DNA of 64,000 bases. Source: Bradyrhizobium sp. B124 (GTDB lineage Bacteria > Pseudomonadota > Alphaproteobacteria > Rhizobiales > Xanthobacteraceae). The position numbers were made by a program, and so were the translations under genes. Position 1 is the first letter of the stretch, and each line of letters begins with the position of its first letter. The stretch is from positions 868,001-932,000 of the forward strand of contig NZ_CP152413.1 of assembly GCF_038967635.1 (NCBI RefSeq). Reading direction: 5' to 3'. Below the pieces are notes generated by a model. That model searched no databases. It worked only from the letters and a program-made list of their open reading frames with translations, and was not told the origin of the DNA. Positions 1-64,000 of this stretch are shown here, one piece after another.

Positions 1-1
1 T

Positions 2-460
2 TACGACAACCCCGAAGCCAACGCGAAGGCGTTTCGCGACGGCTGGTTTCGCACCGGCGACCTCGGCCACATGGACGAGGAGGGTTTTGTCTACATCACC
101 GGCCGCGCCTCCGACATGTACATCTCCGGCGGCTCCAACATCTATCCGCGCGAGATCGAGGAGAAGCTCTTGACCCATCCCGCGGTCGGCGAGGTTGCCG
201 TGCTCGGCGTGCCCGATCCGTTCTGGGGCGAGGTCGGTGTCGCCGTCTGCGTCGCGCGCGAGGGCACCGAGGCCGTCGCGGAGGCGGAGCTTGCGGCGTA
301 CCTTGCGCCAAAGGTGCCGCGCTACAAGATGCCAAAACGCTTCTTCTTCTGGGAGGCGCTGCCGAAGTCTGGCTACGGCAAGGTGCCGAAGCGCCTGATC
401 CGCGACGAGCTCGAGGCGCGCGGGCTGCTCGAGGTGATTGCCAAATCGACGGGCGCGTGA
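2..460 (+). CDS. Acyl-CoA synthetase (AMP-binding), C-terminal part
   Basis: The window opens inside this gene; the frame is open from base 2 and 152 residues are visible. They contain GWFRTGDLG (nt 44-70), the conserved hinge-region motif of class I adenylate-forming enzymes, then the GR..DMYISGG segment and the AMP-binding C-terminal domain. The late PKSGYGK segment carries the catalytic lysine expected for thioester or adenylate formation. Family members activate a carboxylic acid with ATP and transfer it to CoA. The substrate cannot be told from this part; the family includes fatty acid, benzoate and coumarate ligases. The next gene starts 4 bases after the stop, so the two are probably co-transcribed. 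Confidence 0.9.
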   Translation, partial: YDNPEANAKAFRDGWFRTGDLGHMDEEGFVYITGRASDMYISGGSNIYPREIEEKLLTHPAVGEVAVLGVPDPFWGEVGVAVCVAREGTEAVAEAELAAYLAPKVPRYKMPKRFFFWEALPKSGYGKVPKRLIRDELEARGLLEVIAKSTGA

Positions 461-464
461 GGCG

Positions 465-1340
465 ATGCGCAGCATCGCCCAGCCCGGCGCTCCGATACCC
501 GAGCGCATCCAATGGGTCGCCGCGCGCGGCCGCGCCTTTTCCTTCGTGCTCGAGGCCGGCATTCCCTTGCTCGACGCCGTGCGCCGCGGCTTTGCGACGG
601 AAGGATTTTCCAGCGGCGTGCTGAGCGCCACGCGTGGAGCGCTCGGGCCGTTCGCCTATGTGATGCCGGCGCTGTCGAAGGACGGCGTCAACGCTGCGTT
701 CTACAGCGATACGTTCCGTCCCGATGGCGTGACGCGGCTCAAGCTCGCTGCGCTGACTTTCGGCGAACGCGACGGCGCACCGTTCTTCCATTGCCACGGG
801 TTGTGGACCGAGGCCGACGGCCGCTTCAACGGCGGACACATGCTGCCGGATGAAACCATCGTCGCCGAGCCGTTCGAGGTCAGCGCGTTCGGCATCGACG
901 GCGCGACGTTCCTGGCTGAGCCCGACAGCGAGACCAATTTCAAGCTGTTCGGTCCGGTCGCCAGCGCGCCGCGCGGGGCGAAGACCACGAGCCATGCCTT
1001 CGCGTTGCGGCTGCGGCCGAACCAGGATTTCGCCTGTGCGCTGGAGGGCTTCTGCCGCCAGCACGGCATTTTGCGCGCACGGCTGCATGGCGGCGTCGGC
1101 TCGACCATTGGCGCGGTCTTCAGCGATGGCCACAGCGTGGTGCCGTTCGCGACCGAGCTCGCGGTGATCGCGGGGCAGATCGGGCCTGACGCCAACCGTC
1201 GGGTGCGCGCCAGCCTCGACGTCGCGCTGGTCGACTATCTCGGCGGCATCGCGGAGGGACGCCTGGTGCGCGGCGACAATCCCGTGCTGATGACGATGGA
1301 GCTGGCGCTGGAAGTGCTGGAGGAGGCGGAGCGGCCGTAG
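465..1340 (+). CDS. PPC/DUF296 (PCC) domain protein, tandem domains
   Basis: This 291-residue protein looks like two PPC (plants and prokaryotes conserved, DUF296) domains in tandem. The first half has FHCHGLWTEADG followed by GGH, the histidine-rich pocket of the family. The second half has the GILRARLHGGVG core followed by a beta-strand-rich tail. Prokaryotic members form trimers with no settled function; plant versions are fused to AT-hooks. I chose the ATG at 465 because it lies 4 bases after the stop of the acyl-CoA synthetase gene. A TTG at 438 would add nine residues and overlap that gene. The tight spacing suggests a shared operon, so a role beside CoA-ester metabolism is possible but not shown. 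Confidence 0.75.
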   Translation: MRSIAQPGAPIPERIQWVAARGRAFSFVLEAGIPLLDAVRRGFATEGFSSGVLSATRGALGPFAYVMPALSKDGVNAAFYSDTFRPDGVTRLKLAALTFGERDGAPFFHCHGLWTEADGRFNGGHMLPDETIVAEPFEVSAFGIDGATFLAEPDSETNFKLFGPVASAPRGAKTTSHAFALRLRPNQDFACALEGFCRQHGILRARLHGGVGSTIGAVFSDGHSVVPFATELAVIAGQIGPDANRRVRASLDVALVDYLGGIAEGRLVRGDNPVLMTMELALEVLEEAERP

Positions 1341-1668
1341 GGGCGGGGTAAACCCTTCCTCCACGGTCGTCCCGGCGTTCGCCAGAGTCGATATCGCGCC
1401 GCGTCCTCCGCTGTCGTCCCGGCCCCGGTGCGCAATTGCGCACTAGGCCGGGACGACGGCGAGTGCGTGGCGCCGCCTGTGAGACGCACATCCGCAGTCT
1501 CGCGACATGTTGGGCTTCGCGGGAACCGGAGCCCGTATTCAAGCTGTTTCTGAAAATCTCTGCACGTTAGAATTGAGTTGATCGAGAAACGCCTTTATTG
1601 TTGCGTCATTGCGCCGACAGGAGCGAGGTCGGGTTTATTTTTGAGCTGGATATATTGGGGAAGCGACC
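1341..1668. other. Intergenic region with a palindromic repeat
   Basis: This 328-bp gap holds no convincing gene. It contains the 45-bp palindrome at 1414-1458. The more AT-rich 110 bases before 1669 probably carry the promoter of the SLOG-like gene. I saw no clear terminator. Confidence 0.5.
1414..1458. repeat. Intergenic palindromic repeat
   Basis: A perfect 12-bp inverted repeat (GTCGTCCCGGCC / GGCCGGGACGAC) surrounds a smaller GTGCGCAATTGCGCAC palindrome. Position and form match the extragenic palindromes scattered through rhizobial genomes. Confidence 0.7.
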
Positions 1669-2673
1669 ATGGCCAAATTGCTGGTGGCGGGCGGTCTGTA
1701 CGAGAAGGATGAGACAGGGCCGATGCGCAGGCGCTTCGCCGAAGCGCTTGGTCGACAGACGGTGCTGAGAGGCCATGCGCTGCTCGGTGGTTGCCGTACC
1801 CAGCTCGATCTCGTCGTTGCGCAAGCCGCCTCAGCCGCTGCGCAATCCAGGAGGCTGGATCCGAACAAGGTGATCCATTCCTGGGTCACCCGCACCACGA
1901 CGCCGATCCACAGAATCGGCGAGATCACGCGGTCGCAGCTCGGCGACTGGTCCCAGGTCCCGCGCGGATTCGCGTTTCCCGAGCCGGTGCATGAATGCGA
2001 CGCGATGATCATCATCGGCGGCTGGGACGGGACGCAGCACGCCGCAAGCTGGGGCCGGTTCGCGAACAAGCCAATCCTGGCGGTCGCGACATTCGGCGGC
2101 GCGGCGACGGACATCCATGTCGACGAACTGGCGTCGTTCGAGCGACGAGGGGTCTCGAACCTTTCGCGCGAGGATTACCAGGCCTTGAACCGCTTCATGA
2201 CCGACGAGAACGACGAGGTGGTCGAGCAGTACGCGGCCGAGGTGGTCACGCTGGCCGAACGCGCGATCCTGTCGACCGAAGTGTTCGTCGTGATGTCGTT
2301 CGAGAACGTTCCGCACCTGACGGACGCCTACGCGACATTCGGCCGGGTCTGCCGCGAGAAGGGCTTCTCGGCGGTCAAGGTCGACAACCATCTCGACAGC
2401 AATGAACGTATCGTTCCGGCGATCTTTGCCGGCATTCGGCGTGCGGCCTTTGTCATCGCCGAGGTCAGCGGCGCACGTCCGAATGTCTTCTACGAGTTGG
2501 GCTTCGCGCGCGCCAGCGGCAAGGCCGTCATCCAGACGGCTTACGCGGGAACCAAGCTGCCGTTCGACGTGTTCGACGTGCCGACGCTGTTCTGGAGCGG
2601 TCAAAGCGAGCTGGAGGGCAAACTGAAGACCGCTATTGATCAGTTCATGGCCAAGCCCGGAAAGTTTATCTGA
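1669..2673 (+). CDS. SLOG-like + nucleoside deoxyribosyltransferase/TIR-like fusion protein
   Basis: This 334-residue protein has two parts. Residues 1-200 begin with LLVAGGLYE and contain IIIGGWDGTQHAA (114-126). The GG..GT signature resembles SLOG (SMF/DprA-LOG) Rossmann folds, which bind nucleotide-derived ligands. Residues 205-325 run from VFVVMSF through VIAEVSGARPNVFYELGFA (262-280) to LPFDVFDVPTLFW. That pattern is typical of the nucleoside 2-deoxyribosyltransferase/TIR-like superfamily, in which the glutamate of the YELGFA segment (E276) would be catalytic. Such fusions are known from nucleotide-signalling conflict systems, where one domain senses a ligand and the other attacks a nucleotide or NAD. 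No partner gene is adjacent, and the downstream neighbours are on the other strand. Function is inferred from domains only; a housekeeping nucleotide role is possible. Confidence 0.6.
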   Translation: MAKLLVAGGLYEKDETGPMRRRFAEALGRQTVLRGHALLGGCRTQLDLVVAQAASAAAQSRRLDPNKVIHSWVTRTTTPIHRIGEITRSQLGDWSQVPRGFAFPEPVHECDAMIIIGGWDGTQHAASWGRFANKPILAVATFGGAATDIHVDELASFERRGVSNLSREDYQALNRFMTDENDEVVEQYAAEVVTLAERAILSTEVFVVMSFENVPHLTDAYATFGRVCREKGFSAVKVDNHLDSNERIVPAIFAGIRRAAFVIAEVSGARPNVFYELGFARASGKAVIQTAYAGTKLPFDVFDVPTLFWSGQSELEGKLKTAIDQFMAKPGKFI

Positions 2674-2694
2674 TGCGACCGCGACGCGCCGGGT

Positions 2695-3018
2695 TCATCT
2701 GTGCTTGCGGACATGGATGTTGATGTCGAGGTCGATCGCGCTGACACAGGTCTGCTCGGTGCGGTGCGAGCCGCCCTCGTGCCAGTGGCCCTTGCGCAAG
2801 CTGATCGCGCTGACCTGGGCAAGCCGCAGGCAGCGCCATTGCGGCAGCTTGCCGGAGCTCTCGCCGGCGAACTGCCGGGCCAGCACGACCTCTTCACCGC
2901 TCTTGTTGTGGCCGATGATATGCGGGCAGAGCTCGCGCGGCCGGCCGTCATAGATGCAGACCACTTGCTGCTCGGTGAGGACCGCTTTGCGGAACAGCAT
3001 GTAGGCGCGGCTTGGCAT
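2695..3018 (-). CDS. Hypothetical protein, WYL-like fold possible
   Basis: This 107-residue protein starts 4 bases after the thioesterase stop on the same strand, so the two are likely co-transcribed. It is basic and has a pattern like part of a WYL domain: CIYDGRPRELCPHIIG, then a basic stretch, then LPQWRCLRLAQVSAI. WYL domains bind nucleic acids or small ligands, but no helix-turn-helix is present here. Three cysteines and several histidines could suggest a metal site, though the spacing is not a standard zinc finger. I do not recognise a named gene. The overlapping plus-strand frame looks like an antisense shadow. Confidence 0.6.
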   Translation of the reverse strand: MPSRAYMLFRKAVLTEQQVVCIYDGRPRELCPHIIGHNKSGEEVVLARQFAGESSGKLPQWRCLRLAQVSAISLRKGHWHEGGSHRTEQTCVSAIDLDINIHVRKHR

Positions 3019-3022
3019 GCGC

Positions 3023-3430
3023 TCATTCGTCGAAGACGCGGAAGACGGCCGCGGCCGTCACCAGCAGTCTGTCGTCGGCGAAGGCCTCAGCATCGACGAA
3101 GGCGAAGGTCCGCGTCACCTTCTTCACGGTCGTGCGGCCGATGATCCATGGACCAGGCGCGACGCCGCCGACGAAGCGGGTGTCCAGCGAAACGGTCGCG
3201 CATTTGCGTTTCGTTGCCATGAACACGGCACTGCCAAGGGCGGTATCGAGAAAGCCGAGGATCGCCCCGCCGTGAATGTAGCCGTAGGGATTGCCGTGCC
3301 GGTCGTCGCTCTGAAACCCCCATTCGGGCGCGGCGTCGCCGGTCTCGCGCCAGTAGTAGGGGCCATTATGGTCGATGAACCCTGGGCGGCTCGGCAGGAG
3401 CTTGAACCCTTCTGGAGGCGAGGTTGTCAT
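3023..3430 (-). CDS. PaaI-family hotdog thioesterase
   Basis: This 135-residue protein has the single-domain hotdog fold of PaaI/YbgC-type acyl-CoA thioesterases. YIHGGAILGFLDTALGSAVF (51-70) is the central helix with the HGG turn, and ATVSLDTRFVGGVAPG is the following strand pair. Members hydrolyse acyl- or aryl-CoA esters; the substrate is unknown here. The ATG at 3430 gives the usual family length of about 130-140 residues. The frame stays open well upstream, but that extension has no family features. It is divergent from the ATPase gene at 3608 and followed directly by the small gene at 2695-3018. Confidence 0.85.
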   Translation of the reverse strand: MTTSPPEGFKLLPSRPGFIDHNGPYYWRETGDAAPEWGFQSDDRHGNPYGYIHGGAILGFLDTALGSAVFMATKRKCATVSLDTRFVGGVAPGPWIIGRTTVKKVTRTFAFVDAEAFADDRLLVTAAAVFRVFDE

Positions 3431-3607
3431 TTCGGGAATCCCAACAAGGCTTGCTGATTCCGCGTCGTATGCGCGGGACGTTGAACCTAGCATTGTGCGC
3501 CGACGTGTGCGCCAGACCAGTCCGCGTGTTCCCGTTGTGTTCTTGACGGATTCACCTCTATCTGGGATCGTGGTTGGCGCCGCCGCAGAGTGCCGGAAGC
3601 AGAACGA

Positions 3608-4375
3608 ATGGCCAGAGGACGATATCGCCCGATCAACATGCCCGCGCCGTATCTCCGGCGCGTCTGGCTCGATCCCGAGCGCATTCCCAATCGCAACGCA
3701 TATCCGTTCGTGCTGCCGCTGCTGCGCGACGAATTCGAACTCAGCTTCGACAAGGCGATCACCATCATCGTCGGCGAGAACGGCACCGGCAAGTCGACGC
3801 TGCTGGAAGGCATCGCAGTGATGGCGGGCTATGACGATGCCGGCGGCGGCAAGGGCTATCGCGCGGTCGACCACAGCAATGCCGTGGAGAAGATGGGCGG
3901 CTCGCTTGCGTCAGCGCTTCGCGCGAGCTGGCTGCCCAAGATCACCAACGGCTGGTTCTTCCGGGCGGAAAGCTTCTTTTCGGTCGCCCGCTATCTGGAT
4001 CAGGCCGCGATCGACGTCCGAGACCTGCCGCCGAACTTCCTGTCCTATTCCCACGGCGAGGGCTTCCTGCGCTTTTTCGAGGAACGCTGCCAACGGCAGG
4101 GCATCTTCATCTTCGACGAGCCGGAATCCGCCCTGTCGCCGTCACGGCAGATTGAATTCCTCAAGCTGTTGCACCGGATGAACGGCACAGGCCACTGCCA
4201 GGTGATCATGGCCACGCATGCGCCGGTCCTGATGGCCTATCCCGACGCGACGCTGCTGCGGCTGAGTAAATACGGCCTCGAGCCGGTCAGCCTGCGCGAG
4301 ACCGATCATTACCGGCTGATGCGCGAGTTCTGCGACGACCCGAAGGGGTTCGTCGAGGCGGCGATCGAGGATTGA
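3608..4375 (+). CDS. ABC/AAA-type ATPase, single domain
   Basis: This 255-residue soluble ATPase has a Walker A motif GENGTGKST, a signature-like SYSHGEG and a Walker B motif IFIFDEPESALSP, followed by the H-loop region MATHAPVLMAYP. That order is the SMC/RecF-like ABC ATPase fold of the AAA_15/AAA_21 type, without membrane segments or a coiled coil. Proteins of this size occur widely in rhizobia with no established role; relatives act in DNA repair or in defence modules with a nuclease partner. No nuclease or TOPRIM gene lies beside it. The ATG at 3608 has GGAAG about 9 bases upstream; an upstream GTG at 3590 is less likely. Confidence 0.8.
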   Translation: MARGRYRPINMPAPYLRRVWLDPERIPNRNAYPFVLPLLRDEFELSFDKAITIIVGENGTGKSTLLEGIAVMAGYDDAGGGKGYRAVDHSNAVEKMGGSLASALRASWLPKITNGWFFRAESFFSVARYLDQAAIDVRDLPPNFLSYSHGEGFLRFFEERCQRQGIFIFDEPESALSPSRQIEFLKLLHRMNGTGHCQVIMATHAPVLMAYPDATLLRLSKYGLEPVSLRETDHYRLMREFCDDPKGFVEAAIED

Positions 4376-4532
4376 CGCCGATCCCGGCGGGCTTGTCTCC
4401 CGGGGAAGCCGGCGCAGGCGACTTCGCTCTGGTGCAAGAAGCCGGCCCACGATCTAGTCTAGAAGCTCGAACCATAAACTGCGGGATGCGCCAGGCGGCG
4501 CGGGGCCGACAGACATCGGGAGAGGAACAAGG

Positions 4533-5072
4533 ATGAGGCTGACGATCGCGAAGGCTGGCGTGGTGGTGGCGGCATTGGCCGTATTGGGGGCCGCCTGGGC
4601 CCATGGGCCGACCCGCCAGAAGGTGCGGGAATCCATCGAGATCGACGCGCCGCAGGCCAAGGTGTGGGCCGTGATCGGCAATTTCCAGGACATGAGCTGG
4701 CTTGCCGGCGTCGCCAAGACCGAGGGCGAGAAGGGCAACGAGATCGGCGCCACGCGGCGGCTGACACTGGCGCCCGGCATTACCATTGACGAGGAGCTCT
4801 ACAAATATGAGCCCGAGATGATGAGCTATTCGTACCGGATCACGGCGGTCGACGTGAAGGTGCTACCCGTCACCAATTACTCCTCGACGCTGTCGGTGTC
4901 GCCGGCGCCCGGCGGCAAGGCGAAGCTGGAATGGGCCGGCGCGTTCTATCGCGGCTTTCCGAACAGCGATCCGCCGCCGGAGCTGAACGACGAGGCTGCG
5001 GTGAAGGCGGTGAGCGAGCTGTACAGGGGCGGCCTGGCGGCGCTGAAGAAGAAGATCGAGAGCGGAAGCTGA
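4533..5072 (+). CDS. Periplasmic SRPBCC protein, MxaD-like
   Basis: This 179-residue protein begins with a signal peptide (MRLTIAKAGVVVAALAVLGA) likely cut near AWAHG. The rest is a START/SRPBCC ligand-binding fold with the opening VRESIEIDAPQAKVWAVIG and a C-terminal helix ending LAALKKKIE. MxaD, an accessory protein of periplasmic methanol dehydrogenase, has this combination. The next genes are a beta-propeller and a c-type cytochrome, which strengthens the link with a PQQ-dependent dehydrogenase. No such dehydrogenase is in the window. A clear ribosome-binding site (AGGAACAAGG) precedes the ATG. Confidence 0.75.
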   Translation: MRLTIAKAGVVVAALAVLGAAWAHGPTRQKVRESIEIDAPQAKVWAVIGNFQDMSWLAGVAKTEGEKGNEIGATRRLTLAPGITIDEELYKYEPEMMSYSYRITAVDVKVLPVTNYSSTLSVSPAPGGKAKLEWAGAFYRGFPNSDPPPELNDEAAVKAVSELYRGGLAALKKKIESGS

Positions 5073-5096
5073 GAGGGCGTGAACCTATACCGGTCA

Positions 5097-5180
5097 GTCA
5101 TTGCGAGGAGCGTCAGCGACGAAGCAATCCATGTTTCCGTTCTGCGGAGCTGTGGATTGCTTCGCTTCGCTCGCAATGAC
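5097..5180. repeat. Extragenic palindrome (GTCATTGCGAGGAGC family)
   Basis: GTCATTGCGAGGAGCG at the left pairs with CGCTCGCAATGAC at the right, with GAAGCAATCCA/TGGATTGCTTC inside. This is a common dispersed palindrome in Bradyrhizobium. It separates the SRPBCC gene from the propeller gene and could fold in the transcript. Confidence 0.8.
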
Positions 5181-5213
5181 GTTGATCGAGTCGTTTGTGT
5201 GGGACCCCTGAGC

Positions 5214-6152
5214 ATGCGCGCGATCGCGCTGCTGGCGCTGCTCGCCGGCTTCAGCGGCGCACGCGCCGAGGAGGCCTTCGTCACCAACCAGCTCAGCGAC
5301 GATCTGACGGTGGTCGATCTTGCGACCTCGAAGCCGGTCGCGACGATCCCGATCGGCGGCAAGCCCGCGGGCGTTGCCGTCAGCCATGACGGCCGGTTCG
5401 CCTATGTGACCAGCCCGGATGCCAAGGCGGTCACCGTGGTCGATGCGTCGGCGCGCAAGGTGGTCGGCCGGATCGACGTCGGCGGCGGGCCGCTCGGCAT
5501 CGCGGTGGCTCCCGACGGCGCAACCGTCTATGTCGCCGACTGGTACGCCGCCGCGGTGCGGGTGATCGATGCCCGGGAGCAGCGGGTCGTCGCCAGTCTT
5601 GCGGTCGGCGCATCGCCGTCCGGGCTGGCCGTGACGCCGGACGGGCGGCTGCTGTTCTCGGCCGACCGCGACGACGACAGCGTGTCGATAACGGACATTT
5701 CCGCGCACGAGCGGCGATGGGTCGTGAAGGTCGGGACCCGTCCGTTCGGCGTCACCATCGATGCCGAAGGCAAGCGCGCCTACACCGCCAATGTCGGCTC
5801 CAACGACGTCTCCGTGATCGACATCTTAACCGCCCACGAGATCGGCCGCGTCCATGTCGGCCTGCGCCCCTATGCGGTGGCGCTGGCGCAGGGCCGAGGC
5901 TTCGTCACCGACCAGTATGACGGCAAGGTCAGCGTGTTCGACCTCGCGACAATGCAGCCGATGAAGCGGATCACGGTCGGCGACTACCCCGAAGGCATCG
6001 AGGCAACAGCCGACGGCAAGCGCATCGTGGTCGCGAACTGGGAGAGCAATACGCTGACTGTGATCGATGCCGCCGAGCTGAAGGTGGTCGGTGAGGTCAA
6101 GGTCGGCGACGGCCCGCGCGCGTTTGGGGCGTTCTTGAGACGGACGGAGTAG
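5214..6152 (+). CDS. Secreted YVTN-type beta-propeller protein
   Basis: This 312-residue protein has a signal peptide (MRAIALLALLAGFSGARA) and then about seven repeats of roughly 42 residues. Each contains a VTVVD- or VSVID-like strand, a G.P.G.A turn and a DG...YV segment, as in GKPAGVAVSHDGRFAYVTS. This is the surface-layer/YncE-like propeller. Similar proteins are annotated as PQQ-dependent catabolism-associated propellers. I chose the ATG at 5214 because the upstream part of the open frame is the palindromic repeat at 5097-5180. It follows the MxaD-like gene on the same strand and faces the cytochrome gene. Confidence 0.8.
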   Translation: MRAIALLALLAGFSGARAEEAFVTNQLSDDLTVVDLATSKPVATIPIGGKPAGVAVSHDGRFAYVTSPDAKAVTVVDASARKVVGRIDVGGGPLGIAVAPDGATVYVADWYAAAVRVIDAREQRVVASLAVGASPSGLAVTPDGRLLFSADRDDDSVSITDISAHERRWVVKVGTRPFGVTIDAEGKRAYTANVGSNDVSVIDILTAHEIGRVHVGLRPYAVALAQGRGFVTDQYDGKVSVFDLATMQPMKRITVGDYPEGIEATADGKRIVVANWESNTLTVIDAAELKVVGEVKVGDGPRAFGAFLRRTE

Positions 6153-6161
6153 CTGTGGCCG

Positions 6162-6193
6162 GTAGCCCGCATGAGCGAAGCGACATGCCGGCT
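6162..6193. repeat. GTAGCCCG-type extragenic repeat
   Basis: The sequence GGTAGCCCGCATGAGCGAAG, followed by a CATGCCGG arm, belongs to the GTAGCCCG family seen also at 7896, 22029 and 25255. It sits between two convergent genes. Confidence 0.6.
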
Positions 6194-6219
6194 CCTTCAT
6201 CGCATGCACGCTGCGAGAT

Positions 6220-6624
6220 TCAGCGCGCGGTCTTCAGATAGGCAATGACGTCGGCGCGATCATGAGCGTCGGGCAGCCCCTTGAAGAACATCTTCACGCC
6301 GTGAACGTCGCCGCGAGGATCGGCGAGGTAGGTATCCAGCGCTGCTGCGTCCCAGGGGGTCTTGTTGCCGCGCATGGCGTCCGAATAGTCGAAGCCCTGG
6401 ACCGACGCCGGCTGGCGGCCCACGATGTGCCACAGGCTCGGGCCGACCTTGTTCACGCCGACGTCGAGCGAATGGCAGTTCACGCAGGTGCGCTGGAAGA
6501 TGGCCTGGCCCGCGATCGGGTCACCGTCCATCGCCCGGACCGGCGCGGGGGACGTTGCGAGCAAGGTGGCGGCGAGCGCAACGCTGCCGACAGAGCAGGC
6601 GGCGCCGAATTTCATTCCCATCAT
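6220..6624 (-). CDS. Class I c-type cytochrome
   Basis: This 134-residue protein starts with a signal peptide (MMGMKFGAACSVGSVALAAT... ending near PVRAMDG) and carries one haem-binding site, CVNCH. A methionine in HGVKMFFKGLPD is the likely distal ligand. The fold and the KVGPSLWHIVGR segment match the soluble cytochrome c2/c550 group that passes electrons in the periplasm. It may accept electrons from the quinoprotein system suggested by the two preceding genes. The ATG at 6624 has GGAG eight bases upstream; longer in-frame starts would block the signal peptide. Confidence 0.88.
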   Translation of the reverse strand: MMGMKFGAACSVGSVALAATLLATSPAPVRAMDGDPIAGQAIFQRTCVNCHSLDVGVNKVGPSLWHIVGRQPASVQGFDYSDAMRGNKTPWDAAALDTYLADPRGDVHGVKMFFKGLPDAHDRADVIAYLKTAR

Positions 6625-6701
6625 GAGAGTCTCCGGAAATGGATTGGATTGCAATCGGTGAGAATGTGGGTCGATGTGCCGGCAGCCGCCCGGCACGGTG
6701 A

Positions 6702-7265
6702 CTAATGCCGCTCGGCTTCCGCCTCCTTCTCCAGCTCCATGATGTGGTTGCGCAGGACGTCGAACCGCGCTTCGGTCACATCGCTGAACAGCGGATCCTT
6801 GTGCGGGGAGCGGGCGGACGCGATTTCGGCCCAGTCCTGCGCCGTCAATACCTTGATCGCGGTCGGGAAGAAATCGCGGTCTTCCATCATGATGTGCCGC
6901 CGTTCGTGGGCCAGGAAATCGCGGATGATGGCGTCGACATTCTCGCGCGGAATCTCGGCCCCCGCGCGCACATTGGCGACGGCGTGCGCGACGCTGTGCA
7001 GGCGATCGGAGCCCTTTTGATGCTCGCGCGCGAGATCGCCGATTTTCGCGGCGGCGACCGGATCGCGGAGCTGGAGCCTAGCGAAGATCAGATCTTCCTG
7101 GCGGTGATGGTAAAGTTCTGTGTAGACCTCGAAATAGGCGATGATGCTGCCGATCACCTCGTAGTCCGGCCGGCCGGCGTGATCGAAGATATCCAGCTCG
7201 TGCTCAAGTACGGTAAGCAGCCGCTCGATATTGCGGTGTTCCCGGGAAAGAATGTCGATGATCAT
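6702..7265 (-). CDS. Hemerythrin HHE domain protein
   Basis: This 187-residue protein has the histidine/glutamate ligand pattern of a hemerythrin-like cation-binding four-helix bundle: REHRNIERLL, YHHRQEDLIF, REHQKGSDRL and HERRHIMMEDRDFFP. Such proteins hold a non-haem di-iron centre and respond to oxygen, nitric oxide or redox stress. It has no signal peptide or membrane span, so it should be cytoplasmic. It lies upstream of the cytochrome c gene on the same strand with a 77-bp gap, so joint transcription is possible. The exact stress handled is not evident. Confidence 0.85.
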   Translation of the reverse strand: MIIDILSREHRNIERLLTVLEHELDIFDHAGRPDYEVIGSIIAYFEVYTELYHHRQEDLIFARLQLRDPVAAAKIGDLAREHQKGSDRLHSVAHAVANVRAGAEIPRENVDAIIRDFLAHERRHIMMEDRDFFPTAIKVLTAQDWAEIASARSPHKDPLFSDVTEARFDVLRNHIMELEKEAEAERH

Positions 7266-7541
7266 GGCAGTGATCCACGCAGAAAGCTGAATAAATCAGT
7301 AGACGAAAAGACCGTCCCGGAGTTTGCGCTGGATCAAGGCGCAGCCGAATTTTCTTGACGGCTCAAGGTCGGGTATCGCCGCGAAGGCATCGGGGCGACC
7401 GCTACCGGGACTGGCTGCGGTGGGTGAAGTCGCGGCGGTGAGCAGGCGGGTTTGGCGCGCCGGGGTGGATGCGATCTCTGCACATCGGGCGCGCTCTGGT
7501 GCTATAATGTCAGTTGAACCAGGGAAAACAGGGAGGATGCC

Positions 7542-7874
7542 ATGCATCATACCTTGGTGCCCAGCGACCGCGTCGAGCATGTCTGCGTGTTCGGGCGCGA
7601 CGGCTCAAAGCTCGGATCGATCGAGCGGCTGATGCTCGACAAGGTGAGCGGAACGGTGGCGTACGCCGTGATCAAAACCGGTGGCGTGCTCAGCAGCCAC
7701 CACCATTATCCGGTCAAGTGGACGGCCTTGAAATTCGACCCCGCGCGCCAGGCCTTCGAGGCCGAGGTCACGCTGGACGATCTGCGCACCGGCCCATCCG
7801 AGTTCGACGGTGACGAATTCGACTGGGGCGACCGCTCGCACGCCTATACGCACCCGAATTATTGGGCGGTGTAG
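7542..7874 (+). CDS. PRC-barrel domain protein
   Basis: This 110-residue protein fits a single PRC-barrel: GRDGSKLGSIERLMLDKVSGTVAYAVI gives the first strands, and HHHYPVKWTALKFDP the following ones. PRC-barrels occur in RimM and in photosynthetic reaction-centre H subunits; stand-alone versions in rhizobia are stress-associated proteins of unknown role. No signal peptide is present. The start has AGGGAGGATGCC just upstream, a strong ribosome-binding site. Its neighbours are unrelated, so it is probably a single-gene unit. Confidence 0.8.
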   Translation: MHHTLVPSDRVEHVCVFGRDGSKLGSIERLMLDKVSGTVAYAVIKTGGVLSSHHHYPVKWTALKFDPARQAFEAEVTLDDLRTGPSEFDGDEFDWGDRSHAYTHPNYWAV

Positions 7875-7895
7875 CGCGGTGGCAGGGGACGGTTG

Positions 7896-8017
7896 GTAGC
7901 CCGCACGAGCCAACGGGTCGCGCGAACGCGCGCCCGATGATAGGCTCCGCGACATGCGGGACAGAGGTCGACGACTACGAGAAGGCTCCCGGATATCGCT
8001 TCGCTCATCCGGGCTAC
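7896..8017. repeat. GTAGCCCG-type extragenic palindrome
   Basis: GTAGCCCG at the left is mirrored by CCGGGCTAC at the right, with the recognisable GATATCGCTTCGCTCATCCG arm. It lies between the PRC-barrel and VOC genes. Confidence 0.7.
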
Positions 8018-8064
8018 TGCTCTAATCTACGACGCATCGTCGTGGCCTAGGCAAAGACAGACGC

Positions 8065-8436
8065 ATGCCCCAGTTCAAGCCCGCCGGCTGGCCTTCCGTC
8101 ATACCGCGAATTGTCACGCGCGACCTCACCGGCTTGGCCAGATTCCTGCGAGACGTTTTTGATGCGAAAGGCGAAGTCCGGTCCGGCGCGCCAACGGAAA
8201 TTCGGATCGGAGACTCGATCGTCCTGATCAGCGACGGCGGAGGCGTCCGCGAGGCCATGCCGGCCTTTCTCTATGTGTATGTTCAGGATGCGGACGAGAC
8301 CTACCGGCGAGCGATCGCCGCTGGCGCCGAATCGATCGAGACCCCTGCGGATACGCCTTATGGCGACAGGCGCGCGATGGTCCGGGATACATGGGCGAAC
8401 GTCTGGCAGATAGCCACTTACCGAGGGAATCCGTAG
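8065..8436 (+). CDS. VOC (glyoxalase/bleomycin resistance) family protein
   Basis: This 123-residue protein is a single vicinal-oxygen-chelate domain. It opens with PSVIPRIVTRDLTGLARFLR, passes through VLISDGGGVREAMPAFLYVYV, and ends with GDRRAMVRDTWANVWQIATY, the usual final strand of PhnB-like members. VOC proteins bind a metal and act as lyases, dioxygenases or drug-binding proteins; this one cannot be assigned. No operon partner is obvious, and both flanks are palindromic repeats. Confidence 0.8.
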   Translation: MPQFKPAGWPSVIPRIVTRDLTGLARFLRDVFDAKGEVRSGAPTEIRIGDSIVLISDGGGVREAMPAFLYVYVQDADETYRRAIAAGAESIETPADTPYGDRRAMVRDTWANVWQIATYRGNP

Positions 8437-8515
8437 AATGGGTGGAACGAAGCGATACCCATCATTCGGGCCGCAGGATGAGTTAATGGGTTTCGCTTCG
8501 CTCTACCCATCCTAC
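8433..8515. repeat. Extragenic palindrome (ATGGGT...GAAGCG family)
   Basis: GTAGAATGGGTGGAACGAAG at the left is mirrored by CTTCGCTCTACCCATCCTAC at the right. The left arm overlaps the last codon of the VOC gene. It may serve as a bidirectional terminator between two convergent genes. Confidence 0.65.
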
Positions 8516-8557
8516 GCGCTGGTCCGCGCTGCTTACCAGCGTGCCCGGTACCGAATT

Positions 8558-9199
8558 TCACGCGGACGCAATTGCCGCTAAGCGTGCCCGGATGTCATCG
8601 TACCTTGGTCCCACCACACCGATCTTCGGACGGTATCGAAGTCCGGACTCTTCCTGGTCGGCCGCACTAAGCGCTGTGCGTGCGTTGTTCGCGGCAAGGT
8701 CGGTCAATCCGTAGGTGTTCATGATGAGGGCGCGGCTACCGTAGACGCGGAATACTACCACGGGAAACAATGCTGCTCGATTCCCGAACTCATCAAGGAC
8801 CGCAAGGGCAGTCTCATAGCGGTTCGAGAGTTCGTTAGTCGCGACGACCCACGCAAGTTCAAGCCACGCCCATGTCTGGACACTCGGCTTGACACGCATC
8901 CTCTGGATCGCATGCTCATAGTAAGTCAGCGCGCCCTCAATGTCTCTTGACCTTAAAAGACAGTCGGCTTTTGCGGAGAGCGCTTGCACGACGGTAATGG
9001 AATTAGGGTAGCGATCGATCACGTGGTTGAAGAGAGCTATCGCATCGGCGTCGTATCGCTGCTCGATTTCCATCAGAGTGAAGCCTTGAACGAAGACGTA
9101 CTGCGCCCGATTTGTCTCCCGCGCTCTGTTCAAGCGCCGCCAAAATTCGGTTTGATCCTCTTGCGACCAAGACTGCTTGCGAAACCAGTCGACGCCCAT
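8558..9199 (-). CDS. Tetratricopeptide-like repeat protein
   Basis: This 213-residue protein reads as helical repeats: YDADAIALFNHVIDRYPNSI, ALSAKADCLLRSRDIEGALT and YETALAVLDEFGNRAA fit TPR helices. It has no signal peptide. TPR proteins are scaffolds, and no partner is evident. I chose the ATG at 9199; a TTG at 9214 gives five more residues. Codon choice is somewhat less GC-rich at third positions than in the neighbouring uvrA, which hints at an accessory gene. Confidence 0.65.
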   Translation of the reverse strand: MGVDWFRKQSWSQEDQTEFWRRLNRARETNRAQYVFVQGFTLMEIEQRYDADAIALFNHVIDRYPNSITVVQALSAKADCLLRSRDIEGALTYYEHAIQRMRVKPSVQTWAWLELAWVVATNELSNRYETALAVLDEFGNRAALFPVVVFRVYGSRALIMNTYGLTDLAANNARTALSAADQEESGLRYRPKIGVVGPRYDDIRARLAAIASA

Positions 9200-9273
9200 T
9201 CTAAGACCAGTCAAAAACGCTTTGGCGCACTGAGGATATCCACGATTGACCCCGGAATAGGGGGCTTCCTAAA

Positions 9274-12249
<2,976 letters not shown>

Positions 12250-12337
12250 AGCGACATTTCCGGGCGCATGATCGGGCGCCTTTTGGGCGCGCATCCCCGG
12301 TGCTGCCGGGACCTTGCGCCGATGGGTGAGAAGACTG

Positions 12338-12352
12338 GAACGTAGGAAGAAC
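12338..12352 (-). promoter_or_regulatory. LexA (SOS) box upstream of uvrA
   Basis: The sequence GAACGTAGGAAGAAC fits the alphaproteobacterial LexA consensus GAAC-N7-GAAC exactly. It sits 44-89 bp upstream of the two possible uvrA starts. LexA repression of uvrA is established in related rhizobia. Confidence 0.8.
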
Positions 12353-12452
12353 GGCCGACAATTTCCAGTGCTGAGTCGCGTCCATCAACGGATAGTTTGC
12401 CTGATGGCAGCAGCCGTCAGCAGGGTCCGGTTCCGCCAGAGCCTTTTTTGAC

Positions 12453-12497
12453 GCGTTTTCTTTTACGCGAACCGGGATCCACTTCGCTCGAAAACGC
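12453..12497. repeat. Dispersed repeat (GCGTTTTC...GAAAACGC)
   Basis: Terminal inverted arms GCGTTTTC and GAAAACGC flank TTTTACGCGAACCGG and ATCCACTTCGCTC. A second, diverged copy lies at 43382-43425. It is intergenic and non-coding. Confidence 0.7.
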
Positions 12498-12501
12498 TCC
12501 G

Positions 12502-12537
12502 ACGGAAAAAGGCCGGCGCGAGGCCGGCCTTTCCGTG
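12502..12537 (-). terminator. Intrinsic terminator of the porin-like gene
   Basis: Downstream of the stop at 12571, ACGGAAA and GGCCGG arms pair with CCGGCC and TTTCCGT arms, and the minus strand has a run of five T. The same hairpin core follows the other two barrel genes. Confidence 0.75.
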
Positions 12538-12570
12538 TGATCTGATCGCAGATCGAACTTAGTACTTGGC

Positions 12571-13236
12571 TTAGTACTTGGCGACGATCGGGCCGCCGAA
12601 GTGATAGTTCACGCCGAACTGGACGCTGTGCAGGTTGAGGTCGGGGGAAGGCACGCCGAAGTAGGTCTCGCTGCCGAGGCTGCGATACAGGTACTCGCCC
12701 TTGACCGACCACTGCGGCGCGATGAACGCCTCGATGCCGGCGCCGACGGTCCAGCCGGAGTGGAAGTTGCTCTGCGAAGCGGTCACGCCGAGCGCGCTGA
12801 CGCTGATCTTGTTGTCGACCCAGGCGTAGCCGCCGGTGCCGTAGAACAGCACCTTGTCGACGGCGAAGCCGATGCGGCCGCGCGCGGTGCCGAGCGCGTC
12901 GACCTTGCTCTTCACAGTGACGCCGAGCGTGCTGGCCGAAGCGTCGACGTCAGCCCAGGCGCCGTCGGCCTCGAGGCCGTACACGATGTTGCTGGTCTGC
13001 CAGTTGTAGCCGATGGTGCCGCCGGCGAAGCCGCCTTCCATCTTCGGGTTGCCGGATTCCTCGCTGGCATAGCCACCGAAGCCGCCGATGTAGAAGCCGG
13101 TCCAGTTGTAGATCGCGGCCGGCGGCGGAGCCTTCACGTAAGGCGCGCGGGCCGCCATATCGGCGGCCATTGCCGGTGCAATTGCGCTGAGGGCAAACAT
13201 GCCGGCCGATGCCAGCAAAGCATTCCTGATTTTCAA
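12571..13236 (-). CDS. Outer-membrane beta-barrel protein (Omp25/RopB-like)
   Basis: This 221-residue protein has a signal peptide ending near APAMAADM and then a small beta-barrel. The YNWTGFYIGGFGGYASEES start, alternating-hydrophobic strands and terminal GVNYHFGGPIVAKY with an aromatic near the C-terminus are typical of Omp25/Omp31-type proteins. They sit in the outer membrane and stabilise the envelope. No ATG lies ahead of the signal peptide. The TTG at 13236 gives a normal signal peptide beginning M-KIRNALLASAGM; a TTG at 13269 would add eleven residues. It is followed by its own hairpin terminator and belongs to a three-copy array. Confidence 0.85.
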   Translation of the reverse strand: MKIRNALLASAGMFALSAIAPAMAADMAARAPYVKAPPPAAIYNWTGFYIGGFGGYASEESGNPKMEGGFAGGTIGYNWQTSNIVYGLEADGAWADVDASASTLGVTVKSKVDALGTARGRIGFAVDKVLFYGTGGYAWVDNKISVSALGVTASQSNFHSGWTVGAGIEAFIAPQWSVKGEYLYRSLGSETYFGVPSPDLNLHSVQFGVNYHFGGPIVAKY

Positions 13237-13406
13237 AGTCCCAGTCCCATTTTCTCGTTGTCCCTTCAAACATTGAAGGGAACGTCACAGCAGTGTCGTG
13301 TGACGATCAGGTGTTTCTACATAGAAATCTTGGAAGTTGTGTATCCGTGAAACCACAATGCACGGAAAATGGCCCGCACGAGGCGCGCGCTTGCACGCAA
13401 CGAAAA

Positions 13407-13425
13407 AGCCGGCGCAAGGCCGGCT
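13407..13425 (-). terminator. Intrinsic terminator after the broken barrel gene
   Basis: AGCCGG pairs with CCGGCT across a seven-base loop, followed on the minus strand by five T. It is the same hairpin family as at 12502 and 13831. Confidence 0.65.
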
Positions 13426-13467
13426 CCTGTGTTCGCTGTGCAGATGCGCCGCGCGGCCGCCGGTAGC

Positions 13468-13788
13468 TCAGTATTTTGCTGATACGACCGGGCTCGCCGC
13501 CTTGAAGTGGTAATTGATGCCGAGCTTGACGGTGTGGAACGTGTCCTTCCACTCCGAGCGATCGTTGATCGCGGGCGTGTACTGGATCGGCGCGACCTTG
13601 CCGAGATCGATGTAGTTGTACTCGAGCTTGGCCGACCAGTTGGCGGCGAACATGTATTCGACGCCGGCGCCGGCGGTCCATCCCCAGCGCGTGTCGCTGG
13701 CCGAGACCGAGGGTGGCGCGAGCCCTGCATTGTAGCGATGCAGGATGTCGCCGACCGCGGCGCCGCCGTTGACGAACCACAGCTGCGG
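13468..13788 (-). pseudogene. Truncated outer-membrane beta-barrel gene (C-terminal half)
   Basis: About 106 residues remain, from QLWFVNGGAAVGD to the C-terminal YHFKAASPVVSAKY. They match the second half of an Omp25-type barrel, including the TRWGWTAGAGVEYMFAANWS segment shared with the neighbouring intact gene. The signal peptide and first strands are absent; the frame continues upstream into sequence unlike the family, next to the terminator of the upstream gene. I read it as the remnant of a tandem copy cut by deletion. It retains a terminator at 13407-13425. Confidence 0.75.
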
Positions 13789-13830
13789 CGGAGCGCACCG
13801 ACCACACAAACAAGCCGACCAGGCAAACAA

Positions 13831-13855
13831 AAAGGCCGGCGCGAGGCCGGCCTTT
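13831..13855 (-). terminator. Intrinsic terminator of the 13883 barrel gene
   Basis: AAAGGCCGG and CCGGCCTTT form a perfect nine-base stem just downstream of the stop at 13883, with a T run on the minus strand. The deletion that made the pseudogene ends close to it. Confidence 0.75.
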
Positions 13856-13882
13856 CGTCTGGATCAAATCCGTGTCGCGCGA

Positions 13883-14626
13883 TCAGTAGCGCGCAACCAC
13901 CGGGCCACCCCACTTGTAGTTCACGCGGACGGTGACGAGGTCGACGTCCTGGCGATCGCGGATGCTGCTGAACAGCGCGCCGGTCGGGGTGGTGAGGTTG
14001 TAGGTCTTGTCCTGCATGAACAGGTGGTCGTATTCGACACCAGCGGTCCAGTTCGGCGCGAAGCCGACTTCGATGCCGGCGCCGATGGTGCCGCCCCAGC
14101 GAGTGTCGCTCGCGCGACCGGCAAGTACGCCGGTCGGCATGAAGTAGGTGCTGAAGCGGTTGTCGGTCAACGCCGCACCGCCCTTGGCGTACAGCAGCAC
14201 GTTGTTGACGGCGTAGCCGATCTGGCCGGTGAACAGGCCGAACGCGTCGATCTTGCTCTGGTTGGTGAACAGACCCGGGAAGATCGCGCTGTTGTTGCTG
14301 CCCTTCAGGTCGGCCCAGTCGCCCTGCGCTTCAAGGCCGAACACCCAGGTGCCAGCCTGCCAGCGATAGCCGATCTGGCCACCGGCAACGCCGCCGGTCG
14401 CATCATGGCAACCATCCGAGCCGATGAAGATGCCGCCCGGGACCTGGTCCCAGCAATTGTGGCTCGAGCCCCAGCCGCCGTTGGCGCCGATGTAGAAGCC
14501 GCTCCAGTCATAGACGGCAGCAATCATCGGCGGCGCCTTGGTGTAGGGGCGCGCCGCGAGATCGGCAGCCGCGGCGGGCGCGGCAAACGCAACTAGAGCA
14601 ACCGTACCGAGCAAAAACTTCTTCAT
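13883..14626 (-). CDS. Outer-membrane beta-barrel protein (Omp25/RopB-like)
   Basis: This 247-residue protein starts with a signal peptide (MKKFLLGTVALVAFAAPAAA) and continues with AVYDWSGFYIGANGGWGSS, the usual first strands of the family. It ends VRVNYKWGGPVVARY, with an aromatic-rich terminal strand for barrel assembly. Two cysteines (in HNCWDQ and DGCHDA) are close together and could form a periplasmic disulfide; the neighbour at 12571 lacks them. It shares the TRWGGTIGAGIEVGFAPNW segment with the truncated copy, showing common descent. The chosen ATG at 14626 places the signal peptide at the N-terminus. Confidence 0.87.
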   Translation of the reverse strand: MKKFLLGTVALVAFAAPAAAADLAARPYTKAPPMIAAVYDWSGFYIGANGGWGSSHNCWDQVPGGIFIGSDGCHDATGGVAGGQIGYRWQAGTWVFGLEAQGDWADLKGSNNSAIFPGLFTNQSKIDAFGLFTGQIGYAVNNVLLYAKGGAALTDNRFSTYFMPTGVLAGRASDTRWGGTIGAGIEVGFAPNWTAGVEYDHLFMQDKTYNLTTPTGALFSSIRDRQDVDLVTVRVNYKWGGPVVARY

Positions 14627-15072
14627 AATCAAACCCCAGCTCCCCAATCGGCTTCCAAAGGTCCCGAAGCGCGATCTCAGACGCGAGCGCCCATCTGATG
14701 GGTGGTAGCTATACGCTGATTCAACCGCAAACGCCGTCTCCCAAATGCAACACTCGCGGAAGAAGCTATCTGCAAGTCAAGGCTTTGATTTAACTTGCAT
14801 TTTTGTAAGGCGTCGGAGCCCGCTGGTGACTGGGAGCGAAATCGGCAGCCACGCCATGGCCATCGGCCGCTTCTACGGCTGGTTGTGGCGAACAAAACTG
14901 GAACAGCGTCGGCTGCGGTGCTATATCTCGATAATCGTGGATAACCGCGCGACGGCGAGGGCATCGAGCCGGCACCGGCCGTATAGGTCATTCGCGACGC
15001 CTGCAAGTAAGTGGCGATGGTTGAGAGTGGCTGCCGATGTCCGGCGCCCGGTTTTTGAGTGGAGATGATGCG
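14627..15072. other. Intergenic region between a barrel gene and ssb
   Basis: This 446-bp gap separates divergent genes and should hold both promoters. The only recognised element is the LexA box at 14890-14904. Open frames inside it have no family features. Confidence 0.5.
14890..14904 (+). promoter_or_regulatory. LexA (SOS) box upstream of ssb
   Basis: GAACAAAACTGGAAC is an exact GAAC-N7-GAAC alphaproteobacterial LexA site. It lies 169 bp before the ssb start and about 260 bp before the divergent barrel gene. The analogous uvrA site supports the reading. Confidence 0.75.
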
Positions 15073-15567
15073 ATGGCAGGAAGCGTGAACAAGGTGATCC
15101 TGGTTGGAAACCTCGGCAAGGATCCGGAGATCCGGCGGACGCAGGACGGCCGTCCGATCGCAAATCTTTCCATCGCCACCTCGGAGACCTGGCGCGACAA
15201 GGGCACCGGCGAGCGCAAGGAAAAGACCGAGTGGCACCGCGTCGTGATCTTCAACGAAGGCCTCTGCAAGGTCGCCGAGCAGTATCTGAAGAAGGGCGCC
15301 AAGGTGTACATCGAGGGTCAGTTGCAGACCCGCAAATGGACCGACCAGAGCGGCGTCGAGAAGTACTCGACCGAGGTCGTGCTGCAGGGCTTCAACTCCA
15401 ACCTCACCATGCTCGACGGGCGGAGCGGCGGAGGCGGCAGCTTCGCCGATGATGGCGGCGGCAGCGATTTCGGCTCGTCCGGTCCGGTCAGCTCGGCGCC
15501 GCGCCGAGCGGTCGCCGCCGGCGGCGGCAGCCGCAACAGCGACATGGACGACGACATCCCGTTCTGA
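15073..15567 (+). CDS. ssb: Single-stranded DNA-binding protein
   Basis: This 164-residue SSB has the N-terminal OB fold ([58 protein letters not shown]). A glycine/serine-rich linker follows, and the acidic tail DDDIPF recruits repair and replication partners. It protects single-stranded DNA in the cytoplasm. The ATG at 15073 gives the usual MAGSVNKV start. An upstream LexA box suggests damage induction, and uvrA and gyrA lie on either side as in relatives. Confidence 0.96.
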
Positions 15568-15586
15568 TGTTCGTTCGCAAAACGGC

Positions 15587-15955
15587 CTACGGGGCGGGCT
15601 CGTCCGGCTCGTCTCGTGTGGTCGGTGCGGCCTGAGCAATGAAGCGACCGACACGATTTTCAAGCATCCGGACCAAGACCGGATCCATGAACTCATAGTC
15701 GTCGGGAATGTCGAGACAGATGACGCGCTTGTTGTTCAGGTGAGACCGAAACCGGCTCCTGAGCTTGTTGCGATGGGTCTTCTCCATCACAAAAATGATG
15801 TCGGCCCAATCGATCTGTTCGGAGGACAGCAGGACGCTTGCACCGGACGAGATGCCAGCCGAGTCCGTCTCGACGCCAGGCCACGTCGAAAAGACCTGCT
15901 CTGCAGTAGGACTGCGCAGACGGTTGGCGCTGCAGACGAATAGGACGTTGGTCAT
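15587..15955 (-). CDS. Low-molecular-weight protein tyrosine phosphatase-like (COG4551)
   Basis: This 122-residue protein starts MTNVLFVCSANRLRSPTAE, with the CX5R phosphatase loop made by C8 and R14. The later DIPDDYEFMDPVL segment carries candidate general-acid aspartates. It matches the small COG4551 branch of LMW phosphatases, shorter than the classical 150-residue enzymes. It probably dephosphorylates a protein or small ester, but the target is not known. It converges with ssb; nothing nearby suggests an arsenate or capsule role, which other branches have. Confidence 0.75.
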   Translation of the reverse strand: MTNVLFVCSANRLRSPTAEQVFSTWPGVETDSAGISSGASVLLSSEQIDWADIIFVMEKTHRNKLRSRFRSHLNNKRVICLDIPDDYEFMDPVLVRMLENRVGRFIAQAAPTTRDEPDEPAP

Positions 15956-16295
15956 GTGCTGTCGAAGCCAACTTGAGTGCGGGCATCTTTGCGTGAGGTT
16001 GGTCGGAATAGGTACGGAAGCAGCGCTTTCTGGGCAACTGGTTGGCCGAAGCTTTGACTATTCCGTCGGTCGGCGTTTCCGTGAAGGTCATTTCCCGGAG
16101 TGGCGCTGCGGCTTGCCGCGATAATTTTCTCATGTGAATTATGAGGATAACTATCTAACCTACCGCCGTAGCGTGCTTATCTGATGGCAACTAGCGCGAG
16201 TTCCCCAGACTTTGACACAGGCTAATGTGAATGATATTTACATTGGCCTGCGGCAAGCGACGTCTGGTCGTGAGCTTCACTCGAGGGCTGCCATC
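15956..16295. other. Intergenic region without recognised genes
   Basis: This 340-bp gap lies between divergent genes. It is somewhat AT-richer around 16130-16165 and probably holds promoters. I saw no small gene, hairpin or repeat worth naming. Confidence 0.4.
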
Positions 16296-16694
16296 ATGAG
16301 CCTCGCGCCATTGCTCGACGCTGCGCCTGCGATCCCGCTCCATGCCTTTGCCGCGATGGCTGCCTTCGTGCTCGGCTCCATCCAGCTCGCCGCACCGAAA
16401 GGCACGCTGCCGCACCGGACGCTGGGCTGGATCTGGGTGATCCTGATGCTGGTGGTCGCCGGGAGCTCGTTCTGGATCCATCAGATCAAGCTGGTGGGCC
16501 CGTGGAGCCCGATCCACCTGCTGTCGATCTTCTCGCTGGTCATGCTGGTGCTCGGCGTGACGGCCGCGCGGAGCCACAATGTCCGCCGCCACAAGTTCAC
16601 GATGATCGGCATTTTCTTCGGCGCGCTGGTCATTGCCGGGCTGTTCACCTTCATGCCCGGGCGGATCATGCACGCGGTGATTTTCGGCCAATAA
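16296..16694 (+). CDS. DUF2306-type membrane protein
   Basis: This 132-residue integral membrane protein has about four hydrophobic spans: IPLHAFAAMAAFVLGSIQLA, TLGWIWVILMLVVAGSSFW, PIHLLSIFSLVMLVLGVTA and FTMIGIFFGALVIAGLFTF. Conserved histidines occur at the membrane edges (IPLHA, GTLPHRTLG, NVRRHKF). This pattern is DUF2306 and its relatives, which lack a known function. The ATG at 16296 is supported by the family start; upstream in-frame codons have no family character. It lies 212 bp before gyrA, on the same strand. Confidence 0.7.
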   Translation: MSLAPLLDAAPAIPLHAFAAMAAFVLGSIQLAAPKGTLPHRTLGWIWVILMLVVAGSSFWIHQIKLVGPWSPIHLLSIFSLVMLVLGVTAARSHNVRRHKFTMIGIFFGALVIAGLFTFMPGRIMHAVIFGQ

Positions 16695-16906
16695 TCGGAC
16701 GATCAGGGCGTTGCGAAGGCCGGTTCCACCAGGTCTTCGCGACCTCGCAACCGCCGGGCAAAGCGGGCGCGTCGCAAATCTGCAATGCGGCCGGTAAGTG
16801 CATGAAAAAACGAAGGGAAAAACGGCTTGCCGGAGCCGCGCAAGGGTGGTTATCAGGCCCTCGATGGTCTATATGATTCCCCAGCAGAACTGACCGGATT
16901 TCCCCT

Positions 16907-19633
16907 TTGTCCGAACCCGAAGACGACAAGCCCGGCGAGCCGCCGGTGCCCTCAGATATTCGTCCCGTTTCCATTCTCGACGAGATGAAGAAGTCCTACC
17001 TCGATTACGCGATGAGCGTGATCGTGTCCCGTGCGTTGCCCGATGCGCGCGACGGGCTCAAGCCGGTGCACCGGCGCATCCTCTATTCGATGCATGAGCA
17101 GGGACACACGCCGGACAAGAAATACGTCAAGTCCGCGCGCGTCGTCGGCGACGTGATCGGTAAATATCATCCGCATGGCGACCAGTCGATTTACGACGCG
17201 ATGGTCCGCATGGCGCAGGACTTCTCGCTGCGGGTGCCGCTGATCGACGGCCAGGGCAATTTCGGCTCGGTCGACGGCGATCCGCCGGCGGCCTATCGAT
17301 ATACCGAGGCACGGCTGACCAAGGCGGCGCTTGCCGTTCTGGCCGACATCGACATGGACACCGTCGATTTCCAGCCGAACTACGACAACTCCGAGAAAGA
17401 GCCGGTGGTTCTGCCGGCCCGCTTCCCGAACCTCCTGGTCAATGGCGCCGGCGGCATCGCCGTCGGCATGGCAACCAACATCCCGCCGCACAACCTCGGC
17501 GAGGTCGTCGACGCCTGCGTGGCGCTGATCGACAATCCGGCGCTCACGATCGACGAGTTGATCGATATCATTCCCGGACCGGACTTCCCGACCGGCGGCA
17601 TCATCCTGGGCCGCCAGGGCATCCGCTCGGCCTACCATCTCGGCCGCGGCTCGATCGTGATGCGCGGCAAGGTGGCGATCGACACCATCAGGAAGGATCG
17701 CGAAGCGATCATCATCACCGAGATTCCCTATCAGGTGAACAAGGCGACGATGGTCGAGCGCATCGCCGATCTCGTGAAAGAGAAGAAGATCGAGGGCATC
17801 GGGGACCTGCGCGACGAGTCCGATCGTGACGGCTATCGCGTCGTCATCGAGCTGAAGCGCGAAGCGGTGCCCGACGTGGTGCTGAACCAGCTCTACCGGT
17901 TCACGCCGCTGCAGACCAATTTCCCGGCCAACATCCTGGCGCTGGATTCCGGCCGTCCGCAGACGATGAATCTGAAGGACCTGCTCACCATCTTCGTCGC
18001 ATTCCGCGAGCAGGTGGTGACCCGGCGGACCAAGTTCCTGCTCGGCAAGGCCCGCGATCGCGCCCACATTTTGGTCGGCCTTGCGATCGCGGTCGCCAAC
18101 ATCGATGAGATGATCCGTGTCATCCGAACCTCGCCCGATCCGAACACCGCGCGCGAGGCCCTGATGTCGCGCGACTGGCCGGCGCGCGACGTCGAGGCGA
18201 TGATCACGCTGATCGACGATCCCCGGCATCGCATCAACGATGACGGCACGCTCCGGCTGTCGATGGAGCAGGCCAGGGCCATCCTCGATCTCCGGCTGCA
18301 GCGCCTGACCGCGCTGGGGCGGGACGAAATATCCGAGGAGCTCGACAAGCTCGCGGCCGAGATCGCCGATTATCTCGACATCCTGCGCTCGCGTGCCCGC
18401 GTGCAGGGCATCGTCAAGACCGAGCTCGCCGAGGTGAAGCAGCAGTTCGCAACCCCGCGCAAGACCGTGATCATCGAGCAGGAAGGCGAGGTCGAGGACG
18501 AGGACCTGATCCAGCGCGAGGACATGGTCGTCACCGTGTCGCATGCGGGCTACGTCAAGCGCGTGCCGCTGTCGACCTACCGGGCGCAGCGCCGCGGCGG
18601 CAAGGGCCGCGCCGGCATGCAGACCCGCGACGAGGATTTCGTCTCGCGGCTGTTCGTGGCCTCCACCCACACGCCGGTGCTGTTCTTCTCGTCGCGCGGC
18701 CAGGTCTACAAGGAGAAGGTCTGGCGGCTGCCGATGGCAGCTCCAAACGCGCGCGGCAAGGCGCTGATCAACATCCTGCCGCTGGAGCAGGGCGAGCGCA
18801 TCACCACGATCATGCCGCTGCCGGAGGATGAATCCTCCTGGGGCAATCTCGACGTGATGTTCGCGACCACCAGCGGCACCGTTCGCCGCAACAAGCTGTC
18901 TGACTTCGTCGACGTCCGCCGCTCCGGCATCATCGCCATGAAGCTCGGAGAAGGTGAGGCGATCGTCGACGTGCAGATCTGCACCGAGCGCGACGACGTG
19001 CTGCTGACCGCCGCCGGCGGGCAGTGCATCCGCTTCCCGGTCACCGATGTGCGCGTCTTCACCGGCCGTACCTCGATGGGCGTGCGCGGTATCGCGCTGG
19101 CCGAGGCCGACAAGCTGATCTCGCTGGCGATCCTGCGCCATGTCGAGACCACCTCGGACGAGCGCTCAGCCTACCTGAAGATGCGTCGCGCGGTGGCTGG
19201 CGAGGCGACGGCCGAGGAGCCCGCGGATGCCGAGGGCGAGGAGACGACGAACGCGATCCAGCTGTCGCAGGAGCGCTACGCCGAGCTGTCGGCGGCCGAG
19301 CAGGTGGTGCTCACCGTCTCCGTGAATGGCTTCGGCAAGCGGACCTCGTCCTACGAGTACCGCACCACCGGCCGTGGCGGCAAAGGCATCGTCGCGATGA
19401 GCGTCAACAACCGCAACGGCAATCTGGTGGCGTCGTTCCCGGTCGAGGACGCCGACCAGATCATGCTGGTCACCGACAAGGGGCAGCTGATCCGCTGCCC
19501 GGTGGCCGACATCCGCGTCGCCGGCCGCTCGACCCAGGGCGTGATCGTGTTCGATACCGCCGAGGACGAGCATGTCGTCTCGGTCGAGCACATTCCGGAG
19601 GAAGAGAACGGCGCGAACGGGAACGGCGAGTAG
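16907..19633 (+). CDS. gyrA: DNA gyrase subunit A
   Basis: This 908-residue protein is GyrA, which breaks and rejoins DNA to introduce negative supercoils with GyrB. The catalytic tyrosine is Y132 in [10 protein letters not shown]. The quinolone-resistance region reads [17 protein letters not shown], with Gln93 at the position of E. coli Ser83. The C-terminal pinwheel has the GyrA box QRRGGKG near residue 561. An acidic insert (about 765-780) separates two blades. Translation appears to start at TTG 16907, which gives [13 protein letters not shown]; no suitable ATG precedes [11 protein letters not shown]. Confidence 0.96.
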
Positions 19634-19805
19634 GGCCGTTCCCGAGCGTGGTTCGTTGCGTGCGGCTCGAGGTTGGGGCCGCGCCAGGTTGACTGGGGCC
19701 CCGCCAAGTTGATTGATGCCTGATTGCTCGGGCGCGCAGGGCTGCGCCCGTGGGTCGTTTCGGCGGGCTTCGAGAACTTGCGTCTATGTTAGAAGGGCGA
19801 CCCGT

Positions 19806-19997
19806 TCAGGGCGCCTGGGGGGCAGATAGCATTGTGAACAGAACGCTATCGCCGTCCCGTTGCGCTGTTTCACGTGACGACGCGTAGCCGTGCACGAGCT
19901 CCAAACCGCCTTCGAAAACATGCCATTTCCAGCGAGTGGGCTCTTTCTGCGCACTCACGATAACCTCCAGGAGACGAACGCGGGTTTGTTTGGCCAT
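19806..19997 (-). CDS. Small hypothetical protein
   Basis: This 63-residue protein begins MAKQTRVRLLEVIVSAQKEP and is rich in beta-type and charged residues (RWKWHVFEGGLELVHGYASS). It has no signal peptide or membrane span. Its start lies 61 bp after the stop of another small gene on the same strand, so the two may form an operon. The upstream in-frame start at 20042 would add 15 residues without support. I know of no function. Confidence 0.55.
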   Translation of the reverse strand: MAKQTRVRLLEVIVSAQKEPTRWKWHVFEGGLELVHGYASSRETAQRDGDSVLFTMLSAPQAP

Positions 19998-20057
19998 CTT
20001 GCCGACATGCGTCTTGGTTGGCCCGCTTGCGAGCGCGCCCAATCTGGTCGGCAGGAG

Positions 20058-20237
20058 TTACTTCTTCTTCCTCGGCGGCGGAGGATTGATCTCGGCGATC
20101 TTGCGCAGGCAATCGGCTTCGGTGTCGTGCGGGCCGGTCACGAATGTTCCGCTGACTTTTGTGGAATACCAACCTGAGGTCACGCCGAGGCGCACGGACT
20201 CTTCAATCTTGACGTGACGAGGCGAGAGATTTTGCAT
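20058..20237 (-). CDS. Small hypothetical protein (59 aa)
   Basis: This 59-residue frame runs from ATG at 20237 to TAA at 20058. It starts MQNLSPRHVKIEESVRLGVT and continues with SGTFVTGPHDTEADCLRKIA before a poly-proline and Lys-rich tail (PPPPRKKK). The sequence looks protein-like rather than random and sits upstream of the 63-residue gene on the same strand. It has no secretion signal. Its start codon is 262 bp from the divergent transglutaminase gene. Role unknown; the proline/lysine tail could bind nucleic acid or another protein. Confidence 0.5.
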   Translation of the reverse strand: MQNLSPRHVKIEESVRLGVTSGWYSTKVSGTFVTGPHDTEADCLRKIAEINPPPPRKKK

Positions 20238-20498
20238 GAAGGTCTTTCGGTGAGTGCGTTTGAATCTGTCTCGAACGCACGGGGGAGGCTTTCAACCATC
20301 CGACTGGAACATTCGTCGGGTTCGCCTCGCGCTGGCAAGCCGCGCCAGCCGGCAAGCGTCGTCGTTCCTGCGCGCGATTGCAGCAAATAGCCAGCACTTT
20401 CTCGCGCGATACGGGTATTTGTCCGATCAGGCACATCGTACCTTGTATTCGACCGCATCGTCGCCATGTCGGTAGGACAAACAGGGAATGTGTTTCGA

Positions 20499-21308
20499 AT
20501 GAAGCTTCGCGTCGGATTCGAAATGCACTACGAGTTCCCCCAGCCGACGCCCATGATCATGGTGCTGGGCACGCATTTCACGCGCGCGTCCGATATCATC
20601 GTCCCCGACCACCTGACCACCACCCCCGCGGTACCGATCACGCCGTATCGCGACGGATTCGGCAATTGGTGCAGCCGTATCGTTGCGCCGGCCGGTCCGA
20701 TGCGCCTGGCGGCCGATGGCGTCGTGCGCGACAGCGGTGAGCCTGATCCGGTGTTTGCTTCGGCCGGCCAGCACGCGGTCGAGGACTTGCCGGCGGACAC
20801 GCTGGTCTATCTGCTGGGCAGCCGCTACTGCGAGACCGACCGGCTTTCAGAAATCGCATGGAAGCTGTTCGAGGGCACGCCGCCGGGCTGGCCGCGGGTC
20901 CAGGCCATTTGCGACTTCGTCCATTGCCACATCGCTTTCGGCTACCAGCACGCCCGTGCCACCATGACGGCGTGGGAGGTCTTCAACGAAGGTAAGGGCG
21001 TGTGCCGCGACTACGCGCATCTCGCCATTACCTTCTGCCGCTGCATGAACATTCCGGCGCGCTATTGCACCGGCTATCTCAGCGATATCGGCACCCCGTT
21101 GCCTTGGGCGGCTGGTGATTTCGCCGGCTGGTTCGAGGCCTATATCGGCGGCCGCTGGCATATGTTCGATCCGCGCAACAACGTGCCGAGGATCGGCCGG
21201 GTTCTGATCGCACAGGGACGGGATGCCTCCGACGTTCCGATCACCCAGACGTTTGGGCCAAACAAGCTGATTTCGTTCAAGGTCTGGACTGACGAGGCCG
21301 CGTCATGA
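20499..21308 (+). CDS. Transglutaminase-like cysteine protease family protein
   Basis: This 269-residue soluble protein has an N-terminal beta-rich region and a transglutaminase-core domain. The catalytic triad is visible as C169 (GKGVCRDYAHLA), H221 and D224 (GGRWHMFDPRNN). Bacterial proteins of this type are peptidases, amidases or crosslinking enzymes; some are paired with ATP-grasp and alpha-E genes, which are absent here. The ATG at 20499 gives the usual MKLRVGFEMHYEFP start. The stop overlaps the start of the next gene by four bases (ATGA), indicating translational coupling. Confidence 0.85.
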   Translation: MKLRVGFEMHYEFPQPTPMIMVLGTHFTRASDIIVPDHLTTTPAVPITPYRDGFGNWCSRIVAPAGPMRLAADGVVRDSGEPDPVFASAGQHAVEDLPADTLVYLLGSRYCETDRLSEIAWKLFEGTPPGWPRVQAICDFVHCHIAFGYQHARATMTAWEVFNEGKGVCRDYAHLAITFCRCMNIPARYCTGYLSDIGTPLPWAAGDFAGWFEAYIGGRWHMFDPRNNVPRIGRVLIAQGRDASDVPITQTFGPNKLISFKVWTDEAAS

Positions 21309-21496
21309 CGGATGATACCCAAGCCCTCAGTTCGGACGAGTTCGCCTCCCTGGTCGAGGTCGGCAAGGGCGACGCCCAACGGGAGATTCCCCAATTGCAC
21401 GGGGAGCGGCTTGTCGGTCTCGGCTACGCGGTCCGACGGCTCGGTGAACTCGGCCTGACTGCATCCGGCGTTCGTCGTCTCGCGATCGGCAAATAG
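21305..21496 (+). CDS. Small hypothetical protein coupled to the transglutaminase gene
   Basis: This 63-residue protein overlaps the transglutaminase gene by ATGA, so the two are probably translated together. It is soluble with no motif I recognise. The central LHGERLVGLGYAVRRLGELGL segment could form one amphipathic helix. It could be a partner or inhibitor of the upstream enzyme, but that rests only on the overlap. Confidence 0.55.
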   Translation: MTDDTQALSSDEFASLVEVGKGDAQREIPQLHGERLVGLGYAVRRLGELGLTASGVRRLAIGK

Positions 21497-21623
21497 ACCT
21501 AAAGGCCCTTGGATGTCCTTGTCCGATTTGGGTCAATGAGCCACGTCCTGGCCGGTGGAATTCTCGAGTTCTCTACTGGGACCGGCCAGCGCATCCGCTT
21601 TGCAGGGCGTTGCCGTAGGGGAT

Positions 21624-21662
21624 CACGCATCCCGGATTGCGCTTCGGTCCATCCGGGCTACA
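21624..21662. repeat. GTAGCCCG-type extragenic repeat
   Basis: CATCCCGGATTGCGCTTCGG followed by TCCATCCGGGCTAC is one arm-pair of the same family as at 7896 and 22029. Confidence 0.6.
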
Positions 21663-21711
21663 AGACTTGGGTCCGCGTGCACTACGCTCGCTGTTGCCAT
21701 GTTTGGTCCCA

Positions 21712-21921
21712 ATGACTGTAGATGAATTGCGTTCGCACCTCCGACAGTTGATCGACACCTACGTGTGAGATCAGATCGCGAAGGCCCACCTGCTGTCGCT
21801 GGTTGCCATGCATGATGTCCCGGCCAAAGGAATCTTGGCTGAGTTCGAGGCCGCGCGGTCGGGTGCGATGAGCGGGGCCGATTCAAGACTGGTCGAAGAG
21901 ATTGCGTTCTACTTTTGCTGA
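21712..21921 (+). pseudogene. Small gene interrupted by an in-frame TGA
   Basis: From ATG at 21712 the frame reads MTVDELRSHLRQLIDTYV, then TGA (21766-21768), then DQIAKAHLLSLVAMHDVPAK and on to EEIAFYFC and a second TGA at 21919. Both halves are in the same frame and look protein-like, which suggests a 69-residue gene inactivated by one nonsense mutation. Alternatively only the 18-residue front or a second start at the internal ATG is used. I do not recognise the family. Confidence 0.4.
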
Positions 21922-22028
21922 GTTTCCTCGCTGCCCCCAATGCTGTCGCTTGCGCCTGGTCGATCGAGACCGACAGCCGTGGCTTCAGTTGGAGAGGCGC
22001 GTCGCCTGACATTCCCTGACAGCACCCG

Positions 22029-22064
22029 TAGCCCGGATGGAGCGAGATGAAATCCGGGCTCTCG
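22029..22064. repeat. GTAGCCCG-type extragenic repeat
   Basis: GTAGCCCGGATGGAGCGAGA followed by ATCCGGGCTC is a short dyad copy of the same family, about 70 bp before the repeat-protein start. Confidence 0.65.
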
Positions 22065-22131
22065 CAATTCGCCGCAACATTTGATAATTCACTGTCATTG
22101 CCTCTACGGTTTAGACGGCAGGTACAGTTGC

Positions 22132-25100
22132 ATGGCACTCATCATACTATCTAACGCGGTACAGACTTATTCAATCCTGGGAAGCCCGACACTGATCGCC
22201 GCCGATGGCGGCCCTGCCTGGCAGACGACGATCTCGGCCTCGCCCACGCTGGTGCAGAGTTACACGGTCTCGACAAACGCCATCGCCGGCGTGCTTCTCA
22301 TCCCCGACCCGGAATATGTCGACTACCTCAATGAAACCGGCGCCAACGGGGTCTTTACGCTCCTCCAATACAAGCCATTCGGCTCTATCCAGGGCAGCGC
22401 CATCACGGTCGCACTCGAAGTCGGCGCATTCGCCTATTACAATAACTTGATCGCCGCGAACGTCCAATTCGTATCGACGTTGAACGCCTACATCGCGAAC
22501 GGCTACAGCGTTCAGAACACCTTCGATGCGATCGAGCCGTTGGTCAATGCATTGCTGCAACCAAACGGACAGTCCCCGCTCGCGATCGGCTCTCAACTTG
22601 CCAACGATGCAACCGAGCTGGCGAATGCAGGCTTCTCGGCGCTTGGCTCCGAGGTTCAGGTGTTGTCGCAGATCGCCACCGAATGGGACACGCCGGTCTA
22701 TTTCCTCAACGGCCAGCCGGTTTCTGCGGGCGCGATCGACTTTGGCATCGTGCAACTCGCCATCAACGGCGCAAGCACGACTTGGGCGGTGAACGGAGCA
22801 TCCGGGGGCGTCACGGTCAGCGGCTTTACCGCGGTCAGCCGCTGGTCCGGCGATCCCTCGTCGACGAGCGGACACGGGTACTACAACATCCTTGACGCAG
22901 ACACGTACGGATCACTGAACGTTTCCTCCTTCGGTTTCGCGCACGCGGGCAGCATGCCGCTGGCGAACCTGGTGTCCGGGGGAGCAGCATCCGGGAGCGG
23001 CACAATCACGCTCTACAATATCTGGGAGACCGGCAGCGGCGGGGCGAAGGTCACCGTCAACGGGGTGGTCCAGCCGAACGGCGTGACGGTCGGCCTGACC
23101 GCTGCACAATTGGCGCAGGCTACCTATTTTGCGGGCTCCGGCAGCGACACGTTTTGGGTCCAGTACGTCTACGGGAGCGTCACGGGCTCCTGGCAGCCAA
23201 TTCAGATCACGGCCCCCGTCGATACGCCTGGTGTCGTGGGGGTCGCCAAGACCGCTACGCACAACCAGATCTTCAGCGCCGCGTCGTTGTTCAGTTACAG
23301 CGACACGCTGGGCAGCGCCGCCACGCAATATGACTTCTGGAACACAGGATCTGGCGGCGGCTATTTCCAGCTCGACGCGCTTGCTCCCTATGCCGGCGGC
23401 CAGGACATCATCATCAATGCGAGCCAGCTCGCCAGCCTGACGTACACGGCCGGCTCCGGCTCCGACACGCTGTGGGTCCGTGCGTTCGACGGGTACGTGT
23501 GGAGCTCCTGGTCGAATGCCTTCACCGTGGTCGGCCCGATCGATACCGGACCGGTGGAGGCCGTCGCATCCATCCAGGCGACCCATGGCCAGAGCTTCGC
23601 CGCCAGCACGCTGTTCAGCTACAGCGATCCGTTCGGGGTCGGCGCCACGCAGTATGACTTCTGGGACAGTGGCACCGGCGGCGGGCATTTCGTTCTGAAC
23701 GGGGTGACGCTCAACCCCAACGCGGACAACATCATCACGGCCGCGCAACTCTCGCAGCTTGTCTATCAGTCGGGTTCCGGCGCGGATACGCTGTGGGTAC
23801 GTGCCAATGACGGGACCTTGTGGGGTAGCTGGTCGGCAGCGTTTACCGTGACTGCCCCGCTTGACAGCGGTCCCGTCGAAACTGTCGCCAACCATGCGGC
23901 TGTTCATGCCCAGAACTATGCCGTATCGTCGCTGTTCACCTACAGCGATCCCTTCGGAAGTGCTGCAGTCGCGTACGATGTCTGGGACAGCGGCGTCACC
24001 GGCGGCCATTTTTCGCTCAATGGCGTCGCGCTTCAGGCTGGCCGGGACAACTACATCACGGCCGCCCAACTCTCATCGCTCTCCTATCAATCCGGATCGG
24101 GCATCGACACGCTCTGGATACGGGCAAATGACGGGACCGTCTGGGGAGCCTGGTCGAACGCCTTTACCATTTCGGCCCCGATCGATCCCGGCCCCGTCGA
24201 GATCGTGCAAAATCTGAACGCGACCCATGGGCAAAGCTACGCCGCATCGTCGCTGTTTACCTACAGCGATCCGTTCGGGAGCGCGGCCACGCAGTATGAC
24301 GTGTGGGACACCGGTGGTGGCGGCGGGCATTTCGTCTTCAACGGGCAGGCACTGCAGCCCAACGGCGACAATATTTTTTCCGCAGCACAGCTTCCGTATC
24401 TGACCTACCAATCGGGATCGGGAACCGACACGCTTTGGGTGCGCGCCAATGACGGGACGGTTTGGGGCGCATGGTCCAGTGCATTCACGGTCAACGCGCC
24501 GATCGACACCGGCCCGGTCGTCACGCCGGTCAACCCGACGGTGACATCCATCCAGGGCCAGATCTATCCCGGCTCGGTGCTCTTTACCTATTCCGACCCA
24601 TTCGGGAGTGCGGCAACGCGGTATGACGTATGGGACACCGGAGTTGGCGGCGGCGCGTTCTTCCTCAATGGGGTGGCACTGGCACCGAACCAGGACAACT
24701 ATGTATCGGCGTCTCAACTCGCGCAGCTGACCTACAAGGTCGGTTCAAGCAGCGACACGCTCTGGATTCGCGCGTTCGATGGCACGGTCTGGGGAAACTG
24801 GTCGAGCCCGTTCACGGTTCAGGACCCCTCGACGATCGCGCCAGGACAAACGCTCGATCTGCCTTCGGCGAGCGCTGCCGATCTTTACTTTGCGTCAGAT
24901 GGCGGCACGTTGAAACTGGACAACTCCCAGACCTTCACCGGAACGGTTGCGGGAATGACGGGGCGCGACGCCATCGATTTCGCCGACATCGCGTTTTCGA
25001 AGGCGGTAGTCCCGGGCTATTCGGGCGACAGCACGGGCGGGACGCTCAGTTTGACCGATGGGACGCATGCTGCGAACATCGCGTTGCTGGGCAACTACAT

Positions 25101-25206
25101 TGCGTCAACCTTCGTCGCCTCCAGCGACGGCCATGGAGGTACACTCGTGGTGAACCAGCCCGTCAGCCCGGCGACGGTGCTTGCGGCCCCGCCGCATGTT
25201 GCATGA
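22132..25206 (+). CDS. Large repetitive surface/secreted protein with six ~105-residue repeats
   Basis: This 1024-residue, cysteine-free protein has no classical signal peptide. Residues 1-255 are a unique, aromatic-rich region. Six repeats of about 105 residues follow (roughly 258-362, 363-468, 469-575, 576-682, 683-789, 790-897). Repeats 2-6 share a core of SYSDPFG..AT.YD.WD, LNG, AAQL..L.Y.SGSG.DTLW and WG.WS.AFTV. Repeat 1 is diverged. The end (about 905-1010) has QTLDLPSASAADLYF, GTVAGMTGRDAIDFADI and ASSDGHGGTLVV, resembling C-terminal domains of large rhizobial secreted proteins. This suggests an exported adhesin-like protein, possibly via type I secretion, though no transporter genes adjoin. 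Start chosen at ATG 22132. Confidence 0.7.
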   Translation: MALIILSNAVQTYSILGSPTLIAADGGPAWQTTISASPTLVQSYTVSTNAIAGVLLIPDPEYVDYLNETGANGVFTLLQYKPFGSIQGSAITVALEVGAFAYYNNLIAANVQFVSTLNAYIANGYSVQNTFDAIEPLVNALLQPNGQSPLAIGSQLANDATELANAGFSALGSEVQVLSQIATEWDTPVYFLNGQPVSAGAIDFGIVQLAINGASTTWAVNGASGGVTVSGFTAVSRWSGDPSSTSGHGYYNILDADTYGSLNVSSFGFAHAGSMPLANLVSGGAASGSGTITLYNIWETGSGGAKVTVNGVVQPNGVTVGLTAAQLAQATYFAGSGSDTFWVQYVYGSVTGSWQPIQITAPVDTPGVVGVAKTATHNQIFSAASLFSYSDTLGSAATQYDFWNTGSGGGYFQLDALAPYAGGQDIIINASQLASLTYTAGSGSDTLWVRAFDGYVWSSWSNAFTVVGPIDTGPVEAVASIQATHGQSFAASTLFSYSDPFGVGATQYDFWDSGTGGGHFVLNGVTLNPNADNIITAAQLSQLVYQSGSGADTLWVRANDGTLWGSWSAAFTVTAPLDSGPVETVANHAAVHAQNYAVSSLFTYSDPFGSAAVAYDVWDSGVTGGHFSLNGVALQAGRDNYITAAQLSSLSYQSGSGIDTLWIRANDGTVWGAWSNAFTISAPIDPGPVEIVQNLNATHGQSYAASSLFTYSDPFGSAATQYDVWDTGGGGGHFVFNGQALQPNGDNIFSAAQLPYLTYQSGSGTDTLWVRANDGTVWGAWSSAFTVNAPIDTGPVVTPVNPTVTSIQGQIYPGSVLFTYSDPFGSAATRYDVWDTGVGGGAFFLNGVALAPNQDNYVSASQLAQLTYKVGSSSDTLWIRAFDGTVWGNWSSPFTVQDPSTIAPGQTLDLPSASAADLYFASDGGTLKLDNSQTFTGTVAGMTGRDAIDFADIAFSKAVVPGYSGDSTGGTLSLTDGTHAANIALLGNYIASTFVASSDGHGGTLVVNQPVSPATVLAAPPHVA

Positions 25207-25254
25207 TCGTTGGCCAGCAACGGCCTAAATCAAACGAGGCTTGCTTTGCCGTCC

Positions 25255-25290
25255 GTAGCCCGGAATGTAACGCAGAGACATCCGGGCTAC
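25255..25290. repeat. GTAGCCCG-type extragenic palindrome
   Basis: GTAGCCCGGAATGT at the left mirrors ACATCCGGGCTAC at the right. It lies between the convergent repeat-protein and kup genes and may end transcription from both. Confidence 0.75.
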
Positions 25291-25303
25291 GCGAGCCGCT
25301 CGA

Positions 25304-27220
25304 TCAAATCTCGATCTCGGTGCCGAACTCCACCACCTGACCGGTCGGCACGCCAAAGAACGCCGCGGAGCGCTCGGCGTTGCGCTGCAGGAAGGCGAAC
25401 AGCGATTCCCGCCACACCCACATGCCTGGAACGTCCTCGCGCGGGATGATGGTTTCACGGCCGATATAGTAGGTCACGTCGGAGAGATCGACGCCGGGCA
25501 GCTTGCCCTGCCGGCAGGCGAGCTGCAGCCCTTCGTAGATCGTCGGGTATTGCATGAAGCCGTAGTGCAGGATGATGCGGGTGATGCCCGGGCTGATCTC
25601 GTTGACGTCGGCGCGTTCCTCGTCGGGAATCCGCGGCCGCTCCTCGATCTGCACGGTGACCAACAGCACGCGCTGATGCAGCACGTGATTGTGCTTGACG
25701 AACTGGGTCAGTGCGAGCGGCACCCCGTTGGGGGCCGAGGCCAGGAACACGGCGGTGCCGGGCAGGCGGGCGCTGCACTTGTTGACCGCGGTCTCGATCA
25801 GATCCTCCTCGGGCTGGCGCAGCTTGCCGCGCGCCCTTTCGACCAGCTTGACGCCGCCGCGCCAGGTCATCATCAGGAACGCCACCGCGGCCGCAAGCAG
25901 CAGCGGGAACCAGCCGCCCTCGAGCAGTTTCTCGGTGTTCGCCGCGAAGAAGATCGCATCGATGATGAAGAAGAAGCCGTTCACCGCGATCACGATGATC
26001 GGTGAATAGCCCCACTGGATCGCGACCAGCGCAGCGAGCAGCGTGGTGATCGCCATCAACAGCGATACGGCGATGCCGTAGGCGCCGGCGAGTGCGTCCG
26101 AGGTGCCGAAGGCGAGCACGGCGCCGAGCGTTGCGGCCGCGAGCAGCCAGTTCACCAGCGGCACGTAGATCTGTCCGATCGCATCGCTCGTGGTGTGGCG
26201 GATATGCATGCGCGGCAGGAAGCCGAGCTGGATCGATTGCTGGGTCAGCGAGAACACACCGGAGATGATGGCCTGCGAGGCGATCACGGTGGCAACGGTC
26301 GCGAGCAGGACGAGCGGGTAATGCGCCCAGTCGGGGGCGAGCTGGAAGAACGGGTTGTCGATCGAGCCCGGGTCGTTGATCAGTTCACCTGCCTGGCCAA
26401 AATAGTTCAGCACCAGCGCGGGCAGGCAGATCGCGAACCAGGCGAGCCGGATCGGAAAGCGGCCGAAATGCCCCATGTCGGCATACATCGCCTCACCGCC
26501 GGTGACGGCGAGGAACGCGGCGCCGAGGATCGCAAAGCTGACGTGGAAATCCTGATGGATCAGGAAATCGAACGCATAGAACGGGCTCAGTGCGACCAGC
26601 ACGCCGGGCGCCTTGACGATGCCGTGAATGCCGAGCGCTGCGAGCACCGCGAACCAGAACAGCATCACCGGGCCGAAGATCTTGCCGATGAAGCCCGTAC
26701 CCTGCTTCTGCATGAAGAACAGGCCGATCAGGATCACGACGGTGAGCGGCACTACCGCAGGGGCCAGCGAGGGCGCGTCGACCTTCAGGCCTTCGATCGC
26801 CGACAGCACGGAAATGGCCGGCGTGATCGCGCCGTCGCCATAGAGCAGGGCAGCGCCGACCAGGCCGACGACCAGCAAATGGGCGCGCCAGGTGCCGGGC
26901 GCCGCGTTGCGTGCCGAGAGCAGCGCCAGCAGCGCGACGATGCCGCCTTCACCGCGGTTGTCGGCGCGCAGGATCAGCATGGCGTATTTGACTGAAATGA
27001 TGAGGATCAGCGCCCACAGGATCAGCGAGACCGTGCCCAGCACGGCAGTTTGGCTGAGTGGCCCGCCATGGGCGGCGGCCTTGGCGGCTTCCTTCAGGGC
27101 GTAGAGGGGGCTGGTGCCGATGTCGCCATAGACGACACCCAGGGCACCGAGCGTGACGGCAAACGGAATCGGGCTGGTTGGAGGATGGCCAGAAGAAACG
27201 ATGGCGGGCGTACTGGTCAC
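25304..27220 (-). CDS. kup: Kup-type potassium/proton symporter
   Basis: This 638-residue protein has the Kup/HAK family layout: about twelve hydrophobic spans in the first 430 residues and a cytoplasmic C-terminal domain. The N-terminal GALGVVYGDIGTSPLYALKE is the family signature, followed by YGDGAITPAISVLSA. It imports potassium with protons in the inner membrane. Length is normal for the family (about 620-640). Several rhizobia have more than one kup copy; this one lies between accessory genes and coaD. No regulatory element such as a riboswitch is evident upstream. Confidence 0.95.
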   Translation of the reverse strand: MTSTPAIVSSGHPPTSPIPFAVTLGALGVVYGDIGTSPLYALKEAAKAAAHGGPLSQTAVLGTVSLILWALILIISVKYAMLILRADNRGEGGIVALLALLSARNAAPGTWRAHLLVVGLVGAALLYGDGAITPAISVLSAIEGLKVDAPSLAPAVVPLTVVILIGLFFMQKQGTGFIGKIFGPVMLFWFAVLAALGIHGIVKAPGVLVALSPFYAFDFLIHQDFHVSFAILGAAFLAVTGGEAMYADMGHFGRFPIRLAWFAICLPALVLNYFGQAGELINDPGSIDNPFFQLAPDWAHYPLVLLATVATVIASQAIISGVFSLTQQSIQLGFLPRMHIRHTTSDAIGQIYVPLVNWLLAAATLGAVLAFGTSDALAGAYGIAVSLLMAITTLLAALVAIQWGYSPIIVIAVNGFFFIIDAIFFAANTEKLLEGGWFPLLLAAAVAFLMMTWRGGVKLVERARGKLRQPEEDLIETAVNKCSARLPGTAVFLASAPNGVPLALTQFVKHNHVLHQRVLLVTVQIEERPRIPDEERADVNEISPGITRIILHYGFMQYPTIYEGLQLACRQGKLPGVDLSDVTYYIGRETIIPREDVPGMWVWRESLFAFLQRNAERSAAFFGVPTGQVVEFGTEIEI

Positions 27221-27515
27221 GGCAATCCCCCGATGGCTTGCGCCCGCCGGGTCATCCGGTCGGGCGCCTTAGACGATAGTCTGCGACGGGACGTCGCAAA
27301 TTACCATTGGGTTTTGTGTGACGGACTGAGCTTACACCGAACTGACGGGCCGGTTTCGGGCCCGATCGCGCCGGAGCGGCAAGGCTATCGCTTCGAGTTG
27401 CTGCGATGGGCAGCTACTTTGCATGGGGTTGTTTTCGATATTTTGGCAACGCCCCATGCAGGTCGTCGGGATTCGTCGTCTGCACCTGGACCAGTGCCCA
27501 CCGTCCTCAAATCAC

Positions 27516-27773
27516 CTACGGAGTGCGGTCGGCAGTGACGAGGCGGGCTTCGCGAACGACCGTCTTGTTGCCGGCGCTGCGCAGGCAGGAGGCTTCGAAA
27601 TTCGGCCAGGCCTGCTGCGAGCACTCCTTGCCGATCGGGTGGACGTCGAGACGATCGCTCTTGGCCAGCGGCTGCGGGGTGGAGGCTGCGACCTGCGGCG
27701 CAAAGCCCGGCAGAACGGTGAGCGCGGCGGCAATGAACGCGGCAACGGCGATGGCGGAAAGTGCCTTGATCAT
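27516..27773 (-). CDS. Small secreted protein with two cysteines
   Basis: This 85-residue protein starts with a signal peptide (MIKALSAIAVAAFIAAALTV) and leaves a mature part of about 60 residues with two cysteines (GKECSQQAWPNFEASCLRSA). The spacing would allow one disulfide in the periplasm. Similar short proteins are common in Bradyrhizobium, with no known function. The ATG at 27773 was chosen since it begins the signal peptide directly; an ATG at 27785 adds four residues. It stands alone between kup and coaD. Confidence 0.7.
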   Translation of the reverse strand: MIKALSAIAVAAFIAAALTVLPGFAPQVAASTPQPLAKSDRLDVHPIGKECSQQAWPNFEASCLRSAGNKTVVREARLVTADRTP

Positions 27774-28039
27774 GACGGTCCCCATATGATCGGACCCCCG
27801 GGCCCGTCGTTTCGTTGTCCAATGTCTACCGGCCGCAGGTTTCCTGGTGTCTTCGCCAGGGTGGAAAATGGTTTCATCGCCGGCCGGTTTTGTTTCGTCC
27901 GCCAGCGGCCGACGAAACATTCACCCACGTAGACGCTGGCATCCCAGGACTCGTTCACTGGACGAGCAGGTATTTATTTCGCGCGACGGACGGAACCCGG
28001 GCGGCTTGCCGGGGAGAGCCGGGCGGGTTAGGAGGGACC

Positions 28040-28537
28040 ATGTCCCGTATCGCGCTCTATCCCGGCTCCTTCGATCCCGTCACCAACGGCCATCTCGACG
28101 TGGTCCGGCAGGCCGTCGGCCTGTGCGACCGCCTGGTCGTCGCCGTCGCCATTCATGCCGGCAAAAAGCCGCTGTTCTCGACCGAGGAACGGCTGGACAT
28201 GCTGCGCGAGGTGTGCGGCCCGATCGCCCAGCAAGCGGGCTGCGCCTTCGATTGCACCACCTATGACAATCTGACGGTGACGGCGGCGCGCAAGCTCGGC
28301 GCCACCATCATGATTCGCGGCCTGCGCGACGGCACCGATCTCGACTACGAGATGCAGCTCGCCGGCATGAACGAGGCGATGGCGCCCGAGGTGCATACCG
28401 TGTTCGTTCCGGCGTCGGTCGCGGTCCGCCCGATCACCGCCACACTGGTGCGCCAAATCGCCCAGATGGGCGGCGACTTCTCTGCATTCGTGCCGTCATC
28501 AGTCGCCGCTAGCCTGAAGGCCAAGTTCGCCGGCTGA
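28040..28537 (+). CDS. coaD: Phosphopantetheine adenylyltransferase
   Basis: This 165-residue enzyme makes dephospho-CoA from 4'-phosphopantetheine and ATP, the fourth step of CoA synthesis. The nucleotidyltransferase motif appears as [17 protein letters not shown], and [20 protein letters not shown] corresponds to the second conserved block. The ATG at 28040 is preceded by GGAGG at 28031. The open frame extends upstream but lacks family sequence. It begins a run of same-strand genes (two peptidyl-prolyl isomerases and queA), the usual order in Bradyrhizobium. Confidence 0.96.
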
Positions 28538-28584
28538 TGCCGGCGGCCTGCCACACCCAGAACGTCCAGAGGTCCGGAGTTTCC

Positions 28585-29148
28585 ATGATCCGCATTCTTG
28601 CATTCGTTGCCGCGCTGCTCTGCGTCGTGCCTGCGGTCGCGCAGCCGCTGCCTGCCAATCTCGACAAGGCCAATGCGATCGTGATCGACACCACCAAGGG
28701 CCGCATCGTCATCAAGCTGCGCACCGACATCGCGCCCCAGCATGCCGAGCGCATCAAGCAGCTGGCGCGCGAGGGCTTCTACAACAACGTGCCGTTCCAT
28801 CGCGTGATGGATGGCTTCATGGCGCAGACCGGCGACGGCCAGAACTTCAACGGCACCGGCGGCTCGAAATATCCGAACCTGAAGCAGGAATTCTCGCAGG
28901 TCCCGTTCAAGCGCGGCATCGTCGGCATGGCCCGGCGCGGCGACAGTGTTGACAGCGCCAATTCGCAGTTCTTCATCATGTTCGCCGACGGATCGAGCCT
29001 CAATGGCCAGTACACCGTGGTCGGCGAGGTGGTGTCGGGCATGGACGTGGTCGACAAGCTGAAGAAGGCTCCCGCGGGCTCTCCCGGCGGCGCCGTCACC
29101 GATCCCGACAAGATGGTGAAGGTGCAGGTCGCATCCGACATCAAGTGA
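28585..29148 (+). CDS. ppiA: Periplasmic peptidyl-prolyl cis-trans isomerase (cyclophilin)
   Basis: This 187-residue cyclophilin has a signal peptide (MIRILAFVAALLCVVPAVAQ), which places it in the periplasm. The core carries FHRVMDGFMAQTGDGQNFNG, with the catalytic arginine of FHR, and QFFIMFADGSSLNGQYTVVG, the substrate-binding part. It speeds proline isomerisation during folding. The cytoplasmic paralogue lies two genes downstream. The ATG at 28585 gives a normal signal peptide; the frame continues upstream to the coaD stop without family sequence. Confidence 0.92.
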   Translation: MIRILAFVAALLCVVPAVAQPLPANLDKANAIVIDTTKGRIVIKLRTDIAPQHAERIKQLAREGFYNNVPFHRVMDGFMAQTGDGQNFNGTGGSKYPNLKQEFSQVPFKRGIVGMARRGDSVDSANSQFFIMFADGSSLNGQYTVVGEVVSGMDVVDKLKKAPAGSPGGAVTDPDKMVKVQVASDIK

Positions 29149-29154
29149 TCGGCG

Positions 29155-29595
29155 ATGGCGGCGCGCAGCAAACCATTTGCCTGGTTCGCCGCGCCGCTGG
29201 TGCTGTGGCTTGCGCTGACCGGATCGGCGGCGGCGGAGCCGGAGCAACTCAATACGATCCGGGACGTTGTTCTGGCGATCCATCGCTGCTGGCGGCCGCC
29301 GGCGGCGGACAAGGCCGCTCCGATCGATATTACCGTCATTGTCAGCTTCAACCGTGAGGGCGCGATCCTCGGGCATCCCAGGATCAGCTATGAATCGCAG
29401 GAGGCGACCGACAACGACCGGATCGCGTACCGGGTCGCCGTGATGGAGGCGTTGCAACGCTGCACGCCGATGCCATTTACCGAGAGCCTGGGCGGCGCGG
29501 TGGCGGGTCGTCCATTCGCGATCCCGTTCCGGAACAAGAAATATCCACCCCGAAGCCAGGAGAAGCGAGCATGGCTGCTACCGAAAATACTCTGA
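29155..29595 (+). CDS. Secreted TonB-C-like small protein
   Basis: This 146-residue protein has an N-terminal signal region (KPFAWFAAPLVLWLALTGSA cut near AAAEP). It continues with a domain like the C-terminal part of TonB/TolA: PIDITVIVSFNREGAILGHP, a helix YRVAVMEALQRCTPMPF and the last strand FAIPFRNKKY. Such modules contact outer-membrane or periplasmic partners. Two cysteines could pair. Its 3' end overlaps the next gene by 25 bp, so it is co-transcribed with the two isomerases. A folding-related or envelope role is guessed from that context. Confidence 0.65.
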   Translation: MAARSKPFAWFAAPLVLWLALTGSAAAEPEQLNTIRDVVLAIHRCWRPPAADKAAPIDITVIVSFNREGAILGHPRISYESQEATDNDRIAYRVAVMEALQRCTPMPFTESLGGAVAGRPFAIPFRNKKYPPRSQEKRAWLLPKIL

Positions 29596-30035
29596 TCCTC
29601 GAAACCACCCAGGGCCCGGTCACGATCGAAATGCGCCCGGATCTCGCGCCCGGTCACGTCGCGCGGATCAAGGAGCTGGTGCGCGAAGGCTTCTACGACG
29701 GCATCGTGTTCCATCGCGTGATCGACGGCTTCATGGCGCAGACCGGCTGCCCGCAGGGCACCGGCATGGGCGGCTCCGGCAAGAAGCTGAAGGCGGAGTT
29801 CAACAAGGAGCCGCATGTCCGCGGCACCGCCTCGATGGCCCGCGCCGCCAATCCGGATTCCGGCGACAGCCAGTTCTTCATCTGCTTCGACGACGCCTCC
29901 TTCCTCAACGGCCAGTACACGGTCTGGGGCAAGGTCACCGAGGGCATGGAGAACGTCGACAAGATCAAGCGCGGCGAGCCGGTGAAGGATCCCGACAAGA
30001 TCGTCAAGGCGCGCATGGCCGCCGACGCGGCTTGA
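29571..30035 (+). CDS. ppiB: Cytoplasmic peptidyl-prolyl cis-trans isomerase (cyclophilin)
   Basis: This 154-residue cyclophilin has no signal peptide and is therefore cytoplasmic. It carries FHRVIDGFMAQTGCPQGTGM, with the catalytic Arg, and QFFICFDDASFLNGQYTVWG. Length and motifs match bacterial PpiB. The gene overlaps the preceding secreted protein by 25 bp. The paralogue at 28585 is the exported version, and the two probably arose by duplication within the operon. Confidence 0.94.
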   Translation: MAATENTLILETTQGPVTIEMRPDLAPGHVARIKELVREGFYDGIVFHRVIDGFMAQTGCPQGTGMGGSGKKLKAEFNKEPHVRGTASMARAANPDSGDSQFFICFDDASFLNGQYTVWGKVTEGMENVDKIKRGEPVKDPDKIVKARMAADAA

Positions 30036-30047
30036 GCTGAACACTTC

Positions 30048-30088
30048 GTCACTCCGGGGCGTAGCGAAAGCGACGTACCCGGAATGAC
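30048..30088. repeat. Short extragenic dyad repeat
   Basis: GTCACTCCGGGG at the left mirrors ACCCGGAATGAC at the right around GTAGCGAAAGCGACGT. It occupies the gap between ppiB and queA. Confidence 0.65.
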
Positions 30089-30111
30089 AACGTTGAAGTT
30101 GCAATCGCGCC

Positions 30112-31188
30112 ATGCGCACCGATCTCTTCGATTTCGAACTGCCGCCCGAGAGCATCGCGCTTCGCCCCGCGAGCCCGCGCGATTCCGCGCGGATGCTGGT
30201 GGTGCATCCGGACGGCGTGCTGCGCGACGCCACCATCGCGGACCTGCCGCATTGGCTGGAGGCGGGCGATCAGATCGTCGTCAACGACACCAAGGTGATT
30301 GCGGCCCAGCTCAAGGGCCGCCGGATCGGGCGCGAAACCGAGCCGAAGATCGAGGCGACCCTGATCAAGCGGCTCGACGGCTCGCGCTGGCAGGCGCTGG
30401 TGAAGCCGGCGAAGAAGCTTGCGCCCGGCGACACCATCCGCTTCGGCAATGAGGGCAAGGTCTGCCTGCTCGGCAATCTCGATGCAGAGGTCGAGGCCAA
30501 GGGGCAGGAGGGCGAGGTGACGCTGTCATTCTCGTTCCATGGTCCGGTGCTCGACCAGGCCATCGCCGATGTCGGCGCCACGCCGCTGCCGCCCTACATC
30601 GCCTCCAAGCGCACGCCCGACGACCAGGACGTCAGCGACTACCAGACCATGTTCGCCGCCCATGAAGGTGCGGTCGCCGCGCCGACGGCGGGGCTGCATT
30701 TCACGCCGGCGCTCGAGGCCACGCTGAAGAGCCGCGGCGTCGAACTGCATCGCCTGACGCTGCATGTCGGGGCAGGGACGTTTCTGCCGGTCAAAGTGGA
30801 CGAAACCTCCGAGCATAGGATGCATGCCGAATGGGGCTGCATCACCGCCGAGACCGCTTCTGCCTTGAACGCCGCGCGCGCAAAGGGCGGCCGGATCGTC
30901 GCGATCGGCACCACATCGCTGCGGCTGCTGGAGAGTGCCGCCAATGCCGACGGCACCATTCAGCCGTTTGCCGCGGAGACCTCGATCTTCATCACGCCGG
31001 GCTATCGCTTCCGCGCGGTCGATATCCTGCTGACGAATTTCCATCTGCCGCGTTCGACGCTGTTCATGCTGGTCTCGGCCTTCTCCGGCCTCGAGACGAT
31101 GCAGGCCGCCTACGCGCATGCGATCAGCGACGGCTACCGGTTCTATTCGTACGGCGATGCCTGCCTGCTGTTTCGGGCGGGCGATTAA
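30112..31188 (+). CDS. queA: tRNA S-adenosylmethionine:epoxyqueuosine ribosyltransferase-isomerase
   Basis: This 358-residue enzyme transfers and isomerises the ribosyl part of SAM onto 7-aminomethyl-deazaguanine in tRNA, giving epoxyqueuosine. It starts [20 protein letters not shown], the standard QueA opening, and has the [18 protein letters not shown] block and the ending [18 protein letters not shown]. Length is normal. The partner tgt, which installs the base, lies 4.6 kb downstream on the same strand, with the asd-patatin block between them. It is the last gene of the coaD run. Confidence 0.96.
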
Positions 31189-31212
31189 CTCCGCAAGCAC
31201 AGCTGTCTCACC

Positions 31213-31314
31213 GTCACCCTGAGGTGGCCGCTCTTCAGCGGCCCTCGAAGGGCGACGGCCCGACTGGGGCCGATGCATCCTTCGAGGCTCGCTCCGCTCG
31301 CGCCTCAGGATGAC
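31213..31314. repeat. Extragenic palindrome (GTCACCCTGAGG family)
   Basis: GTCACCCTGAGG at the left mirrors CCTCAGGATGAC at the right, with CTTCGAGG arms inside. It lies between the convergent queA and asd genes. Confidence 0.75.
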
Positions 31315-31338
31315 GGGTCAGGACTTCGCGTCATTCCC

Positions 31339-32364
31339 TCACGCCATCGCGCGCTCGGGCAGCAGCTCGGCGATCTGCACCGCGTTCAGTGCGGCACCCT
31401 TGAGCAACTGATCGGCCGCGACGAACATCGAGATCGAGTGCCCGGAGGGATCGCTGAGATCCTTGCGGATGCGGCCGACCAGCACGTCGTCCTGGCCGGA
31501 CGCATCGATCGGCATCGGGAAGTAGTTCTTGGCGCGGTCGTCGACGATCTTGACGCCCGGCGCCTGCGCCATGATTGCGCGCACCTGATCCTCCGTGATC
31601 GGCTTCTCGCATTCGAAGGTGATCGCCTCGCAATGCGCGCGCAGCACCGGCACCCGCACGCAGGTGACGCCGACGGCGATCTTGTCGTCCTCGAAGATCT
31701 TGTGGGTCTCCTTGATGACCTTGGTCTCTTCGTCGTTGTAGCCGGTCTCCGGATCGATGGCCGTGTTGTGATTGAACAGGTTGAAGGCGTAGGGGTGCGG
31801 CATCACCTTCGGGGTGTAGACCTGTCCGTTGAGATTGGCGCGGGTGGATTCGACGAGCTCCTCCATCGCGGCTGCTCCCGCGCCGCTCGCGGCCTGGTAG
31901 GTCGAGATGATCACGCGCTTGATGCGGTTCTTCCGGTGGATCGGCCACAGCGGCACCAGCGCGGTGATGGCGGCGCAGTTCGGGTTCGCGATGATGCCCT
32001 TGTGGTCGCGGATGCGGTTGGCGTTGATCTCGGGGATCACCAGCGGCACGTTCGGATCCATCCGGAAGGCCGACGAATTGTCGACCACGACGGCGCCGGA
32101 CTTCACCGCGACAGGCGCGAACTTCTTGGAGATGCCGCTGCCGGCCGAGAACAGCGCGATGTCGACGCCCTCGAAGGCGCGCTCGGTCAGCTCCTCGATC
32201 ATGACCGGCTTGCCGCGGAAGCTGACGGTCTTGCCAGCCGAGCGGGCGCTCGCCAGCGCCTTCAGCTTGCCGACGCGGAAGCCGCGCTTGTCCATGGTGG
32301 CGATGAATTCGGCGCCGACTGCGCCGGTGACGCCGACAATCGCGACGACGGGATCGTTACTCAC
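31339..32364 (-). CDS. asd: Aspartate-semialdehyde dehydrogenase
   Basis: This 341-residue enzyme reduces aspartyl phosphate to aspartate semialdehyde with NADPH, the branch point towards lysine, threonine and methionine and also diaminopimelate for the cell wall. The cofactor site reads VAIVGVTGAVGAEF and the active-site Cys is C130 in IIANPNCAAI. I prefer the GTG at 32364, because GGAGG lies five bases before it and inside the alternative start at 32376 (ATGGAGGACAAAGTG). It is preceded by a peptide gene and a terminator that look like an attenuator. Confidence 0.94.
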   Translation of the reverse strand: MSNDPVVAIVGVTGAVGAEFIATMDKRGFRVGKLKALASARSAGKTVSFRGKPVMIEELTERAFEGVDIALFSAGSGISKKFAPVAVKSGAVVVDNSSAFRMDPNVPLVIPEINANRIRDHKGIIANPNCAAITALVPLWPIHRKNRIKRVIISTYQAASGAGAAAMEELVESTRANLNGQVYTPKVMPHPYAFNLFNHNTAIDPETGYNDEETKVIKETHKIFEDDKIAVGVTCVRVPVLRAHCEAITFECEKPITEDQVRAIMAQAPGVKIVDDRAKNYFPMPIDASGQDDVLVGRIRKDLSDPSGHSISMFVAADQLLKGAALNAVQIAELLPERAMA

Positions 32365-32402
32365 TTTGTCCTCCATTCGAATCTGAGCATGACGCGGGCA
32401 AC

Positions 32403-32435
32403 AAAAAAGCCCCGGACCTTCATCAGGCGGGGCTT
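32403..32435 (-). terminator. Candidate attenuator terminator upstream of asd
   Basis: On the minus strand AAGCCCCG and CGGGGCTT form a perfect eight-base stem (32428-32435 with 32407-32414), followed by six T. The loop holds an inner CCT/AGG pairing. It lies 28 bases after the leader peptide stop and 38 bases before the GTG start of asd, so it can stop transcription before the gene. A segment at 32479-32489 inside the peptide gene can pair with 32429-32439, the terminator's 5' arm, over 10 of 11 positions. Confidence 0.75.
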
Positions 32436-32462
32436 CGGGTAGAGATGATGCTGTACGACCGA

Positions 32463-32534
32463 CTACGCGCGCACGCCTCCCGAGGCCCCAGAGGGCTTGG
32501 TGGTTTTGGTGGTGCGTTTGGTCGCGGTGATCAT
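32463..32534 (-). CDS. Thr/Lys-rich leader peptide of asd
   Basis: A 23-residue frame runs from ATG at 32534 to TAG at 32463. It starts MITATKRTTKTTK and then becomes Ser/Gly-rich. Six of the first twelve residues are threonine, all ACC, and there are three lysines, both end products of the pathway that Asd feeds. This is how attenuation leader peptides look, as in the E. coli thr leader. The start codon lies 8-9 bases after the -10 box, so the transcript would begin almost at the AUG. This resembles the leaderless trpL of Sinorhizobium. It is too short for normal gene finding, and its role is inferred. Confidence 0.65.
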   Translation of the reverse strand: MITATKRTTKTTKPSGASGGVRA

Positions 32535-32542
32535 AGCTCGGA

Positions 32543-32571
32543 CTTATGCGGCAGAGATCGGCGTCCGTCAA
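32543..32571 (-). promoter_or_regulatory. Sigma70-like promoter of the asd leader
   Basis: On the minus strand TTGACG (32566-32571) and CATAAG (32543-32548) are 17 bases apart, the ideal spacing. Transcription would start near 32535-32537, one to three bases before the leader ATG at 32534. Confidence 0.6.
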
Positions 32572-32625
32572 CGGCTTTTGGGCGAAAACCTGGCAAGGGA
32601 GAGCCTGGCAGCACCCGCGCCGCTC

Positions 32626-33243
32626 TCAGCGCCGGCGCGCGCCGGGCGGCTCGAGGATCACCTCTTTCAGATCGCCTCCAGTCAGCACCACGATGACGAA
32701 ATTGAGCTTGCCGCGCTCGCGCATCAAGCCGCCGCTGATCGCCTTGCCCGAGGTCGTGTGCTCGGCGACGCGCACGGCATCGGCGAGCCGATGCCGGAGC
32801 GCCCTGAGCACCACAAGGTTGTCGCGGTCCTCGGCGCCGAGGGAGGCCAGCGGCGAAGGCGGCTCGCCGCCGACCACCTGGCCGGTCGAGGCATCGATCG
32901 CATGCTGCCAGATGCGGTTCTGCTGCATGGTCTTGACCCGATAGACCGCGGGATCCGACGCGCCGTCGAAGCTGATGTCGGCGGTGATCGAGCCTGAGTG
33001 CAGCGCCTCCGCAATCGCCATCGCCTTGCGCAGCGAGATCTGGGCGGACTGGAAGCTGTCGAGCTCGCGGCGAACCGCATGCACGTCGAGCGCGCTATCA
33101 CTGTCCTGCGGGGTGAGCGCGGCGGCAGCCGAGCTCGTGATCGCATGGGCCGGCGACGCGAAGGGCAGGGCCAGCAGCGCGGTTGCAAGTAGCCGCGCTC
33201 CCAATGCCCAATGCCTCAGTGCGTGCAATCGTCCTGTCCTCAT
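32626..33243 (-). CDS. Secreted protein with two PepSY-like domains
   Basis: This 205-residue protein has a signal peptide (ALGARLLATALLALPFASPAHA) and two PepSY-like modules. The first includes SLRKAMAIAEALHSGSITAD and ends TGQVVGGE. The second includes DAVRVAEHTTSGKAISGGLM and ends GGDLKEVILEPP. PepSY modules inhibit or modulate peptidases and sense the envelope. Conserved cysteines are absent. The start at 33243 was chosen for the signal peptide; ATGs at 33264 and 33276 are alternatives. It lies upstream of the asd leader on the same strand. Confidence 0.7.
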   Translation of the reverse strand: MRTGRLHALRHWALGARLLATALLALPFASPAHAITSSAAAALTPQDSDSALDVHAVRRELDSFQSAQISLRKAMAIAEALHSGSITADISFDGASDPAVYRVKTMQQNRIWQHAIDASTGQVVGGEPPSPLASLGAEDRDNLVVLRALRHRLADAVRVAEHTTSGKAISGGLMRERGKLNFVIVVLTGGDLKEVILEPPGARRR

Positions 33244-33315
33244 CGTCGAACCTGTATTGAACATGTGCACGCGCATGACCCGCGTTCGCAGAGCGAGGGG
33301 CGGGCCGAGAAAGGT

Positions 33316-33348
33316 GCGGCCGACCTCTGTTAGTCAGAGGTCGGCCGC
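33316..33348. terminator. Perfect 14-bp inverted repeat, probable terminator
   Basis: GCGGCCGACCTCTG and CAGAGGTCGGCCGC form a perfect 14-base stem with the five-base loop TTAGT. It lies downstream of the tetR gene and upstream of the PepSY gene. The following T run is weak, so a terminator is likely but an mRNA-stabilising or protein-binding role is possible. Confidence 0.5.
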
Positions 33349-33455
33349 CGAACGTTCAGGCGGAGCGATGGCGGCAGCTCCGTCGTGACGATCGAAGTTA
33401 CAAGGTGACGCAGAACCCTTGGGGGGCGATCCGGGCTGAGCGTCTCTTTGCAACT

Positions 33456-33479
33456 AAACAATACGGTTTCGTTCTGTTT
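33456..33479. promoter_or_regulatory. 24-bp palindromic operator, copy 1
   Basis: The half sites AAACAATACG and CGTTCTGTTT are separated by GTTT. It is 22/24 identical to the site at 35617-35640. The pattern resembles a TetR-family operator. It lies 55 bp beyond the tetR stop and 213 bp before the PepSY start. Confidence 0.55.
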
Positions 33480-33533
33480 ATTCAAGACTCATCACGGCAA
33501 CGTGTAGGACGACGAAACGATCCAATAAAACGG

Positions 33534-34271
33534 TCAGCGCGTCGGCCGGCGACGTGCTTTGGCGGCGTCACGCAGCCGGTCCCGCGGTCCCACGGCACCG
33601 GCGAGGAACAACCGGATCGAGACTTCCATCCGCGTCACGGCGGCTTTCATGTCGATCAGAATCCCGAACGTCGCCATCCGGTGGGTGTGGCCGACCACCA
33701 TGTTGAGGAAGGTCTCGGCCGCGATCGTCGTATCCTCGAGATCGAGGGCGCCGTTGTCGACCAGATGGTCGAAGAAATCCGCCGTCGTCGACACCGCTTT
33801 CGACCAGCCTTCGTCGACGGCAAGCTTGGCGATCTCGGGGAAATTGATCGCCTGCGCGGTCAGGATCCGGCTGAAGGCGATCGAGTCGGCGCTGCAGTTC
33901 AGCACCAGCAGCTGGCGCCCGAGCTCGATCAGCCGTTCCTCGACCGAGCCATCGCAGCTACCGCCGGCCTGCGCTTCGGCCGCCGCGGCGGCGAGCGGGG
34001 CAAGCCACCGGGCAATTTCGCGCCTGAGCACCGCGGTGAACAGGCCGCGCTTGTCGCCGTACTGTCCGTAGACGGTGGGCTTGCTGACGCGGGCGGCCTC
34101 CGCCACGGCGTCGATCGACGTCGCATCGAAGCCGCGCTCGAGGAACAGGCGCGTGGCGACCTCGATCAGCCGCTGGTCGCGCTCGATCGCAGCATCCCGG
34201 GTCGGCCGGCCGCCACGTGACTTGATCACGCCGCGCTTGGCCACCTTGGCCTTGGTTGCCGTCAATCCCAT
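33534..34271 (-). CDS. TetR/AcrR-family transcriptional regulator
   Basis: This 245-residue repressor has the N-terminal helix-turn-helix of the family: RLIEVATRLFLERGFDATSI, then AARVSKPTVYGQYGDKRGLF. The C-terminal part is a ligand-binding helical domain ending in a basic, Pro/Arg-rich tail (RDRLRDAAKARRRPTR), perhaps a second DNA contact. It lies 97 bp after the patatin gene on the same strand, so the two may form an operon. Two near-identical palindromes at 33456 and 35617 flank this unit and are the best candidates for its operators. The effector is unknown. Confidence 0.85.
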   Translation of the reverse strand: MGLTATKAKVAKRGVIKSRGGRPTRDAAIERDQRLIEVATRLFLERGFDATSIDAVAEAARVSKPTVYGQYGDKRGLFTAVLRREIARWLAPLAAAAAEAQAGGSCDGSVEERLIELGRQLLVLNCSADSIAFSRILTAQAINFPEIAKLAVDEGWSKAVSTTADFFDHLVDNGALDLEDTTIAAETFLNMVVGHTHRMATFGILIDMKAAVTRMEVSIRLFLAGAVGPRDRLRDAAKARRRPTR

Positions 34272-34368
34272 TGCCCATTCATCTCGTTGTGCGTTCGGAC
34301 GGGTCTGTCCGGTCTATAACCCGCGCGATGCGGATTCGTCCATTCGGTGGTACCGGGGGCTGGCCCGG

Positions 34369-35502
34369 TTAGGGCGGCGTCGCGGTCCAGGCCTGCCCCG
34401 CGGCGGCCTTCTCGTAGCCGTGCTGGTAGAGCGCGCGCATATAGGCGGTGTCGAAGCCCTGGGTTTCCGGCGCCGGATAGTCGCGCTCGATGTAGGACAG
34501 ATGGAAGCCCAGCCGGTTGCGCAGGGCGAAATCATAGGTCGAGAGAATGACCGAGCGCGTCTGCGCCTGGGTGATCGCGGAAATGCTGCGTGAGGCGACG
34601 TCGATCGTCGAGTTCGACACCAGCTCGAAGTTGCCCTCGAGCTTCTTGTTGACGAGGATGTAGATGTTCATGCGGCCATCGGCCGGCCAGGCACGCTCGC
34701 GGAACAGCAGTGCGTCCGGCAGCGTCAGGACCGGCGCAGTCACGCCGCCGTCGACATGCATCTCCTGGAAGCGGCGGCCCTGGCCCTCGGCGTCGATCAT
34801 GATCGGCGGAAACACCAGCGGGATGCTGGCGGAGGCCGCCATCACGTCGCGAAACAGCTGCAGCGCCTCCGGCGTTCCGACGGCGGCGATCCGTCCCATG
34901 TCCCAGATCACCGTGCGCTGGGTGTCGAGATCGGTGGTGGCGATCAGGAGCTTTCGGCCCTTGGCGTTTTCGCGCGCCACCTCGCTCAGGACGTCCTGGC
35001 CGACGTAACGCGCCACCAGCTCGCGCAGCCGCTTGTTGCCGAACAGGCCGGAGCCGAACAGCACCCGCATCAGGCTCGGGTCCTGCAGCAGACTTTCGGC
35101 GATCCCGGACGTGTAGACCTCTCTCAACGTATCGTCGTAGCGCGGGCCGAGGAATGCAAAGGGCGCGATCAGCCCGCCGGTGCTGACACCGGAGACGACC
35201 GAAAAGTTCGGACGGTTGCCGGCCGCGGTCCAACCGTTGAGGACGCCGACGCCATAGGCGCCGTCTGCGCCGCCGCCGGAGAGGGCGAGGTAGGTCTTGA
35301 TCGGGGCGCGGTCGCTCTTCTCGAGCCGGAATTTGGACGCCGGCTCGTCGGCGTAGCGGCGCAGCCCGTCGAGATCGAGCACCCGCGAATTGGCGGCGTC
35401 GGCCGCCGTGTAAGGCATCCGCGGCAGCGAGCTGCAGGCCGCCACCGCGAAGGCAAGCCCGCACAGCAGCACCGCTCGCCGGATCACATGACCAGCTGTC
35501 AT
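34369..35502 (-). CDS. Patatin-like phospholipase, lipoprotein
   Basis: This 377-residue protein starts with a lipoprotein signal ending in a lipobox (AFAVAAC), so it is probably tethered to a membrane facing the periplasm. The patatin fold follows: the oxyanion-hole [15 protein letters not shown], the nucleophile elbow GVSTG and the catalytic aspartate in MHVDGG. Family members hydrolyse lipid acyl esters. The ATG at 35502 begins the signal; an ATG at 35547 adds 15 residues. A palindromic operator is 115 bp upstream and a tetR gene follows, suggesting regulation by that repressor. Confidence 0.85.
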
Positions 35503-35616
35503 CCGATGGCGGATGCCGTCAGGCCGGGCGCTGCAGGGTGGGAACATCTCGGCCAGTCAGGTTTCACGCGGATTGCAGTCGCGGCGGGAACGATCCGCCG
35601 CCTTATTCTCGACATA

Positions 35617-35640
35617 AAACGATACGGTTTCGTTTTGTTT
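35617..35640. promoter_or_regulatory. 24-bp palindromic operator, copy 2
   Basis: The half sites AAACGATACG and CGTTTTGTTT flank GTTT. It sits between the divergent patatin and tgt genes, 115 bp from the first and 118 bp from the second. It is near-identical to the copy at 33456. Confidence 0.6.
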
Positions 35641-35757
35641 AACGGAAAGACGGTTCCGGGGCAAGCGTCCGCCCGGGCGGTTGGCGTTCACGAAGTCGCG
35701 CGGAGGCCGTTACCCGACGGGTTGATCGGGCACCGGCGACACGCAATAAGCAGCCGC

Positions 35758-36891
35758 ATGAATCTTCCCAATCATTTCGAACTGCTGGCCACTGACGGCG
35801 CCGCCCGTACCGGGCGCCTGACCACGCCGCATGGCGTCGTCCGGACGCCAGCATTCATGCCGGTCGGCACCGCCGGGGCGATGAAGGGCATGCATTGGCG
35901 CGAGGTGCGCGATGCCGGCGCCGATATCGTGCTCGGCAACACCTATCACCTGATGCTGCGGCCGGGCGCCGAGCGGATCGCAGGGCTTGGCGGCCTGCAG
36001 CGCTTCACCGGCTGGGGCGGGCCGATGCTGACGGATTCCGGCGGCTTCCAGGTGATGTCGCTCTCGGAACTGCGCAAGGTGACCGAGAAGGCCGTGACCT
36101 TCCGCTCGCATATCGACGGCGCCAAGGTCGAGCTGTCGCCTGAGCGCTCGATCGAGGTGCAGCGGCTGCTCGGCTCCGACATCGCGATGCAGATGGACGA
36201 GTGCGTGCGGCTGCCGGCCGAGCGCGCCGACATCGAGCGCGCGATGCAGCTGTCGCTGCGCTGGGCCGAACGCTCCAAGCGTGCCTTCGAGAGCGCGCCG
36301 GACGGCTACATGCTGTTCGGCATCGTCCAGGGCGGCGACATCCCCGATCTCCGCCACGCCAGCGCCCGCGGGCTGACCGACATTGGCTTTCACGGCTACG
36401 CGATCGGCGGGCTGGCGGTCGGCGAGCCGCAGGCGGTGATGCTGTCGATGATCGAGGAGACCGCGCCAGCGCTGCCGTCCGATCGGCCGCGCTATCTGAT
36501 GGGCGTCGGCACGCCGGAGGACATTCTGGAGGCGGTGGCGCGTGGCGTCGACATGTTCGACTGTGTGATGCCGACCCGGAACGGGCGGCACGGCATGGCG
36601 TTCACCCGGTTCGGGCAGATCAACCTGCGCAACGCCCGGCACATCGACGATCCGCGTCCGCTCGATGAAGAGAGCACGTGGCCCGCGGCGCGCAGCTACT
36701 CGCGCGCCTATCTGCACCATCTGGTGCGTGCCGGCGAAACACTTGGGGCAATGCTGCTGTCCGAAATCAACGTCGCCTATTACCAAGAGCTGATGCAGGG
36801 CATCCGCGACGCGGTGGCAAACGGCACCTTCGAGGATTTTAAAATGAAAACGCGCGCCGGTTGGGCGCGCGGTGACATCGCTCCGAGGTGA
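35758..36891 (+). CDS. tgt: Queuine tRNA-ribosyltransferase (tRNA-guanine transglycosylase) lacking zinc ligands
   Basis: This 377-residue enzyme swaps guanine 34 of certain tRNAs for preQ1, giving the queuosine precursor. The substrate-binding [10 protein letters not shown] block and the nucleophile D268 ([17 protein letters not shown]) are intact. The usual C-terminal zinc site is missing: the positions of the three Cys and one His of the Zymomonas enzyme hold S306, W308, A311 and I337 ([29 protein letters not shown]). All four changes together suggest that the fold has adapted to life without zinc. The ATG at 35758 gives the family start; the frame is open far upstream. Confidence 0.94.
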
Positions 36892-36901
36892 GCTTAAGTG
36901 A

Positions 36902-37117
36902 TCAGTTGCACACGATCGGTTTCACCGTGTGCTTGGTCACGAACCCGTAACCGCAATTGTCGCAGGTCCAGAGATAGCTGATCAAATTGTCGAACAGGTA
37001 CGCGGACGCTTCTGCCGCTACCATGGAGTCAGCACACACAGGACAGGTCGGCAAATCGCTGCCGCGCGGATCGGGTCTGGACGCTGCGGTCGACCGGACT
37101 TCAGCAAGTGCTGGCAT
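36902..37117 (-). CDS. Small zinc-ribbon protein
   Basis: This 71-residue protein has two CxxC pairs, CPVC and CDNCGYGF, about 25 residues apart, which is the layout of a zinc ribbon. The N-terminal 25 residues are charged. It is soluble, with no DNA-binding domain I recognise; such ribbons often bind nucleic acid or act as metal sensors. The ATG at 37117 is the best start. It is divergent from cysK, with two copies of TGCGTAGGTT in between, and converges with tgt. Confidence 0.65.
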   Translation of the reverse strand: MPALAEVRSTAASRPDPRGSDLPTCPVCADSMVAAEASAYLFDNLISYLWTCDNCGYGFVTKHTVKPIVCN

Positions 37118-37194
37118 GTGCGCCTCCCTTTGCGTTCTGAGCTGCACCTGACGAAAGTATATAGACGCACTTGTTTGACCTTGTCGCAACACAA

Positions 37195-37229
37195 ATGCGT
37201 AGGTTTTACGTTATTTGCGTAGGTTCTTA
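37195..37229. promoter_or_regulatory. Direct repeats in the cysK/zinc-ribbon divergent region
   Basis: TGCGTAGGTTTTA and TGCGTAGGTTCTTA occur as direct repeats about 20 bp apart (two helical turns) in an AT-rich patch. This is compatible with a dimeric regulator binding between the two divergent genes. Confidence 0.4.
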
Positions 37230-37345
37230 TTTTGCGATGCAACGAATTGGCGCCTCGGCGGTTTCTCACTTGCGCGTCATGATGCGCTGCTTCTAATGAG
37301 AGAAGACCGCATATTTCCAGCATATCCCGCAACAGGAGCCGCTTG

Positions 37346-38320
37346 ATGGACGCGCCGTCGACAACGAGTGCAGTGCAACCCGGACGCGGCCGCGTCTTTG
37401 ACTCCATCGTCGATGCGATCGGCTCGACGCCGATCGTGCGGCTGCGCAGACTGCCGCAGGCAAGCGGCGTCAACGCGACGATCCTCGCCAAGCTGGAATA
37501 CTTCAATCCGGCGGCCAGCGTGAAGGATCGCATCGGCGCGGCGATGATCGTGGCGATGGAGAAGGCCGGCATCATCAACGCCGACACCGTGCTGATCGAG
37601 CCGACCTCGGGCAATACCGGAATCGCGCTCGCCTATGTCGCGGCATCGCGCGGCTATCGGCTGAAGCTCGTGATGCCGGAGTCGATGTCGATCGAGCGGC
37701 GGCGGATGCTCGCCTTCCTCGGCGCAGAGATCGTGCTGACCCCGGCGGCGCAGGGCATGAAGGGCTCGATCGCGACCGCGGAAGAACTCGTACGCACGAC
37801 CCCCAACGCCGTCATGCCGCAGCAGTTCAAGAACCTCGCCAACCCCGAAATCCATCGCCGCACCACCGCGGAGGAGATCTGGAACGACACCGGCGGCAAC
37901 ATCGACTATTTCGTCGCCGGCGTCGGCACCGGCGGCACCATCACCGGCGTCGGGCAGGTGCTGAAGCCGCGCAAGCCGTCATTGCGCGTCGTCGCGGTGG
38001 AGCCGGAGGAGAGCCCGGTGCTGTCGGGCGGCCAGCATACGCCGCACAAGATCCAGGGCATCGGCGCGGGCTTCATCCCTGACATCCTCGACCGCTCGGT
38101 GATCGACGAGATCGTCAAGATCAACAGCGCCACCGCAATCGAGACCGCGCGCGCGCTGGCGCGCAACGAAGGCATCCCCGGCGGTATCTCGTCGGGGGCA
38201 GCGATCGCGGCCGCCTTGCAGATCGGCAAGCGGCCGGAGGCTGCGGGCAAGACCATCCTGGCGATTGTGCCGTCATTCTCGGAGCGCTATCTCTCGACGG
38301 TGCTGTTTGAAGGAATCTAG
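37346..38320 (+). CDS. cysK: Cysteine synthase
   Basis: This 324-residue PLP enzyme makes cysteine from O-acetylserine and sulfide. The PLP lysine lies in [11 protein letters not shown], the substrate loop is [19 protein letters not shown], and the phosphate-binding [12 protein letters not shown] is intact. The length and the [12 protein letters not shown] block fit CysK rather than CBS. I chose the ATG at 37346 with AGGAGCC nine bases upstream; a TTG at 37343 is also possible. The next gene begins 3 bases after the stop and is probably in the same transcript. Confidence 0.93.
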
Positions 38321-38323
38321 GAC

Positions 38324-38569
38324 ATGGCCGACCAGCCGAGACGACCGCGAACCCTGAACGATGCCCGTAGCGAAGCAGAGGCGGCGTTCAAACGGGCCAC
38401 CACCAAGGTCGCGGATGCGCTGCCGAAGACTGCGGCCGTCCCGGTCCCGGGCGTCCGGGAGCAGGTCACGCTGCGGATCGATCAGGACGTGCTGGCATAT
38501 TTCCAGGAGGGCGGCCCTGGCTGGCAGGACCGCATCAACGCGGCGCTGCGCAAGGCCGCCGGGAAGTAG
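38324..38569 (+). CDS. BrnA-antitoxin-like small protein without a toxin
   Basis: This 81-residue protein ends in VTLRIDQDVLAYFQEGGPGW and QDRINAALRKAAG, which is the C-terminal ribbon-helix-helix-type pattern of BrnA antitoxins. The N-terminal 40 residues are charged and probably disordered. BrnA normally binds the BrnT RNase, but no brnT-like gene is next to it; it is instead 3 bases after cysK. It may be a solitary regulator or a relic. Its start is the ATG at 38324. Confidence 0.6.
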   Translation: MADQPRRPRTLNDARSEAEAAFKRATTKVADALPKTAAVPVPGVREQVTLRIDQDVLAYFQEGGPGWQDRINAALRKAAGK

Positions 38570-38586
38570 CGCGCTTTCGAAGCAGG

Positions 38587-38612
38587 GAAGCCCGGGATGA
38601 TCCCCGGGCTTC
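38587..38612. terminator. Hairpin after the cysK operon
   Basis: GAAGCCCGGG and CCCGGGCTTC form a 10-base stem 17 bp after the stop of the BrnA-like gene. It would serve as a terminator between convergent genes, though the T run is weak. Confidence 0.6.
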
Positions 38613-38647
38613 GTGTTCGAGCCGCAGCGGTGTAGCGCTCGCGGCCG

Positions 38648-39523
38648 TCATCTTGCGCGCGCCGACACCTTTGCAGCGGGCTTCAGGTTCAGAAGGTTGC
38701 CGGCCAGGATCATGGCGGCGCCAAGCACCGTATAGGCGTCGAGCTGCTCGGCATAAATCAGCCACCCGACGATCGCGGTCAGCGGGACCCGGACGAAATC
38801 CATCGGGATCACGACGGTTGCATCAGCGTGGAGCAGGGCGCGCGCCATGCAGTAATGCGAGAAGGTGCCGCAGAATGCGATCACGGCAAGCCAGCCCCAG
38901 GTGGAGAGCGGCGGCCAGGTCCAGACATAGAGCGCAGGCCCGATGCTGGCGAGCGACTGCACCACCAGCATCCAGAAGATGATCGTCAGCGCCTGCTCGG
39001 TCCGAGTCAGCGATTTGACCACGACGATCGAGACTCCGAAGCCCATGGCCGCGGCAAGCGCGATCAGCTGGCCTGGATTGATCGCCCCGGTCGCCGGCCG
39101 CACGATCACGATGACGCCGATGAGGCCAAGCACGATCGCAACGACCTTCCAGGATGTCATCCGTTCGCCGAGGAAGCCCGCCGCGAGGATCGCGGTCCAG
39201 ATCGGCATCGTGAACTCGATCGCGACCACCTGGCCGATCGGAATCAGTGTGAGCGCATAGAACCAGCCAAGCTGCGCGCAGAAATGGATCAGGTTGCGCG
39301 CGATGTGCAGGTGAACGCGCGCGGTCTTCACGATCGCAAGCCCGCCATGGATGTGGACCAGCGGATACAGCATCACGAAGCCGAGCACGCCGCGCACGGC
39401 CATCAGCTGGAAGACGTTGACCTCGCGCGTCGCCTCGCGGCCGGCCACCGCCACGATCAGCATCAGCGCGAGCCAACCGGACATCCACAGTGCTGCGCGG
39501 GTCTTTGAGGGCGTGCGATCCAT
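38648..39523 (-). CDS. DMT/EamA-family transporter
   Basis: This 291-residue protein has ten hydrophobic spans in two EamA halves. The first half has FYALTLIPIGQVVAIEFTMP and the second HYCMARALLHADATVVIPMD, the classic drug/metabolite transporter pattern. It sits in the inner membrane and probably exports amino acids or metabolites; the substrate is not evident. The ATG at 39523 starts MDRTPSKTRAALWMSGWL; an earlier in-frame start at 39580 lacks support. It is divergent from the RidA gene. Confidence 0.85.
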   Translation of the reverse strand: MDRTPSKTRAALWMSGWLALMLIVAVAGREATREVNVFQLMAVRGVLGFVMLYPLVHIHGGLAIVKTARVHLHIARNLIHFCAQLGWFYALTLIPIGQVVAIEFTMPIWTAILAAGFLGERMTSWKVVAIVLGLIGVIVIVRPATGAINPGQLIALAAAMGFGVSIVVVKSLTRTEQALTIIFWMLVVQSLASIGPALYVWTWPPLSTWGWLAVIAFCGTFSHYCMARALLHADATVVIPMDFVRVPLTAIVGWLIYAEQLDAYTVLGAAMILAGNLLNLKPAAKVSARAR

Positions 39524-39665
39524 GATCGGATTGAGATGAGGAGGGATTCCCGGTATCGGCGAGCCGATATGAATTTGCAACGCGCAATTCTGCGATGCGG
39601 TGGTGCGCCAACCGCGTGATCTCTGCTAAGCAGGGCGGGAATAATCACATTGGGAGGATCTGCTC

Positions 39666-40064
39666 ATGCGTGTCTTGCAACCGGCCGAGTGGTCGAAACC
39701 CCGCGGCTTCTCGCACGGTGTCACGTTCGATGCGCCCGGCAAATGGATCGTGCTGGCGGGGCAGACCGGCGGCGACGAGAAGGGCGAGTACGCGTCCGAG
39801 ATGGCTGCCCAGGTCGGCACGGCGCTGAAGCGCATCATCAAGCTGTTGAACGAAGCCGGCGCCGGTCCCGAGCACATCGTCCGCCTGACCTGGTACCTGA
39901 CCAGCCGCAGCGAATACGAGGCCGCGGGCGCCGGTATCGGCGCGGCGTGGAAGGAGACGCTCGGACGCAATTTCCCGCCGTCCACGCTGCTCTATATCGA
40001 CGGGCTGGTCGATCAGCGCGCCAAGGTCGAGATCGAGGTCACCGCGTTCGTGCCTGCCGCATAG
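39666..40064 (+). CDS. RidA/YjgF family protein
   Basis: This 132-residue protein fits the RidA family (reactive enamine/imine deaminases). It has the family strand GKWIVLAGQTGGDEKGEYAS, helices VGTALKRIIKLLNEAGAGPE, and FPPSTLLYIDGLVDQRAKVE followed by IEVTAFVPA. The glutamate-rich end and the expected substrate Arg are not identical to the best-studied RidA, so it may be one of the other RutC-like subgroups. It should be a cytoplasmic trimer. A terminator at 40101 follows. Confidence 0.82.
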   Translation: MRVLQPAEWSKPRGFSHGVTFDAPGKWIVLAGQTGGDEKGEYASEMAAQVGTALKRIIKLLNEAGAGPEHIVRLTWYLTSRSEYEAAGAGIGAAWKETLGRNFPPSTLLYIDGLVDQRAKVEIEVTAFVPAA

Positions 40065-40100
40065 AGGCACATGCGCGCCATTGCCTGCGCAGCCAACAAA

Positions 40101-40128
40101 AAAGCCCTCGGGATTACCCGAGGGCTTT
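40101..40128. terminator. Bidirectional intrinsic terminator
   Basis: AAAGCCCTCGGG and CCCGAGGGCTTT form a 12-base stem with loop ATTA, with A and T runs on the flanks. It lies between the convergent RidA gene and the secreted gene at 40150. Confidence 0.85.
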
Positions 40129-40149
40129 TGTCGTTGGAGTCCTGATAGC

Positions 40150-40704
40150 TTACTTCGACAGCGTGATGTTGGCGCCGCGGAACTGGCTGTCGGCCCTGAT
40201 CGTGACGGACTGCTTGTTGCCGGCGGTGCGCATCGAGATGTCGGCATTGAAGCCGGGCGCGCTGGCAGCGACCTGGAAGTTGCCGCCGCCGCCGCGACCT
40301 CGCAGATCGCCGTTGACATTGCGACTGGACTCGCTCCAGGAGCCCGTGACCGCATTACCCTCGGCCTGCACATCGGCCGCCAGGTTGAACTTGTAGGCGT
40401 CGCTGGCGCAGGTGAGGCCCATAGTCATCCGGGGCCCGCCGACGTGGTAGGTCGCACGGCAGCGGATACGTTCGCTGGAACCGTCATCCAGGGTGACCGT
40501 GCCGGCGCCCGACCAAGTGCCAGCCATGCCGGCGAACGGGCTGGACTGGGCGTGGCCCGCGCTGCTTGCCAATGCGGTCACGAAAAACGCGACGGCTGCA
40601 AATGCTGGCCGCCGCGCGATGGCGAAGAAACTCGATACGCTGGTGATCTTACTGACGGGATGCTTCCCATCGGCCGCTGCACGGTACGCCAGCTGATGCC
40701 CCAT
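40150..40704 (-). CDS. Secreted hypothetical beta-rich protein
   Basis: This 184-residue protein has a signal peptide in its first 55 residues (RPAFAAVAFFVTALASSAGHAQ). The mature part of about 130 residues starts FAGMAGTWSGAGTVTLDDGS, a calycin/lipocalin-like opening common among Bradyrhizobium periplasmic proteins. Two cysteines (RIRCRATY, GLTCASD) could pair. The ATG at 40704 is the nearest start before the signal and overlaps the upstream gene by 56 bp. No enzymatic motif is seen. Confidence 0.65.
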   Translation of the reverse strand: MGHQLAYRAAADGKHPVSKITSVSSFFAIARRPAFAAVAFFVTALASSAGHAQSSPFAGMAGTWSGAGTVTLDDGSSERIRCRATYHVGGPRMTMGLTCASDAYKFNLAADVQAEGNAVTGSWSESSRNVNGDLRGRGGGGNFQVAASAPGFNADISMRTAGNKQSVTIRADSQFRGANITLSK

Positions 40705-41008
40705 TCCACTTCCCCGATCCGGAGTTGCCACTGAGTTGTCCGTTCGCATATGCACCATTGATCGAGACTCGCACAAGGCCCCCGCTGCCCACGGTTCCGG
40801 AGATCCCCGCACCCTGCGCTGAGATCTTTCCGTCGACGACATTCACTGTTGAACTGGACGACGGCTCGCAGCTGCCGGTCTTGGTGACGACAGTGACGCT
40901 CCAGAGGCCGTCGTAGGGCTGCTGGGCGGACACGGGAACAGCGGTGAGGGCAACTGCCGAAGCGACCGAGGTGACCAAAATCAGGTCGCGAATGCGGATC
41001 GAACGCAT
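40649..41008 (-). CDS. Secreted hypothetical protein
   Basis: This 119-residue protein begins with a signal peptide (IRDLILVTSVASAVALTAVP and SAQ) and continues with about 90 residues starting QQPYDGLWSVTVVTKTGSCE. Two cysteines (GSCEPS, VPCSGRW) probably pair. The pattern WSVTVVTKTG...G.W.AS is a small beta-domain known from rhizobial periplasmic proteins without known function. Its 3' end overlaps the next gene by 56 bp, so the two are linked. Confidence 0.65.
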   Translation of the reverse strand: MRSIRIRDLILVTSVASAVALTAVPVSAQQPYDGLWSVTVVTKTGSCEPSSSSTVNVVDGKISAQGAGISGTVGSGGLVRVSINGAYANGQLSGNSGSGKWNGASAGVPCSGRWEASRQ

Positions 41009-41201
41009 GAATCAAATCCCTGTAATTTCGTGTGATGACGCGGCTTATCCTGTCACAATGTGTTCAAAATTTGCTGCGTCGCAGAAGCCCCAAATGTTCC
41101 TGTGGACTCAAACACATCATAGTGAATCTGGTTCCGGGTCAGGAACGAAGAATTTGTTCCGTCGCTTGATTGCATCGGGTATTAAGATACCAAGATGCGG
41201 A

Positions 41202-41801
41202 TTAGTGTTTGCTGGGGCTGAGGTTAGGCGCCTTGGTCGCAAACTGCTCATCCTGGGGCTTGGCCGGCAGCGTCTTGAAGGCCTTCGCGTAATCGATGAC
41301 CTCCCCGAGCAGGCGCAGGCCGAGCGGTGCGAGCGCACGCTCCCACAATTCGCGTGCGGTCTCGCCCTTCTTGACGAACACCCAGTCCTGGGCGGCGATG
41401 GCGCCGGCGTCCATGCGGTCGGCGAGGTGATAGATGCTGCCGCCGGCGATCGGATCGCCTTCCTTGATGGTCCACTCCACCGCCGCGATGCCGCGGTGGC
41501 GGGGCAGCAGCGACGGGTGGTAGCCGACGCCACCAAACTTGGCCACGGCGAGGGCCTCCTTGCTGACCCGGGCGTGGCTGTGGGCCGTGACGATCAGGTC
41601 GGTGCCCGGCGCGATCTCGGCGGCCGTCACCAGCTTGGGATCGGCCTGGACCACGACCTCGATGCCGGCCGCCCGGGCCGCAGCCGCCAGCCGGTCCTCG
41701 CCGTCATGGACGACCACCCTTGCGATCTCGACGGCGTGCTCGCGCAGCATGTTCAAGGTCGTCACGCCGAAGTGGCGGGAACCGACGAGGGTAAGGCGCA
41801 T
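41202..41801 (-). CDS. Formyltransferase-like protein (short)
   Basis: This 199-residue protein carries only the formyltransferase catalytic domain. The key motif HPSLLPRHRG (95-104) and DAGAIAAQDWVFV with GETARELW resemble methionyl-tRNA formyltransferase and the sugar N-formyltransferases. The C-terminal tRNA-binding domain of Fmt (about 100 residues) is missing, so it is not the housekeeping enzyme. Substrate may be an amino sugar or another amine. No sugar-synthesis genes lie nearby. It has a plain ATG start with no ribosome-site ambiguity. Confidence 0.75.
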   Translation of the reverse strand: MRLTLVGSRHFGVTTLNMLREHAVEIARVVVHDGEDRLAAAARAAGIEVVVQADPKLVTAAEIAPGTDLIVTAHSHARVSKEALAVAKFGGVGYHPSLLPRHRGIAAVEWTIKEGDPIAGGSIYHLADRMDAGAIAAQDWVFVKKGETARELWERALAPLGLRLLGEVIDYAKAFKTLPAKPQDEQFATKAPNLSPSKH

Positions 41802-41920
41802 GGGATCAATTCCGTGGGGGTTACGCGGGATTTGGTTGGGCTGCCGCTATGCCGATAGCACACCGCGGCCGCCTGTTTCGTTGTCCTGCCCGTTATCAAC
41901 AGGTCGGCCGGCTGGCAACC

Positions 41921-43210
41921 TCAGGCCGACGGCTGCTTGCTCGCCAGCACCTTGTCGATACGCCGGCCGTCGAGATCGACGATCTCGAAGTCCCAGCCCT
42001 GCGCGTTGATTTTCGCACCGACATCGGGGATCGCGCCAAACGCATGCAGCAGGAAGCCGGCGGCGGTCTGGTAGGGCCGCGGCGAGGGCAGCACGATGCC
42101 GAGCAGTTCGCTGAACTCGAGCGCCGGCATCCAGCCCGAGATCAGATAGGAGCCGTCGTCGCGCCTGACATAGGCGGGCTCGGCCGGGCCTTCCTCGGTA
42201 TGGAAGGCGCCGACGATGGCCTCGAGGATGTCGGCGCTGGTCACGACGCCCTGGAAGGTGCCGTACTCGTCGTGCACGAGGCCGATATGCACCGCGGAGT
42301 CGCGCAGGATCGCGACCACGTCGCGGGCGTCGACGGTCTCCGGAATGATCGGCGCATCGCGCGTCAGCGCGCGGATGTCGGGCGTCTGGCCGGCGAGGTA
42401 GACGTCGAGCACGTCCTTGGCCTGCACGATGCCGAGCGCATGATCGCGGTTGCCGTCGAACACCACGCAGCGCGAGTGACTGCTCCTTTGCAGCGTCGCC
42501 AGGATCTCGGGCGCGGGGGCGGCGAGGTCGATCAGGCTGACCTCGTGGCGCGGCGTCATGACGGCGCCGACCGGCAGATCGCCGAGCCGCATCACGCCGG
42601 CGATCATCTCCTTTTCGCCGGGCTCGAGCACGCCGGCGTTTTCGGCTTCCACCACCAGCGTCTTGATCTCGTCCTCGCTGACGCGGTCCTGCGCATCCTC
42701 GCGATGGCCCAATAGCCACAGCAGCGATTTGCCGGAGCGGTCGAGGAGCCACACCACCGGCAGCGACAATTTCGCCATCACCGTCATCGCCGGCGCGGCC
42801 CGCACCGCGATCGCCTCGGGATCGCGCAGCGCGATCTGCTTCGGCACCAGCTCGCCGACGATCAGCGAGGCATAGGTGATCACGCCGACCACGATGCCGA
42901 CACCGGCAGCGTCGGCGACGTTGGGCGGCACGCCAAGCTCGAACAGCCATTGCGAGAGGCGCTGGCCCAGCGTCGCGCCCGAGAAGGCGCCCGACAGCAC
43001 GCCGATCAGCGTGATGCCGATCTGCACCGTGGAGAGGAATTTTCCGGGATCGGAGGCCAGCGCAAGCGCGCGGCGCGAACCGCTGACGCCGCGTTCGACC
43101 AGCGCGGCGAGGCGCGCCGGACGGGAGGAGACGATCGCGAGCTCGGACATCGACAACAGACCGTTGACGACGATCAAGACCGCCACGATCGCAAGTTCCA
43201 GATATAACAC
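41921..43210 (-). CDS. CorC/HlyC-type protein with DUF21 and CBS domains
   Basis: This 429-residue membrane protein has a DUF21 membrane domain (LELAIVAVLIVVNGLLSMSE, several spans), two CBS domains (LGIVQAKDVLDVYL; FQGVVTSADILEAIVGAF) and a C-terminal CorC-HlyC domain. Members act in magnesium/cobalt efflux or envelope ion balance. The start is a GTG at 43210, preceded by AGGGA; upstream in-frame codons give unlikely sequence. Its promoter lies in the 216-bp gap before the small gene at 43428, which is on the same strand. Confidence 0.85.
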   Translation of the reverse strand: MLYLELAIVAVLIVVNGLLSMSELAIVSSRPARLAALVERGVSGSRRALALASDPGKFLSTVQIGITLIGVLSGAFSGATLGQRLSQWLFELGVPPNVADAAGVGIVVGVITYASLIVGELVPKQIALRDPEAIAVRAAPAMTVMAKLSLPVVWLLDRSGKSLLWLLGHREDAQDRVSEDEIKTLVVEAENAGVLEPGEKEMIAGVMRLGDLPVGAVMTPRHEVSLIDLAAPAPEILATLQRSSHSRCVVFDGNRDHALGIVQAKDVLDVYLAGQTPDIRALTRDAPIIPETVDARDVVAILRDSAVHIGLVHDEYGTFQGVVTSADILEAIVGAFHTEEGPAEPAYVRRDDGSYLISGWMPALEFSELLGIVLPSPRPYQTAAGFLLHAFGAIPDVGAKINAQGWDFEIVDLDGRRIDKVLASKQPSA

Positions 43211-43381
43211 GGGAGTCCCTGAGGTTTGGCGGCATGGGCCGCTCTGCGACGCCCTATATAGGCATACCGGGGCCGTTTTGCTGTGCCTTGTCGGGCGCCC
43301 CTGCACAAGCAGAGGGTGCGTATGGCGCGCATGCAGCAGGAGATCGCGGCATTTTGGCGCGCGGGCGCTTGTGACACCGGC

Positions 43382-43425
43382 GCGTTTTCTTCACGCGAGC
43401 GGCAATCCGCTGCGCTGGAAAACGC
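43382..43425. repeat. Dispersed repeat (GCGTTTTC...GAAAACGC), second copy
   Basis: GCGTTTTCTTCACGCGA and a GGAAAACGC arm match the copy at 12453-12497 with several differences. It lies just before the stop of a small gene. Confidence 0.65.
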
Positions 43426-43427
43426 TC

Positions 43428-43685
43428 CTAGGCGAGTATCCGCAGCTCAGGTCTGACGAACGTCTTGCCCGATGCAGAAGGCTGACTCAGCATCTGTTTG
43501 GAAGCGGCTTGCAGCTGCACGCGTAAATCGGCGTTGCATTGCTTCATCTGGTTGCGCAGTTCGCGTCGGGAGAAGGCGGTGAGCGAGGGGTCCGCAAGCT
43601 GCTGCCAGGCGCTGCGGAGCCATTCCTGCAGCTCGCGAATGTTCTGATCCAAAATCTTCTGATCCAGGACGCTGGGCTGGGTCAT
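43428..43685 (-). CDS. Small hypothetical helical protein
   Basis: This 85-residue soluble protein is mostly helical: DQKILDQNIRELQEWLRSAW and RRELRNQMKQCNADLRVQLQ can form coiled coils. It has one cysteine and no export signal. The best start is the ATG at 43685; an earlier in-frame ATG at 43700 adds five residues. I know of no function. It is upstream of the CorC-like gene on the same strand. Confidence 0.6.
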   Translation of the reverse strand: MTQPSVLDQKILDQNIRELQEWLRSAWQQLADPSLTAFSRRELRNQMKQCNADLRVQLQAASKQMLSQPSASGKTFVRPELRILA

Positions 43686-43813
43686 GCAGCCAAATCCCAC
43701 GAAGTGATCAGTTGCAAAGTAACGCTGATTCGCGTCGCTTCACCTAGCGTTATGTTGCGCAGGCGCGTGTTCGGCAGGGGAGATCGGATGCGGCAGGCGC
43801 GCCGTGGCCCGGC

Positions 43814-44029
43814 TCAGCGCGCCTTGCCGGGGCCCGTGCGCAGGAAATCCAGCGCGATCGGCAGCGCGAGGAACAGCGCGGCCATCATCGAAAGATGACG
43901 CGTTTGCGTGGCGGTCAGGCCGAGATCATGTTGGGCGAGATCGGCGAGCATGATCGCTGTGTAGGCGGCGACGCAGATCGCGACGGCGATGCTCCCGAAA
44001 TCGGTCTTGCTGTCGGTCTCATCGTTCAC
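43814..44029 (-). CDS. Small two-span membrane protein
   Basis: This 71-residue protein has two hydrophobic segments (FGSIAVAICVAAYTAIMLAD and MMAALFLALPIALDFL) and charged ends, so it is a small inner-membrane protein. The GTG at 44029 has AAGGAAG about 14 bases upstream and gives a start of NDETDSKTD; the ATG at 44071 adds 14 residues. I recognise no family. Confidence 0.55.
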   Translation of the reverse strand: MNDETDSKTDFGSIAVAICVAAYTAIMLADLAQHDLGLTATQTRHLSMMAALFLALPIALDFLRTGPGKAR

Positions 44030-44163
44030 GGCGGCACCACTTCCTTGTGGGAGTGGTGTAGCGTGGCTCACCGGTACCGACTATGAGCTGGATCACGGGC
44101 GCGAGACGGACGACCGGCTTCGCTCGTCGCGGCGATCGATCAGGCTGGCTCGCGGCACGAAGC

Positions 44164-44313
44164 CTAGCGAGGGAGCTTGCGTTCCGGCTGGCTTTCCTGC
44201 GGAAGCTTGACCGGGACGTGGGGTGATGTGCTCACCACACGCGGGCTGCCGTCGGAATGGGTCTGGCCGTTGAGCAATGTCTCGAGAACCAAAAAGAATT
44301 TTTCAGAAAGCAT
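44164..44313 (-). CDS. Small hypothetical protein (49 aa)
   Basis: This 49-residue frame runs from ATG at 44313 to TAG at 44164. It reads [20 protein letters not shown], then [20 protein letters not shown] and a basic end. The hydrophobic start is followed by a Ser/Pro-rich part, a form I associate with small conserved Bradyrhizobium proteins. No signal peptidase site is obvious. It is too short for most gene finders, and its function is unknown. Confidence 0.5.
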
Positions 44314-44558
44314 GGGCGTAGCCCTCGTCGTCTAATGTCCTTATGTCGCGGCACCCGGCGGAAAATTCGATCAATTAAAAGCGAGTCGCGCCGCCATGGC
44401 GATGCTGCGGCGCGGGGGCGGCCCGGTGCAATCCGGGAGATTACCGGCACTGAGCCTTCAGCCTGCGCGCCGATAGTTGCCAAATTCCTAACGGCGGCCG
44501 CCGCAGCGGGTGATCGCGTCACACCGTTCCTTCAAGGATCGACGCTAACGGGAGCGGC

Positions 44559-44750
44559 ATGGATCGAGACCAGGACATCGACGAGGGATTTGGGTCGGCG
44601 CTGCGCCGCAGCTACGGCCGGTTCGCCTGGTGGATCGTGCGGCTTAACCGCGTGCTCGAGCCGTCGCGCGCGGCCGAGCCGCCGCGCACCCAATTGCCGC
44701 CGCGCGCCGCCGTCCCGCCACGGCGATCCATCCCACCGCGCCCGGAATAG
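44559..44750 (+). CDS. Small proline/arginine-rich hypothetical protein
   Basis: This 63-residue protein starts [20 protein letters not shown] and ends in repeated PPR-type units ([20 protein letters not shown]). A GGGAG ribosome site precedes the ATG. Low-complexity tails like this are often disordered. The antisense frame is also open, which is expected from its GC bias. Function unknown, and the call is only moderate. Confidence 0.4.
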
Positions 44751-44889
44751 ACCTCACCAGAATACCGCCGTCTCCTGTATCGGCCGTTCGGCCGGACTGC
44801 TATGCATGCGCCATCCGCGGACCCTCGGGGTCCGCCGTTTTGACGATGCGGCCGCGAGGCGGCGCAAGCGACGAGAAGGGACAGACACA

Positions 44890-45741
44890 ATGATCGAGAC
44901 GGTTGGCATCATCGGCGCCGGAACCATGGGCAACGGTATCTCGCAAATCTGCGCGGCGGCGGGGATTGCCGTGACCATGGTGGATATCTCGGACGCGGCG
45001 GTGCAACGCGGCCTGAAGACGGTCGGGTCCAGTCTCGACCGCCTGGTCGCCAAGGAGAAGATGACGGCGGCCGATCGCGACGCGACGCTCGCGCGGATCA
45101 ACGCGACCACCGACAAGTCCAAGCTTGCCGCCTGCGATCTCGTGATCGAAGCCGCCACCGAGAACGAGGAGCTGAAGGTCAAGATCCTCAGGGATCTCTG
45201 CGCCGGGCTGAAGCCGAGCGCGCTGGTCGCAACCAACACCTCGTCGATCTCGATCACCCGCCTTGCGGCCTCGACGGATCGTCCCGACCGCTTCATCGGG
45301 ATGCACTTCTTCAATCCGGTCCCGGTGATGGCGCTGCTCGAACTGATCCGCGGCCTGCAGACCTCGGACGACACGGTCGCCAAGGCCGAAGCCTTCGCAA
45401 AGCGTATCGGCAAGGTCGCGATCACCGCGAAGAACAGCCCGGGCTTTGCGGTGAATCGCATCCTGTGCCCGATGATCAACGAGGCGATCTTCGCGCTGCA
45501 GGAAGGCATTGCGACCGCGGAAGAGATCGATGCCGGCATGAAGCTCGGCTGCAACCATCCGATCGGCCCGCTCGCGCTTGCCGACCTGATCGGGCTCGAC
45601 ACCATGCTGTCGGTGATGGAGGTGTTCTACACCGGCTTCAACGATCCCAAATACCGGCCGGCGCCGCTGCTGAAGGAGATGGTCGATGCCGGCCATCTCG
45701 GCCGCAAAACCGGGCAGGGGTTCTACAGCTACAGCAAGTGA
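44890..45741 (+). CDS. 3-hydroxybutyryl-CoA dehydrogenase
   Basis: This 283-residue enzyme oxidises 3-hydroxybutyryl-CoA with NAD(P) in fatty acid and polyhydroxybutyrate-related metabolism. It has the Rossmann motif [26 protein letters not shown], the catalytic [14 protein letters not shown] (His) and [14 protein letters not shown]. Length is the classical 280-290. The ATG at 44890 follows a ribosome-binding region AGGGACAGACACA; the frame is open upstream but only with low-complexity sequence. A strong terminator follows at 45843. Confidence 0.92.
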
Positions 45742-45842
45742 AGTCTGCGCGCGCCCGACCCCCGTAGTCATCCGGGATGGATCGCGCGGACAAGCTCGCG
45801 TAACCACAACGCCTGATCCGCCACTGAGGCGGGGGACATCAG

Positions 45843-45886
45843 ACACGAGGCCCGGGCTCCTAGGCACACCGGGCCTCGTGTTTTTT
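45843..45886 (+). terminator. Strong intrinsic terminator
   Basis: ACACGAGGCCCGG and CCGGGCCTCGTGT form a 13-base perfect stem followed by six T. It ends the 3-hydroxybutyryl-CoA dehydrogenase transcript. Confidence 0.9.
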
Positions 45887-46038
45887 GTGTGGTCCCCAGC
45901 CCATCCGGAGCGCCTTGGCTTCCGATGCGCTCCTCGCGCGCGGGTCACACCTTCTTGAGGCGGAGAGCGGAAACCTCGCAGATCTTCCCGGCGTACCTAA
46001 ATCAACGGCTGGGTGCCGATCGAGAAGGAAGCAGGATC

Positions 46039-46299
46039 ATGCGCAGGTCGAATTTGGCAATTCTGGCGTTCGCGGCGCTCGGGACGAGCTGGATTGTCGG
46101 CTCCGCACAGCCGGCGGCGGCCGATCCCTATGATTATCCCTGGTGCATCCAGGGCAGGGATGAGGGATATCCCGGCTATTGCGGCTACCAGACCTACGAG
46201 CAGTGCCAGGCGTCGGCGTCAGGCCGCGATGCCTATTGCGGCATCAATCCGCGTGTTGCGTTCAGCCAGCAGCGGATATCGCCGCGGGCCCCTCGCTAA
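46039..46299 (+). CDS. DUF3551-type secreted protein
   Basis: This 86-residue protein has a signal peptide (LAILAFAALGTSWIVGSAQP) and a cysteine-rich mature part: YDYPWCIQGRDEGYPGYCGY, then YEQCQASASGRDAYC. This spacing of four cysteines around YPWC and GYQTYEQC is the DUF3551 pattern, abundant in Bradyrhizobium and of unknown function. It should be periplasmic with two disulfides. The ATG at 46039 gives the signal peptide; the open frame extends upstream. Confidence 0.8.
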   Translation: MRRSNLAILAFAALGTSWIVGSAQPAAADPYDYPWCIQGRDEGYPGYCGYQTYEQCQASASGRDAYCGINPRVAFSQQRISPRAPR

Positions 46300-46386
46300 G
46301 CGGTACGAGCATGTCGGCCGGGCGGCCATCAGGCATGATGGTTGCATTGTCGATGGTCGGAGAATTCACCCTGCGTTGGAGAGCAC

Positions 46387-46551
46387 ATGGGCGAGATCAT
46401 CAGGTTCATCTCGAAGTCTGAACTGGAGCGCGCGCGTCTGATTCGCGAAGCCCGGGCCAACTACGAGCGCATCTTTCCGTCGGCCGATTCGGCTGATGTG
46501 CAGGGCGCCGCGGTCGAGGGCGACGGCAGCGAGGCGTCGTCGAAGCCGTAG
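46387..46551 (+). CDS. Small hypothetical protein (54 aa)
   Basis: This 54-residue protein starts MGEIIRFISKSELERARLIR with an amphipathic, charged helix and continues to an acidic tail. It is similar in form to short conserved proteins of Bradyrhizobium whose role is not known. It lies 37 bp before the membrane protein at 46589. The start at 46387 follows GGAGAG. Confidence 0.5.
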   Translation: MGEIIRFISKSELERARLIREARANYERIFPSADSADVQGAAVEGDGSEASSKP

Positions 46552-46588
46552 CCGTCGGTATTGCGCTCGAGAGGATGCGGTCGCTGCG

Positions 46589-47071
46589 ATGTGGAAACGG
46601 AACTGGCGGCAGCTGTGGCAGACGCTGTGGCGGACTTGGACGATCGACAAGCCGGCCGCGCTTGGCGACTGGCTCTGGCAGGTCCTGGTCGTTGAGCTCG
46701 CGGCCCTGCTGGATCGGCTGACGTTGCGGAAGCTGATCGCGCTGATCCCGGTCGTCATCCTGATCGGTGCCTATCTGCACCGGATTCCGCTTCCTCCCGA
46801 ATTGATGCTGGTCGGCGATGTGCTGGCCTATATCGACGTCTTCTCGATGATCTTCCTGATCGGCCTGTTCACGCGCGTGGCGACCGTGATGGCCGTGGTC
46901 AGACAGGCCATCGAGCTCGCTCAAGGCCTCGCGCGGCGTGTGCCGATGGCGCTACGCCGGTTTGATACGCGTCATCGTCGCGCCAAGGACAGCGCGCGCC
47001 GCAGGCGCCTCACCGGTGCGAGGACCGACGATGATGAGCCCGCTGTCGTCGCGGGGCTGGCATGGGCTTAG
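46589..47071 (+). CDS. Membrane protein of unknown function
   Basis: This 160-residue protein is Trp/Arg-rich at the N-terminus (MWKRNWRQLWQTLWRTW) and has two hydrophobic spans (LIALIPVVILIGAYL; YIDVFSMIFLIGLFTRVATV). The C-terminus is long, basic and probably disordered. It looks like an inner-membrane protein with an interfacial amphipathic helix. No recognised family. The upstream small gene may be in the same transcript. Confidence 0.55.
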   Translation: MWKRNWRQLWQTLWRTWTIDKPAALGDWLWQVLVVELAALLDRLTLRKLIALIPVVILIGAYLHRIPLPPELMLVGDVLAYIDVFSMIFLIGLFTRVATVMAVVRQAIELAQGLARRVPMALRRFDTRHRRAKDSARRRRLTGARTDDDEPAVVAGLAWA

Positions 47072-47110
47072 ATCGAGGCGATGCGGCGGTGAAGAACGCA
47101 ATTGCGCCGG

Positions 47111-47341
47111 CTATCGCGGCTGTCGGACCTGTTGGTCGCTGTCGTCGGCCGCGGGCCGGGCAGGGCTGCTCGCGGAAGAGGCGTCCTGAGAGCCGTCCTG
47201 GCTACGCCGGTGCGAGCTGGAGAGATCGGTTGCGCCCTGTCGGGAGCGATGAAACGCGATCCCCATCTGGAAACTCCAGACACCGAACAACACCGCGCCG
47301 GCCACGCAGGCGGCCACGAAGGCCCAATCGCGTTTCTTCAT
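47111..47341 (-). CDS. Small single-span membrane protein
   Basis: This 76-residue protein begins MKKRDWAFVAACVAGAVLFG, a single membrane anchor, and continues with a hydrophilic Ser/Gln/Arg-rich tail of about 45 residues. The tail is likely disordered. It converges with the membrane protein at 46589. I know no function. The ATG at 47341 is the natural start, since upstream residues are non-membrane. Confidence 0.5.
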   Translation of the reverse strand: MKKRDWAFVAACVAGAVLFGVWSFQMGIAFHRSRQGATDLSSSHRRSQDGSQDASSASSPARPAADDSDQQVRQPR

Positions 47342-47677
47342 CTGATACAACAATGCCAACTCAAGGACACGCCGGCCACATGCCTGCGCCAACCACTCCA
47401 CCAAATGCCTCGCCACCGCCATCCGCGCGAAGACGCCCCAACATCGCGGTCAAGACGCGGCTGCGTCCGAAGCAAGACTCACGCATACTGGAGCGATCGG
47501 GCGTGCTTGTCGATCCGCGTAGCGCGCCCCGCACTGGTCACGGAGCAGTGATTATCAAATCACGCCTCCAGCAACACTCCGACCAGATCATCCCGCGTCC
47601 GCAACAATCTTGCCAAACTTTCACTAGGCCGTTGGCGCACTGAGTTCGAAGATGCAGATGAAATCGGACGAATCGCA
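47342..47677. other. Intergenic region without recognised genes
   Basis: This 336-bp gap has open frames on both strands, but none has family-like composition. It lies upstream of divergent small genes and should hold their promoters. Confidence 0.4.
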
Positions 47678-47872
47678 ATGACCGAACTTGAGGAGCTTCG
47701 CTACTTCGAGCACCAGTGCCTGGAGATGGCCAAGCAGTCCACGCTGCCGGATGCTCGACGCGCGCTCCAGATCCTGGCACGCAACTACGCCACGGCGGCC
47801 GAAATCCTCGAACGGCGCGCGCAATCCGCCAACACGGCGCTCGCCCAATTGTTTCGATGCCTGAGGCTCTGA
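47678..47872 (+). CDS. Small hypothetical protein (64 aa)
   Basis: This 64-residue protein reads MTELEELRYFEHQCLEMAKQ, then PDARRALQILARNYATAAEI, two clear helices with helix-hairpin character. Similar short conserved proteins in Bradyrhizobium have no known role. A paralogous pattern may exist in the broken small genes near 50.6 and 52.6 kb (residues LERICRQEAER and RYRAAAAAIE). The ATG at 47678 is well placed. Confidence 0.55.
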   Translation: MTELEELRYFEHQCLEMAKQSTLPDARRALQILARNYATAAEILERRAQSANTALAQLFRCLRL

Positions 47873-48015
47873 CGAGCGGCCGGACCGGTACGGCTGCGGC
47901 GCCGTGCGGATGATCCTGGCCTTGTTGCCGGGGATGCCGCCACCGCACCAACAACGTTTCGTTAACTCGACTCACTCACGCTCCCCTTGGGCCGTCTGGA
48001 TGGGCCGCTACGCCG

Positions 48016-48052
48016 AAGGCCGCCACGATGAGTTTCGTGGCGGCCTTTTGGC
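48016..48052 (+). terminator. Strong hairpin terminator
   Basis: AAGGCCGCCACGA and TCGTGGCGGCCTT form a 13-base perfect stem with a six-base loop, followed by TTTT. It lies 28 bp before the start of the gene at 48080 and after the gene at 47678. Confidence 0.8.
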
Positions 48053-48079
48053 TTCTGACAGTGCTGAGGGAGACGACCG

Positions 48080-48325
48080 ATGGACTACGGCGCCTTCACC
48101 GACGCCAGCCTGAAGATGATGTACGAAGCCATCCGCGGCGCACTCAAAGCCGACGATGAATTCGAGGCCAGCGGCGAAGAGCCAAAATTCCGGGTCCGCT
48201 CGACGCCCGAATGGAAACGCCACGCCGGCAGTCTCGAGGCCGAGATGCTGAAGCGAGGGCTCCCGCTCGATATCATCGACTGGACGGGCGGTCAGGGCGA
48301 GCTGCCGCTGACGATGGAGCCGTGA
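48080..48325 (+). CDS. Small hypothetical protein (81 aa)
   Basis: This 81-residue soluble protein starts MDYGAFTDASLKMMYEAIRG and contains a charged region (EEPKFRVRSTPEWKRHAGSL) and a late GLPLDIIDWTGGQGELPL. It looks like a small helical protein with no transmembrane part. The start ATG follows GGGAGACGACCG. I recognise no family. The unusually strong hairpin just upstream could regulate it, but more likely ends upstream transcription. Confidence 0.55.
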   Translation: MDYGAFTDASLKMMYEAIRGALKADDEFEASGEEPKFRVRSTPEWKRHAGSLEAEMLKRGLPLDIIDWTGGQGELPLTMEP

Positions 48326-48635
48326 ACATTTTGCTCAGATGAGGGATGCGGCGGGCTCGTTGGCATGTGCTCTAGAAGAGATGCCAGGTATCCGAGGCGA
48401 TCTCATCACGCTTGAGTGGGCTACTCTCCGCATAGAACATCCGCATCTTTGCCGCGAATTTGCGGGCAACTTCGGGCGGGAGTTCGAGCGGCTTTCGCTT
48501 CAGCATTGCCAAAAGATAAGCGTTCCGCGCTGGCTTTGTGAATATGGAGACGGTGGCCGTAGAAACACGGGAATCTCGGGCGGGGAGAATAGGGTAAAAT
48601 GCAGATGTGCGATAAGCGCTTCGAGGAGTTTTTAC
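48326..48635. other. AT-richer intergenic region
   Basis: This 310-bp gap has lower GC than its surroundings and no convincing gene; a minus-strand frame (48372-48641) has no family features. It probably contains the promoter of the 48636 gene. Confidence 0.4.
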
Positions 48636-49007
48636 GTGCAAGTCATACGGAATGGATTTTTATCGCTTCTGGCCTTGGGAGCATTGACCCTGGAAGGTCA
48701 CGCTCAAACTGTGGTCGTAGCATTGGAGTGCGATTTTCCGCCAGCTTCAAGTGATGATTGGAACATGGCCGCGGCGACCCTGCAGTATTACGTTGATCCC
48801 GCAGGAGGCTGGAAGGTGGAGCAAGATTCCTTCTCCTTCGATGGCCCGACAAACATTACCATCGGTGGAAGAGACCACGCAGCTTCGCTTTCGATCACTA
48901 TTTCTCGACAGTCAGGCAAAGCTACCAAAACCCTGTCGTCGGAACGGAAGTCCCTTACAATCAGCGGGGAATGCAGAAAGATAGACTCTTCCGGACGTAA
49001 GTTTTAG
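48636..49007 (+). CDS. Secreted hypothetical protein, lower GC
   Basis: This 123-residue protein has a short signal peptide (GFLSLLALGALTLEGHAQ) and a mature beta-rich part with two cysteines (ALECDFPP and SGECRKID) that could pair. The start is GTG at 48636, with GAGGAG eight bases upstream. Its GC content is lower than the neighbours, suggesting recent acquisition. No family is recognised. It lies at the edge of a block of accessory genes. Confidence 0.55.
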   Translation: MQVIRNGFLSLLALGALTLEGHAQTVVVALECDFPPASSDDWNMAAATLQYYVDPAGGWKVEQDSFSFDGPTNITIGGRDHAASLSITISRQSGKATKTLSSERKSLTISGECRKIDSSGRKF

Positions 49008-49053
49008 GCGTACCCGTCGGCTCAAATGCTCGAGCCGGCGAGCGGAAAAGCCC

Positions 49054-49617
49054 CTAACCCGAAATACCCTTCGCGAAGTTAGTGACCTCGCCCCAGTCCA
49101 GGCGGGTATCGACCCAGCCGACCTTGCCGCACGCGGTGCACTTGAGATGCGCCGAGCGCACATTTGCGGTCCGAGCGTGCTTTGATTGGTGAGCGCGGAG
49201 GGTGTGGGGAACAGGCTGCGCTAAGTCGGTCCGGGCGGTGGCTTGTTCTGGAACTGGATTGTTCTGGAACTGGATGTTGCACTTCTTCGCGATCGAGGCC
49301 TGCTCAATCGCGACCATCTGTCCCTTCATCTGGCCGAGTTCGGCCGCGGTCTGCTTGTCTCCGCCGACCAGGAAAGCCGCAGGCCAGAAGACGATGACGG
49401 CTGCTGTCGTCGCGATCGTGCCCTTCGTTCGCTGGCTGTCTTGGGCACCGGAAAGCGCCGCCGCGCGCGCGGACACGCCCTGCGCCTCGAGCGCGAGCTG
49501 TTGGCACGTGTAGGACTGATAGATGACAGGTGAAACATAGTTCGGCGTGATGTCTGCTGCCGACGACGCGCAACCGCCCGGTATGGCGGCCAGCGCCGCC
49601 ACTCTCAAATTTCTCAT
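49054..49617 (-). CDS. Lipoprotein-like protein with an odd C-terminal zinc motif
   Basis: This 187-residue protein has an N-terminal lipoprotein-type signal (MRNLRVAALAAIPGGC) and a conserved-looking body: VIYQSYTCQQLALEAQGVSA, GAQDSQRTKG, and a membrane-like GTIATTAAVIVFWPAAFLVG. After residue 120 the sequence changes to a low-complexity region and ends in LKCTACGKVGWVDTRLDWGE, a partial zinc-ribbon. The first part matches small lipoproteins common in Bradyrhizobium. The end looks like another gene fused in frame. It may be a real chimera or a fusion by deletion. Confidence 0.5.
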   Translation of the reverse strand: MRNLRVAALAAIPGGCASSAADITPNYVSPVIYQSYTCQQLALEAQGVSARAAALSGAQDSQRTKGTIATTAAVIVFWPAAFLVGGDKQTAAELGQMKGQMVAIEQASIAKKCNIQFQNNPVPEQATARTDLAQPVPHTLRAHQSKHARTANVRSAHLKCTACGKVGWVDTRLDWGEVTNFAKGISG

Positions 49618-49816
49618 TAAAAAAAGCCTCCCCAGCGGTCCGCTACTAGGCGCAACCACTGGTGGTGTCCGGATATCCGAAAGTAGTGTGTACGAGCGGA
49701 AGCGGTCCAGGCCTGACGAGGGAGGCCGCGAGCTAGCCGACGCGCGCCATCAACCGGGGCCGAACCAATAGCGACAAGCGCCCTTGCTGGCGCCAGGGCG
49801 TGCCCGAGTGATCTGA

Positions 49817-49864
49817 ATCGCACCGGAAGCGCAGCCGACAGCGGCTGTCTCGCCAATCCCAAAA
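49817..49864 (+). repeat. Repeat A (copy 1), related to 51015-51070
   Basis: ATCGCACCGGAAGCG and GCGGCTGTCTCGC.AATCCC occur in both copies with a variable middle. In copy 2 this encodes the Arg-rich peptide; here the frame is degenerate. Confidence 0.6.
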
Positions 49865-50140
49865 AGATACGCCGCCGGGCCCGAAATGATTTGTCCCGGC
49901 GGCGCCCTGTTTCAATCTGGGGACTGCAATCCCAGCAGATGAGTATCAGCAACGGCTATGCCACGCTCCGGCCGAGTGGTCGCCGAACTGCCTAAAAGCG
50001 TCACAGGATGATCCACTTGAGGTATTGACGAAGCCGCGTCAGCGGTTCTGAATTTCAGCACGACGCCCACACCGCCGCCAACTGGGCGCCGGCCCAGCGC
50101 GAGGGTGCCGAAGTCCCCAAACCCCGACCCCTCGCTGCCC

Positions 50141-50172
50141 CACGGCCCCGGTCCTCCAAGACCGGGGCCGTG
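50141..50172. terminator. Perfect 13-bp inverted repeat
   Basis: CACGGCCCCGGTC and GACCGGGGCCGTG flank a six-base loop, a few bases beyond the stop at 50176. It is probably the terminator of that minus-strand gene, although there is no T run. Confidence 0.5.
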
Positions 50173-50175
50173 CCG

Positions 50176-50565
50176 CTATCCGGGTGTATTGCCAAGACCT
50201 TGGGCCGTCAGCTTTTGCTCGATGTAAACGTTCACAGCCTCGGCGAAGCTCCGCTGATCGCCAACGACGGCGTCGCGCTGTATCAGCACGTCCTGCTGAA
50301 TGAGGCGCAGCCGGCTCTTTCTGGCCGGCGCCGGTGTCGCGTCCAGGTATTCGTTGATGGCGCGCTCGGCGAGGGGGAGGCCGCTCACGTCGCCTTTGGC
50401 GACCAACCGGCGCAGCAGTTCCAGGCAGGAGCGCAAGTAGGGCATGCCAGCGAATATGCACTTTGAACGCGTGCAGGCCCGGACTGCGAAGACTACGATC
50501 AGAACCACCACCGCAAGCGCGATTGAAGCGTATCCGGCGATGGTGATGGCGGTGTCCCGGGTCAT
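50176..50565 (-). CDS. Membrane-anchored hypothetical protein
   Basis: This 129-residue protein starts MTRDTAITIAGYASIALAVV and has one N-terminal membrane span, then a basic Cys-containing region (RACTRSKCIFAGM) and a helical part (LELLRRLVAKGDVSGLPLAE). It is probably a periplasmic-facing protein on a single anchor. No family is recognised. It lies just outside the left end of the tRNA-Lys island, so it may be part of an older insertion. Confidence 0.55.
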   Translation of the reverse strand: MTRDTAITIAGYASIALAVVVLIVVFAVRACTRSKCIFAGMPYLRSCLELLRRLVAKGDVSGLPLAERAINEYLDATPAPARKSRLRLIQQDVLIQRDAVVGDQRSFAEAVNVYIEQKLTAQGLGNTPG

Positions 50566-50617
50566 GCCTAGCACGTTTCTGAGTGTTTCCTGCCGGCCTG
50601 TTGATCCAGGTCAAGCC

Positions 50618-50714
50618 GGATAACACTCAGCGCCGGGCGGCGCTGCTCATCATGGCGGGCCGCTATCGCGCGGCCGCCGCAGCCATCGAGCGCGGCAATG
50701 AGTTTGCCAACACA
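50618..50714 (+). pseudogene. Fragment of a small helical gene (copy A)
   Basis: The frame reads RRAALLIMAGRYRAAAAAIE and then GNEFANTLPTQR, without a start of its own. A related, frameshifted copy lies at 52605-52749. Both precede an att-like repeat, so this seems to be a decayed small gene of the island family. Confidence 0.5.
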
Positions 50715-50753
50715 CTGCCCACACAGCGGATTTCCGGGTTGGCTGGTTTTTCT

Positions 50754-50790
50754 TCTAAGCTATTGATTTTGTTTGGTGAGCGCGGAGGGA
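50754..50790. repeat. Left att-like copy of the tRNA-Lys 3' end
   Basis: TCTAAGCTATTGATTTT followed by G, TTTGGTGAGC and GCGGAGGGA matches 52804-52840 in 36 of 37 positions. It duplicates the CCA end, acceptor strand and part of the T stem of the tRNA-Lys gene, then diverges. Confidence 0.75.
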
Positions 50791-50824
50791 ACTCGACGAG
50801 GCGGTAGAACACGAGGCTGCCGTG

Positions 50825-51001
50825 ATGACACGGGAGGAGTTTGGCGAGGCGTACAGCCAGGCTGCGCCGGAGATCCAGCAAGCCATCTCCGACAAGATCC
50901 GTGCAGTCATGGCAGAGTCGGAAATTTCCGACATACCGCTAAATTTAACGGTCCCTGCCTTGGGACAATCTGTCCTAAATATCGCTGATGGTGATCTATG
51001 A
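50825..51001 (+). CDS. Small hypothetical protein in the island (58 aa)
   Basis: This 58-residue frame starts MTREEFGEAYSQAAPEIQQA and continues with an acidic helix (DKIRAVMAESEISDIPLNLT) before VPALGQSVLNIADGDL. It is soluble, acidic and not recognised. Its stop overlaps the ATG of the Arg-rich peptide by four bases (ATGA). That coupling between an acidic and a very basic small product is notable, but no function can be inferred. Confidence 0.5.
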   Translation: MTREEFGEAYSQAAPEIQQAISDKIRAVMAESEISDIPLNLTVPALGQSVLNIADGDL

Positions 51002-51063
51002 AGCGCCGTCGACGATCGCACCGGAAGCGGCTAGTGGCACACCGCCTGCGGCTGTCTCGCTAA
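50998..51063 (+). CDS. Arg-rich 21-residue peptide, coupled to the upstream gene
   Basis: A 21-codon frame starts at ATG 50998 with MKRRRRSHRKR and ends at TAA 51061. More than half of its residues are basic. Its start overlaps the preceding stop, which suggests translational coupling. A degenerate version of the sequence lies at 49817-49864. It may be a real micropeptide or a chance reading through a repeat. Confidence 0.3.
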   Translation: MKRRRRSHRKRLVAHRLRLSR

Positions 51064-51070
51064 TCCCAAA
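51015..51070 (+). repeat. Repeat A (copy 2)
   Basis: It shares the ATCGCACCGGAAGCG start and the GCGGCTGTCTCGC end with 49817-49864 but has a longer, different middle part. Confidence 0.6.
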
Positions 51071-51095
51071 TCGCTAAATAAGCCGCCAATGTCTA

Positions 51096-51120
51096 TGCCC
51101 GGTTCACCACCGGGCATTTT
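51096..51120. terminator. Hairpin terminator inside the island
   Basis: TGCCCGG and CCGGGCA form a seven-base stem with loop TTCACCA, followed by TTTT on the plus strand. It ends the small plus-strand genes and adjoins the stop of the minus-strand gene. Confidence 0.75.
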
Positions 51121-52484
51121 CAATTTCCGGGCCAGTAGACGTCCGAAATACGCCAGTTCTCGGCGTGCGCCAGCATGCGGCGGTCCTTGGTGATGATCCC
51201 GAGTTGGACGGCCCAGCGCTTCATCGGCGTGATATAGCTATCGGTGGTGATCAGCCACTGATAGCGGGCGTTGTTGATCCGGCCGTCGGCGGTCGTGCAC
51301 TGGTCTGTCTTGTTCACGAGACTATAGGCCAGCTGCGCGGCGAACCGCATCATCTGATCATCCTCGAGCAGGGCCGCGGTGTTATAGACTGCCAACGCTG
51401 CGATCATCTCGCCGTCCAGCACGCCGATGTTCGGCACAGTCGGAGCATCCGATGGGTACTCAGCCACAAACATCCCGGCGCCGTCTTGGTATAGCGCGCC
51501 GCCGTCAGCGGCCGGCAGCTTCATCCAAGCCACCGCGGCACGCGCGAGTTCGGCATAGCGATCTTCACCGGTAAGCCTGAACATTACGGCCGCAGCATTG
51601 GCTATCACGCCGTTGCTGTAGCCCGAGAACCACGGCGCTTTCATCTTCGCGTTCCATGGAATCGGGAAATCGTAGGTATTTGGCCAAGCCGCCACGCCTG
51701 GCCGGATCTCAATCTTTGCCGGGAAGATGTATTCGTCGAACACTCGGCGCGCAGCAGCAAGGGTGGTCTCGCGGGTAGCCTCGTCAATGTGAGGCAATCC
51801 AAGTCCGAGCAGCATCGAAGCGAGGTGATTTCCAGCCGTAACGGGGTGAATAGCACCCTTAGAGATCGGTGCGCTATAGACGCTCGCAAGCGCTTTGCCA
51901 TCAATCGCCTTGGCGGTGTCGATCGCTGTAGTAGGAGAGCCACCGAAAATCAGCATCACACGGTGGCCGTCGATCGAGCCCATCACATTGTCGATGCTTT
52001 CACTGGGCACGGTCTCGGCGACAAAGGCCTGCAGCGGCAGATAGCCGACAAATTGGTCGCGAATACGTCGGACCTTCACAAAGGTGCTGCCGGCGCGCAG
52101 GTCGTGGAACTCGTCGTCGACGACATCGAATTCGTCCCCGACAACAACGGGATACGCCTCCGACCAGATCACAGGGTGATCGGCCGGGCTTAGCTGCTCC
52201 GTGCGCAGCATTGTGCCGCCGGCGCCGACATATCGCACACGTTGCACAAATTGCGGCTGATAGCTGCCTGGATCGGGAGAAGTGACGTTGGACAGACCCA
52301 GATAAGGATCGCGCGAGAGCAGGATTGGCTTGGCCGGTGCTGGTGCTGGCGCCGCTGCGGGTGCTGGCTTCTTCATCTCAGCCATGGCGGCTACGAGCGC
52401 CACGTTCTGTTGCCGCAGCTGGTAAACCCCAGCCGCCAGCCCGCACAGCGCCAAGCCGCCGACGATTCTATCCAGATACCTCAT
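51120..52484 (-). CDS. Membrane-anchored D-glucuronyl C5-epimerase-like protein
   Basis: This 454-residue protein has an N-terminal membrane anchor (IVGGLALCGLAAGVYQL), a Pro/Ala-rich linker (KKPAPAAAPAPAPAKP) and a large outer domain. Residues 284-395 (PWFSGYSNGVIANAAAVMFR, LTGEDRYAELARAAV, GGALYQDGAGMFVAEYPS, GVLDGEMIAALAVYNTA) resemble the alpha/alpha-barrel end of D-glucuronyl C5-epimerases, which convert glucuronate to iduronate in glycosaminoglycans. The rest is not clearly homologous, so the substrate is uncertain. It may modify a surface polysaccharide. It is the main gene of the tRNA-Lys island. Start chosen at ATG 52484; an ATG at 52553 is possible. Confidence 0.55.
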   Translation of the reverse strand: MRYLDRIVGGLALCGLAAGVYQLRQQNVALVAAMAEMKKPAPAAAPAPAPAKPILLSRDPYLGLSNVTSPDPGSYQPQFVQRVRYVGAGGTMLRTEQLSPADHPVIWSEAYPVVVGDEFDVVDDEFHDLRAGSTFVKVRRIRDQFVGYLPLQAFVAETVPSESIDNVMGSIDGHRVMLIFGGSPTTAIDTAKAIDGKALASVYSAPISKGAIHPVTAGNHLASMLLGLGLPHIDEATRETTLAAARRVFDEYIFPAKIEIRPGVAAWPNTYDFPIPWNAKMKAPWFSGYSNGVIANAAAVMFRLTGEDRYAELARAAVAWMKLPAADGGALYQDGAGMFVAEYPSDAPTVPNIGVLDGEMIAALAVYNTAALLEDDQMMRFAAQLAYSLVNKTDQCTTADGRINNARYQWLITTDSYITPMKRWAVQLGIITKDRRMLAHAENWRISDVYWPGN

Positions 52485-52803
52485 GAGGGCGCTGATACCA
52501 CCACAGCGGGCGGGCGACATCGCGACCAAGTGCGCGCTTGACACATGGCCCACAACGGTGGGCCTGCCAAAATTTGCCGACGAGTGCGCCGTCTCCGTGA
52601 CCGCATGGGATCCGAACTCGACGACTATCGGCGCCTAGAGCGCATCTGCCGACAGGAAGCGGAGAGGGTGGTGCTGTCCGAGAGCGGGCGCCGCTGCTCA
52701 TCATGGCAAGCCGGTACCGCGCGGCCGCCGCAGCGATCGAGCCGGTAATGTGTTTGCAGACACAGCGCAGACACGATGGATATTAGCGTTGCGCGAATCT
52801 CAG
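52485..52803. other. Degenerate region upstream of tRNA-Lys
   Basis: It holds the promoter side of the C5-epimerase-like gene and the frameshifted small gene at 52605-52749. No other feature is visible. Confidence 0.4.
52605..52749 (+). pseudogene. Frameshifted small helical gene (copy B)
   Basis: The ATG at 52605 gives MGSELDDYRRLERICRQEAE and then GRRC, where the frame slips. The +1 frame continues as LLIMASRYRAAAAAIE, matching copy A at 50618. A single-base indel near 52690 explains this. Both copies lie next to att repeats, so the gene may belong to the integrating element. Confidence 0.55.
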
Positions 52804-52840
52804 TCTAAGCTATTGATTTTATTTGGTGAGCGCGGAGGGA
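52804..52840. repeat. Right att-like copy overlapping tRNA-Lys
   Basis: It matches 50754-50790 in 36 of 37 positions and covers the CCA end, acceptor strand and part of the T stem of the intact tRNA gene. Confidence 0.8.
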
Positions 52841-52899
52841 CTCGAACCCTCGACCCCATGATTAAAAGTCACGTGCTCTACCGCCTGAGCTACGCGCTC
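52824..52899 (-). tRNA. tRNA-Lys (UUU)
   Basis: The minus strand folds as a standard tRNA: acceptor GAGCGCG with CGCGCTC, D arm GCTC...GAGC, anticodon loop CTTTTAA, T arm GAGGGTTCGAGTCCCTC and an encoded CCA end. The anticodon UUU reads lysine AAA and AAG. The 3' end is the target site for the island described above. Confidence 0.95.
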
Positions 52900-53078
52900 A
52901 CTCACCTGAACATCGGATCCGGACGCGCAGGCTTCGAGCCGCTCCGGATCATGCTCCAGCCCGCGCTGTGTAGGGGGCAGGGCCCATCGGGTCAATAGCC
53001 GAGGGACGGTCAATTGTGCACCTTGAGGGCGGATTTGCCGTTCCGGTGCCTCGGGTTAGGCCGGTTTCTTGAAGTTAG

Positions 53079-55907
53079 TCAGCTGTCGTGGCGGATTTCC
53101 GAGCCGACCGGCTGCGACGGGGCGGCGACCGAGGGCAGGCTGACCGGGCGGAGCCCGATCAGTTCCGCCGTCCGGATCGCGCTGTTGCGCCAGAATGCGA
53201 ACTCGTTGATCCGCGAATTCTCCAGGATCGCAATGGAAACCGCCGCAAGGAATGGCAGGCTTTGCAGCACCAGCACGCCGGCGAAGATGTAGATCTCGCG
53301 CACCTGCTTGTAGCCGTTGGTGACGACAAGCACGATGGCGCCGACCAGCAGCAGCACGCCGATCACGGCCTCCCAGAACGCCTGGAATTCGATCGACATC
53401 CGCGACAGGCCGCCCTTCGATGTGCGGGCGAACGCGAGATGCTCGGTGATCAGGCCCTGCGCCACCGCGCGCGACACCGTCCACTGCACGCTCATCGCCG
53501 CGATCATGGCGCCCAGCATCTGGGCCGCCTTGATGTTCACCCGCAGCCGGTAGAGCACCACGAAGTGCGACAGCGAGACGATGAAGGAGGCGATGATCGG
53601 CAGCGTCAGGATCTTGTCGGGGATCGCGATGTCCGCGAACGCGACGATCGGGACCCAGATCAGATTGAGGATCGCAACCACGACGCCGAGGCTTTCGGCG
53701 CCTAACCAGTTGAGCCAGCCCAGCGAGAATTCGCGGCGCTGGTCCGGCGTCAACCGGCTCGCGCCGGGCAGGAAACGCCGCCAGTGCTTCTTGACGATCT
53801 GGAAGCCGCCATAGGCCCAGCGGTGGCGCTGCTTCTTGAAGGCCTCATAGGTGTCGGGCAGCAGGCCTTCGCCGTAACGCACGTTGGTGTAGTGCGTGAG
53901 CCAGCCCTGCTGCTGGATCGAAAGGCCGAGATCGGTGTCCTCGCAGATCGTGTCGCTGGACCAGCCGCCGGCCTTGTCCATCGCGGCGCGGCGGATCAGG
54001 CACATCGTGCCGTGCACGATGATGGCGTTGAACTCGTTGCGTTGGACCATGCCGATGTCGAAGAACCCGGCATATTCGCCGTTCATGATGTAGTGCATCA
54101 ATGAGCGGTCGCCGTCGCGATGCTCCTGCGGCGCCTGCACCAGGCCGACACGCGGATCGGCAAACGCCGGCACCAGATCCTTGAGCCAGTCCGGATGCAC
54201 GACATAGTCGGCGTCGATGATGCCGATGATCTCGGCGTCCGCCGCGGTCCGCTCCATCGCAATCCGCAGCGCGCCGGCCTTGAAGCCCTGCACCTTCTCG
54301 GCATTGATGAACTTGAAGCGCTCGCCGAGCATCCGGCAGTGATCCTGGATCGGCCGCCAGAAGTCGGGATCGGGCGTGTTGTTGATGATGCAGACGCACT
54401 CGAAATTCGGATAGTCGAGCCGCGACACCGCATCGAGTGTCTGCTTCAGCATCTCGACCGGTTCGAAATAGGCCGGGATGTGGATCGAGACTTTCGGGAA
54501 CGTCACATTCTCGCCCATCGTGGCCGGTGCGAGGGTCGCGCTCCTGCCGATCAGCCGGCGCGGGCCGCGGCCGAACGCCACCGCTGCGATCTCCTCGATC
54601 CGCGCCATCGCGATCAGGACCAGCGGAACCAGCAGCACGAGGCCAAGGCTGAGCGCGAAGGCCGAACCCCAGACGAAGTAGTGCGTGGTCCAGTACGAGA
54701 ACACGGTCGCAACCCAGGCGCCGACACCGTTGGCTGCGGCCGACAGCAGCAGCGCCTGCATCACGGTCGGCTGGTCCAGCCGCAGGATCGGCAGCGACAT
54801 GAAAAGGCCGACCAGCACGGCGACCAGCGCGATCTTCCAGTAGTTCAGATCGGTGACCGGGCCGGTCCAGGCGAACTTCGCCTCGCGGTCGGCATTGAGG
54901 ATGCCCCAGTAGGGACCGACGCCGCCTTCAAAGAACTTCCACGGCTGATCGATGGCTTCGACGATGTTGTAGTCCATGCCGATGGCTTCGGCGCGCGCGA
55001 CGAAATTGCGCAGCACGGTGGCCTGCTGGAATGGGCCGGGCTCGGCGCTGCGCAGATTGTAGCCCTGGCTCGGCCAGCCGAATTCGGCGATCAGGATGCG
55101 CTTGCCGGGAAAGGAGTCGCGCAGGAGGTTGTAGCGGTCGACCGCCTGATCCACCGCCTGCTTGTCGGTGAAGTTTTCCCAGTACGGCAGCACGTGCGCG
55201 GCGATGAAGTCGGACGAATTGGCGAGCTGCGGATGGTCGCGCCAGATGTTCCAGATTTCGCCGGTCGTGACGGGAACGTTGACCGACTTCTTGACGCGCT
55301 GGATCACCTTGATCAGCCGGTGCACGTTGCTTTCGGCGATCGCCCATTTGACGGCTTCGGACCGCTTGTCTTCGGGTTGCGTTTCCGCGTCGCGCAGGCG
55401 CTGCGCCTCCTCGCGGAGGATGCGCTCGGACTCCTCGGGCGGCACTCCGATCTCCGGAACCGAGCCGAGGTTTTCGAGTGGGACCTGCTCGCCGCGGAAC
55501 ACGGTTTCGTTGCCGACCACGATGCCGATGACGTTGCTGTTGCGCTTGGCCAGGTTGATCGCGGCTTCGATCTCGCGATTGTTGCGGTTGGCGTCCTTGT
55601 CGATCCAGGCGCCAACCGTGACCTTCATGCCGAACTCGGCGGCGACCGGCGGCACCAGCTCGTTGCCTTCCGTCGACGAATAGAGGCGGACCGCTTTGGT
55701 GAGCGTCGAGAGCTTTCGCAGGTCGGTGCGCACCTTCTCGCTGTCGGCGGCAACGTCCGCGACGGAGTGGCCGGACTCGAACGGGGCATAGGACAGGCTC
55801 GGCAACGTGCCACGGAAATCGGGCGCCGACTGCTTCTCCTGGAAGAGACCCCACAGGGCGGCGTGGGCGGCGGTGACAAGCAACAGGACGGCGACGACGG
55901 CGCGCAT
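53079..55907 (-). CDS. ndvB: Beta-glucan synthase NdvB (GH17 + GT2)
   Basis: This 942-residue protein makes the backbone of cyclic beta-1,3/1,6-glucan and matches the size of B. japonicum NdvB. The first 350 residues form a GH17-like domain with catalytic glutamates E134 (VVGNETVFRG) and E275 (IAEFGWPSQG), which likely cyclises or branches the chain. Membrane spans follow. The cytoplasmic GT2 domain has IIDADYVVHPDW, EDTDLG and the RHRWAYGG motif (R-x-x-RW type). More spans close the protein. The glucan acts in osmotic adaptation and nodule development. ndvD and ndvC lie upstream. Confidence 0.93.
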   Translation of the reverse strand: MRAVVAVLLLVTAAHAALWGLFQEKQSAPDFRGTLPSLSYAPFESGHSVADVAADSEKVRTDLRKLSTLTKAVRLYSSTEGNELVPPVAAEFGMKVTVGAWIDKDANRNNREIEAAINLAKRNSNVIGIVVGNETVFRGEQVPLENLGSVPEIGVPPEESERILREEAQRLRDAETQPEDKRSEAVKWAIAESNVHRLIKVIQRVKKSVNVPVTTGEIWNIWRDHPQLANSSDFIAAHVLPYWENFTDKQAVDQAVDRYNLLRDSFPGKRILIAEFGWPSQGYNLRSAEPGPFQQATVLRNFVARAEAIGMDYNIVEAIDQPWKFFEGGVGPYWGILNADREAKFAWTGPVTDLNYWKIALVAVLVGLFMSLPILRLDQPTVMQALLLSAAANGVGAWVATVFSYWTTHYFVWGSAFALSLGLVLLVPLVLIAMARIEEIAAVAFGRGPRRLIGRSATLAPATMGENVTFPKVSIHIPAYFEPVEMLKQTLDAVSRLDYPNFECVCIINNTPDPDFWRPIQDHCRMLGERFKFINAEKVQGFKAGALRIAMERTAADAEIIGIIDADYVVHPDWLKDLVPAFADPRVGLVQAPQEHRDGDRSLMHYIMNGEYAGFFDIGMVQRNEFNAIIVHGTMCLIRRAAMDKAGGWSSDTICEDTDLGLSIQQQGWLTHYTNVRYGEGLLPDTYEAFKKQRHRWAYGGFQIVKKHWRRFLPGASRLTPDQRREFSLGWLNWLGAESLGVVVAILNLIWVPIVAFADIAIPDKILTLPIIASFIVSLSHFVVLYRLRVNIKAAQMLGAMIAAMSVQWTVSRAVAQGLITEHLAFARTSKGGLSRMSIEFQAFWEAVIGVLLLVGAIVLVVTNGYKQVREIYIFAGVLVLQSLPFLAAVSIAILENSRINEFAFWRNSAIRTAELIGLRPVSLPSVAAPSQPVGSEIRHDS

Positions 55908-56100
55908 CGCGGTTAAACCATACGGGGCCTGAGATTGAGGACTAAGCGAACCCGTCCCCTGGGTTCGACCAACATAGCGGCGGAGGGAAAGATATCTCCG
56001 CCATCCGATTTAACAACTGGTGTGCCGCGATGGCGTTTTAAGGGCGCAAGCCGTTCCAGCCGCGAAAAAAATCGTGGCCGGATCCGATCGTGCCATGCGG

Positions 56101-56712
56101 CTATTTCGATGCCGGCGCCGGTGTCGCCGACGGGGTCGGCGCAGGCGAGGGCGAGGCGGCCGGCGCAGGCGCGGCATTGCCGGCCGTCGACGGCGCCGGG
56201 GTGGGCGCGGCTGCGGCTGCCGCGGCCTGCGGCTGGGCACCCGGGTTGATCCAGCAGGCGTGAATGCGGCCATCGAGGCTGCCGCGCACCTTGTCGTCGA
56301 TCTGGGCGCCGAACCGGGTCAGGCAGCGGAAGGCGGCCTGGACGTGGCCGCCGGGGCAGCCGAACCGGTCATAGAGGTCGAGATGGCGGAAGGCGGTGTC
56401 GAGGTCGTCGTTCCACATCAGGCGGACCACGCGGCGGCCGAGCCAGACGCATTCCGGATTGCCGGCCGGGCCGTTGATGGCCTGCTGGGCCTCGACGAAC
56501 TCCTCGACCTTGCGCTGGTTGGCCTCCCGCACGGCGTTGGCATTGGCGTCGGGCTGTCCAGGCTGCTGTTTGGCCTGATCAGGCGGATTCGGCGTGCCGC
56601 TCTGGGCGAACGCGCCGCCCGCTCCGTTCAAGAGCGCGAGCGCTGTGACGAGGCCCGTTACGGCAAGATGGCGCAAAGCAGTGTTCTTCAACTCAAGCAG
56701 CCGTCGACGCAT
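56101..56712 (-). CDS. ndvD: Beta-1,3/1,6-glucan biosynthesis protein NdvD
   Basis: This 203-residue protein has an N-terminal signal or anchor (TALRHLAVTGLVTALALLNG), a central domain with three cysteines (NPECVWLGRR; RFGCPGGHVQAAFRC; IHACWINPG) and a long Pro/Ala-rich end. Its position between ndvB and ndvC matches ndvD of B. japonicum, reported as a 26.4-kDa protein with one membrane domain needed for glucan synthesis. The ATG at 56712 fits the anchor; an earlier in-frame start at 56775 gives 224 residues, closer to the reported size. Confidence 0.82.
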   Translation of the reverse strand: MRRRLLELKNTALRHLAVTGLVTALALLNGAGGAFAQSGTPNPPDQAKQQPGQPDANANAVREANQRKVEEFVEAQQAINGPAGNPECVWLGRRVVRLMWNDDLDTAFRHLDLYDRFGCPGGHVQAAFRCLTRFGAQIDDKVRGSLDGRIHACWINPGAQPQAAAAAAAPTPAPSTAGNAAPAPAASPSPAPTPSATPAPASK

Positions 56713-56956
56713 GCATTCCCCGATATGTTCCGGCCCCTGCGGGATCATCCTAACGGCTCGCGTGATGCCGTCCAAATAGGTCTCCAGTGCGGCGGAGACT
56801 CTGGCGGAATCCCATGACTGGAATTTGGTATTTTGTCCAGCAAACTCACAACTTTATCGACCCAGCGCAAAACTGTCGCAGGACAACCATGGTATTGACC
56901 GATTCCTGGACTTGGCAGACGGGCTGTGACCGGCTAATTCGACGGTCCCCCGGAGG

Positions 56957-58585
56957 ATGGAACCGATTTCGCTTCGTACGCCGCTGGCGCTTCTCCTGAT
57001 CTCGCTCGCTGTGATTGCATCTGTGTGGTGGTGGCTCGCCACGCCGATTACGCTGGCGCGTGCGCCGATCGATCCTGCCGCAAAGCTGCAATGCGTGTCC
57101 TACACGCCGTTCCGCGGCGCCCAGACGCCGCTTGATCCGACCACGCAGATTCCGGTCGAGCAGATCGAGCAGGACCTCGCCGATCTCGCCAAGGTCACCG
57201 ACTGCGTGCGGACCTATTCGATCGAGAACGGCCTCGACCAGGTGCCCGGCGTGGCTGCCAAGGTCGGGCTGAAGGTGATGCAGGGCATCTGGCTCAGCAG
57301 CAACCGCTTCAAGAATTTGCAGCAGATCGCAATCGCGGTCCGGCTCGCCAAGGAATATCCCGGCGTCGTCACCTCGCTGATCGTCGGCAACGAGGTGCTG
57401 CTGCGCGGCGAGATGACCGCCAACGATCTTGCCGGCAACATCCGTGCGGTGAAGGCGGCGGCGGGCAATCTCCCTGTCACCTATGCCGACGTCTGGGAAT
57501 ACTGGGTGAAGAACCGCGAGATCTATGACGCGGTCGATTTCGTCACCATTCACATCCTGCCGTATTGGGAGGACGTCCCGATCAAGGCGAAGTACGCCGC
57601 GGCGCATGTCGACGATATCCGCAAGCGGATGGCGGTGACGTTCCCGGGCAAGGAGATTCTGATCGGCGAGACCGGCTGGCCGAGCGCGGGGCGGATGCGG
57701 GAGGGCGCATTGCCGTCGCGCACCAACCAGGCGCGGGTGGTGTCCGAGATCCTCGATCTCGCCAAGCGCGAGGGCTTTCGGGTCAATCTGATCGAGGCCT
57801 ATGACCAGCCCTGGAAGCGCAAGCTCGAGGGCACCGTCGGCGGCAATTGGGGCCTGTTCGATGCGGCCAAGCGGCAGGTGAAGTACCCGCCCGGCGTTGC
57901 GATCAGCAATTACCCCGACTGGAAGCTGCAGATGGCGGGCGGCATGGCGCTGTCCGTCGCGACCTTCCTCGCGGCCTGGCTGACGCTGCGCCGCCGGCCC
58001 TGGACACCGCGGCCGTCGGCCTGGATCGCGGTCGCGATTTCGGCGACGACGGCGGGGGCGCTGCTCGGGATCGCCGGCGACAAGATGTATTACGAGAGCT
58101 ACGGCGTCGGCGGCTGGCTGCATTGGGGCGTGCTGCTCGCGGCCGCGATCGCCTCGCCCCTGCTGACGGCGCATGCGCTGATCGCCGGGCGCTCGCTGCC
58201 GACCTTTCTGGAGCTGGTCGGGCCGCGCGACTATCGCGGCAAGGGCGCGATCGGCGCGTTGCTGGCGATCGTGCTGGTCATCACCACGGTGATCGCAGCC
58301 GAAACCGCGCTCGGCTTCGCCTTCGATCCGCGCTACCGCGATTTCCCGTACGCTTCGCTCACCATGGCGGTGGTGCCGTTCGCGCTGCTCACCATGCTCA
58401 ATCGCCCAAAGGAAGGCATCCGGCCGCTCGCGGAATCCGTGTTCGCCGGCCTTCTGGCGATCGCCGCCCTGTTCACGATCTACAACGAGGGCACGATCAA
58501 CTGGCAGTCGGACTGGACCTGCGTGATGTACCTCTTGCTCGCCGCTACGCTGTGGCGGGCGCGGGCCGCGCAAAACCCAGGATGA
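56957..58585 (+). CDS. ndvC: Glucan modification protein NdvC (GH17, membrane)
   Basis: This 542-residue protein has an N-terminal anchor, a GH17-like domain with glutamates E146 (IVGNEVLLRG) and E238 (LIGETGWPSAG), and about eight membrane spans in the last 230 residues. Its size, domain order and divergent position next to ndvB/ndvD match B. japonicum NdvC, which introduces beta-1,6 linkages into the cyclic glucan. It is transcribed away from ndvB, so the locus has a shared regulatory gap at 56713-56956. Its 3' end overlaps the next gene by 41 bp on the opposite strand. Confidence 0.92.
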   Translation: MEPISLRTPLALLLISLAVIASVWWWLATPITLARAPIDPAAKLQCVSYTPFRGAQTPLDPTTQIPVEQIEQDLADLAKVTDCVRTYSIENGLDQVPGVAAKVGLKVMQGIWLSSNRFKNLQQIAIAVRLAKEYPGVVTSLIVGNEVLLRGEMTANDLAGNIRAVKAAAGNLPVTYADVWEYWVKNREIYDAVDFVTIHILPYWEDVPIKAKYAAAHVDDIRKRMAVTFPGKEILIGETGWPSAGRMREGALPSRTNQARVVSEILDLAKREGFRVNLIEAYDQPWKRKLEGTVGGNWGLFDAAKRQVKYPPGVAISNYPDWKLQMAGGMALSVATFLAAWLTLRRRPWTPRPSAWIAVAISATTAGALLGIAGDKMYYESYGVGGWLHWGVLLAAAIASPLLTAHALIAGRSLPTFLELVGPRDYRGKGAIGALLAIVLVITTVIAAETALGFAFDPRYRDFPYASLTMAVVPFALLTMLNRPKEGIRPLAESVFAGLLAIAALFTIYNEGTINWQSDWTCVMYLLLAATLWRARAAQNPG

Positions 58586-58925
58586 ACAAGCCGATCGCAA
58601 GCCCCGACAACACGACGTTGTAGAGCACGATCCCGAGCCCGGCTGCGACCAAGCCGACGGTAAGCAGCACGATCGACGGCCGCGTCAGGTTCAGCACCGC
58701 AATTACCAGCGCGGTGATCCCGAACACCGAGTTCTTGAACAGCACGGTCGACAGCGCGCGGGCCTTGCAGAGCATGGTCTGCGTGCCGGCGTCGCAGGCC
58801 AGTGCAACCGGCGAGAATTCGATGGCGAGATAACGCACGTACAGCGCGTAGCCGACGGTGACGAAGCCCACGACCATCAGGAACTGGACCTGATAGGGGG
58901 AGAGGCGGAACGGAGGTTTTGTCAT
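58545..58925 (-). CDS. Small four-span membrane protein
   Basis: This 126-residue protein has about four hydrophobic segments: VQFLMVVGFVTVGYALYVRY, NSVFGITALVIAVLNLTR, SIVLLTVGLVAAGLGIVL and VVLSGLAIGLFILGF. Two cysteines lie in ACDAGTQTMLCK, facing one side. It is an inner-membrane protein with no family name I know. The last 41 bp overlap the end of ndvC convergently, an arrangement that could cause transcript interference. Start ATG at 58925. Confidence 0.7.
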   Translation of the reverse strand: MTKPPFRLSPYQVQFLMVVGFVTVGYALYVRYLAIEFSPVALACDAGTQTMLCKARALSTVLFKNSVFGITALVIAVLNLTRPSIVLLTVGLVAAGLGIVLYNVVLSGLAIGLFILGFARPAPATA

Positions 58926-59020
58926 CGCGGCACTATGGTCGGGAACGGGGTTTCGGACAAGGCTCGGTCAGAGCAGCGAAATCGGTTGAGAATTTGGCCG
59001 CAATCCTTTGCCGGACATGA

Positions 59021-60397
59021 TTATTGGCTGTTCCGCCGGAACATCGAGGAGATTGACGTCGGCTCCGGCTTCTTTTCCTCGGCAACCGGCTGCGGCGGTG
59101 CGACCGTGCGCCTCGGTGCGACCCGCCGGTGCGGCAAAGCCGGCCTAGCTCCGGCCGGCGGCTCGTTCAGGGCCAGCCGCTGGCCGTCATAGATCGCCGT
59201 CTCGCAGGTCCGCTGGACCAGGCTGAGGCCGGCGCAAATCCTGGCGGCGGTCCCGGCGTCGTTCAGCGGTCCGGCCACCAGGCGCAACTGCATGCCAAGC
59301 CCGTTGCTGTTCTCCTTGATGACGATGATCGGCCGCAGCGCAGCCAGCGGCGCGTTGGCCTTCGACTTCAAGAGGCTGCGCCAGAGCCCGCGCAGTCCAT
59401 TGACCGAATTTGCCGTGCCGAGATCGACGCCGAACTCGGTGCGCTGGATCTGCGCCTTCGGCGCATCCTCTTCAACTTCGGAGTCCGGATCCGGGGTGAT
59501 CACCAGCGGCGGGATCGGCGCGGCGTTGACATCGCTCGAAGTCGGCAGCTTGGCCGCTTCGGTCGCCTTGTTCGGCGCAGGATCGCGCGATGCCAACAAC
59601 AGCTTGTCCGCAGCCGGCGTGGCCGCGGGCGCCGGCGCGGCCGGTTTTACTTCGTCGGTACTGGCCGCGGCGGCCGCGGCGCTCATCGGACTGGCAACTG
59701 ACGGGGCGGAGGCAGAAACCGGCGACGAGCTCTCGGGCGCCGACGGCTTCTCCCCGGCAACCTGCGGCCTGCTCGCGGCGGCCGCCGGCTTCTTGTCAGC
59801 CGCCATGGGCTTCTCGGCCGCAGCAATTGGCTTCTCGACCGGCGCCGGCGCCTTGCTGTCGATGGATGCCACCACCTTGTCGGTCGCGACCGGCTTGTCC
59901 GATGCGGCAGCCAGCGTCGTTGCGACGGCGGCAACGGCTGGTGCCGCCACTGCCGGCGCCGAATTGGCTGAAGCGGGCGGCGTAGCAGGCGCCGCTGCCG
60001 GAGTTGGTGGTGGTGCCGCCGGCTGTTTCGCGATGGCGCCGGTCACGGAGTCGAGCCCCTGTTCCAGCGTGGTGACGCGCGAATACAGCCGGTCGCGGTC
60101 GCCGTTGAGTGTATCGATCGCGGATGCCAGCCGGCGCGTCTCGTTGTGGCTCTCCTTCGCCAGCGTCTGCAGCTGCTGGGCCTGGCGCGCGACATCGGAT
60201 GCGGCGACCTGGTCGCGCCGCAGCGTCAGCGCCGACTGGTTGGCCGTCACGGCGATGATGACGGCGCCGACCGCAGCCACGCCCCACGAGCCGAGCCGCC
60301 ACAGCATGCGGCGATCGAAGGCATCCTCCTCGGCCAAAAAGCCGGTGGTGCTTTCGGTGTCGAAATCCGCCGCCAGATTGTCGGGATCTTTGGCCAA
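59021..60397 (-). CDS. Membrane-anchored SPOR-like protein
   Basis: This 458-residue protein has one membrane span (WGVAAVGAVIIAVTANQSAL), a short coiled coil (ARQAQQLQTLAKESHNETRR), a Pro/Ala/Lys-rich low-complexity stretch of about 180 residues and a C-terminal SPOR-like module (PIIVIKENSNGLGMQLRLVA, then AARICAGLSLVQRTC). SPOR modules bind denuded peptidoglycan, so a cell-envelope role fits. The start is uncertain: TTG at 60397 has AGGAGG 12 bases upstream, and GTG at 60433 adds 12 residues. The frame stays open far beyond, over glmU, but that part is antisense. Confidence 0.7.
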   Translation of the reverse strand: MAKDPDNLAADFDTESTTGFLAEEDAFDRRMLWRLGSWGVAAVGAVIIAVTANQSALTLRRDQVAASDVARQAQQLQTLAKESHNETRRLASAIDTLNGDRDRLYSRVTTLEQGLDSVTGAIAKQPAAPPPTPAAAPATPPASANSAPAVAAPAVAAVATTLAAASDKPVATDKVVASIDSKAPAPVEKPIAAAEKPMAADKKPAAAASRPQVAGEKPSAPESSSPVSASAPSVASPMSAAAAAASTDEVKPAAPAPAATPAADKLLLASRDPAPNKATEAAKLPTSSDVNAAPIPPLVITPDPDSEVEEDAPKAQIQRTEFGVDLGTANSVNGLRGLWRSLLKSKANAPLAALRPIIVIKENSNGLGMQLRLVAGPLNDAGTAARICAGLSLVQRTCETAIYDGQRLALNEPPAGARPALPHRRVAPRRTVAPPQPVAEEKKPEPTSISSMFRRNSQ

Positions 60398-60580
60398 AGC
60401 CCGCTTGGCCCTCCTCAAGGCCCGCCGAATCACGAGGCAAAGATTAACAGGAAATGGACCGGGAACTTGAATCTGAGGAGCCACGGAGGCGAATCGGTTT
60501 CTTCTGCCGGGGAAAACAATTAAAGACGGCCTCAAAGAAAGCGCTGCGCAGCTGGCTGCGCGAACCGTCGAGGATGCCGA

Positions 60581-61939
60581 ATGACTGCGCGTACGAGCCT
60601 GACAGTGGTGCTTGCGGCCGGCGAGGGCACGCGGATGCGCTCGTCGCTGCCGAAGGTGCTGCACCCGGTGGCCGGGCAGTCGCTGCTGGCGCATGTGCTC
60701 GATGCCGCCGCCTCCGGCGAGGGATCGCAGCTCGCGGTCGTGATCGGTCCCGACCACGAGGCGGTCGCCGCCGAGGCGCGCCGGGTGCGGCCCGATGCGC
60801 AGACCTTCGTGCAGCGCGAGCGGCTCGGCACGGCGCATGCGGTGCTGGCGGCGCGCGAGGCGCTCGCCCGCGGCGCCGACGACCTGCTGGTCGCGTTCGG
60901 CGACACGCCCCTGATCTCGGCCGAGACCTTTGCGCGGATGCGCGCTCCGCTGCGCGACGGCGCCACGCTCGCGGTGCTCGGTTTCCACGCCGCCGACCCG
61001 ACTGCCTACGGCCGGCTGGTGACAGGGAACGGCAAGCTGATCGCGATCCGCGAGCATGCCGATGCCAGCCCCGAGGAGCGCAAGATCACGCTGTGCAATG
61101 CCGGCGTGATGGCGTTCGACGGCAGGAAGGCGCCCGCGATCATCGAGAAGATCGGCAATGCCAACGCCAAGGGCGAATATTATCTGACCGATGCCGTCGG
61201 CATCGTCAGGGAATTGGGACTGGAGGCCGTCGTGATCGAAACCAGCGAAGACGAAGTTCGCGGCATCAACACCAAGGCGCAGCTCGCCGAGGCCGAGGCC
61301 GTGATGCAGGCGCGGCTGCGCAAGCAGGCGCTCGAGGCCGGCGTGACCCTGATCGCGCCGGACACCGTCTATCTTGCCGCCGACACCAAATTCGGCAAGG
61401 ACGTTGTGATCGAGCCGTTCGTGGTGATCGGACCGGGCGTTTCGATCGACGAGGGCGCCGTGATCCATTCCTTCTCGCACATCGTCGAGGCCCGCATCGG
61501 CAAGAAGGTGTCGGTCGGTCCCTATGCGCGGCTGCGGCCTGGCACCTCGCTCGGCGACGGCGCGCGGATCGGTAATTTCGTCGAGACCAAGGCCGCGACG
61601 CTGGAGGCCGGCGTCAAGGTCAACCATCTCTCCTACGTCGGCGACGCCCATGTCGGCGCCAATTCCAATCTCGGCGCCGGCACCATCACCTGCAACTATG
61701 ACGGCTTCCTCAAGCACAAGACGCTGATCGGCGAGGGCGCCTTCATCGGCACCAACACCTCGCTGGTCGCGCCGGTGACGATCGGCAAGGGCGCCTATAT
61801 CGGCTCCGGCTCCGTCATCACCAAGGACGTCCCCGACGACGCGATGGCGCTCGAGCGCAGCGAACAGTCGATCCGCGAAGGCGGCGCCGCCCGCTATCGC
61901 GCGGCGAAGCTGAAGGCGAAGGCTGCGAAGGGGAAGTGA
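60581..61939 (+). CDS. glmU: UDP-N-acetylglucosamine synthesis bifunctional enzyme
   Basis: This 452-residue enzyme makes UDP-GlcNAc in two steps, acetylating glucosamine-1-phosphate and then transferring UMP. The N-terminal uridylyltransferase has [20 protein letters not shown], and the C-terminal left-handed beta-helix has [20 protein letters not shown] with [19 protein letters not shown]. Length and both active sites are normal. The product feeds peptidoglycan and lipopolysaccharide. It is divergent from the SPOR-like gene, with a 147-bp gap. Confidence 0.96.
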
Positions 61940-61981
61940 GGACGTCGCGCGACGTTCACGACCCTGCTTCCGCGAAGATGC

Positions 61982-62103
61982 GTCGTCCCTGCGAAAGCAG
62001 GGACCCATACTCCGCAGCCGACGTTGGAGGCGGGACTCGTCGTTCCAGCATCGTGAAACAATGACCGTCGGTGGTTATGGGTCCCTGCTTTCGCAGGGAC
62101 GAC
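61982..62103. repeat. Extragenic palindrome (CCTGCGAAAGCAGGGACCC family)
   Basis: GTCGTCCCTGCGAAAGCAGG and GACCCAT at the left mirror ATGGGTC and CCTGCTTTCGCAGGGACGAC at the right. It lies between glmU and actP, which converge, and both arms also form small hairpins. Confidence 0.85.
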
Positions 62104-62223
62104 ACCGAATGTGTAGCGCGGCCGGGGAGTCACACATTCGCGTTCCCGTGACATGATTGTCCGAGCCAATCAGCGCTAGGGGCCGTTCGTCCTCATTGAG
62201 GGTGGTCGTCCCCGCAGCGCTGT

Positions 62224-63807
62224 TCAGGCTGCACTCTTCACCTGGCCCTGCGCGCTGGTGTTGGGCTGAACCGGCCCGAGCAGGATGCGCCGCTGCATCT
62301 CGTCAAAGGCGAGATCGGCGTTCTTCTCCCGCGTCATCAGCGATAGCAGGATCGCGACCGCGAACGACAGTGGCATGCTGATGATCGCAGGATTGCGCAG
62401 CGACACGAACCACCATTGATGCTCGATCGCGGCCAGCGGCTTGCCGAGAATGTCGACCTGGATGGTCGGCGACAGATAGATCAGCACCAGCGAGCTCAGC
62501 GTGCCGACGAGAATGCTCGCCACCGCTGCAGGCGTCGTGAAGCGACGCCAGGTAATGGCGAGCACCAGCGATGGGAAATTGGCGGCGCAGGCGATCGAGA
62601 ACGCGAGGCCCGCCATGAAGGCGACGTTCTGGCCCTCGAACGCGATGCCGAGAAAGATCGCGAAGATCGAAATCATAACGGTCGCGACGCGCGCGACCTT
62701 GAGCTGCTCGGCCTCGGAAGCGCTGCCGTTGCGGATCACATTGGTCCAGACGTCGTGGCAGAGCGTGGCGACGCCCGACAGCGTCAGCCCGGCGACGACG
62801 GCGAGCATGGTCGCGAATGCGACCGCACAGATGAAGCCGAAGAAAGCATTGCCGCCGACCGCCAGCGCGAGCAGGGGCGCTGCCATGTTGCCGCCGCCTC
62901 CGGCCTTTGCCACCGCGTCGGCGCCGACCAGCACCATGGCGCCAAAGCCGATGATGAAGACCATCAGATGAAACACGCCGATCAGGCCGGTGGCATAGAG
63001 GATTGACAGCCGCGCGGCCTTGGCATCCTTCACCGTATAGGCCCGCATCAGCACATGCGGCATCGCGGCGGTACCGAACATCAGGCCGAGCCCGAGCGAG
63101 ATGGCGTCCCATTGGCCCGAGACCACCTTGGATCCCGGCTGCAGGACCTTGGTGCCGTATTTCTCGGACGCCGCGGCGAACAGCTTGAGCGGGTTCATGT
63201 CGAAATGGGTCAACACGAGGAAAGCGAGCAGGATGCCGCCGCCCATCAGCAGCGCAGCCTTCACCACCTGTACCCAGGTCGTCGCCAGCATGCCGCCGAA
63301 CAGCACATAGACCAGCATGACGCTCCCGACCACGACCACCGACCAGGTGTAGGGCAGGCCGAACAGCAGCTTGATCAGCGATCCCGTCGCGACCATCTGG
63401 GCGATCAGGTAGAACAGGATGACGGCAAGTGTCCCGACGGCGCCGGCGAGGCGCACCGGGCGTTGGCGCAGCCGATAGGCCACGACGTCAGCGAAGGTGA
63501 AGCGGCCGACGTTGCGCAGCGGTTCGACGATCAGGAACAGAATGATCGGCCAGCCGACCAGCCACCCGATCGAATAGATCATGCCGTCGAAGCCGTTTGA
63601 GGTGACGATGCCGGCAATGCCGAGCAGGGCGGCGGCGCTCAGGAAGTCACCTGCGAGTGCCCAGCCGTTCTGCCACGGCGTGACCTGGCCGCCGGCGGCG
63701 AAGAAGTGTTCGGTGGTGCGCGTGCGCCGTGCGGCCCAATAGGTGATCGCCAGCGTCAACGCCATGAAGGCGAAGAAGAACCCGATCGAAAGCGTGGTGC
63801 TGCCCAT
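62224..63807 (-). CDS. actP: Acetate permease (cation/acetate symporter)
   Basis: This 527-residue protein is a sodium:solute symporter of the ActP type with about 13 hydrophobic segments. The start GSTTLSIGFFFAFMALTLAI, FFAAGGQVTPWQNGWALAGDF and GTAAMPHVLMRAYTVKDAKA match the acetate branch. It imports short organic acids such as acetate with a cation. A DUF485 gene precedes it on the same strand, the usual yjcH-actP pair; 15 bases separate the two. Length is somewhat shorter than the E. coli protein (549). Confidence 0.93.
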   Translation of the reverse strand: MGSTTLSIGFFFAFMALTLAITYWAARRTRTTEHFFAAGGQVTPWQNGWALAGDFLSAAALLGIAGIVTSNGFDGMIYSIGWLVGWPIILFLIVEPLRNVGRFTFADVVAYRLRQRPVRLAGAVGTLAVILFYLIAQMVATGSLIKLLFGLPYTWSVVVVGSVMLVYVLFGGMLATTWVQVVKAALLMGGGILLAFLVLTHFDMNPLKLFAAASEKYGTKVLQPGSKVVSGQWDAISLGLGLMFGTAAMPHVLMRAYTVKDAKAARLSILYATGLIGVFHLMVFIIGFGAMVLVGADAVAKAGGGGNMAAPLLALAVGGNAFFGFICAVAFATMLAVVAGLTLSGVATLCHDVWTNVIRNGSASEAEQLKVARVATVMISIFAIFLGIAFEGQNVAFMAGLAFSIACAANFPSLVLAITWRRFTTPAAVASILVGTLSSLVLIYLSPTIQVDILGKPLAAIEHQWWFVSLRNPAIISMPLSFAVAILLSLMTREKNADLAFDEMQRRILLGPVQPNTSAQGQVKSAA

Positions 63808-63822
63808 CTTGCTCTGGTCCCT

Positions 63823-64000
63823 TCAGCGAAGATTGCGGATGCCGGCATCGAACACCCGGTTCGCCCACAGCACGTAGACCAGGCAGAGCGCGAAGGAGGA
63901 GATGATGACGAGCGGGCCGAGCACAATGCAGAGCGACAGGCCGGGCATCAGGATGGTGCCGAGCAGCGGCTTGTCGAACGCGAACAGCCCCATGAAGCTG
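63823..64000 (-). CDS. DUF485 membrane protein (YjcH-like), partial
   Basis: The window ends inside this gene. The visible C-terminal part reads FMGLFAFDKPLLGTILMPGL, with SLCIVLGPLVIISSFALCLV as the second membrane span and VLWANRVFDAGIRNLR at the end. This is the DUF485 pattern of YjcH, encoded upstream of actP and probably assisting the permease. The stop lies at 63823-63825. The N-terminal half and start are outside the window. Confidence 0.88.
   Translation of the reverse strand, partial: SFMGLFAFDKPLLGTILMPGLSLCIVLGPLVIISSFALCLVYVLWANRVFDAGIRNLR

Follow-up and report, generated by a model that had tools for sequence, protein, structure and literature searches.

The thrL attenuator of Escherichia coli regulates thrABC through a leader peptide that contains Thr and Ile codons, encoded in an ordinary 5' untranslated region (UTR) with a Shine–Dalgarno (SD) sequence. 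In Bacillus subtilis, thrZ is a second threonyl-tRNA synthetase (ThrRS) gene under T-box control. A study published by Vitreschak et al. in 2004 may contain predictions related to the system described here.

According to the available text of a report on Sinorhizobium meliloti trpL (rnTrpL, peTrpL), the RNA starts directly at the AUG of a short open reading frame (ORF), and roles in trans are reported for peTrpL (PMC7298713). Another short ORF of S. meliloti, SEP5, contains six Thr and three Lys codons and lies in the 5' UTR of a gene named 'aspartate dehydrogenase'; in the part of the source available, SEP5 is described as translated and is proposed as a possible leader peptide (PMC10117765). 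Our guess is that the gene downstream of SEP5 is asd. In published work on such leaders, SEP5 is the only directly relevant precedent that we found. In Bradyrhizobium japonicum, 320 transcription start sites are reported 0–10 nucleotides before start codons, in a paper whose available main text does not mention asd (PMC4842269). The accessible portion of PMC2965389 mentions neither asd nor Bradyrhizobium, and in that of PMC4833913 we found nothing on asd, threonine or rhizobia.

Here we analyse a short leader ORF upstream of an asd gene in Bradyrhizobium sp. B124, contained in a stretch of 64,000 nucleotides (the window). Like thrL, the ORF encodes a Thr-rich peptide and is associated with overlapping terminator and antiterminator structures; it differs from thrL, with its Thr and Ile codons and SD-bearing 5' UTR, and it precedes another operon. 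The likeness to thrZ is that of a starvation-inducible second copy, a parallel to the short ThrRS gene described below; the T-box RNA binds tRNA directly, whereas here a translated ORF would do the sensing. With S. meliloti trpL, as far as it is described in the available text, the locus shares an alphaproteobacterial host, a start at the AUG (predicted in our case), control codons, and a terminator and antiterminator before a biosynthetic gene; it has Thr and Lys codons in place of Trp and another gene downstream, and trans roles are reported for trpL (PMC7298713). Like SEP5, the window leader has six Thr and three Lys codons, but in SEP5, from the available description, the cluster lies near the 3' end of the ORF, as in the asd leaders found across the order and unlike those of the window type (PMC10117765). 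We consider it likely that the element in the window is a leaderless, ribosome-mediated transcription attenuator that senses threonine and lysine and serves a second copy of asd.

Results

Parts of the leader

The first-pass annotation of this DNA had read the region upstream of asd as an attenuator built from four parts: an ORF of 23 codons, of which six are ACC and three encode Lys; a perfect stem of 8 bp together with six T; a segment of the ORF able to pair with the terminator region at 10 of 11 positions; and a TTGACG-N17-CATAAG promoter-like sequence. All four are present and exact to the base (Table 1), and all are conserved across the genus, which supports the attenuation reading. The ACC codons are codons 3, 5, 8, 9, 11 and 12; codons 6, 10 and 13 are AAA, AAA and AAG. 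The position of the promoter predicts an RNA start about 0–3 nucleotides ahead of the leader ATG. Two of the six T of the terminator fall inside its stem. A short element within the control codons could pair with one near the end of the ORF, and this possible protector pairing may keep segment 3 free when the leader is untranslated. The product of asd scores 431 bits against NCBIfam PRK14874 and 405 bits against asd_B, both above cut-off. There are no aspartate-pathway genes among the six neighbours of asd examined in the window.

Table 1. Positions in the window of the leader elements, asd and its neighbours
Feature	Position	Strand	Description
−35 element	32566..32571	−	TTGACG; putative promoter element
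−10 element	32543..32548	−	CATAAG; 17 nt from −35, 8 nt from leader ATG; putative promoter element
Leader peptide ORF	32463..32534	−	MITATKRTTKTTKPSGASGGVRA; 23 sense codons, apparently leaderless; ATG 32534–32532, TAG 32465–32463
Control codons 3–13	32496..32528	−	six ACC (Thr), three AAA/AAG (Lys)
Segment 2	32479..32489	−	antiterminator 5' strand GGGGCCTCGGG; inside leader codons 16–19
Segment 3	32429..32439	−	CCCGAAGCCCC; common to antiterminator and terminator; pairs with segment 2 at 10/11 positions
Intrinsic terminator	32403..32435	−	predicted; 8-bp stem, 13-nt loop, six T
Terminator 5' arm	32435–32428	−	AAGCCCCG
Terminator 3' arm	32414–32407	−	CGGGGCTT
Terminator T run	32408–32403	−	
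Possible protector pairing	32470..32516	−	CGCAC (32516–32512) with GTGCG (32474–32470); putative
asd, second copy	31339..32364	−	341 aa; GTG start 32364, SD GGAGG 32374–32370, stop at 31339
PepSY-domain protein	32629–33276	−	neighbour of asd
TetR regulator	33537–34271	−	neighbour of asd
Patatin-like protein	34372–35547	−	neighbour of asd
queA	30112–31185	+	convergent to asd
Cyclophilin	29571–30032	+	convergent to asd
Cyclophilin	28537–29145	+	convergent to asd

Could such an ORF arise by chance? On the two strands of the window, the leader is the sole ATG ORF of 10–45 codons with a Thr/Lys score of at least 6. A score of 5 is reached by five ORFs, and of the ORFs in the window that score at least 5 the leader alone has a terminator no more than 100 nt away. 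Elsewhere in 80 Bradyrhizobium loci, over 617,722 nt with each strand counted separately, 103 ORFs score at least 5 and none scores at least 6. These controls, in the window and in the 80 loci, rule out a chance ORF.

Generic tools gave a different result. A generic scanner missed both the window promoter, since it demands a T as the sixth base of the −10, and the window terminator, since it permits loops of at most 8; the 147-nt leader region folds no better than its shuffles (z −0.41). The case for an attenuator therefore rests on comparison. Against the Rfam covariance models, the window gives only a tRNA at gathering score; a search of 16 loci at E 0.01 gave three matches, all below gathering score and all to unrelated families. 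Since no leader or T-box family matches the window or these loci at gathering score, membership in a known Rfam family of this kind is ruled out.

Conservation in Bradyrhizobium

Our sample consisted of 87 loci. Seven come from genomes of a family search, six of them of the window's genus and one (L009) of a different genus in that family; the remaining 80 are from named contigs, the 80 best among 572. Two duplicate pairs (L004/L073 and L006/L102) reduce these to 85 distinct loci. Comparison with the asd upstream regions of other Bradyrhizobium had been suggested as a check on the original proposal, and the leader is conserved: a Thr/Lys leader followed by a terminator (score at least 10) is found at 87 of 87 Bradyrhizobium-type asd loci. 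All 85 distinct loci carry the terminator motif GGGGCTTTTT, and all 85 have at least five T.

The spacing of the putative promoter is conserved as well. A script that sought an in-frame ATG 31–45 nt downstream of TTGAC placed the leader ATG 36–39 nt from TTGAC in 84 of the 85 distinct loci, and at exactly 37 nt in 77. In the loci printed, the −10 is either CATAAG or a shifted, TATGGT-like form. The spacing exception is L123, in which the −35 is missing and the sequence just before the −10 is changed; Bradyrhizobium sp. CSA207 has two copies of the asd–attenuator unit, L117 and L123, the latter being the second copy. Two further Bradyrhizobium loci were compared with the pattern. L348 fits it; L347 (genome G874) does not, having a 1-nt deletion in the leader tail after which the frame runs to the asd start region. 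One locus (L085) lies on a contig labelled Frankia sp. RB7, and its asd is 94% identical to that of the window; the label is probably wrong.

Among 81 loci there are 50 distinct versions of the 23-codon leader. Over codons 3–13 of these 50 leaders, third positions are the most variable (0.56 bit versus 0.32 and 0.31 at first and second positions). Over codons 14–23, third positions are the least variable (0.23 versus 0.41 and 0.42 bit). Judged by this pattern of variation, leader codons 3–13 evolve as codons and codons 14–23 as RNA.

Predicted structures and a proposed mechanism

In the folding calculations, the ribosome was modelled as covering 15 nt from the A-site codon, which is an assumption. 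The best duplex between the leader and the terminator 5' arm begins at codon 15 in 72 of the 85 loci. Across the 85, this antiterminator duplex has a mean energy of −18.6 kcal/mol and a mean z of −2.2 against letter shuffles; that of L009 is weak (−11.4 kcal/mol) and no better than shuffles. With no ribosome on the RNA, the terminator helix has a predicted probability above 0.5 in 82 of the 85 loci, a result that the protector idea fits, and with a ribosome at the stop codon it does so in all 85.

The outcome of stalling in the model depends on its position. At equilibrium, the antiterminator prevails in 63 of the 85 loci when the ribosome stalls at codon 11, but in just 26 for codon 5 and 18 for codon 8; for codon 13 it prevails in no locus. 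For the window's own sequence, the antiterminator probability is 0.83 and 0.82 for stalls at codons 5 and 8, and 0.46 for codon 11. When nascent RNA is folded before the terminator 3' arm exists, the probability for the antiterminator region exceeds 0.5 in all 85 loci. In the folding model, then, stalls upstream of codon 13 can act, and the decisive codon varies between clades.

We propose the following sequence of events. RNA polymerase would start 0–3 nt before the leader AUG, and a 70S ribosome would initiate on this 5' AUG and trail the polymerase. With ample charged tRNA-Thr and tRNA-Lys, the ribosome would reach the UAG and cover segment 2, and the predicted terminator would form and turn asd off. 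If either charged tRNA is scarce, the ribosome would stall at a Thr or Lys codon no later than about codon 12, leaving segment 2 to pair with the terminator 5' arm, and the polymerase would go on to transcribe asd. A leader that is not translated would tend towards the terminator fold. As a result, extra aspartate-semialdehyde dehydrogenase would be made when threonine or lysine is limiting.

A second, apparently mobile asd

The genome carries three Asd homologs: the one in the window, one at position 5431832 (44% identical) and one at 7821609 (40%). The homolog at 5431832 is the usual type across the family and order; the third (7821609–7823371) directly precedes an aspartokinase-like gene. 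We looked for the leader at both of these homologs and found it at neither, and the roughly 1.3 kb ahead of the hom, thrC and lysC matches of this genome are likewise free of Thr/Lys leaders. At E ≤ 1e-95, 31 of 387 genomes of the class and 14 of 299 of the phylum have an Asd of the window type, own genus included. The asd of the window is apparently a second, mobile copy.

The leader score is reached in 21 of 34 further window-type asd loci, one of the 21 being Bradyrhizobium. Leaders below threshold are visible by eye at L330, L334, L341 and L350, and none was seen in eight of the 34 (L324, L325, L327, L329, L332, L333, L335 and L338); the frameshifted L347 completes the set. A hairpin resembling GCCCCGCC...CGGGGC lies downstream of the leader in 16 of the 34. 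Many relatives outside Bradyrhizobium have no long U-tract, and of 29 diverse sequences only 12 have an antiterminator pairing that outdoes 95% of shuffles. By eye, GTCTCC...GGAGAC-like arms flank the asd SD in L326, L330, L336, L320 and other non-Bradyrhizobium relatives, a possible extra layer of translational control.

In a tree of 55 Asd proteins, from which L323, L333, L338 and L341 (in-frame stop) are omitted, the window type forms one clade (support 100/99). This clade splits, with weak support (87/67, 86/55), into six rows without a visible leader and 32 with one, 28 by score and 4 by eye. The Bradyrhizobium rows adjoin L319 (79% identity), which comes from a different order of the class and whose leader, promoter and terminator are built as in Bradyrhizobium. 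This placement of a locus with the same build suggests that the attenuator moves together with its asd gene. The presence of the same module in other orders also rules out conservation through close relatedness alone.

The original proposal had named covarying stems in related genomes as a source of support. We aligned 23 of the 29 diverse leaders (alignment A1), leaving out L346, L340, L351, L339 and L342 for a wrong choice of hairpin and L322 for being near-identical to L321. The terminator helix has 84.5% paired cells in these 23 leaders, and at most 67.6% when it is slid. It shows 8 two-sided changes versus 3.6 in shuffles, with just 1 shuffle in 500 reaching that count, but only 2 pairs carry such changes, no more than in shuffles (1.8).

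A different build in the usual asd leaders

In the rest of the order, outside the family, we collected 126 asd loci from 125 genomes and 45 families. A Thr/Lys-rich ORF lies upstream in 75 of them, 65 at a stricter score; among the controls, such an ORF is present in none of 126 reverse complements and in 34 of 2520 shuffles, or in 3 of these once the stricter score is applied. Of the 75, L033 is of the window type; the other 74, which precede the usual asd, are spread over 25 of the 45 families. Within the family, 22 of the 23 loci L010–L032 are below score; the exception, L023, has an ORF that lies 376 nt upstream and scores 5.0. The class search covered 69 loci, one of them from the window's order, and 6 of these reached the score.

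These order-type leaders place their codons elsewhere. The Thr/Lys cluster ends 0–4 codons before the stop in all 69 tested of the 74, and 10–11 codons before it in 81 of 85 window-type leaders. This difference in build rules out that the window leader arose by transfer of the common asd leader of the order to another gene.

What follows the leader differs as well. A terminator score of at least 10 between leader stop and asd is reached in only 3 of the 74 order-type loci. In the loci read, among them L036, L043, L052 and L058, the leader is followed by a long closing helix that surrounds one or two hairpins and reaches near the asd SD. The MAFFT alignment of 38 order-type 3' regions (A2) was too gappy for a pair count, and the helix was counted in single-sequence folds only, where 64 of 69 loci have six or more closing pairs. 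The duplex of the order type has a mean z of only −0.9, with 15 of 69 beating 95% of shuffles. Perhaps the order-type leader is a different, translational switch, in which a stalled ribosome would block the closing helix; it is possibly an undescribed RNA element.

Recoded leaders upstream of other genes

From the 23 diverse Asd leaders we built a model, R1. In this genome the window locus ranks first (E 7.5e-21). The second match (L354, 1221711–1221831, plus strand; E 3e-9) has a terminator and a Thr-coded leader, MSLTTATTSLGGSSPGRMR from the inner ATG and 25 codons from the outer, with a promoter-to-ATG build resembling that of the window leader. It precedes a second, short thrS (TIGR00418) whose reading frame is broken here by a stop; the full-length thrS is located elsewhere. 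The third match, at 3118962 (E 3e-4), has a terminator-like hairpin and no visible leader. The fourth (L356, 7017493–7017586, minus strand; E 4e-4) consists of a leader with a Lys-Lys pair, MITTSCAVLSSKKAPLPGTRDRAR, and a terminator, before a dapA homolog that scores 205.5 bits against TIGR00674, under the cut-off of 206.15. The proposed shared chassis would be an ORF tail with GGGGC and TGCGCGCG, then a GGCCCCGCC...GGACGGGGCC terminator.

R1 has matches at 1e-3 in 59 of 387 genomes of the class. We classed 34 of the matching loci, part of the full list, according to motifs found in the frames downstream: 14 precede ThrRS, 6 Asd, 4 DapA and 10 other genes. The last group includes two GNAT acetyltransferases, one Antibiotic_NAT, one DUF1127 and one TGS-domain protein that is probably a full-length ThrRS. 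At L401, L403 and L407 a similar chassis, with no Thr/Lys clusters, lies before the GNAT acetyltransferase and Antibiotic_NAT genes.

Leaders of ThrRS genes contain on average 5.2 Thr and 0.6 Lys codons, those of Asd genes 6.0 and 2.3. At least two Lys codons occur in 6 of 6 Asd leaders versus 1 of 14 ThrRS leaders (Fisher 1.8e-4). Two scored DapA leaders have 2–3 Lys and 0–1 Thr codons, and in the remaining two, Lys clusters can be seen by eye. R1 was trained on Thr/Lys leaders, so that some of the Thr richness of its matches is to be expected, but this does not hold for the low Lys content before ThrRS or the low Thr content before DapA. In the loci compared here, the codon content of the leader follows the downstream gene.

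Discussion

Taken as sequence evidence, these comparisons indicate that the Thr/Lys attenuator is real and conserved, and that it very probably works. The leader itself adds to a known kind of attenuator; what is unexpected is the family around it. It is slightly more likely than not that the window leader belongs to an undescribed alphaproteobacterial family of near-leaderless attenuators, in which mainly the control codons change on one RNA chassis: Thr plus Lys for a mobile second asd, Thr for a second ThrRS, Lys for a dapA homolog and other codons for acetyltransferases.

Does the attenuator sense lysine at all? It might respond to threonine alone, with the Lys codons as bystanders that supply A-rich, unstructured RNA. 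The excess of Thr over Lys codons in the window leader (six versus three) fits this idea, and the related ThrRS leaders indeed do with Thr codons and few Lys. Yet among the 50 distinct leaders K6 (50/50) and K10 (49/50) vary no more than the most conserved Thr codons, T8 (49/50) and T11 (50/50), and codons 12–13 switch between Thr and Lys from leader to leader. Furthermore, the counted Asd leaders keep at least two Lys codons, which the ThrRS leaders mostly do not. We regard sensing of threonine alone as unlikely, though it deserves to be taken seriously. Because the related ThrRS leaders have Thr codons and few Lys, it is probable that the Lys codons here belong to the signal.

A second question is where control is exerted. 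If it acted mainly through translation of asd or through Rho, intrinsic termination would matter little, as might be expected from the many relatives outside Bradyrhizobium without a long U-tract and from the GTCTCC...GGAGAC arms seen by eye around the asd SD in several of them. In Bradyrhizobium, however, the strong stem is present at every locus (87/87), with at least five T in each distinct one (85/85), and by eye no SD hairpin of the GTCTCC...GGAGAC type is seen in the window. For the window leader, control of this kind is improbable.

It is also quite improbable that the terminated short RNA, together with its peptide, works chiefly in trans, in the manner of rnTrpL and peTrpL, with attenuation in cis as a secondary effect. 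The near-leaderless build is that of trpL, for which the available text reports trans roles of peTrpL (PMC7298713), but the peptide tail varies like RNA rather than protein, and different peptides with the same build precede other genes. That the ORF is spurious and the hairpin a mere terminator or fixed brake on asd is scarcely credible: short ORFs are common in G+C-rich DNA and translation of the leader is deduced from sequence, but a plain terminator with a spurious ORF is ruled out by the promoter spacing (84/85) and the third-position variation in codons 3–13, and a Thr/Lys ORF at all 87 loci, the chance control and codons that track the downstream gene also stand against it.

Control of asd by Thr/Lys leader peptides appears widespread in Alphaproteobacteria, in at least two builds and with no Rfam match. 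The window type provides a natural codon-swap series on one chassis (Thr, Thr plus Lys, and Lys), and the claim that amino acids are sensed is thus directly testable. These loci suggest that extra copies of asd, thrS and perhaps dapA are kept in reserve for starvation. If the family is as we describe it, these spare enzymes would be switched on only by starvation or by a block in the housekeeping copy.
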